Both the position numbers and the translations under genes were made by a program. This document shows positions 1-64,000 of a stretch of 64,000 nucleotides of DNA, piece by piece (position 1 is the first letter of the stretch; every line of letters starts with the position of its first letter). A model generated the notes under the pieces. That model saw only the letters and a program-made list of their open reading frames with translations, was not told the origin of the DNA and ran no database searches. Source of the stretch: Brachypterus glaber (Eukaryota; Arthropoda; Insecta; Coleoptera; Kateretidae); NCBI GenBank assembly GCA_958510825.1, contig OY294045.1, forward strand, positions 5,817,916 to 5,881,915, read 5' to 3'.

Positions 1-512
1 TTTTGATGTAAAATTATTATTTTTTAATTATCATTAATTAATTATTCGTAATTTAATTTAATGTAAAGTTTTTTGTCTTTAAATTTTAGAAGGCTATTTA
101 AAAAAAAACACTTGACCACGTATTTAATCAGTATACAAAAAAAATATTTAATTAGGTGATTATTTTTTTAATTAAAAGGAAATTTCTCTGAGTGTATCTA
201 TGTTAAAACTAAACATTCAAAACGTGTACGTAATAAATATGTAAAAGTTTTACATATTTATTGTAAAACGTATATTATTCTTTCGGATAACCCCAACAAA
301 ACTTGAGGATCCACACAGTAAACGACATAAAAAAGGTTAAAATGGAACCCATATTTTTTATGTATAGGGTTTTAGGAAGGATTTGGGTAAGTCCAGTAGC
401 GTAGAGATAACAAGATCAAATAGACCTTTCCAAGAAATATTTATACTTAGAAGAATTTATGTGTGATATTTCCAACTTCTTCCTACTCCTTTTCTGAAAA
501 CGTGTTTTTTAA
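1..512. other. Intergenic, nothing recognised
   Basis: AT-rich, with ATTAATTA-type simple sequence at the start. No gene, RNA or clear repeat structure seen. Confidence 0.6.
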
Positions 513-1790
513 TTTTAGTCCAGTCAAATAATAAATGTAAATTACAATAAATGTACACGGGCTGATATTTTAAAGGGTAGTAGTGGGTGGTAGCATAACA
601 CTCCTGTTAGTTTTTCACTGGGTAATTTGCGTAAAATTCAAAATAGCGGACACCCCTTACGAAAATCACCAGGGCTGGCAAAAATACGGGATTTTCCGGA
701 AAATCAACACAACTTCCAAAAAGGAGGAGGTTTTCAATTCGACGTGTGACTTTGTTTTTTTTTTATGTTTGTTCCCGCATAACTTTGGAACGCATGAACG
801 GAATTTGATGAAACTTTTTGCAACTTAAAGAGGGCATTCATCAGGTGGTCCCGTTTCAATTTGACGCCTGGATAATGCCGGGTAAGCCGGATAATTAGGA
901 TAAATCTAACCATTTTAACGCAATTTCACTTAAAAACGGCTTAATTTGGTTCTACCACTAACCAATTTTTTAGAGAAATATCGGAAAACTCGGATAAGCC
1001 GGATAACTTGATTAAGGGGTCACTCGAATATTACGGCACACTGAAAATCTTAAAGTTTAGCAAGATTTTATTTAGTATTTCGTTTTAAATAAGGTTGGTT
1101 TGGAGTCCAACTTGGGCGCTGAGATAAAAATATTACTTTTTTTTTTAGAAATTTGTCTTTAAGATAATGACGTCACAACGCACTTTTAGTGCAAATTGCC
1201 GAGATGGAAGGACAACTATAATTTAGCTTAGATGACGTTACAAATCTAAAAGGTAAAAAATAAATACTTTTCGCAAAAAAATGAACCTACTTCTATGTCT
1301 CTAAAAAGTAAAACATAAAAAATACTTAAGTCGGTGCCAATATCACAGCAAAAAATAATAAAATAATAAAAAAAAAATTGTTGGTAATTAATTTATGGAA
1401 TGGTGAAATTGGCACCGACTTAAGTATTTTTTATTTTTTAGAGACAAGTCGGTTAATTTTTATTAGAAATCTATTTGAAAATATTTGTTTAGCTCTCACT
1501 CTAGCACATCACAAAATCCCAGTGGGATTTTCCTTGTGGTTTTTACCGGTATATACCGGTATTAGCCAGGTAAAAACCATATGGTATTTACCACCCGGGA
1601 TTTTGCTCAGTGGTAAAAACCGGTACTGGTTTTTACCGCCCTGGTCAAAACCATGCCAGCCCTGAAAATCACCCGGTGAAAAACTAACAGGAGTGTTCTG
1701 TTACTATCCACTACTACCCTTTAAAATATCAGCCCGTGTACATTTAATCCAATTTAACATAGGAATTTTTCGTTATTTGACTGGACTTTT
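513..1790. mobile_element. About 1.28-kb DNA element with long inverted ends and a nested hairpin
   Basis: Terminal arms of about 110 bp share GTCCAGTCAAATAA, TGTACACGGGCTGATATTTT and CACTCCTGTTAGTTTTTCAC in inverted order. A second foldback lies inside, with arms 1298-1345 and 1403-1444 (TACTTAAGTCGGTGCCAAT). A CCAGGGCTGGCA / TGCCAGCCCTG pair is also inside. No transposase. Open frames here are incidental. Confidence 0.75.
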
Positions 1791-2664
1791 ATGTTTTACA
1801 TTTTTATTAAGGTTCCGTAGAACCATTGCTCTAAATATTCTAGACTTTTCAGCGCAAAAAGTGCTTACTGTAAACACTATTTACACAAAATAACCATTTC
1901 TTTAGAAAAAAAGAAATTTGGGTTGCTCTCAAAAGTTTTAGAAGCTGAAGTTGTATTTTTTGTGTCTCAAACATAAAGGTCCAAAAATGAGTATAAATAA
2001 ATAATAAATGGATCTTCGAGTACCACTCATTGATTTCTAATAGAAATCGATAAAATCAATAAAGTAGGGCAAGCATTTTATTAAAAAACTTGCTACAAAA
2101 ATATGTTTTTTTTTATTGCCAATAAAAATAGATCAAGAACATTTAATGGTTTTATAATTGACTTTTGTATCTAATGACGCAAAAGATAAATAAATTAATA
2201 TTATATTAGATTTTTTTCTTTGAAGACTACGTCACTGAAGCGTCTGCAAAACAAACATTTCAAGACACTTAAACATAGACATATGGATGTTGTTCTTTTT
2301 TTCCATTGATATTTTACTGGCATTCTTATTGATATAAAACAGCCTAAACTTTTTTGTAAAAAATAAGGGAATTTGCAGGAAAAACTTTTTAACTTATTAT
2401 AAACCGATTATTCAGAAGTTTGGCAGAATTTTAGCGAAACTTCTAACCTCGTGAATAACTTACTAAAGTCAAGAGATATATTTTATATATTATACATATT
2501 TTACATTTAATATGAAATGCTTTTGATGTTATTATAAGAAATAATGATAAAACATAAGAAAACTAACACTGGTATAAATAAAGATGCTAAAGAAAAAAAA
2601 ATTTTGGTAGAAGTTCTTTTGATTTTATTTCATTATTTGTACTATTTAAAGTCCATTATGGTAT

Positions 2665-2802
2665 AATAGTATATTGTTTTACTAAGAGGAAAAGTGAAGC
2701 TTTTTTTACTAGTCTGTAGAATTCACGAACGACGCGAAACGGAGTCCGGAAACTACAGACGAGTAAAAAAAGCACTTTTCCTCTGAGTGAAACATACTAT
2801 TT
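2665..2802. mobile_element. 138-bp MITE
   Basis: Inverted ends AATAGTATATTGTTTTACT / AGTGAAACATACTATT with AGAGGAAAAGTG and GAAGCTTTTTTACT..CTGTAG continuing inward; GC-rich centre around GACGCGAAACGGAGTCC. The GAAAC here is not part of a hammerhead, since no stem II forms. Confidence 0.75.
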
Positions 2803-2835
2803 TGTTTTAGATTTTAAGCTTTCACGGCCATTAAG

Positions 2836-2900
2836 ATATAAAGAACTTTCACTTTCGGGTTTAGACCGTGTCTAAACCCGAAAGTGAAAGTTCTTTATAT
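2836..2900. repeat. Perfect 31-bp hairpin with 3-base loop
   Basis: 2836-2866 and 2870-2900 are exact reverse complements (core AACTTTCACTTTCGGGTTTA), loop CGT. It lies 34 bp after the MITE at 2665-2802. Perfect arms mean recent origin or selection. Confidence 0.9.
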
Positions 2901-3345
2901 ACTATTTTGTCTTCAAGCATCCTTTATATATCTTTTTAAATATTAATTTTTGAATTTAATTTATTCAGTAATAAAGTATGTTTTTTTTTATTAAATATAA
3001 AATAAAACTCTTTCGAAATAAACTTAAACCTTCCTTAGCTCATTTTAAATTTTTTCTTAGGCAAATCCTACACTTTTCGCGATTTCGATGGTAACTTGTC
3101 TAATGTAGCATTTGCAATTTCGGAGAGATTTGTAGGGGTATAAACCATATATTCTTCTTCAATAATTTTTAATCAATTTCACAAAAGGCATAGAATATCG
3201 AGTCAACCACCTGTTTAAATAATAAACAAACAAGTTTAAAGTATGGCTGTCATCAAAGTCAAAGAGTGCTGCCGCCAGTGGTGGTTTTGCTAACTTTTTT
3301 TACGGCGTACAACAATGAACTCATTTTTTTACTGTAAAAAAATAG

Positions 3346-3391
3346 ATCACTTCTAACTAGTGTGTTCAGTTATAAAATATGAACATTTTTT
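3346..3391 (+). repeat. 46-bp dispersed repeat, copy 1
   Basis: ATCACTTCTAACTAGTGTGT then TCAGTTATAAAATATGAACA. Recurs at 38812-38855 with a few changes. Context differs, so only a fragment is shared. Confidence 0.6.
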
Positions 3392-4196
3392 CAACAATTA
3401 GAACTAAATAAAAGTGAACTAACTTTCTCTCAAGTTCTTATGGGAATATCAAATTCTTCAAAAAGAAAAGTAGTGTAAACTTTGCAGTTTTATTTAAACT
3501 AAGATAACTATTTCTGGTAGAGAAGTTAAATCAGCTATTTTTGTCAGGTATTTCTAAATACATTATATAATATCATTTTAAACCTTGTAACGAAATATCT
3601 GAGTGACCCCTATTGCTTGTATACCATAAGGTAGTGGGGGGCAATTAGGTACTGCTCTGTTTAAAATATAGTAGAAAAGAGGAATTGAATCTATACCTTG
3701 AACAGAAAAATATATCGTAAAAGTTTATTTTATTATTATGAATAATAAAATTATATTTAAAGTTAGTTTTAAGAAGATTTTATAAGGTGTTGAAATGGAA
3801 GTAAAGTGAATTTATTTATAATAATAAATAATTAGTATGTTTTAACATCTCTTTGCTCAACGAACCTAAATACCCCGAGATAACGAAACGTTACGGCGCC
3901 CTAAAAAATGGTTTCGTTACAACCTTTCTCTGTTATAATAAAAGTTTACCCTATAAATACACATTTATTTTCGGGAAAAAATAATTTATTTATGTTTGTT
4001 TTTCTTATAAAACGTGTTTCTACAAAAATAATAGAGATCTATTATATTATTTGTTGTCGTTTCAATAGATTCCTATCAATACCCATGTTTGTTCACAGGA
4101 TGCTACAAAAACATCATTATAATGTTAATATAAAAGGGCAGTTTTTCTTATTAAAAAGGTTTGAATAAACAAATAAAAGAACCATACCCCATTTTG

Positions 4197-4625
4197 TGCA
4201 TTGAATAATTTAATGCAATTTAAAGTTTTGCGTTAAAATTACATAAAGTTTATTAGTTTTTCTTAATATTTGACCAGTTTTTTATCAATTTAGTTCAAAA
4301 AGTTAAAACTGCTCCATCTATTGTTAAATATTTAAACCTGATATCTGTCACAACAATCTGACATAACCTTCAATTTTTGCATTATAATTTGTAAATATGT
4401 GCTAAAATTAAATAAAAATTCTTTTTTAGTTTTGATAAAATTATTACATAACATTAATTGCTTTATTTAAAAATATGTGTTTTGTTGCATTTACAATGTC
4501 GAGTTACAAAAAACATTGTTTTTAACCTTGTTCGAAGTTTAAAGCCATACAGTGTTTCATATTTGCAGTCGAAGAAAAAGTATAGTCTACAACACGTATG
4601 GAATATATATAATATGATAGTTATA
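4197..4625 (-). repeat. Repeat B, copy 1
   Basis: Matches 27850-28566 in inverted orientation: TGTCAGATTGTTGTGACAGA, AACAATAGATGG, TTTTGTTGCATTTACAATGT and CAACACGTATGGAATA. AT-rich, non-coding; the open frame 4458-4652 is shared by the other copy only because the sequence is repeated. Confidence 0.8.
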
Positions 4626-4650
4626 GAAAATACTAATACTATACTTTTAT

Positions 4651-5068
4651 AGTATATTAAAGTACTAATTTCATAACATACATAGTGCGCTAAAAACGTG
4701 TTATGAAACGAGTGTTTTATACAATTTTTTCTATTTTGCTCTAAAATTTAAAAAACTTACATTTAAATTGATGACTGATTTAGAGATTTTTGTTTTGGAT
4801 TGGCATTACAGTTGACACCATGTTTAAAATTCTAAGACCAAATTATATTTTGATATATTTTATAGTCATCTCTTCTCTTTTTTACTGCAATTAACCAAGC
4901 CACAATTTTAACATGGTAAAAATAAACTAAACACAAAATTTTGTAGAAAATTCAACTTTAAAGCGACATTGACATTTGCACGGAAAACGTCAAGCGATAG
5001 GCCAGGTCTGTCACCAAGAACACGCAAAATGCGTGTGATTATGAGCTTATAAGAGTCGCAAAATAGAA
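4651..5068 (-). repeat. Repeat A, copy 1
   Basis: Dispersed repeat of about 420-475 bp recognised by CGACTCTTATAAGCTCATAA, AACGTCAAGCG, GAATTTTCTACAAAATTTTG and an end with CTAAAAACGTGTTATGAAAC. Inverted relative to the copies at 10339 and 20928. Directly follows repeat B here. Confidence 0.8.
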
Positions 5069-6538
5069 AAAAGAGTTTAGAGAGTGGTTGTTTAGAGTAG
5101 TAGCTTATTTTAAAGAGTTCTTTACTCTTAAAGAGTTATAGCCCTTTTAGATAGCTAGTTGTAGCTTAAGAAAATTCTTTACTTTTTACTATTTGATAAA
5201 TATATGGTATGCGTAATCGACCTCTCGTTAAAATATGTAATTTTGGGATGACTATGCGACTTACTTTTATACTGATTAATAACGCTTATGCTGTCTATAA
5301 ACATATATTCCCATTTTTTGTGACTCATTTAATAGGGGCTTTACGCCAAAATAAATTCACACATCGTCTATCCAATATAACAGAATTACAAAAATGTAAT
5401 TCTCAACGGAAAAATGCATTTATTTTGTGTTACAGTTACTGTTAATCTATGAGAAATAAGCCCAATCATGCCTAGCCAATTACAATTATAATAGGATTTA
5501 TTCAGCCTAATCAAAATGTATAACATTCTAATAAATAAGCCTTAAAGATATTATAATGCTTTTTATTTTATGACATACTCTTACAGCATAGACAAAGAAC
5601 ATAGATGAGCTGTTATCTCAAGGTTATATACGAGTCCTCCATTTTGATCGGAAGTTACGTCAGAAATCAGCCGGGAAATTTAAATTAGTGGGTAAAATGT
5701 AAATAAATAAACGACATAACCTTACTTTTTAATGTTTTCTTATGTTATATTAAAAAAAAATCAAACTTACCTAAAAAATATGATACTGCTGTCTGCAGGT
5801 AGCAGTCGTTTTATGTTTCTACAACTTTTTATAAAACACGTCATTGCAAAGACTTTACTAGTTCTTTGAAAAAGCACTATAAAATATACAAAAAACACAG
5901 AAAGACTTTAAAAGTTCAAAAACGCTATTATATAGTCTATAATAAAACAAAATGTTCACCCTTTTAGCACAAAACACCAAACGCGTAGAAAAAATAACAG
6001 AAAAACCTCGAAAACAAACTCAAAACATACATAATTTATGCAACATAAATTAGGTTATGTTAACCTGTTGCACGAATATGTTAGAGGTGTGTGCGAAGAA
6101 TTATATTTTTATATTTAAATTACTGATAAAAATAAATAAATATCTGTGTAGTATAACATATTGATTTAGTTTATACATATATAACAAACTGTTGCAACAA
6201 AACAACGACAAAAAGAAACTTTTACTGACTACTGAAGTGAAATGAAAAGACACATCTCTAACAAAGAAAATATTCCTTACTAACGCATCACAGTGTTACC
6301 AACATAAAATATATATTTTTTTACTTTATGTTGGACAATTGGAATCAAAATGGAGGACGCATTTAGTCGGGACGCAGAAGTATGCGCACACGGTCAAAAA
6401 TCAATCTATTTGTTTATTTTGTCTATGTCTTACAGTCATTATTTCAATCGACAGTAAACTTAGGAAATCAACATTTTTTATTATACTATTGCAGACATTG
6501 CTTTACTTAAAAGTAACAAACACAAGGGTTGGTTACTT
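5069..6538. other. Intergenic, nothing firm
   Basis: AT-rich. ATG 6349 opens a 36-codon frame (MEDAFSRDAEVCAHGQKS...) without homology I can recall or a good donor. Frame 5209-5445 has no recognisable motif. Confidence 0.5.
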
Positions 6539-6689
6539 TAAGGCATATCCACAGGCTCGCATAAGAACGTAATACATATCAATGAGATGTCGTGATTGGC
6601 TTGATGAGCCGCCATGTATCTTGTAAGCCAAACACGGCACCGCATTCTTATGTTTAATGTTCTTATGCAAACTTCTGGATAGGCCTTTA
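6539..6689. mobile_element. MITE with TAAGGCCTATCC-type ends, copy 1
   Basis: Inverted ends TAAGGCATATCC and GGATAGGCCTTTA; inner pairs CATAAGAAC/GTTCTTATG. The middle has GTGATTGGCTTGATGAGCCG. Related to 58382-58515. Confidence 0.75.
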
Positions 6690-6731
6690 GTAAAAATTTT
6701 AACAAGAACTTTGAAGGCACCTACTTATACT

Positions 6732-6956
6732 CCATTTAATGAGAAAATACGACTCTGACGTCACAGCGCGTAAACTAAATATCACTCTGTAGGGTAATTG
6801 GCATTTATTTCTTAAAACTTGATACATAATTCTTATATAGAACATGTATATCTAAAAAAAATATTTATAGTCTTAAGAAATAAATGTCAATTACCCTACA
6901 GAATGCTATTTAGTTCACGCGCTGTGACGTCAGAGTCGTATTCTCTCATTAAATGG
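6732..6956. mobile_element. 225-bp MITE with 84-bp inverted ends carrying CRE sites
   Basis: Arms 6732-6815 and 6873-6956 match nearly throughout. Each contains CTGACGTCACAGCGCG (TGACGTCA, the CREB/ATF palindrome), AGGGTAATTG and TTATTTCTTAA. The open frame 6819-7175 starts inside and is not a gene. Confidence 0.85.
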
Positions 6957-7007
6957 TGTATAACTTACAAAGCCTGCCTATCCAGTGCTTTAAAACTCCA
7001 TTTTCAT

Positions 7008-7133
7008 CGTATTAAAACAACAAGATTCCATCTGACATTGACACGCTTTTCAAGTTTCAAATTTATCATACAAAATATGGTGTTAGTTACTGCAATCTCG
7101 CCATGTCAGATAGAACCTTGTTGTTCTGATACG
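7008..7133. mobile_element. 126-bp foldback element
   Basis: Inverted ends CGTATTAAAACAACAAGATT / CCTTGTTGTTCTGATACG with CATCTGACAT / ATGTCAGATA adjoining. Non-coding. Confidence 0.65.
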
Positions 7134-7620
7134 ACATCGTGTTGCCGTATCACCAACGATATTTTCCATACTTAACAATTTCCTTATAACATTTCCTTTA
7201 AAAAATTAATTTTAAAATATCCTACAGAGTGAAAGTCCTACAATTTAGGCCAACCTATTTTCATTCTGGTATAAATTTAAAATATTGTTTTGTTCTTAAT
7301 ATATTTACACATTTTACAGAAATTTTATGGCAAAAACGAAATATTTGAGAATGTATGGTAGATTAAATTTTATAGTTTTCAACATGTTAACAAGAAAATA
7401 AAATATTTTATTCTTAGAAATCTCAAATGTTATATTTTAAAATCAATATTTAACAACAAATAAATAATGTAATAAACAAACACTGTCTGCAGACACTTTT
7501 TTTAATATTTATCTTTGTACAGAGATAGTATATTATAGAGTCATTAACTTCGAAAGAACTTTAGAAGTCCTAAATCCGATACTGCTTTTTACGAGATATA
7601 AACATAGGTAAACCTACTGA

Positions 7621-7740
7621 TAAAATTTTACTAACTGGCACCTGTGAGCTAAGGTAAGAAAAAGAGAAGAGTTAAAATGTGTTGTAAAGGTGACCGTGCA
7701 TTCCAAGAATTCCGCCCAGGTGCCAGTTAGTAAAGTTTTA
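7621..7740. mobile_element. 120-bp foldback element
   Basis: 24-bp inverted ends around CTAACTGGCACCTG / CAGGTGCCAGTTAG with one mismatch in the outer AT part. Confidence 0.7.
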
Positions 7741-8146
7741 ACAGTACGCTCAGATAAATTTTACTTAAGAAAGACTTTCCTTTCAAAGTACATGGTAATT
7801 CGTAGTCATTCCTTTTGAGGGATGATTCTACATCCAATAATATAAAAAACTGTTGCTATCGAGGTTAGCAACCTCGATAAATATATGTCGAAAACTGAGA
7901 CCTAAGGAAGCTATGCCCCTTAATAAAAGAGCTAAAAAAGTGAAGAGTGCCACTCGTTTCGCACGCCCCTGATTACATGTAAAATCTTTAAGTTATAGCT
8001 TAGAAAAATCCTGGGTTATTTTTAGCCTTTTTTGAAGGATAAGAGCTCACTTAAGACCCATTTTTGGACATTGTAGGATTTTTTTTCATATTTTTTTATG
8101 TAAAATTACCCCTCAAAAGGAATCGGAATGACGTATAGGTACAGCT

Positions 8147-8378
8147 AAGGGAAGGTTCAAGTATTACGTAACGCAAATTGTACCAAAATTCATACACTTC
8201 ATACCTCGGTTTTCGCGTTATTCAAGGCTGTAGAGATTTCATCTTTTGGCTACCCCCCCTAATAGGGGGTGTAGCCAAAATATGAAATCTTTATAATCTA
8301 TTATAACGCGAGAACCGGGCTATGAAGTGTATGAATTTTGGTACAAATTGCGTTACGTAATACTTGAGCGTTCCCTAA
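8147..8378. mobile_element. 232-bp foldback element with TACGTAATACTTGAACGTTCCC-type end
   Basis: Both ends read AGGGAA(C/G)GTTCAAGTATT followed by ACGTAACGC in inverted order; inner arms contain CCAAAATTCATACACTTCAT. Its outer ends recur alone at about 24930-24960, 35970-36005, 58583-58612 and 59681-59708. Confidence 0.8.
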
Positions 8379-8812
8379 GACAAAATATAAATGTATAAAT
8401 GGCGTATTATATTTATATTTATTTATAAATTACGATAAAAATGGCCTAAAATAATTTGGATTTACCATGTAAAAAAAATTACTACTATACCTACATCTGG
8501 TAAAAAAGAAAAAGGATCCTCTTAAGATCACACAAAGAATAAGTTTATTTACTCTAGATCTCCAGCACTTTTTAAAATTCCATGTGGACATTTACGCTTT
8601 ATCTAGGCATATTAAAACGCTTCTTTGTATAAAGGCCTAGGGTATTTTTCGGAGGGGGTGTAAATTGAACTTTAGACTAAAGTAGAACGATTCAAAATTT
8701 TCGAATGGGGTTGTTTATTAACCTTACCACAGATGTTTCTGAACGCATTTAATTCAATAATAGGAGTGTTTTATATAACATTTGGTGACAAGACTGATTA
8801 TAACATAAAAAG

Positions 8813-9044
8813 TCGAGGGGTTTATTTATTGAAAAAAGGTGTACAAGGATTGTGGAAGATTGTCAAAAAGATGTACAAAATTTTAATGAAGATAGTTAAA
8901 GATTGTGGGAAGATTTCAGATGATCGTGGAAGATTGTAGATGATTGGGAAGGATTCTGGAGGATTGCAGATGATTGTGAAAGAAGGAATTGTCAAGGATT
9001 GTTGGATAGGTGTACAAGGATTGTTCAATAAATAAACCCCTCGA
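8813..9044. mobile_element. Element with 21-bp inverted ends and GGAAGATTG array
   Basis: Ends TCGAGGGGTTTATTTATTG / CAATAAATAAACCCCTCGA, followed inward by the direct word GGTGTACAAGGATTGT on both sides. The interior is a degenerate array of GATTGT and GGAAGATT words, strongly purine-rich on plus. Open frames on both strands are side effects of the array. Confidence 0.75.
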
Positions 9045-9061
9045 TTCAAGTTTTTTACTTT

Positions 9062-10103
9062 TTGTTTTAGAATTCTAAAATTAGAAACAGGTATGGTATT
9101 AAAACATATTTTTTTTTCATATTTTTTTATCGATTTTCCACTCTTCTCGACGTTTTTGAAGTTTTTATGACTTTTGAAACCATTTTTATTGTACAGTTAA
9201 AGAGTTGCTTAAGTGCCTAACGTAGTACTTTTTAAAATTTTTTCTTTAAGAAGTTTTTTATAATTGAAATTACGTAAAATTTCCTAATTTTCAAAGTCAA
9301 ATATATTATATTTAAAACAAAAATCTCAAAAAAGGGTAACGGTAGGCACTTAAGTAACTATTTAAACAATGGTAAAAGTCCGATATCGATATCTTTTTAA
9401 TAATAGAGAATTTGCGCATAAAAAACCCTTACAAATGCCAAACATTGCATTTTAACCAATCGGAATCATGTCTAACTCACACATATACAGGGTGTTATTT
9501 AAGCTACCAAGTTTCAATGTCATATTACTTTCCATCTTCTTGTTATTTACGATTTTTTATTATTCTTATTATTAAGTAAATTATGTATATCTCATTTTTA
9601 TACCATAATTTTTTTTTAAACCTTAAACCAAACTTTTCCATCAAAGACAGTCTTTCTGGCGGCTAGAATTTGGCATTGACACACAAATAAATATGTTTAG
9701 TTTTTTCAGATTTTAGATCAAACCTGAAGGTAAGAGAAACATACCGTTTTACACAATCACCACTTACAATAAAAAAGTAGCGATCGCTGAGTGTGTAAAA
9801 TTAGTTTTGTAAACAAGGTATTTCAATTTATTAGATTCAATAAATAAAATAATAGGTACTCATAAAAAAGGGTGAATATATAAAAGATCTTGAAATGTCA
9901 AATATTAATTCTAATAAACTTTTTTCAGACAACAAACAAATTTCTTTTGTGTACAAACCAATAAAGGTAAAATAACTAAGATTTATGAGCTAGAAAGAAC
10001 CCTTCGTGTATTTTTTCTACGACCCCTACTAAAACCTACATTTTTTTTTGACTTTAAATATGACTTATAGTACCTAAGATAAAGTTTTACTTTAAAAATA
10101 ACC
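9062..10103. other. Intergenic with one TACAGGGTGT motif
   Basis: TACAGGGTGTTATTTAAGC at about 9487 looks like a solitary terminus of a common insect repeat; similar CACCCTGTA words occur at 25985, 34369, 55077 and 57952. Otherwise only the inverted pair 9193-9360. Confidence 0.45.
9193..9360. repeat. Short inverted pair
   Basis: AGTTGCTTAAGTGCCTAACG and CGGTAGGCACTTAAGTAACT bracket 128 bp of AT-rich DNA. Possible decayed MITE. Confidence 0.45.
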
Positions 10104-10297
10104 ACATAGAAAAAACGGATTCCTTGAACCAAGGACACGTGTCTTTGTATATGTTCAAAGCCATATTCTCTGGTTTTGGAATAAATTCCGCGCTTTTTAT
10201 TCAAAGAAATTGACTTTGGTTCAAGAAAATGCCAGCCTTGGCTTTGAACATATCCAAAGACACGTGTCCTTGGTTCAAGGAATCCGTTTTTTCTATG
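10104..10297. mobile_element. Family C palindromic element, copy 1
   Basis: Arms begin CATAGAAAAAACGGATTCCT and fold back to AGGAATCCGTTTTTTCTATG. Each arm contains TTGAACCAAGGACACGTGTC, which has a CACGTG E-box. The open frame 9983-10300 simply crosses it. Confidence 0.85.
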
Positions 10298-10338
10298 CAT
10301 ATCGCGACGCCTCTTTATGGCACACTGTGTTATAAACT

Positions 10339-10806
10339 TTTTCTATTTTGCGACTCTTATAAGCTCATAATCACACTTATTTTGCGTGTTCTTATAAACC
10401 CATAAGAGGTCTGTACTTTTTGTTCTTTTGGGTTGGCAACAGACCTGGCCTATCGCTTGACGTTTTCTGTGCAAATGTCAATGTCGCTTTAAAGTTGAAT
10501 TTTCTACAAAATTTTGTGTTTAGGTTATTTTTACCATGTTAAAATTGTGGCTTGGTTAATTGCAGTAAAAAAGAGAAGAGATGACTATAAAATATATCAA
10601 AATATCATTTGTTTCTTAGAATTTTAAACATGGTGTAAACTGTAATGCCAATCCAAAACAAAAATCCCTAAGCCAGTCATCAATTTAAATGTAAGTTTTT
10701 TTAAATTTTAGAGCCAAATATAAAAAATTGTATAAAGCACTCGTTTCATAACACCAAACTTGTACTCGTGCGCTAAAAACGTTATGAAACTAATAATTTA
10801 ATATAC
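10339..10806 (+). repeat. Repeat A, copy 2
   Basis: Same order of landmark words as copy 1, plus GGTCTGTACTTTTTGTTCTT and GGGTTGGCAACAGACC. It ends at GTTATGAAACTAATAATTTA. Confidence 0.8.
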
Positions 10807-11398
10807 TAATTTGACCTCCTCTACCGATGTAAATTTTTTTAAGATTTTGACATACTTTTTAAATACAACGTAAAATTTTTGACCACCCCCTCCCCCTCCA
10901 TAAATATCATCGAGGTTTGCCGATTTTTATTAAACTTTGATGTTACTGATTAATCAGTACTTTTTCATTAAAATCCTTTCTAGTCCTCTAAATATTTTGT
11001 GTATCATCAGATGCGTTCTAAAGTGGGTTTTGTATTTTTTAGGGTCCACCTTAGTGGTCCCCTAGTTTTAATAGTAAAATCTACTTGAAATCCCTTGTAA
11101 AAAAGCACTTATAATTATTTTTAAAGCTAAGAAATATAACAAAGGTAGGTACATACGCTTTCAAAATTGAAATATTGATCCATTTTTTCCACATAACACT
11201 ATCTAACTGAACCAAACAATAAATATATCAATAAGATAAGATATCATAGATAAATATGGCTATCAATTACCGAAAAGTGGGGTTTGTGTGTTAATTACCG
11301 TAAAGTGGGGTAAGCGTATTAATTTGAAACTATTAAAATATGGTATATGAGATTAAATTAGGAAATAGAATCTTTAAATTTTATTTTAGTAGGATTTA

Positions 11399-11793
11399 AT
11401 GGCGATTTCTCCCGTTAGATTAGACAGGGACAAAAGTTCTACCCAAAAAGGATAGAAGACATACATACACTCCCACTTCCACCCAACCAAACAAATTCTG
11501 TATTTGTTCTTTGTTGAACAAATACAATATTTACTTGGCCGGGCGAAAAGTGTAACTATTTTATTTTTATTAAAGAAATTACTGGCGCCATCTAAATTTT
11601 AGTAGAATTATCTTATTCTACAGATTCACATTAGCTCAGTGCTACACTTTCCGGCCAACCAAATAAATACTGTATTTGTTGTATGAAAAACAAATACAGT
11701 ATTTATTTGGTTGGCTGGAAAGTGTAGCACAAATGAGATAGAGATAGGGTAGACGTCTTTTGTTTCATAAGTCTAGTTGTAGAGAGCTCCATT
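11399..11793 (+). mobile_element. Family D element, copy 1
   Basis: Left end AATGGCGATTTCTCCCGTTA, right end TTGTAGAGAGCTCCATT. The interior contains two nested palindromes made of ACAAATACAGTATTTATTTG and a GGCGCCATCTAAATTTTAG block. About 395 bp, non-coding. Confidence 0.85.
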
Positions 11794-11845
11794 GGTGAAT
11801 TGTTTCTCGCTACTAACTTGAATATCGCCAACATTGTATAATAAT

Positions 11846-12097
11846 CAACGAACTAATAACTCTTCTCTCTAGAATAGGCATTTCATTTGTAAAAGCTGAC
11901 AAAAACGTAGCCAACATATATTTGTCTGTCTTACTCGCCCAGCTTTGTTCTAACAGAGACAACAATAACAGTTACTGGTAACTGTTATTGTTCAGGCCTG
12001 AATATACCTACTATTTGTTTACAAACAAACCGAGATGTTGGCGATACTTTATATTAACGGTATGCGTATTCTAGAGAGAAGACTTATTAGTTCGTTG
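11846..12097 (+). mobile_element. Family E MITE, copy 1
   Basis: 252 bp with about 30-bp terminal inverted repeats CAACGAACTAATAACTCTTC / AAGACTTATTAGTTCGTTG. Central palindrome AACAATAACAGTTACT/GGTAACTGTTATTGTT. It lies just before the N gap, which may have stopped assembly in repeats. Confidence 0.88.
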
Positions 12098-12121
12098 ATA
12101 ATAATATAAGACTAGCTTTAT

Positions 12122-12321
12122 NNNNNNNNNNNNNNNNNNNNNNNNNNNNNNNNNNNNNNNNNNNNNNNNNNNNNNNNNNNNNNNNNNNNNNNNNNNNNNN
12201 NNNNNNNNNNNNNNNNNNNNNNNNNNNNNNNNNNNNNNNNNNNNNNNNNNNNNNNNNNNNNNNNNNNNNNNNNNNNNNNNNNNNNNNNNNNNNNNNNNNN
12301 NNNNNNNNNNNNNNNNNNNNN
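12122..12321. other. Assembly gap (200 N)
   Basis: Run of undetermined bases directly after a family E element. Its true size is unknown if 200 is a placeholder. Confidence 0.98.
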
Positions 12322-12540
12322 ATATCTCTGGCTTGTGTCTATGTTTTATCCGGGGAAAACGCTAAAAGTTAAAGTGGCTCGTCTCTTTTTGACAGCTTCA
12401 CCAAAAGTTATACATTTTCTCTTAATAAAACAATATACACACTATTAATAATAGCATTTCTAAAATTTGAACTGTAGGACCATGACATTTTTAAAAATAC
12501 CCATGAAAGCATGACAAATGAAATTCTTTAAAATAATAAG

Positions 12541-12742
12541 ATCGCCATGACATGCTGGTTGAAAATGTGTCTATGGACCAAATGGTTCGACTGCAAAACC
12601 TTTTTAGTTTGTTTGCTATCCAAACAAAAATGAATACATGTGCTACTAGGTAAAACAGATGAAACCATTAACGACCACAGTCCAGAAAAAGGTTCATTGA
12701 ATAAAATGATTTTTGCATTTGGCAAAATTATAATTTATTAAA
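12541..12742 (+). pseudogene. Unrecognised coding-like stretch with a frame break
   Basis: Plus-strand codons from 12540 read DRHDMLVENVSMDQMVRL, QNLFSLFAIQTKMNTCATR then stop. Shifting frame near 12640-12650 continues as VLLGKTDETINDHSPEKG, SLNKMIFAFGKIIIY and stops at about 12742. Two adjacent open stretches with balanced residue composition suggest a decayed exon, retrocopy or transposon gene. I do not recognise the protein. It could also be a chance frame. Confidence 0.25.
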
Positions 12743-13057
12743 CACCAAAATTCAATAAAAGTCACTTATTTTTACCTTCCATAACATATAAAACTAGACT
12801 AGACATTACAACATTTGGCGATATACAAGAGTTTAGTAAGACGAAATTGACAAAACAAATGCGCTTTACAGTTACAGATATAACCTCAAAATTTAAATTA
12901 ATTATTAAACGTCAATTGTTTTATTCAAACAAAAACATTAATTTGTTAAAACTAATAACACAGGTATACCATTAAAAAAATGACCTTGAAGGGGAAAGTG
13001 ATTAATCTCAAAAGAAGTGAGAGTCTACTGCCTTATATCAGGGAGTTTCCATTTAAA

Positions 13058-13425
13058 TAAGTACTCATACAAATTATAATGCAAAAATTGAAGGTTATGT
13101 CAGATTGTTGTGACAGATATCAGTTTTAAATATTTAACAATAGATGGGGCAGTTTTAATTTTTTGAACTGAATTGATAAAAAACTGGTCAAATATTAAGA
13201 AAAACTAATAAACTTTATGTAATTTTAACGCAGAACGTTAAATTGCATTAAATTATTCAATATTTCATGGTAAAATAAATATATTTTTGCCAATTATGCT
13301 ACAGTTTTCTTTACTTTTATAAACAAGAGATGGCACTACATGTGCTCATTCTAGAGCTAGAATGGATTCATTATGTGTTTGAAAAGTGTGTGTATTTGCT
13401 TACATTCTAAAGCAGTCGTAGAAAA
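13058..13425 (+). repeat. Repeat B, copy 2 (partial)
   Basis: Shares TGTCAGATTGTTGTGACAGA, AATATTTCATGGTAAAA and TTACATTCTAAAGCAGTCGT with copy 3. Begins internally, so it is truncated. Confidence 0.8.
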
Positions 13426-13615
13426 TCAGTTTCTCTCGACGCCTCCTTAAACATTTTTATATTTTTAAACTTCTGGAATGTACTACAGAATCCCGAGGTT
13501 TTTTTCCTACCCATATAGGGTATTGACATATACAAGCCATTAGGCCAAAAGATATATGGACGGCTTTGGCGGCTTGAAAACTTAAAAAAGCGGCCTTTTT
13601 TCCTCAAATTCAAAA

Positions 13616-15304
13616 CTCATATTTAGCCGCATGGGGTGGCCACCACTTGACCACATGTTAACATTTTTAGACACTAACGTGATCTTTACTTGTTTCTTTT
13701 TTCGTTGTAACTTGATACTGGTGTGATAAATGCCTATTCTTTGTTATTTATAACTCATTAACAGTTTATCTAAAGATAGTTTTTAACCTGTTAAGAATCT
13801 AGGCTTACTTAAATATACACTTAATACCCATGATTACGTTTTAAACAGCCACTAATAGTGAGTAATTTTATTGGGCCTTAAATTCTTTTATTTTCCAAAC
13901 TTTAAATGTTATATTTAAGTTCCAGGAATTATTTTATTACGTAACCAAGTGATAAATTACTACTATTGACTTTATGTAACGAAAATAGTCTTTTTACAAT
14001 TGGACTCTGCCTGACAGTCCTGTCTTTCCTGGAATTTGCCGATGGATTTTTGACCCAATTCCAATATACCTAGAGTGCTGAAATTAGGTAGTATCTGTTC
14101 AAAATTCGTTGTAGTTACATCAGTCCAAAGTCCAAGTAAAATACCTAAAATTAGGCCCGAGAACGACTATAAACTAAATAAATAAATAAATAAAGGTATA
14201 GTAACTTAACTTCATTGACAAGACAATATATAATGTAATCCCCTATAAGCACATCGTTCGGGCGGAGCGGTGGCCGAGGCCCGCCAAATCATTTTATTTA
14301 ATCCGGTCCAGTCCGGCTGTGCGTATAGACGTTTAGACGTCCTCCCAAAAACCTACTATATTTCCTAAAAAATCTAGGTAGTAGGCAATTGTCTATCCAG
14401 GGTGGCCACTATTTTCAGAAATAAATTTCCCTGACTTTTCCCGGTTTTCCAGGCAATTTTTTTGATTTCTTTCTGACCAATAAGGAGTCTTATGACAAAA
14501 AAAACAACTTTTGTCTGACTAAATTTCCCGGCTCTACCTAAACACATTTAATATTTTTTAAGGTTTAAAATGCTCAAGATTCTCTGCCGGCACTATGGCA
14601 TGAAGTGTTAATTATTCTACTAATTAAGTAAGTACACCCTGTGACCGGTGTTATAAGACAAAAACATACGCTAGGAAGGTTTCCATAATGTTTTACTTAA
14701 TTTTAACACAAATAAGTTAAAAACTTACCTTGGCCATAAAAAACACCACGAAAAAAGTACATGTACACTTACTACAGTTGAATAAAATGTTTTTGCGAGC
14801 CGTAAACTCAAAAGTGCCTGTAAATATATTTTTGCACGACCAAGACTAAAACCTAATTTTACGCTTTCATTTTCGGGACTAAACTTGCCGTTTTTCTCCC
14901 TAGGGAATAAAAATCACGGCAACCTTGACAATATTAAAATATTATACTTACTATGTGCTTTGCTGGTTCAAAAATTAGGTTTGGTGGTGTTTTGTAATAA
15001 ATTAGCGATTCAAACCAATTTATTTGATTTTAACAAAGAAAACCTTTAAAAATAACATTGTTATAACAATTTATACATAACTTAAAATTTATCATCTTCG
15101 TCCATTTTTTTGACATTTGTGTCAACCATATTAAAAAACAATTGAAATCGCGATAGCCATGAAACTGACTTTTCGCAATTTACAGGCATCTTGATTAAAT
15201 TACGAAAATAAAACAACCGATTTTAGACGCGTGGTTTTTAATTTTAATTTTATCTACCGACCTAAATTATGTTTGGTCCTGCAAAAAATAGTGTATATAC
15301 CTCA
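13616..15304. other. Intergenic with a GC patch and an (AAAT)n tail
   Basis: AAACTAAATAAATAAATAAA at about 14172 may be the tail of a decayed retroposon. GGAGCGGTGGCCGAGGC at about 14265 resembles a tRNA-Leu/Ser D-arm, but no tRNA folds. Frame 13407-13613 is unrecognised. Confidence 0.4.
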
Positions 15305-15409
15305 GGACTAAACTTGGCCGTTTTAGTCCCTTGCATTTCTGTTTCCCTCGCTCGCTACGCTCGCTCAGGAAACACTAATGCAGCGGGACTAAAACAGCCA
15401 GTTTAGTCC
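15305..15409. mobile_element. 105-bp foldback element
   Basis: Ends GGACTAAACTTGGCCGTTTT / AAAACAGCCAGTTTAGTCC; inner CTCGCTCGCTACGCTCGCTC. A related end (GGGACTAAACTTGCCGTTTT) stands alone at about 14876. Confidence 0.75.
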
Positions 15410-15631
15410 CTTGGAATATAAAGAACTATTTGACCCCTAGACATGCGAATATTTACATTGTAACAACCACATGTGTATCAATTAGTCGTATCTGACGGAA
15501 TTAAGTCAATGTTTCTTAGAAATATTTGGCGCTGTGAACAAAATGTACGCAAGATAAATCTTTTTGCTGGTTCCACCTACTTCGTGGGTGGCTATTAATT
15601 ATAACCACCCATTATAATAACTTATAGTATT

Positions 15632-16159
15632 GTAAACCATAGAAAAAATGTTATCTCTCCAAAATATAAATTTATTGTCTATTAAACAAACATTACAGCG
15701 ACAATTGTTTCGACTTTTTTAACATACAAGTCATTATCAAGCTACAAATAATGAAAAATTAGATTGACAATGGTATAATTCCTTTTAGAAAAACTTACTT
15801 TTTAAATTTATAAACAAATTAACTTGAGTACACATTATTAGAAATGTCATACTAACCTTAACTATATTATTTTTATAAAATCTTAAAAATTTAAACAAAA
15901 AGAAAACTACAATAAGTTAAAATAAAATAAATTAATGAAATCTAAAATTTAAAATTGAATAAAAATCTGGGACATCTATCATAAACTAAACCAAACTATA
16001 AATTTTTCTAAACTTTTTAAACATTTTCAACCTAACTTTTCATTATTTGTAGCTTGAAAATGACTTTATGTTAAAAAGTCGAAACAATTATCGCTGTAAT
16101 GTTTGTTTAATAGACAATAAATTTATATTTTGGAGAGATAAAATTTTTTCTATGGTTTA
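15632..16159. mobile_element. 528-bp element with about 130-bp inverted ends
   Basis: Arms share TAAACCATAGAAAAAAT, CTCTCCAAAATATAAATTTA, AAACAAACATTACAGCGA and CATTATTTGTAGCTTG in inverted order. The 15-base word AACTTATAGTATTGT occurs just before it (15619-15633) and again at 16199-16213. Confidence 0.82.
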
Positions 16160-16520
16160 TTTAAATCAACTCCAATATGAGTAAGGATCAAGAATTTCTT
16201 AACTTATAGTATTGTGTTTATTTCTATGTTTTAGACATATTCCATATGTAAGGGTCCTTCTGGTTATTCTAAAATATTTTCTTATCTCATTCCTAAAAAA
16301 GGCACTTAAAACAAGCAAAACTGATATATTTTTTGGGTATGAGAATGTTTAAACGTTTTAAAACTGTTGTCACTATTGAAGTACATAGTTGTTTATTATA
16401 GATACTCGTCGCAGATTTAAAAATAGAGCTATAGAAAAGTAGAACTAAAACTTTTTCACATGTAGGTAGGTACTCTTTCAAACGTACAATTTTTTACATG
16501 CGCTCAGCTTATAATAGTAA

Positions 16521-16629
16521 TTATAAACCAAGGTAGAGAAGACATTTTTTATAGCCGAGCGTATTAAAGCTGCGTAGCAGCGAGGGATTTAAGAGTGAGA
16601 GGCTATAACTACCACTACCGTGGTTTATA
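16521..16629. mobile_element. 109-bp foldback element
   Basis: TTATAAACCAAGGTAG and CTACCGTGGTTTATA at the ends; inner TTTTATAGCC / GGCTATA. Centre GCTGCGTAGCAGCGAGG. Confidence 0.6.
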
Positions 16630-17369
16630 TATTATTTTTTCACTACTAGCGCATTTATTCTTATTATCTAACATTTTTATATCAATAATAAACTAAAATG
16701 TTTGCTGGATCTTAATTAACCATGTAATATTTGTATAATTTATATATACAGTATAAATATATTAAAAAGTTACATTAGATACGAAAAGGCCACTTAGAAT
16801 GTATTTTAATAATATGGTAATACTACTTTTGTACAAATTTAAAAATTACGTTCTAAAATACTGTAATATCACATTATAAATCAACCTACTTTTGTTACAG
16901 TGCGTGTTTCATAAAACTAACTGTGAAGAGTATAGTTAAGAATGTGAAGAATTACATAACTTTATGGCTTGTTTATAATAAATTTTAAAAATTTATTCTT
17001 TAATGTCGGTAGCATAAACAAACTCCAAAATGTTAATTTTCCAGTGCCGCTATCTACCGCTACCTCTTTTTTTATCAAGTGTTTAGTGAGAATTATGTAC
17101 ATGGAAATTATTCAAATTAGAATCAGCGATAAAAATAATTGGATCCAGTCCGTTCTGTTTAAAAAAACAGTGCTACAACCAATAAATACCTGACAAATGT
17201 TAATTATTTATAAACAAGAAATAAAAATGTGAGAATTAAATTAATTTTAAATAGAAATCCTAATGGTCAGCGCTACATTTAGATTAGACATAGAAAGGAG
17301 TTCTGCAAAGAAGAGAGAGAGACAAAAGATATTTGTTTTTTTTTTAAGTAAAAGACTATTTTTTTAGAG
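16630..17369. other. Intergenic, nothing recognised
   Basis: AT-rich; frame 16969-17193 has no family motif. No inverted repeat of note. Confidence 0.5.
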
Positions 17370-17594
17370 CATACAAAGAAAAAAGGATTTCTTGAACCAA
17401 GGACACATGTCTTTCGGTATGTTCAAAGCTATATTTTCTTTAAACCAAAGTCAGTGTCCTTGAATAAATAGCACGTGTTTTTGAATGAAGATTGGCGCTC
17501 TTCAAGAAATGCTGGCCTGGAAATAAGAGAATATGGCTCTGAATATATCGAAAGACACTTGTCCTTGGTTAAAGGAATTATTTTTTTCTGTGTA
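17370..17594. mobile_element. Family C palindromic element, copy 2 (degraded)
   Basis: Recognisable by CTTGAACCAAGGACACATGT on the left and a matching degraded right arm (GACACTTGTCCTTGGTTAAA). Arms have drifted, so this is an older copy. Confidence 0.75.
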
Positions 17595-17670
17595 GGTTTC
17601 TTATTAATATTGAATATTGAATATATTCAAACTACTCGGCGATACATTTTAACAAAAAAAAAAACTTGAT

Positions 17671-18002
17671 CTTGATTTTTTTTAATGATTTCATTTAAAC
17701 GAGTAAGGTGGGAAAAAAAGTTATCGATAAATAAAAATTAAAAACTTTCGTATTCTTAAAAGATAAAAATCGAATATCGGTTTTTTCTTTGAAAAACACC
17801 GATATATATACATATCTATAGTTAATATGTATAGTCAATATTGTTGTGTGTAACAAATTAGTCGTCATATGTTTCGATTTAGTTACCTTTATAAATAATT
17901 TACCTCATAATTCGGCAAAATTATTCCGTAAGCCTATGTTTCTCTGTTTATTTTTAACGTTGATGAGTCATAACTGAGTTTACGCCGACTACTGGTTATT
18001 AC
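17671..18002 (+). repeat. About 330-bp direct repeat, copy 1
   Basis: Nearly the same as 18675-19003: CATTTAAACGAGTAAGGTGG, AGTTATCGATAA, AACACCGATATATATA and GCCGACTACTGGTTATTAC. Period about 1.0 kb. Ends are not TG...CA and no primer-binding site or gag/pol is visible, so segmental duplication is preferred over LTRs. Confidence 0.85.
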
Positions 18003-18674
18003 GGGATGATAAATAAAAAGAAAGTAAAAATATAACGTTGATCCATATCTAAACATTTTAACCATTTCAAATACGGTAGCTAAGCCTGATGAATGAAACC
18101 GGTCAATTTCACGAAACCGTTGAGCCTTTTACACGTACATTTTTATTCTAAAACCCCATAAACAGTCCGAAATTACCTGGGTATTATATCCCAGGCGTTT
18201 TTATGGTAGGCGGGACCCTAAACTAAACGCTTGCGGCATGCGATATTTGGTTTTATTTTCATTTTATATTTTTTCATCTGGCCTTTTAATGTTTTCCAAA
18301 CAAAGCTTTTGCCAAAGTCTTAAAGTGTGTTAAAATATAATGAGATTTTTGCCGCAGGTGAGAAATTGAAAGATTGTAAATTTTTACTTTAATTATTCCA
18401 TTATTCTTTAAACTTTGTGGCTGAATATTTATTAAAAATTACACCGCCACAAAAAAGTCAATTATTCTTAAGGGCCCTTTCGAATAAAAAAAAGCCTACA
18501 AACTTTTTCTTGTCCATGATGGAACAAAAAAAAATATTTTTTGGAATTTGTAGGTTTTTTTTTTGCGGGAAAATTCCTAGTTATTTCGGCGAATTTCCAG
18601 TACTCGTATAGGCGCCGCGTCGACTCTAGCGTTGACGCGAGGTTTTAAATATTTACATTTTTATTTCTTTTTAT

Positions 18675-19003
18675 CTTGATTTCTTTAATGATTCCATTTA
18701 AACGAGTAAGGTGGGAAAAAAGTTATCGATAATTAAGAATTAAAAACTTCCGTATTCTTAAAAGATAAAAATCGAATGTCGGTTTTTTCTTTGAAAAACA
18801 CCGATATATATAGATAAGTATGGTTAATATGTATAGTCAATACTGTTGTGTTTAACAAATTAGTCGTCAAATGTTTCGGTTTAGTGACCTTTATAAAAAT
18901 TTCTCTCATAATTCGGCAAAATTATTCCGTAAGCCTATGTTTCTGTGTTTATTTTCAACGTTGATGAGTCATAACTGAGTTTACGCCGACTACTGGTTAT
19001 TAC
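18675..19003 (+). repeat. About 330-bp direct repeat, copy 2
   Basis: Second copy, differing by scattered substitutions. The 672 bp between copies contains a CCTACAAACTTTTTCTTG...GGAATTTGTAGG inverted pair and a GGCGCCGCGTCGAC GC-rich patch, and no coding frame I can support. Confidence 0.85.
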
Positions 19004-19011
19004 CATTGTTA

Positions 19012-19144
19012 ACCCTATTGAAAATGACGGGTCTTTGCGGGTATTAATGGTGCACAAACCGGACTTGGGCGGGTGAATTTCATCCGCTCAATTCCGGTTT
19101 ATGCACCATTTATACCCGCGCAGACCCGTCATTTTCCGCAGGGT
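19012..19144. mobile_element. 133-bp palindromic element
   Basis: 52-bp arms: ACCCTATTGAAAATGACGGG / CCCGTCATTTTCCGCAGGGT and GGTGCACAAACCGGA / TCCGGTTTATGCACC. GC-richer than its surroundings; directly adjoins the 330-bp repeat. Confidence 0.82.
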
Positions 19145-19217
19145 ACTTATAAAGAGCCACTCGGAGACGCTTTGCCCTTTTGTTATTTTTTTTTGTTTTT
19201 AATATAATATTATATTA

Positions 19218-20053
19218 CCCAGGTAGCAAAATAACATGACATTCACGTGAAAGCCACGTTAATATGTGACATGTGATGTTAAGATTGTAGTCTCATTTAA
19301 CAAGAATGTAGCATGGTGGGGATGTCCTAAGTCCGTCCCTAATAACATCACACAATGACATCCCGAAAATAACGTGTTTGTGACATCATAAATCCACATT
19401 CCTGTTATATCTAATATCTTATGGATGCCGTTACTGTTACTTTAATATTTAAATAATATCCTAGGATATTAGCTTTTTCTAAATTAAAACCATTAAAAAC
19501 GCTATAACCCTATAAAAAAATCGGATTTAAAATCAATCAGTAATTGAAACAATCACAGATTGAAACAGATAGATTCTAAATACGAAATTGCAGATTAAGC
19601 GAAGAATATATTCCTTTAATCAGTGTCCGTGGTCTTGAGAAGCCCGGCTTGGCTAATTATCCGGAAGGGAAAGGCCAAAAATAAAGAGAGAGAGAGAAGC
19701 CCGGCAGAGCCCCCTATCCATTGGAAATCGTATAATGTGTATACAATTTCCTTATAATAATTTACTCTATCAACATCATCTTATATCGATTTTTTTGCTT
19801 CGAACGTCGGTGAGAAGCAAAATAACATGGCATTCACGTGAAAGCCACGTTAATATGTGACATGCGATATATTCACAGCGTTGTTAATTATTTGTTATTA
19901 AATAACATGTTTGTCACGTCACACGTGTTACGTTGCAAATGTGATGTTAAATAGATGTTATTTTTCAATATTATGTGATGTTATGATTTAGTTTAAAAAT
20001 ACACCCAAAAGTGATGTTAATTTCTTGTAACATAACATCCCTTGCTACCTGGG
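19218..20053. mobile_element. Family F element, copy 1 (836 bp)
   Basis: Ends CCCAGGTAGCAA / TTGCTACCTGGG with a TA on each side, so TA target duplication and Tc1/mariner-type integration are inferred. It is built as a head and a second half that both start AGCAAAATAACATG(A/G)CATTCACGTG. Many TGATGTTA/TAACATCA words. Carries the nested SINE stub at 19648-19693. Confidence 0.88.
19648..19693 (+). mobile_element. 5'-truncated stub of the same SINE inside a family F element
   Basis: 46 bp present in this family F copy but absent from the other two. It resembles only the 3' tail of the SINE (GGCTAATTATCCGGAAGG... then an A-rich run and GAGAGAG). It is flanked by 11-bp duplications GAGAAGCCCGG (19637-19647, 19694-19704). 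The severe 5' truncation is typical of target-primed reverse transcription. Confidence 0.75.
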
Positions 20054-20146
20054 TATATTATCTATAATATTATATTGTATTTATATTTAAGTAGGAAACT
20101 TTACGTAATTTCAATCACAAAAAAGTCTTTAAAGTAAGTAAACATA

Positions 20147-20850
20147 CAGTGCGGTCCAAAAGTCACCCCCCCCCCCCTTTTAACTTTTGAACGAGTTGAG
20201 ATATCGACTTTAAATTTAGAACTCTTAAATAAGACAACTTAAACTATCTTTTAGCATATATTTGATATTTTCAGCTCTTAAAATGTGGGCAGGGGGCATG
20301 GGGGGACATTTTTTTAAAGTGATACATCATTTTAAAGCTTATAAAATTTTCTATTTAAACTAATATTTTTAAATTTTTTAAAAATGTTTTTTAAGGTTTT
20401 GATTTTTCAATTTTTTGTGCTAAAACATTCGTTTTTTTAAGTTTTTTTTTATTAATTTTTATTTATATCAACCAAAATTAGTTTAAAAGTATAATAAACA
20501 TTTTTTTATGTAAAAAATTAGGCATTTTTAAAAAAATTATTTGTTTTTTTTAGAGGAATTTTGACATAAATACCCATTTTCAACCCCATTTTAAACCCAA
20601 ATTTTTTTTTTTCTTTAATTTAAAAATATGGAGTTAAATGGAGAATTTTATAAGCTTTAAAATGATGTATTACACGACCCCCTTTCAATTTAAAAAAAAT
20701 GTGCCCCCATGCCCACATTTTAAGAGCTGAAAGTATTAAATATATGCTAAAAGATAGTTTAAGTTGTCTTATTTAAAATTTCCAAATTTGAAGTCGATAT
20801 CTCAACTGGTTCAAAAGTTAAGAGGGGGGAGTGACTTTTGGACCGCTCTG
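20147..20850. mobile_element. Family G element, copy 1 (704 bp)
   Basis: Ends CAGTGCGGTCCAAAAGTCAC / GTGACTTTTGGACCGCTCTG with TA on both sides, typical of Tc1/mariner non-autonomous elements. Inverted ends extend about 190 bp and include AAAATGTGGGCAGGGGGCAT. T-rich middle, no ORF. Confidence 0.88.
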
Positions 20851-20927
20851 TATAAAAAAAGACGACGTTAGGCACTCAATCTTCTCTGTAACTGTACAAT
20901 AAAAAAGAACTCATCTTAATATCTTTT

Positions 20928-21402
20928 TTTATATTTTGCGACTCATAAGCTCATAATCACATAATAAAACATAATATTGCGTGTTCTTATAGCCCCATAA
21001 GAGGTCTGTACTTTTTTTTCTTTTGGGTTGGCAACATACAAAAGCCTAACACTTAACGTTTTCCATGCAAATGCTAACGTCGCTTTAAAGTTTAATTTTC
21101 TACAAAATTTTGTGTTTAGGTTATTTTTTACCGTGTTAAAATTGTGGCTTAGTTAATTGCAGTAAAACAAAAAGAAGACATGACTATAAAATATATCAAA
21201 ATATAATTTGTTCTTAAAATTTTAAACATGGCGAAAACTGTAATGCCAACCCGAAACAAAAATCCGTAAATCAGTCATCAATTTATATGTAAGTTTTTTT
21301 AAACTTTAGAGCAAAATAGAAAAAATTGTATAAAGCACTCGTTTCATAACACGTTTTTAGCACTAAAAACGTATGTTATGAAACTAGTACTTTAATATAC
21401 TA
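20928..21402 (+). repeat. Repeat A, copy 3
   Basis: Same landmarks; differs by an insertion of AATAAAACAT-like sequence near its start. It ends in GAAACTAGTACTTTAATATACT, identical to the MITE end in the TMEM170 intron. Confidence 0.8.
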
Positions 21403-22106
21403 TAATAATAACTGATAATTTTCGTCTCAAAATTTGGTTGGTAAGAGCAAAAAATGTGACTCAATAAAATAGATTTATTTATTTTTTTAACATAAATTCA
21501 TTTAACTTTTTTCGAGACTTTTTTACAGTGTTTAAAAGCGAGGTGAGGTAGACAGTTATCCTGTCAGACCGTCTAGTGCAAAATTTCTTCTTTAACCTTT
21601 AGGTAACTTCAGTGCAGCCACAGTTAATTAAAAACCAATACGTTTTATTTAAATGAAGTAAGTCTTCTAACAACAAATCATCATTCATATTAATAACTAT
21701 TTAAATAGCCCTAAAAACCCGTTCTTCTTTTGACTAGAAGAATATTTCTTAGTTAAAATGATGAGGTAACATATAATTAAATATGGAAAATTCTCATTGG
21801 GAATAATGAAAAACTACGCTTAAAAAAAGGTATCAATTACTGAAGATACTTCTGTACAGTAAGTATAATTTAGATAATTATCAGTTTCGGCTTTTAGGAT
21901 ACAAATTATGATTTATGTAGCCCAAATACGCGACTGATCCACCTTAAAATATGGTATACATACAAAAAGTTAAAGTTAAATTTTTAGCAATGTTTTTTGA
22001 GAAAGTAAGGTTATAAAAACTAAATTAAATTGTTTGATATTTACAAATTTAAAAAATCTATATAAAACATTTTACTATTCCTTAAAACGACTTTTGTTTG
22101 ATTAAA

Positions 22107-22191
22107 CGCAGTCGTCCCTCCGAAGTGACTGATCGATTTCGTGCTTTTTAGCACTCTTCAGAGCCACATATCGGTAGTAGGGACAACTACG
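22107..22191 (-). ncRNA. Hammerhead ribozyme in the inverted partial unit
   Basis: Reverse complement of the same motif (TCTTCAG core, GTGCTTTTTAGCAC stem II, TTTC). It could act only in minus-strand transcripts. In plus-strand RNA it would pair with the direct copies and lock part of the transcript in a long duplex. Confidence 0.88.
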
Positions 22192-22626
22192 AAAATCAAA
22201 TCCTTTCCATATATCTCTATATAGAGTTTAAAAATCGTTGTAAGGAAAAGCAAAAACAGCTAGCGACATCTACTGCTAAAAGCAGAGACTGGATAATAGT
22301 AAATAGTAAAATGTTTTATATAGATTTTTTAAATTTGTAAATATCAAACAATTTAATTTAGTTTATTAATTCAGATACCACTGTAAAAGGTGACCTCCTA
22401 GCGTTTAGGATTCAATTGGCGGCAATGTCCACCGTGGCATTGATTAATCTGCCCCCTATCGACAGCGTGCAATAGGTTCTTGAAACCAATAACTGCTTCC
22501 TTTTTTGGACTGTCGATAGGTTTATCCAGTCTCTGCTTTTAGCAGTAGATGTCGCTAGCTGTTTTTGCTTTTCCTTACAACGATTTTTAAACTCTATATA
22601 GAGATATATGGAAAGGATTTGATTTT

Positions 22627-22711
22627 CGTAGTTGTCCCTACTACCGATATGTGGCTCTGAAGAGTGCTAAAAAGCACGAAATCGATCAGTCACTTCGGAG
22701 GGACGACTGCG
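22627..22711 (+). ncRNA. Hammerhead ribozyme, unit 1
   Basis: All core elements are present: CTGAAGA (the CUGANGA box), stem II GTGC/GCAC closed by TAAAAA, then GAAA, then cleavage triplet ATC with the cut after C22687. Stem I has an inner 6 bp (GTGGCT with AGTCAC, one G-U), an internal loop, and an outer 13-bp helix (22627-22639 with 22699-22711, two G-U pairs). Stem III is only the self-complementary ATCGAT with no loop, the type that works best as a dimer. Type I hammerhead. Confidence 0.9.
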
Positions 22712-23063
22712 TTTAATCAAACAAAAGTCGTTTTAAGGAATAGTAAAATGTTTTATATAGATTTTTTAAATTTGTAAATATCAAACAATTTAATTTAGTT
22801 TATTAATTCAGATACCACTGTAAAAGGTGACCTCCTAGCGTTTAGGATTCAATTGGCGGCAATGTCCACCGTGGCATTGATTAATCTGCCCCCTATCGAC
22901 AGCGTGCAATAGGTTCTTGAAACCAATAACTGCTTCCTTTTTTGGACTGTCGATAGGTTTATCCAGTCTCTGCTTTTAGCAGTAGATGTCGCTAGCTGTT
23001 TTTGCTTTTCCTTACAACGATTTTTAAACTCTATATAGAGATATATGGAAAGGATTTGATTTT

Positions 23064-23148
23064 CGTAGTTGTCCCTACTACCGATATGTGGCTCTGAAGA
23101 GTGCTAAAAAGCACGAAATCGATCAGTCACTTCGGAGGGACGACTGCG
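23064..23148 (+). ncRNA. Hammerhead ribozyme, unit 2
   Basis: Same 85 bases as unit 1 shifted by 437; predicted cleavage after C23124. Cutting here and in unit 1 would release a 437-nt linear RNA with ends suited to circularisation. Confidence 0.9.
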
Positions 23149-23500
23149 TTTAATCAAACAAAAGTCGTTTTAAGGAATAGTAAAATGTTTTATATAGATT
23201 TTTTAAATTTGTAAATATCAAACAATTTAATTTAGTTTATTAATTCAGATACCACTGTAAAAGGTGACCTCCTAGCGTTTAGGATTCAATTGGCGGCAAT
23301 GTCCACCGTGGCATTGATTAATCTGCCCCCTATCGACAGCGTGCAATAGGTTCTTGAAACCAATAACTGCTTCCTTTTTTGGACTGTCGATAGGTTTATC
23401 CAGTCTCTGCTTTTAGCAGTAGATGTCGCTAGCTGTTTTTGCTTTTCCTTACAACGATTTTTAAACTCTATATAGAGATATATGGAAAGGATTTGATTTT

Positions 23501-23585
23501 CGTAGTTGTCCCTACTACCGATATGTGGCTCTGAAGAGTGCTAAAAAGCACGAAATCGATCAGTCACTTCGGAGGGACGACTGCG
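23501..23585 (+). ncRNA. Hammerhead ribozyme, unit 3
   Basis: Same 85 bases shifted by 874 from unit 1; predicted cleavage after C23561. Core CTGAAGA, GAAA and ATC are unchanged. Confidence 0.9.
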
Positions 23586-23937
23586 TTTAATCAAACAAAA
23601 GTCGTTTTAAGGAATAGTAAAATGTTTTATATAGATTTTTTAAATTTGTAAATATCAAACAATTTAATTTAGTTTATTAATTCAGATACCACTGTAAAAG
23701 GTGACCTCCTAGCGTTTAGGATTCAATTGGCGGCAATGTCCACCGTGGCATTGATTAATCTGCCCCCTATCGACAGCGTGCAATAGGTTCTTGAAACCAA
23801 TAACTGCTTCCTTTTTTGGACTGTCGATAGGTTTATCCAGTCTCTGCTTTTAGCAGTAGATGTCGCTAGCTGTTTTTGCTTTTCCTTACAACGATTTTTA
23901 AACTCTATATAGAGATATATGGAAAGGATTTGATTTT

Positions 23938-24022
23938 CGTAGTTGTCCCTACTACCGATATGTGGCTCTGAAGAGTGCTAAAAAGCACGAAATCGATCAG
24001 TCACTTCGGAGGGACGACTGCG
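23938..24022 (+). ncRNA. Hammerhead ribozyme, unit 4
   Basis: Last direct copy; predicted cleavage after C23998. The element ends 48 bases past this ribozyme, at the right 14-bp target duplication. Confidence 0.9.
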
Positions 24023-24398
24023 TTTAATCAAACAAAAGTCGTTTTAAGGAATAGTAAAATGTTTTATATAGAAAGTAAGGTTATGTTGCGTATCTTTGAC
24101 ACGCACTGTAATGAACGTTTAATGGGAGTCAGCCAATTTGCGAGGGCAGAAAAACAATCTTATATATTTATTCGAGCTTTCGGTTTTTATTTAAAACCTT
24201 CATCAGGAAACTGAAAATATATTTGACAATAACATACAATGAAAAGTTATTAAGAACTTAGCAAAATGTTAAGCTATAAAAGAAACTTGACGCATTTTGG
24301 AACAAACGTACAACACATTAAAAATTGTGAAACATTTCAATTACTTGAAAATTATAAATAATTTAAAAGAAGAACATCACCAATATTCTCTCTCTCAA

Positions 24399-24567
24399 AA
24401 TGTGCATTTAGCGTTTTTGACATTTTTTTTATATTTTATTTTGAGGTTATGTGGCCTATCTTGTTGGCACTCGGAACTACAGACAAACTGAATAATACGC
24501 CGACAAGATATGCCACATAACCTCAAAATAAAATATAAAAAAATGTCAAAAACGTTAAATGCACATT
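24399..24567. mobile_element. 169-bp foldback element
   Basis: 70-bp arms (24399-24468, 24499-24567) with AATGTGCATTTAGCGTTTTT, TTTGAGGTTATGTGGC and CTTGTTGGC; almost perfect pairing, 30-bp loop. Confidence 0.85.
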
Positions 24568-25682
24568 TATAATATGTGTATCATAAAAGTTCGTTGGTTC
24601 CATAGAACAAGTTTAATAATAGGTAATGATAAGAATATTTTTTTCTAGTATCTAATTAAGTGCTAGCTTACATTTTGTCAAGGCTTGTTTGCCTTGACAA
24701 TTAATAAAATCAGTGAACTCATTTATTATTGACCGTTATATTGTTTATTGACAACGGTCAATAATGAAAAAAATTACTAACTTTTTTAACTTATTTGTGC
24801 ACAGTTTTATTAACTTGTAAGAATGTTTTTACATTAATTATGCTTTACTAATCAACTCCTCAGGAAAAACACTTGTAGTTGTGTTACGCCGCGTTACATG
24901 GAGGACTGGGGGTCAAAAATGGCCAAATTTTGCGTTACGTAATACTTGAACGTTCCCTAACATTCTCGGTGACGTCAAATTTTGAAATTTCCGAATTCTT
25001 TTAACCCCTTGACGATAGTTATTGGTCGTTTTGGGTGTCTTCAAATTCTTTCCCAAAAAAAGTTTCCTTTTAAAATTATAACGTCAATAGGGCGTTTCAC
25101 AATATATCTTTCTATAAAACATCATTTAACTTATACGATCCAAGACAGCTTTTAGGTTAATAAGATATTGCGAGTCTAATTTTATCTTTTAGGGGCTTGT
25201 CTCAATATATCTTTTTTTGCCCGACAGAATTATCAAATGTCTACTGGGTATGACTAGGCAGGAAAAGGTTTTATTTTTCCTCCATACTTTATCATAATTT
25301 AGTTATTTTCGGTCTACACCCTAAATTTTACAGGTTTGGTATAAAATTATAGATAGTTGGTACTTGAAATATTATTTAAAGTAGGTACTATTTAATTATA
25401 ATAGTACAGTACATACCTACATTAAAAAAATAGTTTTAGTGCACGAGAATGATAAAAGCCAGTCGCAAACGAATTTCATACAATATTTTATCTACGTTCT
25501 ACAGGCCAAAACTTCAAAAGCCCAAAAAAAAATTGAAAGTAATTAAAGTGACATAAAATGTGACAGTTTGTGACAGGGGGGGTCTAGGAAAATGTTGCGT
25601 AACGGACGGTGATTTAAGCGAATGTTCACCAGAAATTAAGGACTGAGAGATATCTGTAATACGATTTGTCGAAAAAACACAT

Positions 25683-25890
25683 GACCAGGACCATAGCTGT
25701 AAGGAGATGGGGGAGCCTTCCCAGTTGGAAATTTCATGGGTTAAAAATATAAAAGTTGTAATTTTAGCAGTATGTACTGCTACTACAACTACTTACTACT
25801 TAGTGTAAACATTTTTTTAGTCATCACCTTTTTCGTCGAAGGAAAAAAGTTTTAATTTTTGAAATACGAAAAAGTTGTAAGCCTCTCCTT
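25683..25890 (+). repeat. Dispersed repeat with TATAAAAGTTGTAATTTTAG
   Basis: Similar strings (GGGTTAAAAATATAAAA, TTTTTCGTCGA(A)GG) recur at 39940-40240 and, more loosely, 47430-47600 in the CFDP1 intron. Diverged, no coding frame. Confidence 0.5.
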
Positions 25891-26141
25891 TACATTCGTA
25901 GAAGAAACCCTTATATAAACTCATGAAGGTATATTTTTATGGGATTTACATGAACCCGATATATTTTCCATACTTTTTGTGACACCCTGTATAAATTGGT
26001 ATATTGGAAGTTCCACACCAAACACCAAGTAGGTACTCCTCAATTTGTAATAATAAAAGTCCAAACGAAATTTCTCTAGAATAAAAGGTGGAGCTGCGTC
26101 AGAAAGAGGTCATACTTGTCGGTTAAAACCATAGCTACATA

Positions 26142-26416
26142 CAGTGCGTGTCAAAAGTCCACTCCCCTTTAACTTTTGATCGGCTTCAGATATCAACTTA
26201 AAATAGTTAAATAAAATAACCCAAATATTTTTTGTATATTTGATATTTTAAAGGGCACAGACAGGGGGCAAGGGGGATTTTTTAAAATGGAAGGTGGTCT
26301 CAATTTGACCATACATTTTTTATTATAATGAATAAAAAAATTAAAAACTAAATGGTCAAAATAAGAATTTAAGCAGTAACGAAAGTTAAAGGGGGGCGGA
26401 TTTTAGACACGCACTG
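26142..26416. mobile_element. Short divergent family G relative (275 bp)
   Basis: Ends CAGTGCGTGTCAAAAGTCCA / GACACGCACTG with TA on each side. It retains AACTTTTGAT..GATATC and an AGGGGGCAAGGGG word but lacks most of the middle. It overlaps a 27-bp near-perfect palindrome at its right edge (26414-26440). Confidence 0.75.
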
Positions 26417-27849
26417 TATACAAGGTCACCTTGTATACAGGGGCATAATTGACAAGGTGTTAAATATTTTTTATGATCCTCTCCCAGAAATTTGTTTATT
26501 TTAAAGCCAATATTATAACTTTTAAGGTAAGTACCATAATCACTCTGTACGATGATTAGAAAATAGATTGATGGAATATTAAATTTTAAGGTTAATATTA
26601 TAACTTTTTTGAGCTAAGTTTCATGTTACAATCAAATTTACCTGATGATATAATTTTTGAAAACTGTCACACCCAAATTTTTCAGAAACAATTTTAAGTT
26701 GGATTTTTTAAATGGGACAACCTAGTTATTATGTTAAGTAGAGAAAATAATTCAGAAACAACAAACTTTTAATCAAAGTTGTTACTCCATACCGACAAAT
26801 TTGACCCTTTTCTGGCGGACTCCACAAATTAATAATAATAATAACAACAAAAAAGAAAACAAGTTTGTCCGGTCCATGCGAGCAAATTTTAAAATTAACA
26901 GTTACTCAAGGAATATCGATTTTAGGATCAAAAGAAGTGCAAATCATGGTTTAAATCAAAAAGTACTAAGAACAAAACTAATTTGATTCGAGTGATTATT
27001 TTTTAACGTTTTAATCAACCAATCATTTAACAATATTTCTGACCACGTGTTTATTTCTGTCCAATCATATTAGTTATATTGGGAATTTTCTACTTTAAAA
27101 AATTCTAGTGAGAATCCCTGTAGTATTTTGTTTTTCAGTATTTCTCTTTACAAGATTTCATACCTAAAACTTTAAAATTAATAATTAAATATGAGTATAT
27201 TAATATTTATAATTATTGTTATTACTTTATTATTTACCAAAAAATACCTCAAAATATTCTTTTTATAAAATTTAATGACAGTTTTTATAGGTTGACTTTT
27301 ATGAACATTGCAAGCCGAGCGCAGTACCGCGCTAGTCAGTAATGCAGTAAGTGACTAAACTATTGACAGAAACATAATTTGCAATTTAAAAATGGACAAA
27401 AAAGGTTTTAGTTTAGCAATTCAATTATTGAGAATGGAATTAAATTAACCAAATCAAAGAATATGCCTGAAAAATATTAAGATAAGTAATAAAACAATTT
27501 ATATCATTTTGCGATGAAAAAAATATAAAAGTTGGTTTGACATATTGTAAATCGTTAAAAAATAATCTTCTGAATTACACACGATTCTTCGAATTATCGG
27601 GAAAATTCAGTTTTCATTCAAATTTGCTGTCAAAAGAAATAATTATTCCACGGCGCCCCGGTCGTAATTATTTCCAGACATAATTCTCAGTCTCTTGTGT
27701 AATTATATATGAAAATTTAAGATGCCGAAAACGTCAAAACCCAACTCATGAACTATTATTTTATCTATGACTACTACTAGTTCCGAACTTTATGAAAAAT
27801 GTAAAAATTAAAACTGTAATTTCGAATACTTTTTGTAAGAATCTAATTT

Positions 27850-28566
27850 TAACGATAACAGAATAGTATTTTCTATAACTAGTATGGAATAGACAATATT
27901 CAGCGCGAGCGGAAAGTTTGTCATACGAGCCGGCAGGCGAGTATGACGGTCCCGCGAGCGCGGAATGACTATTCCATACGTGTTGTAGACTATACTTTTT
28001 CTTCGACTGCAAATATGAAACACTGTATGGCTTTAAACTGCGGACAAGGTTAAAACCAATGTTTTTTGTGACTCGACATTGTAAATGCAAGAAAACACAT
28101 ATTTTTAAATAAAGCAATTAACGTTATTTAATAATTTTATCAAATCAGTAGTTAAAAAAGATTTTTATTTCATTTTAGCACATATTTACAAATTATAATG
28201 CAAAAATTGAAGTTTATGTCAGATTGTTGTGACAGATATCAGGTTTAAATATTTAACAATAGATGGAGAAGTTTTAATTTTTTGAACCAAATTGATAAAA
28301 ATATTAAGAAAAACTAATAAACTTTATGTAATTTTAACGCAAAACTTTAAATTGCATTAAATTATTCAATATTTCATGGTAAAAAATATATATTTTTGCT
28401 AATTTTGCTACAGTTTTCTTTACTTTTATAAACAAGAGATGACACTACATGTGCTCATTCTAACACTTGATATGGAATATTCATACCGTATCTAGAGCTA
28501 GAATGGATTCATTCTGTGTTTGAAAACTGTGTGTATTTGCTTACATTCTAAAGCAGTCGTAGAAAA
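27850..28566 (+). repeat. Repeat B, copy 3 (longest)
   Basis: About 717 bp. It includes a GC-rich insert (about 27900-27965) between the inverted words TATGGAATAG and CTATTCCATA, not present in copy 1. It ends at CATTCTAAAGCAGTCGTAGA. Confidence 0.8.
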
Positions 28567-30369
28567 TACAATATTCCGATGCTGATTAAACCTCGAGTAG
28601 CTATTTTTACAAATTTTGCTTAAACGTATTTGATATTTAATATGTAATTATAATTTAAGTTAAAAGTCATAAATGACAATAAAGTTTATAGTAAGCCACT
28701 TTACTAATTTAAAAAACATAGTTGTACATTATTTGTTGCTGTTAATACGAAAAAAAAATTAAACATTCTTAAAACAACAAAAGTAGAGAATGTTTAAGCT
28801 TCAAAACAAAAAAAGAATCAGTCAAATTCATTAATTAGTTTTCGAAATATTTGAATTTAAAAAATGTCAATTTTTTAGGTGTCCGGAATTTAATGCGCGG
28901 CAGTGTAGTTTCGTTCTTAGTGTCTGGTTTAAATATCGTTAATAAAATGAGATTAAAATGTCGATTCCATACCAGAAATTTTTCCATAAAGAAAGATCTT
29001 ACTTTAGGATTAAAATTAACTGATACTTTCCCATAAACTTTATAGATAAAAATAGGTGTTGGTCCTACCAAAAAAGGGTACAGATATATATTTACTAGGA
29101 GCAGTATATAAGGAAAAATTGGATCAAGGCAGCTATGATTAGTGGTTTAAAAATGATTTTTAGCGATATTTTAATTTCTCACTGTGCTTTTGATAATTTT
29201 TCACATTTAGAATAAATTGAATTTTATGTTTACGTCTTAAAAATAATTATAAGAAAATGTTTTTAAAAAGCGACAGTTAATTTAAAAGTATTATAAAAGT
29301 AATTTTTATATTCATTTTAATAAAATATTTGTAGATTGATGCTTTAGTTTTCTTTTTTAGGACGTTTGTTGTCGTTTCTACCATTTTCTTCTTGCTTTTT
29401 AAAAACTATTTGGATCTGCAATCGAAAATGAGCCTTAAGCAGTTTGGCGCCGGTCCACGTGCATGCACTGCCAGCCAATAAACTTAAGGATCAAAGCCAA
29501 AAAAGCCGACAAAACGAGGTTCGGATTCCTCGCTAAACTGTAGGTCCAGGGGTACAACAACAAAAAATCCTCGTTAGAGTAGAAAAACTAGTAACACAGG
29601 GGTAGGCAAAAAGGACCAATATGGTCTAGTTGCCAGGCTTGACCTCCCCACCATTACTACTACTAGTTACTACTACTTAATGTCAAAATAATGATTTATC
29701 TGACAATAAATTTAAAACACAAGATAGTCAACCTTACATAAGGAATTAAATTCATCCCACCAACCATAAAATAAGAAACAAATGTGCATCAGCTTGGATA
29801 GATACTGCGCGGAGGTTACTTATTTTTTGGCCCTAAAATATGCAAATTTAAGGATATTAATTTTATCTAAAAAAGCTTTTTTCATTATTTATTATCTTTT
29901 AAAACAATTACGTAGGCAGGAATTTTTGTGCGTTAATTTTGTAAAACCAATATTGTAGGTGGTAATTTCATATTAGCATAAGTGACCAAGTTTTTATTTT
30001 GGCTATCTATGATAATATGGTATTACTAATACTTTATTTTGTTTAGTGTTTTTTTTTAATTTTTACAATGCAATAAAAATATTAAACAAAAGAAATTGAG
30101 TACTTTCACTAATAATCTTTTTTTTTTTAATTTAAAATTTTTATTATGTTGTGTACCATATTAAAAATTATCATCTATAATGTTAAGAAGGTAAAACTCG
30201 TATATACATAAAGTTTATTTCACTGCAGTGCAAATGCACATGTGCATATGTGCATAATACGGAGTAGGACATTTGACAAATCATTGACTAAGTAGAAATA
30301 GACAAACAATCGTACGTCGTTTTTAGTCGCTCCTAGTTTGGAGTCGGTCCGTCGGTGGTGCTGCAGCGC
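28567..30369. other. Intergenic; possible uninterrupted relative of the 56-58 kb locus
   Basis: About 29110-29420 shares AAAAATTGGA(T/C)CAAGG, TTTTTAG(C/T)GATATTTT and TTTTTTAGGAC..TTGTT with the DNA flanking the 1.95-kb transposon at 56190-58137. No coding sequence. Confidence 0.4.
29430..29560 (+). other. Weak SINE-like segment
   Basis: GAGGTTCGGATTCCTC resembles a tRNA T-arm/B-box and is preceded by GTTTGGCGCCGGTCC. Spacing is too long for a tRNA gene and no acceptor stem forms. Mentioned only as a possible decayed tRNA-derived repeat. Confidence 0.15.
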
Positions 30370-30381
30370 GCTGGTGATGTC

Positions 30382-30755
30382 TCTCTCTTTATCTATTTGG
30401 TCTCTTTTCTTCCGAATAATTAACCAGGGTTTCTCTATATAATCATGAGATTTCCAGTGCGCAAGTACTAATCGGATATGTATCCTGACTTGCGCACTAT
30501 CACTGATAAATTACTTGTAGTAATTTCCACGCTAATATAAAAAAATATCTTCCAAAATCCATTATTATTAACTTAAAATTTAACAGTTCACACGATTAAT
30601 AACCATATCTATGGTTGACTTTTACTTGCACTTAAAACAATAATACAAAAATTCTCTAGGCACATCATAGAAGATTGCAAACCAAAAATACACGAGGCAC
30701 ATCATAAAAGATGGCTTAGCACGATGCTGACGCTTGATCGCCTAGTACTTGAATG
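30382..30755 (-). mobile_element. SINE-like retroposon, copy 1
   Basis: About 374 bp between 12-bp target duplications GCTGGTGATGTC (30370-30381, 30756-30767). Read on minus it starts ATTCAAGTACTAGGC (after an extra C) and ends in a tail like AAATAGATAAAGAGAGA. Near its 5' end are weak Pol III-type boxes: TAGGCGATCAAG (A-box-like) and GGTTTGCAATC (B-box-like). A 43-nt hairpin lies near the 3' end (30456-30498). No coding sequence. The same 5' end, variable target duplications and simple tail support LINE-driven retroposition. Confidence 0.75.
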
Positions 30756-31193
30756 GCTGGTGATGTCCAATTTCAGTTTCCGTACCTTCTTATGTTGGCT
30801 AACGTGATTGTCACTTTGACAGTTCGAAGAGTGATTTATAGCGAAGTATTTCTACAATTGTTAATTATACTTTGATTCATAGAAAAATAAGTAGATTGGT
30901 TTGATTTTTGTTTAAATCGGATCGTTGTTATCGTTTCCATTGTTATATTTTATTTGTACTTGTATGTCCAAACCAATGGACAAATGTACCTATAAGCATA
31001 GCTATGCGTATACGCTAGGGTGAAACAAACCTTATATAGCCGTCGCAATTACTATAGACTATTGTGCCTCTCACTTGCTCGCATCCTGCTTTACGAAGGT
31101 TAAACCGTAAAGTTGAGAGCGCGCTCGTCTTTAGTAAAAATTATTACTATAGGTTTTTTTTTTGAAAAATTTAAATTCTAATAGCGAAGAAGT

Positions 31194-31442
31194 CAACGAA
31201 CTAATAACTCTTCTCCCTAGAATAGGCATTTCATTTGTAAAAACTGACAAAAACGTAGCCAACATATACATTTGTCTGTCTTACTCGCACAGCTTTGTTC
31301 TAACAGAAAACAATCAGGTACTGGTACTGTTATTGTTAAGGCCTGAATATACCTACTATTTGTTTACAAACAAACCGAGATGTTGGCGATACTTTATATT
31401 AACGGTATGCGTATTCTAGAGAGAAGAGTTATTAGTTCGTTG
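31194..31442 (+). mobile_element. Family E MITE, copy 2
   Basis: Same inverted ends (CAACGAACTAATAACTCTTC / AGAGTTATTAGTTCGTTG). The central palindrome is shortened by a small deletion (GAAAACAATCAGGTACTGGT). The open frame 31162-31419 is a by-product. Confidence 0.88.
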
Positions 31443-31640
31443 GAAGAAGTTGACCTTTTATTTGGAACCAATATTAAGCAAGGAAATGCCACTTCGTTCA
31501 AATATCTTCATCTTTGAATTGTTTTTAGCGAATTTGATTGGTCACTCTTGCTGAAAACTAGCATTTCGCCAAAACTGCTTTATGTGAGACCAGCTTTAAA
31601 ACAGAGTTTTCTACACTTTTTATTTGTGTAAGAAAACTGG

Positions 31641-32433
31641 AATAGAGCTCTGTACAACTAGAATTATGAAACAGAAGACGTCTACCCTATCTCTATCTCA
31701 TTTGTGCACGGCACGCCACTACCAACTTATATAAATTATAAAAATATTGCATTTTTTTCAATTTTTATCAACAACTACCGTTGATTTTTGTAAATAAAGC
31801 TAAAGTAATGAATATTTTTTGCTAAGAAATAAAACTGATGATTTAATAGTAAAATAAAGAATGAAATATAAATCCTATTAATTGTTCTTAGGTTGGTTGC
31901 TTAATCTGTTTATTTATTTACAAAACATAACCTCAAATATGAAAAGTTAAATATAAATTTATTTAATGTTTATCATATTTATTATTAACTATATATTATT
32001 ATTATATATTTTAATATCGTTACCAGTTTCTACATTTCAAGAAATTAATTTTATGACGAGCGTTATTTCTGTTATAGCTACCAAAATGTTTTTACAAGGG
32101 TTGCAAAAGTCCAAACTAATTTCGCCTAGGCTTTAAATCTAAGGTATAAAGAAAGAACTTACCTTTGGTTAACAATATTTAAATATCAAAACTCGTAAAA
32201 GTACTATAATAGTCAATAAAAACACAATATTTAGTAAAACAAACAAAAAACTGAAATCAAAACAATATCAAACGCAGCTCACACAATGACAGTTGCTAAA
32301 GAAAATGGCGTTAGTGACAGTGCAGCCAACATAAAACCTAGGAGATTTTTTTTTCTTTATGTTGGTGATATTACTTCTATCCTTTTTGGGTAGAACTTTT
32401 GTCCCTGTCTATTCTAAATGGAGAAATTTCCAT
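31641..32433 (-). mobile_element. Longer, divergent family D member (793 bp)
   Basis: Both termini match family D: GAGCTCTGTACAACTAGAAT...CTATCTCTATCTCATTTGTG at one end and GGATAG..AACTTTTGTCCCTGTCTA at the other. About 650 bp between them is unrelated to the 400-bp copies and AT-rich. No intact transposase was seen. Confidence 0.6.
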
Positions 32434-33355
32434 TTCTTTAAATGGTAGCAATGTTAACTTTTCTCAGAAACTACGTGCAATATTTGCTTATATGTGTCAA
32501 GCTTGGATTACTTTAAAAAAACCTTTTCGTTAGATAATAAAACTTCAGGTAGATATATTGGAAACCAATAATTATAATCGATCTAAATACATTCAAGATC
32601 AAGAAAGGTCCTCGATAGGTTCAACTTACAAGTTTTCAATAGGATATCCAGTTAATTCGTAAAAATATGAAACCAAATCCGTTATTTGAGGCCTAGACTG
32701 ATAGAAAAATCTAAAAATAGTACAACCAAACGTTGTTTTAGGTAAAAAATACCATTTTATCCAATACATACAGATAATAAGACAATTACCAGCTTTATTT
32801 TAAATAGATAAACTCAATAATAACCCCCGCGTGGCTTTTACTTTATTGAGTGGATAATTATTTATTTTACCCACTCAACTGTCACTTGTCAAATTATTTT
32901 CTTGTAAATGTCATTAAAATTTTTAATAAAAATATGAATTCCTAAGCTATTTACTGGATAAAACCTTGTAGCACTATAGCACTCATGGGTAAACCGATAT
33001 TGCCCTCTCGTTTGGGCAATATCTTACTTTACCCACTAGTAGCATAAATAACTATTTACGATTATTCTAAAACATTATAACGTTATATTAAATACACAAT
33101 TAAAATTGTAGATTCATATTATTTAGGTAATAATACAACAACGTTGTTGTAGTTTTTTGAGAAAGGAGGATTAATAGAGATGGCGACAATCAGCTGACTC
33201 TAATAAATGTTTTACTAAAATATTGAAATTAGGCTGTTTGGGCTAAAAATTTTATGTGCATAAATATACCCAACGATAAGCATGTACATGTAATTACATG
33301 TGATATGTAGTTTCTATATGAACATAAATGAATTTAAAATACATTACATCAAATT

Positions 33356-33487
33356 TTGAAACGCAGTAGAGATCCGACGCCGCCCAAGGTTCAGCTAGCC
33401 AGCTGCACACGGACGGGTCAGATGAATTGCCTGCGTTTTGGAGCAAGGAATTGCAAGCCCCGCCCAGTTCGCTCTCTGCGCGATAAA
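33356..33487. other. GC-rich island next to SINE copy 2
   Basis: About 130 bp with CGACGCCGCCCAAGG, CGGACGGGTCAG and AGCCCCGCCCAG, clearly unlike the AT-rich surroundings. It could be an element of foreign composition or a lost promoter; no ORF on either strand is convincing. Confidence 0.4.
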
Positions 33488-33500
33488 GAAAAACCTCATC

Positions 33501-33887
33501 ATTCAAGTACTAGGCAATCAAGCGTCAGCATCGTGCTAAGCCATCTTTTATGCCTCGTGTATTTTTGGTTTGCAATCTTCTATGATGTGACTAGAGAATA
33601 TTTGTATTAATGTTTTAAGTGCAAGTTAAAGTCAACCATAGATATGGTTATTAATCGTGTGAACTGTTGAATTTTAAGTGAATAATAATGGACATTTGAA
33701 GATATTTTTTTTATATGTTTTTAATGATAACTTTTTATAATACTACAGTAGTAATTTATCAGTGATAGTGCGCAAGTCAGGATACATATCCGATTAGTAC
33801 TTGCGCACTGGAAACCTCATGATTATATAGAGAAACCCTGGTTAATTATTCGGAAGAAAAAGACCAAATAAATAGAGAGAAAAAAAC
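33501..33887 (+). mobile_element. SINE-like retroposon, copy 2
   Basis: About 387 bp between 13-bp target duplications GAAAAACCTCATC (33488-33500, 33888-33900). It shares its 5' end, the weak A/B boxes, the 43-nt hairpin (33767-33809) and the AAATAAATAGAGAGA tail with copy 1, which is inverted about 2.7 kb away. Independent flanking duplications show two separate insertions rather than one long-TIR transposon. Confidence 0.75.
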
Positions 33888-34036
33888 GAAAAACCTCATC
33901 GCTTAACAGTTCGTAGTTATAAATCAAACAACTGCACTCATCTGTAAATATCGAACACGTTTACTTCTTTGTTGTTGTATTTTATGCAATATATAGCGGT
34001 TGGCGCATATAAAAGTATTTATTGTTGTATACTATA

Positions 34037-34210
34037 AGGGGTCGTCCATAAAATACGTCACGCAAATTGACCAAAATTCATACACTTCATACCCCGTTTC
34101 CCCAATAGGGCCAAAATATAAAATGTCTACAGCTTTAATAATACGAGAAACGAGGTATGAAGTCTACGAATTTTGGTCAATTTACGTGACGTATTTTATG
34201 GACAACCCCT
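34037..34210. mobile_element. 174-bp foldback element with GGGGTCGTCCATAAAATACG end
   Basis: Outer ends AGGGGTCGTCCATAAAATAC / GTATTTTATGGACAACCCCT. The inner arms share CCAAAATTCATACACTTCAT with the differently ended element at 8147-8378. Confidence 0.8.
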
Positions 34211-35337
34211 CAGCTAATTACGTTATTAATTAAGCTATTATTCAGTGTACAGAAAAAAAAATAGGAGCATATTTTTTAGAGAAAACCATGACATTTCTCT
34301 GTTTTGCTAAATTCCTCGACTATTTACCACGTATTCCAGGCTTTCCCGAACGTTAGACACCCTGTATAATGTTCTAGACTAGTTATATATATTCGACGAT
34401 TTAAATTAATAGATCTACTTCGACATATTTTAACGTTGCCTAAACTAATTATTTTAAGATATTCCAGTGAAAAGAATCTTGATTTACCTTATGATAATCT
34501 TGGGAGTAATGAGTCATACAGATAAGGTAAGTTGCTAGAATGTTGTCGACACATGGGCGGATCCACAATTAAAACCGACCGGGCATAAAATAAGAAACCT
34601 CTAAAACATGCATTTATATATTTATATTATAAACCATGGGCGGACTGAGGGGGGGCATTGGGCCATGGCCCCCCAGCGAGATATATAAGCATGAAAATAC
34701 CTTCAAAATTATATTTTTGGTGAATGCGTAATTTTTTTCCTTATGGATGGCTTCCCCCCCCCCCCTTAAAATGAAATAAAAAAATAAATCCGCCCCTGTT
34801 ATAAACTCCAAAAGTACCAAAATTAATTTCCCACCTAGTCTTAAATAAGATTGATGATTAAAGTCATTATTTAAAAGCCTACTAAATGTACCAAGTTGGT
34901 ACTACTCATTTTTCTACCAAACAGTGAATGTCTAAAAATATAAAAATATTTAACTTCCTCAACTGCAAAAAAAAATACGAATAAGCCCATTTCTACCAAA
35001 CCAATGTTGTCCTGTCCTCCCCTGCGTCGAAATACACTCTTTTATAAAAGGAAAGATGTTGATGGCACATGGTACCATAAAAGGGTATATTAGTTTTAAA
35101 TTTAGTCTTTAGTAAAGACTCTTTATAAACCAAATGTGAGCTATTTTTTCTCACAATACTGTTCTTTTAATTCTCATTTTAAGCTGATGGAAGCCAATAT
35201 TATTATATTACTGTGTATAACAAACAATACAGATCAAAAGGAACGTAGAATGTGTTTAAAATATACTAAAGTATGACCTTAAAATGCCAATTTAACAGCT
35301 ACGTTGACTGGTCTTGTTGCAAAGGGCACCCATACCC
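34211..35337. other. Intergenic, nothing firm
   Basis: GGGCGGATCCAC and AATCCGCCCCTG at 34557 and 34787 may be ends of a decayed element; C- and G-runs lie between. No gene seen. Confidence 0.4.
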
Positions 35338-35750
35338 AATGGCGATTTCTCCGTTAGATTAGACAGGGACGAAAGTTCTACCCAAAAAGGATAGAAGACA
35401 TACATACACTCCCACTTCTACCCAACCAAACAAATTCTGTATTTGTTCTTTGTTGAACAAATACAATATTTACTTGGCCGGGCGAAAAGTGTAACTATAT
35501 TATTTTTATTAAAGAAATTAGTGGCGCCATCTAAATTTTAGTAGAATTATCTTATTCTACAGATTCACATTAGCTATGTTCGTTCGTGCCGTCTAGTGCT
35601 ACACTTTCCGGCCAACCAAATAAATACTGTATTTGTTGTATGAAAAACAAATACAGTATTTATTTGGTTGGCTGGAAAGTGTAGCACAAATGAGATAGAG
35701 ATAGGGTAGACGTCTTTTGTTTCATAATTCTAGTTGTAGAGAGCTCTATT
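35338..35750 (+). mobile_element. Family D element, copy 2
   Basis: Near-identical layout to copy 1, with GCTATGTTCGTTCGTGCCG present between the two palindromes. Left end has one C fewer in the CCCG run. Non-coding. Confidence 0.85.
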
Positions 35751-36093
35751 TCATGTTTCTAGGTCGAGGCGTTTAAAAGTTAGCAAAACCTGACCTTAAA
35801 CTGTCATTTTGACAGGTGCGTAACAATTATAAACTTATAAAATGTTTATTGGTACAAGTTTTTAACAACCATAACCAAGAACCGGTTTTCGGTTAACCGG
35901 TTGCGGAAATTACATCAGACCGGTTTTGGGTTACGCCGCGTTACATGGGGGGGGGGGGTCAAAATGACCAAATTTCACGTTACGTAATACTTGAACATTC
36001 CCTAAGAGTACATGTTGAATTGAGAACCACCTCTTTTTGGGAAGTTAGTTAAAAAAAACTTATTTATTGCTCATTTGTAAATGATTCAATCTA

Positions 36094-36815
36094 CAGTGCG
36101 GTCCGAAAGTCACCCCCCCCTCTTAACTTTTGAACGAGTTGAGATATGGATTTCAAATTTAGAACTTTTAAATAAGACAACTTAAACTATCTTTAAGCAT
36201 ATATTTGATACTTTTATCTCTTAAAATGTGGGCAGGGGGGCATGGGGGGAAATTTTTTTAAATGGAAAGGGGGGTCTTGTGATACATTATTTTAAAGCCT
36301 TTAAAATTCTCTATATAACCATACATTTTTAAATTTTTTAAACATGTTTTTTATGGTTTTGATTTTTCAGTTTTTTGTGCTAAAAAATAAATTTTTAAGT
36401 TTTTTTTTGTTAATTTTTATTTATGTCAACTAAAATTAGTTGAAAAGTATAATTTACTTTTTTTCATTATGAAATTAGGCATTTTTAAAAAATTGTTTGG
36501 ATTTTTTAGAGAAATTTTGACAAAAATACCCGTTTTCAACCCTATTTTAAACCCAAAAAAAATGTTTTAAAAAAAATAAAAAATATACAGTTAAATGGAG
36601 AATTTTATAAGCTTTAAAATGATGTATCACACGACCCACCTTTCCATTTAAAAAAATGTCGCCCCATGCCCCCCTGCCCACATTTTAAGAGCTAAAAGTA
36701 TGAAATATATGCTTAAAGATAGTTTAAGTTGTCTTATTTAAGAGTTCTAAATTTGAAGTCGATACCGAACTAGTTCAAAAGTTAAGAGGGGGGGGGTGAC
36801 TTTTGGACCGCTCTG
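36094..36815. mobile_element. Family G element, copy 2 (722 bp)
   Basis: Same ends (CAGTGCGGTCCGAAAGTCAC / GACTTTTGGACCGCTCTG) with flanking TA. Differs from copy 1 by scattered substitutions and run-length changes in C and G tracts. Confidence 0.88.
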
Positions 36816-37400
36816 TATGTTTAAACAATATACGTAAGTGGTGCCTACGTCACGCTTAGTTAATATTTATTAAGATTATTGAAAAAGTAATTTATTATAA
36901 CAGTAAGTATTTTCATTTACCTATGTAACAGACAAAACAAATTGTTGTTACGTGATAACGTATCAAAAGTTAATGTAATAGTTTAATGAGTTTTTTCTGG
37001 TTTCAAGTTTTTTAAATTTTAAATATACTTTAAAATAAATAGAATAGTTACAATAATAATTTACAAATATTCGATAAAACAGTTGGGGAATTAGATAATA
37101 TTTTCCTTGAAATTTTTCGCAGTGTATGTTTCTTCCATGTTTTTTTTTTTAACAATAAAAACAAGGATCTAACATATAAAGCAAACAAAAATTAATCCGC
37201 ATAAATTTTCCTTCATTAAATTTATTAAAAGATTCTGAATTATTTATTCATTTTCACTTTCAGAGAGTTCAAGAACGTTGGATTTTTATTTACGGTTGAC
37301 ACAGATATTTTTTGCCTTAAATTTACATATCAGAGCATGATATTATTGCATATGTAGCTAAAACCGCCATATGGTCAATAAACTTTAAATAAAGGGCATA

Positions 37401-37667
37401 CATAGAAAAAACGGATTTCTTGAACCAAGGACACGTGTATTTGGATATGTTCTAAGCCATATTCTATTGTTTCAAGGCTGGCATTTTCTTGAACCAAAGT
37501 CAATGTCCTTGAATAAAGAGCGCGGATTTTTATTCCAAAACCCGTGCTCTTCATTCAAGGACATTGACTTTGGTTCAAGAAAATGCCAGCCTTGAAACAA
37601 GAGAATATGGCTTAGAACATATCCAAATACACGTGTCCTTGGTTCAAGGAATCCGTTTTTTCTCTGT
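37401..37667. mobile_element. Family C palindromic element, copy 3 (most complete)
   Basis: A 267-bp inverted repeat with arms of about 130 bp around a very short centre near 37530-37540; only scattered mismatches. Includes GGACACGTGT in both arms and the inner CAAAGTCAATGTCCTTGAAT pair. Its right half is re-copied at 38031-38197. Confidence 0.88.
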
Positions 37668-38030
37668 ATACTTTATAATTTTAAAGATGAGCTAAGTTTT
37701 TGAAACCCCCACATTAAGGAACGTGTATACACTTTCTTACATTACTGACCCTCTAAGCAAGAAGGTCCTATCTAACGATTTGAGGTTTCCACTTCTTAGC
37801 ATCTTTGCACCTATAGTCCGTCCAATTATGCAAGATAGTAGTTAAAATGGAGCTCTCTACAACTAGAATCATGAAACACAAGACGTCTACCCTATCTCTA
37901 TCTCATTTGTGCTATACTTTTCAGCCAACCAAATAAATACTGTATTTGTTTTCCATACAACAAATACAGTATTTATTTGGTTGGCCGGAAAGTGTAGCAC
38001 TGAGCGGCACAAACGAACATAGCTAATGTG
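37502..38030 (+). repeat. 529-bp tandem segmental duplication, first copy
   Basis: Runs from the centre of the family C palindrome through unique sequence into a truncated family D element (from about 37846). Repeated immediately at 38031-38534. The junction shares AATGTCC with the start of the unit, so short homology may have mediated it. Confidence 0.9.
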
Positions 38031-38534
38031 AATGTCCTTGAATAAAGAGCGCGGATTTTTATTCCAAAACCCGTGCTCTTCATTCAAGGACATTGACTTT
38101 GGTTCAAGAAAATGCCAGCCTTGAAACAAGAGAATATGGCTTAGAACATATCCAAATACACGTGTCCTTGGTTCAAGGAATCCGTTTTTTCTCTGTATAC
38201 TTTATAATTTTAAAGATGAGCTAAGTTTTTGAAACCCCCACATTAAGGAACGTGTATACACTTTCTTACATTACTGACCCTCTAAGCAAGAAGGTCCTAT
38301 CTAACGATTTGCACCTATAGTCCGTCCAATTATGCAAGATAGTAGTTAAAATGGAGCTCTCTACAACTAGAATTATGAAACACAAGACGTCTACCCTATC
38401 TCTATCTCATTTGTGCTATACTTTCCAGCCAACCAAATAAATACTGTATTTGTTTTTCATAAAACAAATACAGTATTTATTTGGTTGGCCGGAAAGTGTA
38501 GCACTGAGCGGCACAAACGAACATAGCTAATGTG
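38031..38534 (+). repeat. 529-bp tandem segmental duplication, second copy (504 bp)
   Basis: Same sequence as 37502-38030 with a few substitutions and one 25-bp deletion next to a repeated TTTG (after 38300). It continues past the duplicated block into the intact remainder of the family D element. Confidence 0.9.
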
Positions 38535-38755
38535 AATCTGTAGAATAAGGTAATTCTACTAAAATTTAGATGGCGCCAGTAATTTCTTTAATAAAAATAA
38601 TACTTTTCGCACGGCCAAGTAAATATTGTATTTGTTCAACAAAGAACAAATACAGAATTTGTTTGGTTGGGTGGAAGTGGGAGTGTATGTATGTGTTCTA
38701 TCCTTTTTTGGTAGAACTTTTGTCCCTGTCTAATCTAACGGGAGAAATCGCTATT
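38350..38755 (-). mobile_element. Family D element, copy 3
   Basis: Full-length inverted copy; its first 185 bp are also present in truncated form at 37846-38030 because of the tandem duplication. The open frame 38570-38803 is a chance frame in it. Confidence 0.85.
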
Positions 38756-38811
38756 CCCTCAATTTTTACGCTACATCATTGGTTAAAAACTCGCACCTTT
38801 TAACATATAAA

Positions 38812-38855
38812 ATCACTTCGAACTAGTTTGTTCAGTTATAAAATATGAACATTTT
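38812..38855 (+). repeat. 46-bp dispersed repeat, copy 2
   Basis: ATCACTTCGAACTAGTTTGT then TCAGTTATAAAATATGAACA. Follows the family D copy 3. Confidence 0.6.
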
Positions 38856-40336
38856 AGTACGCTTGAAGAAAAAAACTATTTTTAAGCGGTTAATTGCTAA
38901 AAATCCTAGGTTCTTGTCAAGTCCTTATTATTTTGATACCATGTATCATTTTGTTTCACCCATGTTTGTTAAAGATAAATTTATTAGGTAGGTACCTTAC
39001 TATGACAATCCAGATAATCGGCTCTCCCACAGCCACATTTTTTGTATACAAACATTGAATAGGTGTTAAAGTGACGTCATAATATGTAGGTATGAATAAT
39101 CAGTTCCACCATGCAATATAAATAGTTGGTACAACAATGGCACATAATAGTAGGTGCTAGGTAGCACCTACTGTAGTACCTAAATAAAATAAAAGAGATC
39201 ATATTGATCATCTTAAGATCCCCCAAGGGTCTTTCTACCTTCAAATTAAAAAAAAAAAAAATTAAACATTTTTTTTATATAGAAAGAAAAAAGATATCAA
39301 TGATATTATCATTGTGAAATTTTGTACGTATGTTTAAACAAAAATATGTAGTTATATACAAAAAATACAAAAAAGTGCCATTTTTGGCCATATTTTTTTT
39401 GAAAAAAACATCAAAAACGGTGGTCGCCATGATTCCGCCCGTTTGGATTTTTTTTGGAAAGGGGCATAAAAATAATTTGCGAATAGATTGTAACTCTAAT
39501 TTTTGATCAAAGGCGTATATGTTTTTTTCTATGTGGGGGGGGGGGTAATACCAAGATCTTAGATCTTTTTTCCGGGATTAAAAATAAAAAAAAAGAGAAT
39601 TTATATTTTTTTATAGGATAATGCAATAAAAAATATATATTTTTGTCCTCTGCAGGGTAATTACCGCCATTACCCCCCTCATATACATGTATGCCCTTGA
39701 TTTTGATTACCGCAAATTTTATTAAAATTCCGGTACGCGGACAGAAAAAAATACATTTTGTACGAAATTTTAACAAAATTTTCGGTAAAAAAAAAACAAC
39801 AATGCATTCGGAAATTTTCTCCGGTGACCGTTACTGGGCCAGTAATAGGTACTGGCAAAATCGTAGCTACGGGGGATTATCCCCCCTCTATCACATCAAA
39901 AACGTCGAAAGAAAATTTTAATAAGTCGTTGGTAATTTAATTTTTCATCCAAAAGTTGGCAAAAACTAGCTTTTTTTGGTCATCACTTTTTTTTCGGAGA
40001 AAAAAGTTGGCACCTAATTTTTTAATCGAAAAAAAAGTTTCTATTTTTTTAATTTCTAATTAAAAAGTTGTCAAAATTGTACTCCCCCACTAGGTTAAAA
40101 ATATAAAAATTGTAATTTTAGCACTTGTGAGAACGTTTTTTTTTTCTAGTGATCAACTTTTTTGTCGAGGGGATAGAAGGATAGAATTTTAGACTAGTTG
40201 TGATTTTCGACTTTTTTCCCCCACTAAATCTTCTTCGATACGGCCCCGTTGTTGATGGTAACTGTACTTTGTGGGTTACTGGCAACATTTTATTCAGTTT
40301 TTTTTTCAGTGTAGGTACTCACAAGTAGAAGCTGTC
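38856..40336. other. Intergenic, low complexity
   Basis: Poly-A/T and G-runs (39535-39545, 39673). Frames at 39507-39940 overlap on both strands and lack motifs. Confidence 0.45.
39940..40240 (+). repeat. Dispersed repeat, second copy
   Basis: Contains GGTTAAAAATATAAAAATTG, GTAATTTTAGCA and TCATCACTTTTTTTTCGG, matching 25683-25890 in order. Preceded by a C/G-run rich region (39535-39690). Confidence 0.5.
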
Positions 40337-40530
40337 TATGTAAAGTAGGATTCTCAACAAAGATGCTTTTTCTTTATCTTAAAGAATTTAAATTAAATTT
40401 TCTAAGGGATGAAAGAGAAAGTTTACAACGAATCAAGGCCTTGAGTGTCCGGACACTGAGTGACCTTCAGTCTAAGCCCTTAAGGACATCCAAAAACATC
40501 CAAATATTTGCAAGTTTAAACCAGGTAACA
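40337..40530 (+). other. Possible isolated exon, plus strand
   Basis: An open frame with protein-like composition (LKEFKLNFLRDERESLQRIK, then ALSVRTLSDLQSKPLRTSKN) ends at CCAG followed by GTAACA, a usable donor. A T-run with CAG lies upstream near 40312. GC content is higher than in neighbouring DNA. I do not recognise the protein and found no partner exon. Confidence 0.2.
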
Positions 40531-40744
40531 TTTATACACTTAGGTATCAATGATTGGCAATGTGCTTAATTAATGTTATGTCTGGGATCAAATAATAAAT
40601 TATAATTTCCATGGATTTAAAAATCAATATTTGATAGCCTATCAATGATAGGAAATTGCTAAAATCGGCTAAAATTACAATAACAAGTCAAAAAGCCGCA
40701 TTTATATATTCAAAACTTTTAATTAATCATTTTTTTTCCTTACC

Positions 40745-40777
40745 TGAGGTATGTTTGGATCAGTAGGCTGCGGCATG
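40745..40777 (-). CDS. Possible first coding exon of an unidentified minus-strand gene
   Basis: On minus, ATG at 40777 has A at position -3 and reads MPQPTDPNIPQ, ending at a strong donor GTAAGG. The DNA upstream (40930-41270) is clearly richer in G and C than the rest. It holds CAATATGGCGACCGGAAG, which combines a PHO/YY1-type core and an ETS-type core, as in housekeeping promoters. No further exon could be identified toward lower coordinates, so the gene may extend out of the window or the call may be wrong. Confidence 0.3.
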
Positions 40778-41279
40778 ATGAAAAACAGTCAAAAAACCAA
40801 AATTGTACACATGCACTTGGGAAAAACAGTCAAAACAACTCAAAAATGTAATAAAAACAAACACAAATTCGTCACGAACATCACTAACACGCCTACTCAG
40901 ACTCTAGAAACTAACTAAACGTGATTGTGAGTGAATTTCAGTCCGCACATTGCGTTGCCGGCAAATATGAGTCGTTCAGATGAATGTTTGTGTAAGGAGA
41001 AGAATGGGCGATGCCGATAGTGAAGCTGGGCGACTGGATTTTACCATCGGCTACAGCGCAGCATCTTATCATACGCTTCGCAGTCGCACAGCTAGAAGAG
41101 TGTTGTAGGTTCACTATCAATTGGCATCCGCCTAATGGTAGTGATACTACAGTAAACTTAGATGAAAAATCACCATAACTGTAAGCTCGAAGAAGCTTAA
41201 AGCCGGATATTCGTATTGCTATGTGGTGGCTTCCGGTCGCCATATTGGAAAATGAGAATTGCTGCATATCTCCGAAACT

Positions 41280-43080
41280 ATTGATTTCAACGGAAAAGTT
41301 CCAAGAACCAAAGTTGTAGATAATTCAGTATCTTTTATTTTCACATGCACTTTTTTTCTGTGCGAGCAATATGTTTGAGGTTATGTGCATTTCAAAAAAA
41401 ATTTTTTCACTTTTCCGTTTTTCTCGTTTCCGGAAGAAGTTAAGCACAGGCAACCCCTCATAAAAAAAGTACGTGTAATTTCTTCCGAAAACGAAAAAAA
41501 AAAAAAATAAGTGAAAAAAATATTGCGCGTACAAAAAAAGTATATGTGAAAATAAATTATATACTTAATTATGTACAACTTTGGTTTCAGTTTGCTGTAC
41601 TATCACTACCATTTCGGGGATACTAGCATTGATAGTAAAATATTATATATTGATAGTAGCTACTATCAATAGTCCCGTCATGTACAAAAATCACTGTTTG
41701 TCTCAAAAAAACCCAAAAGTTTTGAACATTGGTATAGTTCTCCGCATGAAAGAAAGTCTCCGACGGAAGGGGGAGGAATCATTCTCGCTCTCTTCTTTCC
41801 GTCAAGAGCGTTATACGGCGAGCGTGCCTACATCGGGCCTCCTACTTGCACCCACATTCCAAACATATTTCCCGTAGGCACAGATCCGTGCGTCAAACTA
41901 TAAAGATGTAGTTTATAAGAAGTACCCGGCGTATTTTCAGTTACACTCCAGTCTTCAGGTCAATAAAAGAAGCACAGTAAACCGATTTTCGATTAAAAAA
42001 CACAATTGTATTAAGCATAAAAACCTTCCTATCCGAGTCAAAAAGAAATTTTTTTGTTTTTCGAAAAAAAAAAATTAAAATCTAGAAACGTATAGTGTAA
42101 CATTTAAGGCGTTGTCGTGAATTATCTATAAGTCGTACAAAGAAATACTTGAAACAAAAAATGTTGCAAATTTGGAACTCTTTATTTTCATATAAAACGT
42201 TTTTTTTTTGTCCTAGGATGCACCGATCTTGAGATATTTTGAAGAGTCAGTTTTTTGTGAAAAATGAGTTAAAAAAATGGCAGTTCCAAATCGAGTTCCG
42301 CGTCGCAAAATCCGTTTTTTATTTGTAGCCTTAAACCCTACTCAATAAACTGAAAATCAAAACTCCCTGAATTATTTCCGGGTAAAACTTTTTTTATTAA
42401 CCTACTGGACTTTAACTGGAAATACGCCGTGTACTGTTTATAAGGTATAAATACCTTCCTGATGAGTGAGCTCGCGCCGCTATCTTGATTTTAAGGTACA
42501 CTTTTGGACTTTTTTGCAAATAACTTGTAAACGGTCAATTTTTTAAAAGAATTTTTATAAAAAAGAAAGTTTTTTTTATTTTTTTTGTATTTTTTTTTTG
42601 TATTTTTTTTTTGTAATTTATTCTTCAAACTGTTTTCGTTCTTCAAAAAAAGAAATTTCTTTATTTTTTTTTTTAACTTTTTTTTATTTTTTCACAATTT
42701 TTTTTTTTTTTGAAAACTTATTCTTTTATTTTTTCGTTTTTCAAAAAAAATGTTTTTTTTTCACCACCAGCCTAAAACCACATCTTTATTACTGTTCTTT
42801 TAATTGGTAGAAATATTATTTCTCTACCTATGACGTCAGAGGTTCTAAAAATAATGAAATTGCACCATGGTTAATAATGAATTTTTATTCAGCTGTTTTG
42901 GCATCTGACGTTTTACTTAATTATTAAATCACATTGCTATTTACAAGTGTCTTTAGGCACCAAATTTATTTATTGCATGATAAATTAAAAAATATTAACT
43001 AAATTAGTACCTGTAAAACATGTTTTACAAAAAATACTTCAAAAAGTGAAAATCATTGGTCCATCATATTCAAGCATAGA
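41280..43080. other. Intergenic, poly-T rich
   Basis: TCTCCGAAACTATTGATTTC-type debris at 41270, a CTATCAATAGT-type inverted set near 41620-41670, and long T-runs at 42560-42770 that create the false frame 42598-42810. A GGTAGAAATATTATTTCTCTACC palindrome lies at about 42807. Confidence 0.45.
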
Positions 43081-43233
43081 TTAATCAACCCATATATTAC
43101 CGTAAGGATCATTTCTAGAGGTACAACTCGCATAAATTGATTTTTGAGGCAATAGATTCTCCCTCACAGTTTTCGCCTGTCCTCTTATTTCTGGGGGAGT
43201 ACCAGAATCATCACTTTGTATTTCACTTTCCAT
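43081..43233 (-). pseudogene. Possible Crypton-like (tyrosine recombinase) N-terminal remnant
   Basis: A 50-residue frame MESEIQSDDSGTPPEIRGQA then KTVRENLLPQKS. An N-terminal LLPxKS motif, usually followed by KxYExxYxxF, is typical of Crypton/DUF3504 proteins that are repetitive in insect genomes (from memory of the family). Here the motif is followed by unrelated residues and a stop, so the piece is broken. No catalytic region is present. Confidence 0.3.
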
Positions 43234-43450
43234 TTTTATATATTTTATTACACTTAACACGGAAACACTTTCTAACTTAATAATTTCAGCAGATCATCAG
43301 AAAATTTCTGCCAGAAATGTCAAGTTATTCATTTGTTTTTTTAATGGCCGCGAACGGCCAGCGCGATATTTTAAATTTATAAGCTTTTTCATTAAATTTA
43401 GTAAAATAAGTAAATAAATAGCTAATTAATTGTACTGGTAGTGAAAAAAA

Positions 43451-43584
43451 TACTATATTTTCCACGTGAGTGAAGATTTAACATTTTAGACCGCGTCTTG
43501 CGGGCTTCGCGCTAGCGCGCTCATCCCGCAATTTGACGCAGGTCAAAAATGTTAAACTTCTCTCACTTGGTAAATAATAAACTA
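43451..43584. mobile_element. 134-bp foldback element with GC-rich centre
   Basis: Arms CGTGAGTGAAGATTTAACAT / ATGTTAAACTTCTCTCACTT and TTTAGACC / GGTCAAAA; centre CGCGCTAGCGCG within a larger TTGCGGG / CCCGCAA pair. Confidence 0.75.
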
Positions 43585-45711
43585 TTTTGTTTTCAAGCTG
43601 CATTACATATTTGGGAAAATGCTATGTGAATAGTATATAATGTAATGCGTAGCATTAAATATCTTCACTGTTTTTTAAAGATTTAAATCTCTTTACCTAT
43701 ATCGTGGGCTACTTTTTGCAATTCTTATAAATTACACTAATTAAATACTGAATATTTCGTGATACTTAATAATTAAATACAGGGATTGTTTTGACGCAAA
43801 ACTTTTAAATAACAAAGAATTGGTGCATGCTAACATGCTAATTAGCATGTTAAGATTATCGCTATAGGCAATTTTTTTTAGTTATTTGTTTAATTGTTCA
43901 TAATCGTTATGACATAATGGTTATTTTTTAATTAGGATTTAAAATTAAAAGAAAATTAGTTATTATAAATAACATAGCTATGTCGGGATCCAAAAAACTG
44001 TTCCAAAAAAATATTTTAGGACTAAAATTAATTTAAAACAATTGTTTAAACTTCAGCCGTGAAGATATGTTATGCTACGCATTTCATTATATACTATTTA
44101 CAGTAAATGGTTTATTGAATTTTCCCAAATAAATAAAATTAAAAAAAAAAATATATATATATTTTTTTTAAACGATCTTTTTTGAAAAACGAAACATTTT
44201 TAAAAAATATTAAAAAATATATATAATTTTTTTTATTTTCTTTTTACGAGAAACGAAAAAATTTGGAAAAAAATAATTTCAAAAAGAAACAACAAATTTA
44301 TAAAAAAAAATTATGATTTGTTTTTGGGGGGATTACTTTTAAAATTGGTAGAGTTAATCCTTATAATAAACGTAATTTTTCCTGAAAAAATTAAGTTAAT
44401 CGAAGTTTTCTTTCAGCATGTTTCGATATTTGTAAAAGTTTAACCCACTACTTTTTAAATAACAAAAAAAAAATAAAAAAATACGATTTACGAGAAACGT
44501 AAAAAAAGTATTTTTTTTTTCTAAACTTTTCTCGGGGGAAGTAAAAAAGGAAACCGCTATTTTGTTTATTTTTCGAACGTTTTAATTTTTTTTGGGCGAG
44601 TATTTTTTGGCGTAAGGCACAAGAAGTGTAAATCTACCTCTGCCAAAGTACTTTTGCGGTCCCTTATGGAAAATTACATAGCGGTTGTGTTTGTCTTTTG
44701 TTTTCCTTTGGTGGGCTGCAGCCCGCCAAAGTACTTTTACGGTCCCTTATGAAAAGTTGTCAGATAACTGACAGAACCAAATTAAAAATAATTTAACTTA
44801 TTATTGTTAAAAATATGTTTACAAGCGAATAAAACTAGCGTATGATACACGGACGAGAAATATTTCTCGATCTTACGCGGTTGTGAATCTCGGCTCACGC
44901 CTCGGTTCACAATCTCCCCATGCGACCGAGAAACATCAAGAAAAATCAAAATAAGCAATAAAAAAATTATGTCTGTCTGTCTGTCTAGACAGCTGTCTGT
45001 ATCCACGATAACTTAAGAACGCTTGGAGCTAGCAACTTAAAATTTGGTTAGCAGATGTATTTTTGTACTATATTGGACAAGTTCGTATTTAAGCAAAATC
45101 GGTTGGGGGGAGGAGGGAGGTTTAAATTTTTGTTTTGGTCGTAATTTTTTTATTATTTAAAATAGAAGAAAAATTTTAAAACCACCTAAAAGATAAAATA
45201 AAATTACACAAAGAATGTTTTTAACATTTTTTTCATGACCCCCCCATTTCCCCAAAATGTAATAAATTGTTTCTAAACATAACTTTTTTTATGAGAAAGT
45301 ATTCTCGCTCGTTCGAGACGGCTTGTTTGATATATATTTTTTTATTTATTAAATATTGTAAAACATTTCAAGCTCATTAAAATAGTTGTGCGACACTCAA
45401 ATATAGGATAATTCTCAAAATTTTAAATATAGGCAAAAAAAAGGAAAAAACAATAATTCTGATTTATTCTTTAATTAATAATTGTCATGCATTAGGTATT
45501 TAATTAACTAAAAGGAATGTAAATTAAATACATTAAATACTGTAAAATCGTAATATAAAATATGAAATATTCGCGTCAAAAAATATTATTTAAATCTAAC
45601 TTAACTTGGTAAAGTCACGTGGTATGAAACAAAGATTTAGTTTACTCTCCAATTTAACGGAACTAACTACGAAAATTAATTAGCACTTCAGTGCGCATGT
45701 TTAGTGTAATA
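43585..45711. other. Intergenic, simple sequence
   Basis: ATATAT and A-run tracts; a (GTCT)n run with TCTAGACAGCTGTCTG at about 44967; an inverted GTGAATCTCGG/TCGGTTCACAA pair near 44880-44915. No gene supported; frame 44782-45006 is incidental. Confidence 0.45.
44643..44755 (+). repeat. Pair of 30-bp direct repeats, 83 bp apart
   Basis: CCAAAGTACTTTT(G/A)CGGTCCC followed by TTATG(G)AAA at 44643 and 44726. Probably a small duplication or the ends of a lost element; a palindromic GGGCTGCAGCCC lies between. Confidence 0.7.
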
Positions 45712-46399
45712 CACTGCGGTCCAAAAGTCACCCCCCCTTTTAACTTTTGAATGAGTTGAGATATCGACTTCAAATTTAGAACTCTTAAATAAGACAACTT
45801 AAACTATCGTTTAGCATATATTTGATATTTTCAGCTCTTAAAATGTGGGCAGGGGGCATGGGGGACATTTTTTTAAATGAAAAGGGGGGTCGTGTGATAC
45901 ATCATTTTAAAGCTTATAAAATTCTTTATTTAAACTAACATTTTTAATTTTTTTAAAAATGTTTTTTAAGGTTTTGATTTAGCAATTTTTTGTGCTAAAA
46001 CATTCAATTTTTTAAGTTTTTTTTTATAAATTTTTATTTATGCAAACTAAAATTAGTTTAAAAGTATAATTAACATTTTTTTATCATGAAATTGGGCATT
46101 TTTAAAAAATTATTTGTTTTTTTTAGAGGAATTTTGACATTAATACCCATTTTCAACCCCATTTTACACCCAAAATTTTTTTTTTATTTAAAAATATAGA
46201 ATTAAATGGAGAATTTTATAAGCTTTGAAATGATGTATTTCCATTTAAAAAAATGTGCCCCCATGCCCACATTTTAAGAGCTGAAAGTATTAAATATATG
46301 CTAAAAGATAGTTTAAGTTGTCTTATTTAAAAGTTCCAAATTTGAAGTTGATATCTCAACTAGTTCAAAAGTTAAGGCGGTGACTTTTGGACCGCTCTG
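45712..46399. mobile_element. Family G element, copy 3 (688 bp)
   Basis: Starts CACTGCGGTCCAAAAGTCAC and ends GGACCGCTCTG with flanking TA; slightly shortened right arm. It lies just downstream of CFDP1, ending 134 bp from its candidate polyadenylation signal. Confidence 0.88.
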
Positions 46400-46532
46400 T
46401 ATAATTAATTACTAAGCATGCGCAGTGAGGTGATAATTATTTTTTCTAGTTAATTCGGATCGTAAACCGACCAGACAGGGGGTCGGACCATCCCTTATTG
46501 TTAAGACGCCCCTGTTAACTACAACCTAAAAT

Positions 46533-46538
46533 TTTATT
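46533..46538 (-). promoter_or_regulatory. CFDP1: Candidate CFDP1 polyadenylation signal
   Basis: AATAAA on the minus strand, about 73 bases past the CFDP1 stop codon, in an AT-rich tail. It is the first canonical signal downstream of the stop. Position and orientation fit, but no transcript evidence is available. Confidence 0.5.
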
Positions 46539-46610
46539 TTTGCCAAAATTTTAGAAAAACCACATTAATTTTGACTTCTTTTGTAGTGATCTAATGACTA
46601 CCATAATAAT

Positions 46611-47224
46611 TTATAATGGATTGTTCATATTTAATCTCTTATTTCTTTCTATACCCCTTACTTCCTTCTCAATTTCAAACCTTCGTAAGTCAGTCCTTTG
46701 CAAGAAATCTTGCCTCTCCAAATACCCATCTTTTCCTTTATTATAAGTCTGTAGTTCTTCATCGATCTTTTCATCCTTTTTGAACTTATCCCAATCTAAT
46801 TTTGTTTTTTCTAAGGTGCTAATTTTTGCCTTTTTACCTAGTTGGCTCAGAACATTGCTTATACCGCCTAGTCCACCCCTGGCTCTGGCTGGAACAGGTT
46901 TACTGTCAGACGATTTGGATGGTTGGTTACTGAGCAGTCGAGCTTCTGCTGAATCGGAAGCTACTTCTTTTTCCACTCTAACTTCTTCACCGGCAAACTC
47001 AAATATTTGGGTAATTTTAACTTTTTCAGGAACAGTTTTTTTGGGTTCTGGTTTAGGAGATTCAGATGGTTTGGATTCTGTTTTTGGTTTGGGACTATTA
47101 ATACTATTTTTACTGTTTTTGGATTTGAAACCTGTGTCTTTCATGAAATCTGCCCATAAGTCTTCTTCTTTCTTCTTTTTCTCTTCTTCTGTTTCTTCTA
47201 CATCTTCTGTCTCTTTTTCTGTGA
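46611..47224 (-). CDS. CFDP1: CFDP1 coding exon 2 with the BCNT-C domain
   Basis: The acceptor is TTTTTTTAG just upstream of 47224. The first two bases complete Val72, then TEKETEDVEETEEEKKKKEE leads into the DLWADFM motif. The TAA stop is at 46613-46611. The longest ATG-initiated frame in this exon starts at internal Met 47144, so a simple ORF finder would miss about 26 genuine residues at its 5' end. Confidence 0.92.
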
Positions 47225-48107
47225 CTAAAAAAACAGACTGTCAATAGTGGAAAACAAAATCGGGAACAGGTATTTTTTGCTTACATTTTTTTTTAATTTT
47301 TTTTTGGGCGGAATGTATGGTAAACATAGTGTTATTTCTACAAAATATAGTCCTGGATGTAGGGATCTATAGGATCTATATTAATCTAGATCTTTACCTA
47401 GATTTAGTGAACTCAGGGCTATAGCGAAGAAGATTACAACTTTTTTAGCCTAAAAATACAACTTTTTTCCTCGAGAAAAAAGTTAATGACTAAAAAAAAG
47501 GTCCTCTCCTCCATAAAATATACAACCTTTGTTTTGGATCAATGAAATATACAACTTTTCAAGATGGGTGTGGGGACGCTGCCCCCATAGCTACAGCCCT
47601 GAGTGAACTACACAATAGTAATCGTTACTATTGTGTAGCTTAATATTAAATATTTAGTGTAGCTCAAAGACCAGTAGAAAACAAATCAGAATCTACCGGA
47701 TCCTACTGGTCTCTATTTTTTTTTTTAACAGGGTGCCTACATTCCAGGAATGTATTTTACACTAGTTACCATAGCAAGCGTAGTCTTTTACTAATTTTTA
47801 GTTACTTTTCTCTATATGTAGGGTGTAAACCCATAAAAATCATGCCGTATTAGTTATATTCTTTTATACAACGAATTGTTTAAGCGTACTAACCTGCTTC
47901 TTCTTCTATCTTTTTCTGTTTACTCTTCTTTTTACTCAATTTCTTCTTGCGTTTTTGTCCTCTCTTGCCCAAATCTTCTGTATCAGATAAGTGATCCTCT
48001 GGATCACCATCTGAATCAACTTCTGATACTACTTCTTGCGGTTTTCCTTCTGGGCAATAATCTTCGTCACTTGTATCACTGTCTTCCGGTAACTCGGCGA
48101 GATTCAT
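46611..48107 (-). CDS. CFDP1: CFDP1 / Bucentaur (BCNT) family protein, two coding exons
   Basis: Orthologue of craniofacial development protein 1 (Yeti in Drosophila, Swc5 in yeast), a nuclear subunit of SWR1/SRCAP/Tip60-type complexes that handle H2A.Z-H2B (family knowledge). Joining exon 48107-47894 to 47224-46611 gives 275 residues, close to the roughly 300 of vertebrate members. Visible parts in order: an acidic start with the conserved DSDTSDEDYCPEG block (about residues 8-20); a Lys-rich nuclear-localisation stretch (about 48-71); the ALWEDFLK-like block EEDLWADFMKDTG; the block ITQIFEFAGEEV (about 144-155); and the C-terminal BCNT-C domain (about 190-268) with KLDWDKFKKDE, GYLERQDFL and RRFEIEKE. 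The splice junction keeps the frame (G joined to TC gives Val72), with a GT donor and an AG acceptor after a T run. It faces TMEM170 head to head. I see no damage. Confidence 0.95.
47225..47893 (-). other. CFDP1 intron with repeat debris and a perfect hairpin
   Basis: A 669-bp intron. It contains a repeat (about 47430-47600) rich in CAACTTTT words that resembles 25683-25890 and 39940-40240. It is bracketed by inverted copies of a CAGGGCT(A)TAGC-like sequence. It also holds a perfect 14-bp hairpin at 47608-47621 / 47625-47638 and a short GACCAGTAG/CTACTGGTC pair. No coding signal seen. Confidence 0.7.
47894..48107 (-). CDS. CFDP1: CFDP1 coding exon 1
   Basis: Starts at ATG 48107 and encodes residues 1-71 plus one base of codon 72. 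It ends at 47894, followed by the donor GTTAGT. The N-terminal acidic Ser/Asp-rich segment and the following Lys-rich run are both typical of the family. The whole exon lies in one open frame. Confidence 0.93.
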
Positions 48108-48549
48108 GTTTTTATAATTTTGAGGTTATGTACGTTTCAAGTCAATAAATTTAAGAACAGTTAATCCTGTATGAAAAATTTCACGTTTAATAAACACTAT
48201 TCTTCTGTTGTTAATATTTCTTAGCGAAAAATACACTTTTTTGCCAAAATACAACTTCTTTAGTTTTAGGAACTTTTATCGCGTGTTGTTAAACTGTTGT
48301 TATGTTGGTAGTAGTTTTTCCCCCAAATCCTAAATTGAAATGTCAGAGTGACAGTTTATTTTGTTTAAAAAAATAGTTTTTAAATAATAGTTGTTTTTTA
48401 ATTTAAAAAAGATGTAATAATTAATTGCATAACATTAATTAAATTTAATGTATGCGTGTAATTTGTTTTAGTTAGGTATGATTTTTTTATGAGTAATAGT
48501 TTTGTTTGTTTTCTTATCAAATCTTATCATGTTTGATAGGTGCATAGTA

Positions 48550-48557
48550 TATCGATA
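48550..48557. promoter_or_regulatory. DRE motif TATCGATA
   Basis: Perfect palindromic TATCGATA, the DNA-replication-related element bound by DREF/BEAF-type factors in insect housekeeping promoters (established in Drosophila). It sits 91 bp before the TMEM170 start and 443 bp from the CFDP1 start. An 8-mer can occur by chance in AT-rich DNA, but the position supports function. Confidence 0.45.
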
Positions 48558-48570
48558 TAATGGTTTCACG

Positions 48571-48615
48571 ATGGAGGAACCTAACTGTGAGGTTGAAACT
48601 GATAGTGTTACTTAG
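48571..48615 (+). other. Upstream ORF in the TMEM170 leader
   Basis: ATG at 48571 opens a 14-codon frame (MEEPNCEVETDSVT) ending at TAG 48613-48615, 25 bases before the TMEM170 ATG. If the transcript starts upstream of 48571, this short frame would be met first by ribosomes and could dampen TMEM170 translation. The transcription start is unknown. Confidence 0.4.
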
Positions 48616-48640
48616 TAGAACCAAGTAAGGGTCAAGCAAG

Positions 48641-48775
48641 ATGTCCCAGTCGTCTGAACTGGACTCTCTCAGCACTGTGTTTTGGTTAAGACAGCCAGAT
48701 GCACTCAACACATTCACCAAGATGTGGTACCATGTCTTCCTATGGGCCTTGTTCTCTTCAGTTTTAGTTCATACA
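48641..48775 (+). CDS. TMEM170A: TMEM170 coding exon 1
   Basis: 45 codons from MSQSSELDSL to the middle of the first membrane span (SSVLVHT), ending exactly at a codon boundary before the donor GTAAGA. The variable, polar N-terminus followed by the conserved MWYHVFLWAL block matches the family layout. Confidence 0.9.
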
Positions 48776-51700
48776 GTAAGAATGTTTTAATATCATGAAG
48801 CTGAAGTTTGCAACGTTTTTTTGCATCAAAAATTCAAATAGTATATTAAAGCACTTATTCTGTAACGTGTTTTTAGCGCACTAGTACTTTAGAAAACTCG
48901 CCGCAAGCGGCTTGTTTTCTAAACTTGTACTCGTGCACTAAAAACGTATGTTATGAAACTAGTACTTTAATATACTATTTGAATTTTCATTGCAAAAAAA
49001 CATTGCAAACTTCAGCTTCATTTAATATCAACTTTCCCAACAAGCATTTTGTAGTGTTCTGCCCTCCTTAGTTAAAACGTCCTAACTAACATTTTTGTCA
49101 TTTTTGTATTAACTGCATATATCGATGGTTCTATGCCATATTTATCTATTCTTCAGGGTTCACCCCAGTCAGGGATGTCAGGGAAATTAAAACTGAAACC
49201 TGGAAGTCAGAATTTGGCCACTTATTCGAAAAATTTAGAGCAAGTAGCAATGTTTGTAACTAAGGATGGCAGCGTTGTTAACACTTTAACACCTAAAGTT
49301 CTATAAAGGTGTTATAATAGTAACAAATAGCTTAATACCTCTATAATAGAGTATAATACAGGTGATAATACAGGTTATATAAAAGTAACACAGTTATCTT
49401 AGATAATGAAATTCTTCAAATTAGTGTTATAAAGCTCATATAAGGGTGTAGTAAAGGTTTCCATCACCATGCGCTGGTTTATAAATGTTTATAAAGAAGT
49501 TGAAGGACTTTGGTTGATGGCCATTTGTAAGACTGTTTAGTAGTACAATAAATGACACTTATTATTATTATTATTATTATTATCTATTATAAGAAGCTCT
49601 TTTTAGGTTTTGGCAACCTTTATAGAACTTAATTGTTAGTTTGGTTAATTACATTTTTTCATTTCAAGGAAAGGTGAATATCTCCGGGTTGGAGTACAAG
49701 GGTTGGATATCAAAAATATGTTTTTAGAGAAAACACCAATAAGCTATAATTTTTAAGTACTCCCAAAAAAAATTACAGGGTTAAAAACTTAAAATTTAAA
49801 TTTAGAATGTATATGATAGCAGAATATGAATTGTATATTTTAAAAATTGGACATCTGACCCTTGTACTTCAAGCCAGAGCTATATAAAACCATTAAACCA
49901 TAAAATATAGCCAGATGCAACTAAAAGCTCCACAGCAAATAGAAATAATTCTTTTTTTTTTGTAAAGCAGTGTTATTATTAATTTGTTGTGTGTATTTTG
50001 ACGTCACGACTTGGTAAAATACGTGATTGACGTGGTTCTGTATAAGATTACGCGACTATTCCGTAATGGGTTTCCACTGCTTTGTACAGTAATTCCGCGA
50101 AGAAGTAATAATTATTATTTGATTATAATCAAATATTTAAAAAAAAAAACGAGTAATTTTTTTTTTTTGAAGACCTAGAAATTTATTTAGGAATAAAAAA
50201 TAAAATAGATATGCGTCTAAATAACCAAAGGATTCAACCTGCATTTCCAAAATAAAACTGAAATACTAAGTCAAAAAAAACTTGTAAAATACCCAAAATT
50301 GAAAGTTTAGGTCTCCTAAACGACCCCCTAATGAACCACGATCAACTGCAATCTTTTTTTGTAGTATACTGCCCTACAGAAAAATAATTTAACGTATAGG
50401 CAGTTTTCCCAAATTCAGTTGGAAATTTGGCGAAAACCCTCTGGTAACGTACGTAACATTTTTTGGTAACGCACGTAACAACCATAATAGATTCTGAAAA
50501 TCATATTTATTTATTTTTTTTATTTATTTATTTATTTATTTATTTATTAACGGATATCCTTTTTTTACAAACATTTAAGTACAATAGAATAAAACATGTT
50601 ATATGGTAACTAGAATATTTAACTGGATACTTATAATTAATATAATAATTTTTAACGTATAATTAATATAATACTCTTTTAATGTTATTTTTAAATTTAT
50701 TTAAACTTAAATAAAAAATATCACAGTCATTGATTGTGTTTATTAAATTGGTCATTCTACATAAAGGAGAGTGCATTCCATAGTTTGTTCGGTGAAATGG
50801 AACAAAAAATAAATTATTAAACCTTAAGTTTGCTAATGGAACACAGATAGAAAATTGTGAAAGAATTGGTGGACATTTTATTATGAAGTGAAAAACTTTG
50901 TAAATAAACATAATATCGTAGTATGAACGACGTTTCTCCAATAAAGGTAAAGTAAAATAAGTTAACAACTCGTTAATGTTGCTATTTGCATAGTCAATGT
51001 TATTTTTGAAACACAGTAATCTAATAAATTTTTTTTGAATATTTTCTAAACGTAATATATGGGTTGTATAACTTGGCGACCAAATCAATGACCCGTATTC
51101 TAGGCCTGACCGAACAAAACTAGTGTATAAAACAATTAGACATCGTGTATCAGTAAACGTAGTAGTATATCGTTTAATAAACCCTAAATTTTTATTTGCC
51201 TTAGTAACTATCTTGTCAATATGATCAGTAAAATTTAATTTGGTATCAAGGTGAACACCTAAATCTTTAAAAACTTCAACTCTATTTATTATACCATATG
51301 CTTATTAGAAAGTGAATCCTTCACAAATTAAGCAAACATAAATAAAAAATAAAATCAGATTAGCATATTTTCATTATCATTTACTTAATTGCATAAGTGC
51401 ACTTTTAAATTTTGTAACATGCGAAGCGCGCACATAAGCTGCGTTATTTTTATTGCCCAATGGTGATTTCTCCCGTTAGATTAGACAGGGACAAAAGTTC
51501 TACCCAAAAAGGATAGGAGACATACATACACTCCCACTTCCACCCAACCAATCAAATTCTGTATTTGTTCTTTGTTGAACAAATACAATATTTTATTGGC
51601 CGGGCGAAAAGTGTAACTATATTATTTTTATAAAAGAAATTACTGGCGCCATCTAAATTTTAGTAGAATTATCTTATTGTACAGATTCACATTAGCTATG

Positions 51701-53439
51701 TTCTTTCGAGCGGCTCACTGCTACACTTTCCGGCCAACCAAATAAATACTGTATTTGTTGTATGAAAAACAAATACAGTATTTATTTGGTTGGCTGGAAA
51801 GTGTAGCACAAATGAGATAGAGATAGGGTAGACGTCTTTTGTATCATAATTCTAGTTGTAGAGAGCTCCATTGCATAAGTGCACTTTTAAATTTTGTAAC
51901 AGACGAATCTCGCACATAAGCTGCGTTATTTTTATTGCCCAACTGATTAAATTTATATGTAAACTAAAAGATGTAAAAAAGTGCCTGTAAGGATTTTAAC
52001 CTGAAATATAAATGAATGAACTATCCAGTATTTTTGTGAGGCCTAAATTAAGGTGTACGATTACAAAAAGTCCAAACCATTTAATCAGTGTATTAACTCA
52101 AAGGTAAATTGTATCCGCCATTTTTTAACAAAAAAACATTATATTTTTGTAATCAGTGACTTTAACAACCATTTTCATACAGTATTTTGAAACTTTTAAC
52201 GTATACGACCGTCATATTGGATCCGATATTTTGTTTACAAAAAAACAATCGTTTTGGAATCAGCGACCTCAAAAATACCATATTCATAATTTTAAAGAGA
52301 AATTTGTGAACTTTTGACATTTATGTCTGCCATATTGAATCCACCATTTTCTTAAAAAAAATAATATAATATTTTGGTAATCAGCGACCTCAAAAATCTC
52401 CATATAGAGCTAAATTAAATTTTGGCCAGCTTTTTCGAAAATTCCACCTCTGTGCCTATTTTAAATAAATTATACAAAATCATTTTTTTTTATATTACAT
52501 CGGCACTTAGTGCTACTAAGAGTGCCGATGTATTGAAATCTTCGCCGAAAAGTCAAAATCTTTGACCACGTTTTTTTTCACATTTCTCGACGTTTTAGAC
52601 CATTCTGAGTCGAAATCAGTAAAAAAAAAATTGCGTCCGTCTGTCTGTCTGTCTGGGTGTAAACTCTCTAACTCCATTTCTACATGAGATATCGACTTGT
52701 GGTTTTTTGCATATTGTTTCTTATCGTATTCCGTAGAGCTGATTAGATTTTGGGGGTAAACGATTGGGGGTAAGGGGGTAAAAATAGGGTAAAACTCCTA
52801 TTTTTAGCGTTTTTTGTTTATATTGGTCAAAAAATGTTATAAACAAAGTTTTCCTAAAACGCATTGTTATCGAGATATTGGCGTTTAAAGCAGTAAAAGG
52901 TTTTTTTAGCATATATCACATATTTATAACCGGATTTCAAAAAATTATATTTTAAATAAAAGCTCTTTTTAAGCCCTATAAAAAATGTTATATACAGTTT
53001 TTTGCTAGAATATAATGTTTTACAGATACAGAATTTAAAATCAAACAAAACACCTAGTTTGAAATTTGCAAACTAGATGGCTCTAGTTTACAATAGTGCC
53101 GATGTTTTGACAGGGTGCTTGCAACGTTTCATCTAGTTTACTAATTAAATTTTCATAAGATCCTGACTAATCCAATTGTTTTTTTTTTCACAGATAGCTG
53201 GACTAATCGCCTTCCTCACCTTACGAAAACACAAATTTGGCAAGTTCTTTCCAATCGGAATCCTCCTGATGGGGTTCATCACCCCCGCAGTTACGGGTAT
53301 AGTGAGCAGCGCAGCTATAGCTTTCGTCTACAGGGCGTCCAGTTTGCCGATGAACCCCCTGTACGCCCTTTTTTGGGGCTGTGGACAGACGTTTTTGTCG
53401 GCTTCTATGGGTTTTACTCGTATTTTGGCAACTTTGTAA
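48641..53439 (+). CDS. TMEM170A: Transmembrane protein 170 (TMEM170A/B family), two coding exons
   Basis: Small membrane protein of the ER and nuclear envelope; in human cells TMEM170A affects ER sheet/tubule balance and nuclear pore formation (family knowledge). Exons 48641-48775 and 53194-53439 join in phase 0 to give 126 residues. Three hydrophobic spans are visible: about 28-54 (WYHVFLWALFSSVLVHT onward), 64-91 (FPIGILLMGFITPAVTG onward) and 98-126. Family hallmarks are the MWYxVFLWAL block, the LRKHKFGKF basic loop, ILLMG, the SSAAIAFVYRA block, GQTF and the C-terminal end RILATL. The donor is GTAAGA and the acceptor is a T-run followed by CACAG. The ATG at 48641 is chosen because the upstream ATG (48571) stops after 14 codons. 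I cannot separate the A from the B paralogue; insects usually have one gene. Confidence 0.93.
48795..49021. mobile_element. Foldback MITE in TMEM170 intron 1
   Basis: A 227-bp element with about 60-bp inverted ends; each starts ATGAAGCTGAAGTTTGCAA. The centre carries CGCAAGCGGC and words such as ACTAGTACTTTAATATACT that are shared with the terminal part of repeat A. It begins 19 bp after the exon 1 donor. Confidence 0.75.
49257..49583 (+). mobile_element. Possible 3' end of a non-LTR element with (TTA)n tail
   Basis: The block ends in an AATAAATGACAC-like sequence followed by a clean TTA microsatellite (about 49560-49583), a common 3' terminus of insect LINEs. No reverse-transcriptase frame remains, so only the tail supports the call. 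Confidence 0.3.
49584..50502 (+). other. TMEM170 intron, unannotated part
   Basis: AT-rich intron without recognised repeat. Direct words GGTAACG(T/C)ACGTAAC occur at about 50442 and 50465. Confidence 0.45.
50503..51300 (-). mobile_element. 5'-truncated jockey/CR1-like LINE, C-terminal reverse transcriptase remnant
   Basis: Reading minus from about 51298 to the stop at 50663 gives one uninterrupted frame of about 210 residues typical of the C-terminal end of a jockey-type ORF2: VEVFKDLGVHLDTKL, NKNLGFIKR, then VRSGLEYGSLIWSP and IQKKFIRL. The polymerase active site and endonuclease are absent: a TAA sits directly upstream, and the element starts at about 51300 by 5' truncation. About 110 bp of 3' UTR and an (AAAT)n tail (about 50505-50547 on plus) complete the 3' end. 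It lies antisense inside the TMEM170 intron. The unbroken tail frame suggests a fairly young insertion. Confidence 0.85.
51388..51459 (+). repeat. 72-bp direct repeat, left copy
   Basis: Matches 51870-51941 with a few substitutions. It abuts the left end of the family D element. Too long to be a normal target-site duplication; see the right copy. Confidence 0.75.
51459..51872 (+). mobile_element. Family D element, copy 4
   Basis: About 414 bp, the same structure as 11399-11793 and 35338-35750: a left end with GATTTCTCCCGTTAGATT, a central palindrome pair built from AAATACTGTATTTGTT-like words, and a right end GTTGTAGAGAGCTCCATT. It sits exactly between two 72-bp direct repeats. No coding capacity. 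Confidence 0.85.
51870..51941 (+). repeat. 72-bp direct repeat, right copy
   Basis: Starts ATTGCATAAGTGCACTTT and ends TTTTTATTGCCCA like the left copy; differences are in the middle. It overlaps the last bases of the family D element. Confidence 0.75.
52498..53106. mobile_element. Possible element bounded by GTGCCGATGT motifs
   Basis: Starts with a perfect hairpin (CATCGGCACT / AGTGCCGATG, 52498-52530). It contains a (GTCT)n run at about 52632 followed by CTCTCTAACTCC-type sequence seen in many insect repeats. AGTGCCGATGTTTTGAC recurs at 53095-53111. No coding sequence recognised. Confidence 0.35.
53194..53439 (+). CDS. TMEM170A: TMEM170 coding exon 2
   Basis: Begins IAGLIAFLTL after the acceptor TTTTTTTTTCACAG and runs to the TAA at 53437-53439. 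It encodes residues 46-126, that is, the rest of span 1, spans 2 and 3, and the RILATL end. Codons here are visibly richer in G and C than the surrounding DNA, as expected for constrained coding sequence. The long antisense frame over this exon is a shadow. Confidence 0.93.
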   Translation: MAGLIAFLTLRKHKFGKFFPIGILLMGFITPAVTGIVSSAAIAFVYRASSLPMNPLYALFWGCGQTFLSASMGFTRILATL

Positions 53440-53604
53440 TTTTAAAATAATGTGCAAGAACTCACGGCAAAAGTGTTTTTTAGGTAATTTTCTGTGCAGT
53501 CCGTCAAACGTTTTGTGTTGATTTCGATATATTGGCACAGATACATGCCAGATGCGCCACTGAGAGAGGTAAATACTATGTAAGACAACTAAATTAATAC
53601 ATTT

Positions 53605-53610
53605 AATAAA
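53605..53610 (+). promoter_or_regulatory. TMEM170A: Candidate TMEM170 polyadenylation signal
   Basis: AATAAA 166 bases after the stop codon in an AT-rich 3' region, followed by T/G-rich sequence. It is the first canonical hexamer after the stop that I found. Confidence 0.5.
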
Positions 53611-53713
53611 ATAGTGTATTTGTGGTAGTTTAGGGGCGTTTGGCTTTAAACACGAGTGACCTATTATTACACTAAACGCCACACAAAGTGTTGTCTCAAA
53701 TCTGCCCTTACAA

Positions 53714-54410
53714 AACAATTTTATATAAAATAGGGGGGTACAACCTGCTCGCTTCGCTTGCCAACCCCCGGTTTTTTCCTCTGTCAACTTTTATTAAACG
53801 TCACTTTGACATTTATTGAACCTGGGGGTAATTAAAGTTCACAGGGAAAACTAGTGTTGACAGAGGAAAAAAATATTTTATATTATAGAGGGATTTACCC
53901 CCCAACCCCCACCCCTAAAATATAAAAACCCTTTTTTACCCTCGTGAGTTAATTTAAATCTAAAATTGGGCTACGTACTCATCCCGTGATAATAGAATTT
54001 TGCTATAAATAAAAAAACCGTCAACTTCATCACCCCCATGCGGTTAAGTCAATGGAAGACCCTCTCTGTTTTACCCACTAAGACTAAATTTGATACACAT
54101 ACTTATTTTTCCAATACAATTTTATATAACATTTACCCCCCCCCCCCACACATAAAATATGAAAAACCCTTTTTTTGTCCAGGTGAGTTAATTTAAAACT
54201 TGAGTTGGGTTACAAACTCATCCCGTGATAATAAAATTTTACTATAAATAAAAAACACCCCTGTCAACCCCCCAATCGTCCCCCATGTGGCTGAGTTCAC
54301 CCTACAGGGCCCTCTCTGTTTTACCCACTTAGAATAAACTAAGAGAGGTGAAATTCGGTATATATGCTTATACAGCATGTTGGCAATACAATTTTGTATA
54401 AAATCTCTTT
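53714..54410 (+). repeat. Diverged tandem repeat of about 240 bp
   Basis: The words ACAATTTTATATAA, a C-run, AAAACCCTTTTTT, GAGTTAATTTAAA, CTCATCCCGTGATAATA and CCCTCTCTGTTTTACCCAC occur in the same order twice, about 240 bp apart. A partial third start is at each edge. Strong divergence means an old duplication. Confidence 0.65.
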
Positions 54411-54489
54411 TTCACACCCAATAAGGGTTAACCCTAAGTTAATTACTTAACATATAATGTTATTAAAAGATATATAAAAAACTTGAAAA

Positions 54490-54771
54490 TAAAATAATAT
54501 AAAAAACAAGTTTTTTAAGTTAAAACCTTCTATTAATTAAATGTTATTTATAACTAAAAAGTAGAAAACAAGATATTTTAATAATTTTCCAAAAACTAGG
54601 TTTTTAAAAGAAAGGTTTTGGAATTTTTGATATTTTAAAAAACGTTTCCAAAACCCTTAAAAATTTATGTAAATATTTTGTTTTCTACTTTTTAGTTATT
54701 CATAACATTTAATTAATAAAAGGGTTTTAACTTTAAAAACTTGTTTTTTTAATATTATTTTATTTAATCCT
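54490..54771. mobile_element. 282-bp foldback element, very AT-rich
   Basis: Arms 54490-54582 and 54671-54771 share AAACAAGTTTTTTAAGTTAA, TTAATTAAATGTTAT and AACTAAAAAGTAGAAAACAA in inverted order. Confidence 0.75.
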
Positions 54772-55149
54772 TTTCCTTGAAAGAAAATATCAATTTTTTT
54801 GAGTTATAAAACTTAATGCATTTGGGACTTTTTATTATTAAATTTTAAATGTATTTTTTCTCAAAAAAAAATTATATCTCAAAAACTATAAACAATAGAC
54901 CCATATAATATGATAAAAAAAATTAAGCCAGATATTACCGACCCTGGGAGGACCATCCTGTATATTTCAAAATATTTTTAGAATGTGCCTTTTTTAAAAC
55001 CATACAACTTTTCCTTTTAAAGTTTTTCTCTAAAGTGGATACTTTACTATATATCGACCGAGTCGGCTTCGTTGAGACACCCTGTATATAAAATTTCAAA
55101 ATATTCTGAAAAAAACATTTAGTTTTGCCTGCCGTGCCGAATTTTAACG

Positions 55150-55979
55150 GTTCACTCAGAAGAATCCAGCGCATGCGCACTGATTTTCTTATTTTTGTTT
55201 TGACGTATGCCAAAAATTATTTTAAGGTTATGTAACATTCTTTTGCAGAATTTTACAAAAATATCTACTTTTTTCTTTGCGAGCTAACAGTTTTTTTTTA
55301 ATTGGCTAAAAGTACTCGCTTTTAATAGTATTTTCGTAAAAAAAATTGGGGAATATTCATTTAATTAGCTAAAGCTAAATTATTTAGCCTAAATATAATC
55401 CTATTTTATTCTTAAAATATATCGCCTTCTAAACTCTGAAATATCGTATCTGAAAAATACCTGCCATTAAAAAAAAACACCAAACCAGCAAACTACCAAA
55501 CCAAACCATTATTAACGTAAACAAACGCCTCCCATCAAAAAACACCAAACTAGCAAACAACCAAACCAAACCATTGTTAACGAAAACCAACGCCTCCCAT
55601 TAAAAAACAAAAACACCAAACCAGCAAACTACCAAACCAAACCATTGTTAAGGTAAACCAAAGCCCCCATTAAAAAAATCAAACAGAAATTCGTGAGTAT
55701 TTTAACAATCTTTTGCTATATATTCTAACAAAAAACTGGATTTTCAGCATCTAATTATATTCAAGACAGTAAGTTTTAGTCAAGGTTTTAGTAATAAAAC
55801 CAGAAATCAGTGCAAAAATATAGTTCATTTTTGTGGACCTGATGCGCACCGTAACCACACTCAAATTTCATAAAACTACAACTGCCTAAACGGAAGCCAC
55901 TTTTGACATCCGTCAAAACAAAAATAAGCAAACCAGTGCACATGTGCTACATTCTTCTCATTACTGCGGTGAGTGAATC
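55150..55979. mobile_element. 830-bp element with about 60-70-bp inverted ends and an internal minisatellite
   Basis: Ends share TCACTCAGAAGAAT, GCACTG, GCTTATTTTTGTTTTGACG in inverted order with moderate divergence. The interior carries the 64-71-bp repeat at 55479-55680. The minus frame ending at 54935 starts in the left arm and resembles translated repeat debris, not a gene. Confidence 0.6.
55479..55680 (+). repeat. Minisatellite, three units of 64-71 bp
   Basis: Each unit reads CACCAAACCAGCAAACTACC, AAACCAAACCATT, TTAACG and ACGCCTCCCATT. Starts at 55479, 55543 and 55614. Strand-biased: plus is nearly free of G. Confidence 0.85.
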
Positions 55980-56189
55980 GTGAATTTTAGGAATTTTCTG
56001 CTAGAAGTTTGAATTTTTGACACAATTTAATTCTCTTTTGAAATTCAGGGGTGATTGAAATTTTTTAAAAGTCTCTATAGTTTATTTTAGGCAATTATAA
56101 ATATCTATCTGCGTAAAAAATTGGACCAAGGAAGCTGTTACGGTTTAAAAATTACTTTTAGTGATATTTTTATTACCCATAAAATTATA

Positions 56190-58137
56190 TAGTCCGGGAT
56201 CCCTGGACCCATTTTTAGCCTTTATTACTATCAAACTAATTTTCCATGAGTAGCTTCATTTTGATGAGACGCCCAACTTTTTCTCTTACAAAAATTCTCG
56301 ATTGTGGTAGCTAACAGGGGTAGCGGGGATAAAATATGTCGATTTGACGATTCTCAAAAATTTATTACTAGCTGTGCGTTTTTTATTAAATCTTAAGAAA
56401 AGTATTAACATTATTGAAAAAAATATTTGTCCTACAAAATGTATGGTTTGATCAAAGAGTCCCCTCCTTCCAACATGTATCGATAACAAGGTCATAAAAA
56501 ATGATTACTAACTAGCTGATTTTTTTACTGTTGCTTAGTTAATATTTATATAATTTAACAGCCACATTGTCCTACGAATTGCGTGGTACGTTATCCCGGT
56601 CCTACGCTCAGAAATCGTTAATACCACAAGACCATTTTTCTTATTACTAACTGTAGGACAAAAATATTGCATAATAGGTTAGTGTCTTCCCTGTCCAAAT
56701 GAAAAAGAGCAAAATGTATAATATGATAACTTTCCAACCTCACTATGTTCAGTGATCTTTCTTGAATAGATGAGTAGGTTTAAATTTTAATTTAAAATAG
56801 TAGTTTATTTTTTATTCATATTTTTTCGAAAGGTTACAAATTGCTATAATTGATTTTTTAACGTAAAAAAACTGATTCAGTAGGCGTGTTATTTATCTGA
56901 CATCTCTCAAAAATAATCTAAAAGGTATACCAAATGAACAAAAAACTGAAAAAATGTCGAATTACTTAAAAAAAAAGGGGAAAATTGTTTAAGCTGAATT
57001 CTAGATGGGTATTATAAGAAAAATGAGTATTAAATAACACAAAAATTGTAAATGACATAAGGAAATTCGAAAATTGTACTAGGTACGTGTAACGTGAGAA
57101 ATAAGAAAACGCTAAAATAAAATAAGATTTAAGTATTTGCTAAATGAAGAAATAATTTAAAGAAGAAATATGTTTTTATTACAAATTTATTAATTTATAC
57201 AAATAAATTAAATTATATTAAACACAGTCTTATTGTCTAACAATAATATATAACCATATTATGGTACAGAATCTTTGTTGGTTATTTGTAGTAATAATTC
57301 CATATTGATTTAATAAAAATTTCCATCATCCTTTATTTTAAGTTAACATTTTTAACATAAAAGCACTTTTTTTCGTTTTGACAAAAACTATACTTATTTC
57401 TTATTTTTCTACACAATTTTATTTTTAAATATATTCATTCTTTATTGTTCATCTTCTTTAAAATATATATCCACCACAACTCAGTTTTATTACGTTTTTC
57501 TTAGTTTTTTCAATAGCAATTTTTGATATTTTCAATTTGATATACAATTTTTTGACATGTCAAATCTACTTTAGATAACCGCCTACTTAATCAATTTTTT
57601 CAAGCTAAAATTCCATTTAACGCTATCTGTAGCCTTTCGGAATAATAATTATAAAAAATAAATTACAAATTTAAATTAAAAGGTAATCACATACAACTAT
57701 TGAAGAAAGGCCATTTAACGTAATGCAGACGAAAAGTTATCATTTTGTACATTTTGCTCTAGTCCCATGGCCTTAAAATAACCCCTTTAGATAAAGGTTT
57801 CTTACTAACAAAATTGATAATAATTTAAATAAATAAAATTATCAACCGAATCTTACATGTTTTGAGCCTATTCATTTCAAAGTAAGTAATTATCGCTCAA
57901 AAGGCAAAAAAGTTATGAAGGTTTAAAAAGTGTCCGGTTTTTTTTGGGCCACCCTGTAGTAATAAATTTTTGAGAATCGTCAAATCGTCATATTTTATCC
58001 CTGCTACCCTTGTTAGCTACCACAATCGAGAATTTTTGTAAGAGAAAAAGTTGGGCGTCTCATCAAAATGAAGCTACTCACGGAAAATTAGTTTGATAGT
58101 AATAAAGGCTAAAAATGGGTCCAGGGATCCCGGACTA
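56190..58137. mobile_element. 1.95-kb non-autonomous DNA transposon with 180-bp inverted ends
   Basis: Ends TAGTCCGGGATCCCTGGACC / GGTCCAGGGATCCCGGACTA. Pairing continues through GATGAGACGCCCAAC, CTCGATTGTGGTAGCTAAC and CGATTTGACGATTCTC for about 180 bp. Flanks allow an ATA or TA duplication. No transposase frame was found in the 1.6-kb middle, so it is a deletion derivative. Confidence 0.85.
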
Positions 58138-58381
58138 ATATTTTTTTAATAACAATATGGACCAGTATTATTTTGACTTGCTGAAAAAAATTCTGCCACA
58201 TCGTTTACTATGAAACTTTTATTAAGCACTTCGTTTGATGCTTCATTTTAACAAATGTTTGAAGAAAAATACTTTCCTTTTTAGGACTTTTCTTGTTTTT
58301 CTTGCCGTTCAAAAATTATTTGGACTTTTTTATTTAATCTTAATATAATATTTTGATTGACAATAAATTTGAGTGAAACCT

Positions 58382-58515
58382 TAAGGCCTATCCAGAAGCT
58401 TTCATAAGAACATAAAACATAAGAATAAGGTGCCCTGATTGGCTTACAAGATACATGGCGCCCCTTCAAGCCAATCACGGCATCGCATTGTTATGTATTC
58501 TTATGCGTGTCCAAA
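58382..58515. mobile_element. MITE with TAAGGCCTATCC-type ends, copy 2
   Basis: TAAGGCCTATCCAGAAGC start, CATAAGAACATAAAACAT, GATTGGCTTACAAGATACAT and a drifted right end (CTTATGCGTGTCC). Opposite polarity in the centre to copy 1. Confidence 0.7.
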
Positions 58516-58836
58516 CGAAAATTCGGAAAATTGCCCCAAAACGCTTTTTTTTGCAGTGACCACGATTTCTCGAAAACCAATTTAGGGAACGTTTAAGTAT
58601 TACGTACCCTCATTTTCATAGAAAACGCTCACATCACAGAACCCTGAGGTACCCCAACATTTTAAATTTTTAGTTGTGGTATATGTACTTTACTAAGATT
58701 GACACTGACATTTTCCGTAATAATTAAGTAAGGTTAAAGTACAGTCTATATTATATAGTGCAAGTCCTATAACTGTCTTTAAGCATATGCTTATAAGCAA
58801 AAAGGTTAACAAATTTTATTATAAATGATATTTATA

Positions 58837-59105
58837 CAGTATGTCTCCAGATAGAGTTACAAAGAGGAATTTATTTTTTAGTTTGATTTGATCTCAAAAA
58901 AAGTCACTCTTTATAACTTTCCCTGCTTGATTTTAAACTCCCAAAACACTAAGCGCTTTTTGTACAACTCTTACGGTTCATGGGATAATGTTTTTTTCTT
59001 CAAAATAGTGTCTTCAAAAATATAAAGAAAAAAAAACATCATCAAGAGTGACTTATTTTAAGATATCAAAAATAAAAAAAACTTCTTTGTAATTCTAACA
59101 GTTGG
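58837..59105. mobile_element. Terminal inverted-repeat region of the Tc1-like element
   Basis: Starts TACAGTATGTCTCC. Two imperfect inverted blocks (about 58857-58920 and 59035-59103) share TTACAAAGA, AAAGTCACTCTT and T-rich stretches. The transposase tail runs into the inner block, as in compact Tc1 elements. Confidence 0.6.
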
Positions 59106-59453
59106 TTTGTGTAATTTGGTGTAATTTTTGCGTGCCAAGCCTCAATGATGCCCTGTCGTAATTCTTCAGCATTATGACCCAGGAAAGTTAGTTTCTTCCC
59201 TCGCTCTGACTCCGGTATGGAAAGGGTTTTCCCGCAGATAATTCATTAATTGCATATCTTCTTCTGCACTACTCATTCTACTTCGACCAGAACCCCGCTT
59301 TCTGCTAATCTGTCCAGTTTCCTCAAGTTTTTTCTTTGCTCGCATTATAGTGCTGTTTGCAACATTTAATTCAGTGGCTATTTCACGTACACTTATCCCG
59401 TCATTTATTCTTGCTGTTATAATACATTTTTGATAATTTGTAAGTTGCGGCAT
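59066..59453 (-). pseudogene. Internally deleted Tc1-like transposase
   Basis: The N-terminal 93 residues are a Tc1/Pax-type helix-turn-helix: TNYQKCIITARINDGISVRE, IATELNVANSTIMRAKKKL, then GRSRMSSAEED. After NFPG the frame stops. A +1 frame continues GHNAEELRQGIIEAWHAKIT, PNYTNQLLELQ to a stop at 59066, and this resembles the C-terminal tail of Tc1 transposases. The DDE catalytic domain between is missing. A Tc1-type terminus (TACAGTATGTCTCC, 58837) lies downstream; the other end was not found. Confidence 0.75.
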
Positions 59454-59708
59454 AACTAATGTGAATTATTTTGACAAGTAATGTCATAATAATATTTGAC
59501 AAATAAATGTCAAAGAGACCTTGATAAAGTTCAATATAATCTGTAACATTTTTAGGTGTAAGCGTTTTTTATGAAAACGATGGTAACACAAATTTTGATC
59601 ATTTTGGACCCCCTCCCTGTAACGCTATTTTCCTATACCATTAACATGGGTGTAACACTCCAAAATAACCCCCCCCCTAGGAGCGTTACGTAATACTTGA
59701 ACGTTCCC

Positions 59709-60713
59709 TTACCGATCTATCTGAAATTTTTAGGTGTTGTTCCTAATTACAATACCCAGGTAGCAAAATAACATGACATTCACGTGAAAACCACGTTAAT
59801 ATGTGACATGTGATGTTAAGATTGTAGTTTCATTTAACAAGAATGTAGCATGGTGGGGATGTCCTAAGTCCGCCCCTAATAACATCACACAATGACATCC
59901 CGAAAATAACGTGTTTGTGACATCATAAATCCACATATCTAATATCTTATGGATGCCGTTACTGGTACTTTAAAATTTAAATAATATCCTAGGATATTAG
60001 CTTTTTCTAAATAAAACCATTAAAACCCTATAAAAAAATCGGATTTAAATCAATCAGTAATTGAAACAATCACAGATTGAAACAGATGATTCTAAATACG
60101 AAATTGCAGATTAAGCGGAGAATATATTCCTTTAATCCGTGTCCATGGTCTTGAGAAGCTCGGCAGAGCCCCCTATCCATTGGAAATTGTATAATGTGTA
60201 TACAATTTCCTTATAATAATTTACTCTATCAACATCATCTTATATCGATTTTTTAGCTTCGAACGTCGGTGAGAAGCAAAATAACATGACATTCACGTCA
60301 AAGCCACGTTAATATGTGACATGCGATATATTCACAGCGTTGCTAAATATTTGTTATTAAATAACTTGGTTGTCACGTCGCACGTGTTACGTTGCAAATG
60401 TGATGTTAAATACATGTTATTTTTCAATATTATGTGATGTTATGATTTAGTTTAAAAATACACCCAAAAGTGATGTTAATTTCTTGTAATATAACATCCC
60501 TTGCTACCTGGGTACCTAGTTCGTGAACGAAGGGATTTTATTTGAACGAAAATTTCTACTTTTTCCGTCCGGAAAACTCAATTTTCGGAACATCGAAAAT
60601 CGATTTTTTGGTAAAATCATCGGCATTTTCGTATTTTTTTGCAAAACCCTTTGATCACGAACTAGCTATTGTAATTAGGAACAACACCTAAAAATTTTAG
60701 ATTGATCGGTAAA
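59709..60713. mobile_element. Older foldback element interrupted by family F copy 2
   Basis: Arms of about 45-60 bp (59709-59754 plus bases after 60512; right arm about 60650-60713) share ATTTTTAGGTGTTGTTCCTA and CTAGTTCGTG in inverted order. Removing the family F copy restores a nearly continuous arm. Confidence 0.7.
59755..60512. mobile_element. Family F element, copy 2 (758 bp)
   Basis: Same CCCAGGTAGC ends and TA duplications (59753-59754, 60513-60514). It interrupts one arm of an older inverted repeat, so the target before insertion can be read from the other arm and confirms the TA duplication. No ORF. Confidence 0.9.
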
Positions 60714-60735
60714 TTGGTTTTCGAGAAATCAAAAC

Positions 60736-61748
60736 ATATCGTCATCTAAAGGCTCTAACGGTCTAACTCCAAAACGTCATATTTTTCAGGAGACGTAAAA
60801 AACGATTTAAAACTTAATTATAGCAATTTAGAACTTTAAAACTAGCTTGTTCACAGGTAAAAATGTTTGAAATGTGTTAATGTATTTAAAACTTTTCATT
60901 GTTATCTATTTTATATAAATTATTTGAAAATTAAATTTTAACCACAGAATCTAAATTCACTAATGGTCTAACTCCAAGGGAAGATAAAAGAGGATACCTA
61001 TCGTATTATATCGCGTAATATTATTACAAAAAATTTATATTTTTATATTTAATATATAATATTACTACTAGGTAGGCATAATATATATACCTAGATAATA
61101 TTAATATTATAAAATTTATACATTATAAAACCTTCATAAAAATAATTAAATCCCATGAGAAAAAAATATATTTTATTTTGTAACGTTATGTTATAATAAA
61201 AATATAATAATTATTAAGCAACATTCAAAACTTAAATACCTTATTTACATTTTTGTGGTCAATATTATTAAAATCTAATATTATTAAACAATCAAATATT
61301 ATCTAACTAAATTCTAATGTATATTATTATACATAATTATGTATGTATCATAAATGTAACGAATCTTTAACAGTTTGCTGCATGTTTTTTGGATTTAGTT
61401 AAGTATTTATTATTATAAAAAAGATTTTAATTAAAGTTATAATTATTTTAGTTTTTTTTTCTGAAATAGAAACTTAAACATAGGGTATAAACGGGATCCC
61501 CTGTTGTCGAGAAATAGTTTGACATTAGTGACAGTTCTCATTTAATTGTTTTCTCACAATCATATGATGGAGTTAGACCCTTAGCGACTTAAAATATTTA
61601 CATTTTTGCATTTTTTGAGGCTGATATTGGTTTAATGCAACTTTTTTTTTTGAAGTATGTTGGTAATCAGATAATGAAGCAAATTTGATAAAAATCTCAT
61701 TTTTGAAAAATTTGGAGTTAGACAACTAGAGCCTTTAGTGGACGATAT
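60736..61748. mobile_element. About 1.0-kb element with 38-bp inverted ends
   Basis: Left end ATATCGTC...AAGGCTCTA...GTCTAACTCC; right end GGAGTTAGAC...TAGAGCC...GACGATAT. The phrase GTCTAACTCC also recurs internally in both orientations. Very AT-rich interior with no coding sequence. Confidence 0.65.
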
Positions 61749-61899
61749 ACTATTTTATATGTTGTAGGTCGTTCGAATAAAGCACAGAACACCCAAATTA
61801 AATAAAGTTGTGATTACATACCTGAAAAAAAAACAATAAAAACCCTCCCAAGCCAGTATATAGTACCTCCGTGCTAAGCTGAAAGGTCCTATCTACATA

Positions 61900-62675
61900 C
61901 CCAGGTAGCAAAATAACATGAAATTCACGTGAAAGTCACGTTAATATGTGACATGTGATGTTAAGATTGTAGTCTCATTTAACAAGAATGTAGCATGGTG
62001 GGGATGTCCTAAGTCCGCCCCTAATAACATCACACAATGACATCCCGAAAATAACGTGTTTGTGACATTATAAATCCACATTCCTGTTATATCTAATATC
62101 TTATGGATGCCGTTACTGGTACTTTAATATTTAAATAATATTCTAGGATGTTAGCTTTTTCTAAATTAAAACTTAAAAACGCTATAACCCTATAAAAAAA
62201 TCGGATTTAAAATCAATCAGTAATTGAAACAATCACAGATTGAAACAGATATATTCCAAATACGAAATTGCAGATTAAGCGGAGAATATATCCTTTAATC
62301 CGTGTCCGTGGTCTTGAGAAGCCCGGCAGAGCCCCCTATCCATTGGAAATCGTATAATGTGTATACAATTTCCTTATAATAATTTACTCTATCAACATCA
62401 TCTTATATCGATTTTTTTGCTTCGAACGTCAGTGAGAAGCAAAATAACATGACATTCACGTGAAAGCCACGTTAATATGTGACATGCGATATATTCACAG
62501 GGTTGCTAAAAATTTGTTATTTAATAACATGGTTGTCACGTCACACGTGTTACGTTGCAAATGTGATGTTAAATACATGTTATTTTTCAATATCATGTGA
62601 TGTTATGATTTAGTTTAAAAATACACCCAAAAGAGATGTTAATTTCTTGTAATATAACATCCCTTGCTACCTGGG
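61900..62675. mobile_element. Family F element, copy 3 (776 bp)
   Basis: Same ends with TA duplications (61898-61899, 62676-62677). Flanks form an inverted pair AGCTGAAAGGTCCTATCT / AGATAGGACCTTTCAGCT, so this copy sits in the loop of a hairpin. Confidence 0.9.
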
Positions 62676-62949
62676 TAGGTTTAACATACACAGATAGGAC
62701 CTTTCAGCTGAGGAAGGCAGAGTAGGTATATAACTTAAATATATTTTGCCAACCATAAAACAGGAAACAAACGAGAATCAACTCAATCAACTATTTTTTT
62801 TTGTTTGCTGAACCTTGGAATCTTGGTAGGTCTGGATATCTTAAAAAATAGAAGTCTTGTGCCACACCGATTTTTACCAAAATCCGTAGGTGCCAAAAAT
62901 CGAATAATAAACCAACACGTGCTTAGGAGCCATAGAGATTATTATTACC

Positions 62950-63203
62950 CAACAAACTAACCACTCTTCTATCTAGAATACGCATACCGTTAATATAAAG
63001 TATCGCCAACATCTCGGTTTGTTTGTAAACAAATAGTAGGTATATTCAGGCCTGAACAATAACAATTACCAGTAACTGTTATTGTTGTCTCTGTTAGAAC
63101 AAAGCTGTGCGAGTAAGACAGACAAATGTATATGTTGGCTACGTTTTTTTCAGTTTTTACAAATGAAATGCCTATTCTAGAGAGAAGAGTTATTAATTCG
63201 TTG
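62950..63203 (-). mobile_element. Family E MITE, copy 3
   Basis: Inverted copy with slightly drifted left end (CAACAAACTAACCACTCTTC) and intact right end (AGAGTTATTAATTCGTTG). The open frame 62990-63289 crosses it and is not a gene. Confidence 0.88.
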
Positions 63204-63614
63204 TCTTTACCCGAGGTTATCGAGGTCGGCAAAATGTTTGTCGGACTAAGTACTTTATAATTTATAAATGTGATGGTGCTACAATGCATATAATTAGCTA
63301 TAATACTATCTAGTACAGATATTTTATATTGTTTCTATTTTAATTTATTTGTAAATTAATTTTATTAGTGTAAACTATTGAATCATATGTAAAAAACACA
63401 TATTAGTTTAGAATTATTTTGTATATAACGCACTGTACAAATAGGTTAAAAATTAAGTATACTTATTTATAATTATACTTACCTAATGCCTAAGTAAAAT
63501 ATTTCGTTTTATTTAATTTTATATGTTATCCCTGGTAGAAAACTACATAAACCTAACTTAACATAACATTAGATTAGTGACATTTTTATGTTTAGTCTCA
63601 AACATTATACAAGA
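63204..63614. other. Intergenic, nothing recognised
   Basis: AT-rich with AACCTAACTTAACATAACAT-type simple sequence leading into the 49-bp tandem repeat. Confidence 0.5.
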
Positions 63615-63737
63615 ACGTTATAAAATATATAAATCTAACCTTAAAAACTAAGGTTTGACAAAAACGTTATAAAATATATAAATCTAACCGTAAAAACTAA
63701 GGTTTGACAAAAACGTTATAAAATACATAAATCTAAC
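63615..63737 (+). repeat. 49-bp tandem repeat, 2.5 units
   Basis: Units start at 63615, 63664 and 63713: ACGTTATAAAATATATAAAT, CTAACC(T/G)TAAAAACTAAGG, TTTGACAAAA. Sequence before and after contains further ATCTAAC words. Confidence 0.88.
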
Positions 63738-63899
63738 GTTAGTTTCCTAACTAAATTCTAAGCTTTTTCTAACCTTATTCTAACTTTAAATATTTTTTAA
63801 ATTTCCATTATTAATACTGCTAAAAAAATAATTTATACTTATAAAAAATAAATGACCAAAAAAAAGTGCATAAAATATATCGAAAAAAAAAACATTTAG

Positions 63900-64000
63900 G
63901 GCCACTTGCACCAACTTTTGGTCTGGGATTATCTCAGCTAAACCGAGTTTAAGTTAAAAATGCTGCGTTCTGATTGGTCGGTTGTCAATTTAATCCAAGT
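63900..64000 (+). mobile_element. Start of an element cut by the window edge
   Basis: GGGCCACTTGCACCA at 63900 is a terminus seen on many insect non-autonomous DNA elements (from memory). The following GGTCTGGGATTATCTCAG and CTGATTGGTCGG are moderately GC-rich. The other end lies outside the window. Confidence 0.4.

Follow-up and report, generated by a model that had tools for sequence, protein, structure and literature searches.

A 64,000-nucleotide stretch of the genome of the beetle Brachypterus glaber (contig OY294045.1; hereafter the window) carries an insertion that is very probably a non-autonomous metazoan retrozyme mobilised by the reverse transcriptase (RT) and GIY-YIG endonuclease of a Penelope-like element (PLE). 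The evidence for this reading lies mainly in how copies of the element end. All 33 of the uninterrupted two-armed insertions that were tallied are built head-to-head, with the left arm inverted and the right arm direct, and each has one outer end at a site we call A and the other at a site we call B, both downstream of the predicted hammerhead cut.

Within the window, a single insertion spans positions 22000-24084, flanked by copies of the 15-bp target-site duplication (TSD) AGAAAGTAAGGTTAT, and consists of 4.05 identical direct units of 437 bp and a 280-bp inverted partial copy, with five hammerhead cores in total (Table 1). Four full units occupy 22302-24049 with no differences between them and are followed by 23 bp extra, while the inverted arm is 100% identical to the reverse complement of 22522-22801 and bears the fifth hammerhead on the minus strand. 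Since the 15-bp TSD encloses the whole structure, the array and the inverted arm were most simply inserted as one event. No empty second copy of the joined flanks was found within the window. An earlier reading made from the letters of this DNA (the sequence-only reading) had described four tandem 437-bp units without coding sequence between target duplications, and each of these points held: the units match perfectly by TRF, the duplication is an exact 15 bp, and the longest stop-to-stop frame in the unit, which has a GC content of 36.6%, is 41 aa on the plus strand and 84 aa on the minus strand. Its picture of a tandem retrozyme stands for the direct units and has to be amended for the insertion as a whole, which is not a plain head-to-tail element but head-to-head, with an inverted arm that had been overlooked. 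Elsewhere in the window, 46611-47240 on the minus strand is an exon of BCNT/craniofacial development protein 1, for which the top three named matches are beetle sequences at 66-68% identity and no organism other than a beetle is named before the 46th of the 120 matches listed.

Table 1. Features of the insertion, in window coordinates.
Feature	Position	Strand	Remarks
Left TSD, AGAAAGTAAGGTTAT	22000-22014		exact 15-bp repeat of 24070-24084
Two extra A between left TSD and inverted arm	22015-22016		
Inverted partial unit	22017-22296	-	outer end at site B (offset 114 after cut); inner end at offset 272
Hammerhead in inverted arm	22109-22179	-	Rfam RF02275, 28.4 bits, below gathering; descriptor match
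5-nt filler TAGTA between the two arms	22297-22301		read from sequence
Direct array, 4.05 units of 437 bp	22302-24072	+	TRF 100% match; right end at site A (offset 74 after cut)
Hammerhead ribozyme 1	22639-22709	+	predicted cut after C22687; Rfam below gathering, descriptor match
Hammerhead ribozyme 2	23076-23146	+	Rfam below gathering, descriptor match
Hammerhead ribozyme 3	23513-23583	+	Rfam below gathering, descriptor match
Hammerhead ribozyme 4	23950-24020	+	Rfam below gathering, descriptor match
Right TSD	24070-24084		first 3 bases (AGA) common to TSD and unit

Judged from its sequence elements, the predicted hammerhead is complete and of type I. Every unit contains CTGAAGA, GTGC/GCAC, GAAA and GATC in the order given by the sequence-only reading. 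Stem I has 20 pairs (6 + 14, the latter 4 + 10) and an internal loop UAU/U; the earlier count of six inner pairs including one G-U is correct, whereas the outer part has 14 pairs with one G-U instead of 13 with two. Stem II is GUGC/GCAC with a 6-nt loop UAAAAA, and for helix III only one pair (A-U) is possible, capped by the palindromic tetraloop UCGA. A hammerhead descriptor matched exactly five sites in the window but only a single site when the entire window was shuffled 150 times with dinucleotides preserved, which makes chance a poor explanation. In the covariance-model check that had been proposed for this locus, the Rfam search returned no match at gathering; Hammerhead_HH9 (RF02275) scored below threshold, at 28.4 bits against a cut-off of 52 and with a whole-window E-value of 0.006, which on its own is weak evidence because many sub-threshold matches to miRNA models in the same table have lower E-values. 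A dispersed repeat at 11398-11794, 35351-35751, 37846-38755 and 51459-51873 has sub-threshold matches to several Rfam miRNA models on both strands.

The 83-nt ribozyme folds with a z-score of -5.1 relative to 200 shuffles, and the lowest-energy fold of a 79-nt piece keeps stems I and II with part of the core paired, 3.7 kcal/mol below the open-core form. The predicted fold of a 437-nt circle is 68% paired (z = -6.8 against 60 shuffles). Predicted energies favour a hammerhead dimer only slightly, at -64.5 versus twice -29.9 for the monomers. Self-cleavage and circular RNA are properties that we infer for this element from the family to which it appears to belong.

That family assignment is supported by comparison with the available parts of the published descriptions. 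Metazoan non-LTR retrozymes of Acropora, Mytilus and Ambystoma likewise combine a type I hammerhead with tandem, non-coding, low-GC, self-pairing units and large TSDs (PMC7229834), and 15-bp TSDs are reported for Nematostella repeats (PMC4918200). The beetle element has a complete type I core in a non-coding, low-GC unit that is a few hundred bp long and repeated in tandem; its copies are dispersed and bear large TSDs, and its monomer is predicted to pair strongly with itself. Its unit size, tandem arrangement and 15-bp TSD uphold the class named by the sequence-only reading (PMC7229834, PMC4918200). Its 437 bp fall inside the 150-450 bp range given for metazoan retrozyme repeats and above the 170-400 nt of the RNAs (PMC7229834), and its predicted pairing of 68% compares with values above 70% reported for retrozyme RNA (PMC4918200). 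Helix III, with one pair and a palindromic tetraloop, resembles that of the axolotl HHR_Amex1 type, which reportedly performs poorly by itself and improves when dimeric (PMC7229834). Plant LTR retrozymes are also non-coding retroelements with hammerheads, but they differ in having a type III hammerhead, LTRs, PBS/PPT and 4-bp TSDs (PMC4918200). The pDo500 satellite of Dolichopoda cave crickets also comes from insects, measures 463-505 bp and contains a hammerhead-like motif, although in the available portion of PMC2808323 it is treated as a tandem satellite and not as dispersed insertions with TSDs. Head-to-head insertion with two fixed ends is a feature of the beetle element that is absent from the metazoan retrozyme descriptions in the available sections of PMC7229834, where insects are named only in general terms. 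Among the papers listed for retrozymes or hammerheads in combination with insects, beetles or target-primed reverse transcription, no title or abstract opening mentions a retrozyme from a beetle or one inserted head-to-head.

The ends of the insertions were mapped in a sample drawn from the best-scoring 40 of 900 candidates, a choice that favours young copies; their matches were grouped into 40 arrays, including the window locus. In the 33 tallied loci, end A lies 68-83 nt after the predicted cut (median 72) and end B 111-120 nt after it (median 115), a spacing of 43 nt, and in a predicted hairpin of the retrozyme A pairs with B. From left to right the order is A/B in 18 loci and B/A in 15, the window locus being one of the latter; A/A and B/B do not occur. 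TSD-like repeats of at least 9 bp flank 31 of the 33 (median 12), as compared with 30 of 633 mismatched flank pairs (median 5). Where the two arms meet, they may be up to 11 nt apart or overlap by as much as 10 nt. At one tallied locus (L042) a chance extra match was removed and the end at 117 assigned by hand, and three more (L018, L037 and L038) were counted although an additional, rearranged piece sits where their arms join. When short or interrupted pieces are counted, 38 of the 40 loci have an inverted piece.

Seven of the 40 loci (L052 to L058) were excluded before the tally. Both L052 (113/76) and L058 (117/71) are interrupted, the former by another insert; read across, they give B/A, and in each a TSD can be seen by eye. 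Skipping a later insert in L053 gives 113/115, which goes against the rule as B/B; the left TSD is missing from the right flank of this locus, and the B-like right end may therefore belong elsewhere. The left and right ends lie at 427 and 115 in L054 and at 47 and 69 in L055. The single-arm loci L056 and L057 start at offsets 4 and 5. L052 and L053 lie about 52 kb apart and are identical over their first 1,900 bases, including an insert that by eye begins like a tRNA-type SINE, while their right ends differ.

Of 70 inner ends, 4 fall no more than 5 nt from the cut as against 0.8 expected, a count that may be inflated because the alignment can miss a few bases where it crosses the unit boundary there; as a set, the 70 are spread over the unit (KS p 0.08). 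They do not cluster strongly at the cut, and a ribozyme-cut linear RNA is a conceivable template. As direct arms reach 2,632 nt, or about six units, a circle or an uncut multimer may also have been copied. The impression that arrays start at the hammerhead cut (unit position 387) and end at position 51 was rejected, as the fetched loci show these to be the edges of search pieces.

We compared this layout with that of PLEs in the same genome, where a GIY-YIG search, with 150 of 419 candidates scored, yielded 31 matches. At L074 and L078 the frames have RVT_1 as well as GIY-YIG matches above the cut-offs; L079 matches GIY-YIG above and RVT_1 below its cut-off; L077 has GIY-YIG and a weak RVT_1 (E 0.0048) in two adjacent frames; and L080 has a GIY-YIG match and no RVT_1 match. 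Minimal hammerhead motifs are present at L077, L078 and L080, and the only hammerhead-like motif at L079, found by eye, deviates from the core. As a separate observation, the right flank of the window insertion (24206-24171, minus strand) contains a minimal hammerhead-like motif, formed by CTGATGA, a stem and GAAAGCTC, which resembles the PLE motifs and has no Rfam support.

PLEs of the L077, L078 and L079 types share with the retrozyme a head-to-head insertion with two ends downstream of the hammerhead. For the L077 family we used 16 of the 18 copies in which both arms show; the two omitted are L077's own locus and a cluster of complex structure on contig C4. Fifteen of the 16 end at offsets 64-72 and 94-100 (about 67/97) after their own hammerhead cut, the exception being L082 at 43/96; in one copy, L097, about 200 bp separate the arms. 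A TSD-like repeat of 8-23 bp accompanies all 16, a count made without a mismatched-flank control and including some repeats in simple AT runs. One copy each was read for L078, with inverted arms and ends at about 76/102, and for L079, with inverted arms and ends at about 59/80, some 20 nt apart; in both the longer end was taken from a TSD read by eye. Further arms of the L078 family were found with a query that ended at the shorter end, and several form close opposite-strand pairs.

With an insertion layout equal to that of PLEs in the same genome, including the two-site tail (33 of 33 uninterrupted two-armed insertions among the 40 loci), the element might be better named a non-autonomous PLE derivative, the two classes being one. 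We consider this possible but doubtful. PLEs code for RT and GIY-YIG and their hammerheads are minimal, whereas the retrozyme unit has no frame over 84 aa, its hammerhead having the full stem I with internal loop and the 6-nt loop II, unlike the short motifs beside PLEs. Comparison of the retrozyme with eight PLE loci gave no convincing sequence similarity; a 74% match of the A-B region to L074, L075, L076 and L079 was set aside as AT-rich and not at the tail of that family. Two further differences weigh against the preferred reading, in which PLE proteins move the retrozyme: the A-to-B spacing of 43 nt in the retrozyme is about 20-30 nt in the three PLEs examined, and the A-B hairpin is absent from the predicted folds of both PLEs folded, L077 and L078.

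Target-primed reverse transcription of the LINE type, with the inversion arising by twin priming, is an unlikely source of these insertions. Twin priming is known for L1, whose insertions have TSDs and inversions at one end that recall the structures seen here, and the window itself contains a non-LTR RT fragment (50666-51301, minus strand; a probable C-terminal part, with RVT_1 found in one of five relatives). Yet twin priming is only occasional in L1, while every two-armed copy of the retrozyme tallied carries an inverted piece and all 33 have two fixed internal ends, and PLEs of the same genome share the layout.

A search of the genome (648 Mb in 842 contigs), bearing on the copy number that the sequence-only reading had proposed to check, found 2,618 conserved hammerhead cores with at most three mismatches (1,349 forward and 1,269 reverse), and a reversed control pattern of the core gave no match genome-wide. 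Exact unit patterns in viral_contigs and exact core patterns in genome_contigs gave no matches. The first 100 cores listed all come from contig C1; among them, neighbours no more than 1.5 kb apart are arranged minus-then-plus in 25 cases, plus-then-minus in 1, plus-plus in 8 and minus-minus in 6. A local satellite array that grew by unequal crossing-over and bears a hammerhead-like core by chance would account for identical tandem units, but it is highly improbable given the number of conserved cores and the spread of the matches listed from the best 40 candidates over 11 contigs with their own TSD-like repeats, a dispersal that contradicts it.

The preferred reading, a retrozyme moved by PLE proteins, can be set against what is reported for the Penelope element Poseidon in the available text of PMC11167929. 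There the purified protein cleaves and extends both DNA strands, and reverse transcription begins internally at two adjacent sites, between which the genomic 30-40 bp tails lie; from the published numbers (111-118 into the ORF, cut at 26) we calculate that these sites are about 85-92 nt past the hammerhead cut. Poseidon_Ac thus resembles the retrozyme in having two start sites 3' of the hammerhead, extension of both strands, tail extension and inverted copies. The fit is imperfect in two respects: no difference in start site between the top and bottom strand was seen for Poseidon, whereas the retrozyme strands use different sites, one each, and the hammerhead of Poseidon proved unnecessary for insertion in vitro. 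Later steps of PLE insertion are described as still awaiting validation (PMC11167929). On balance, the retrozyme ends appear to fit the Poseidon mechanism, with two start sites past the hammerhead, one for each strand, and joining of the cDNAs.

Under this model, an array would be transcribed into a multimeric RNA and cut by its hammerheads, probably best as dimers on account of the single A-U pair and palindromic tetraloop of helix III, and the monomers may be ligated to circles. A PLE complex would bind the retrozyme RNA downstream of the hammerhead and nick AT-rich DNA with a stagger of mostly 10-15 bp. Synthesis of cDNA would be primed at A (about 72 nt beyond the cut) by one of the nicked strands and at B (about 115 nt beyond it) by the other; each cDNA would extend for a variable distance, and the two cDNA ends would then be joined, giving a head-to-head insertion between short duplications.

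PLEs have been proposed as a strong candidate for the machinery that moves animal retrozymes, on the grounds of common hammerheads, tandem copies and co-occurrence (PMC7229834). The mapping of insertion ends is evidence independent of that proposal. It is likely that animal retrozymes are passengers of PLEs and that their normal product is head-to-head, one complex priming both strands on the same RNA, at A and at B, with the cDNAs joined. If so, the A/B rule would reflect one RNA-protein assembly that acts on both DNA strands from two different start positions. The fixed ends supply insertion evidence for a link between PLEs and retrozymes, in the form of a signature for which any genome can be screened, and they also suggest how PLE insertion may finish.
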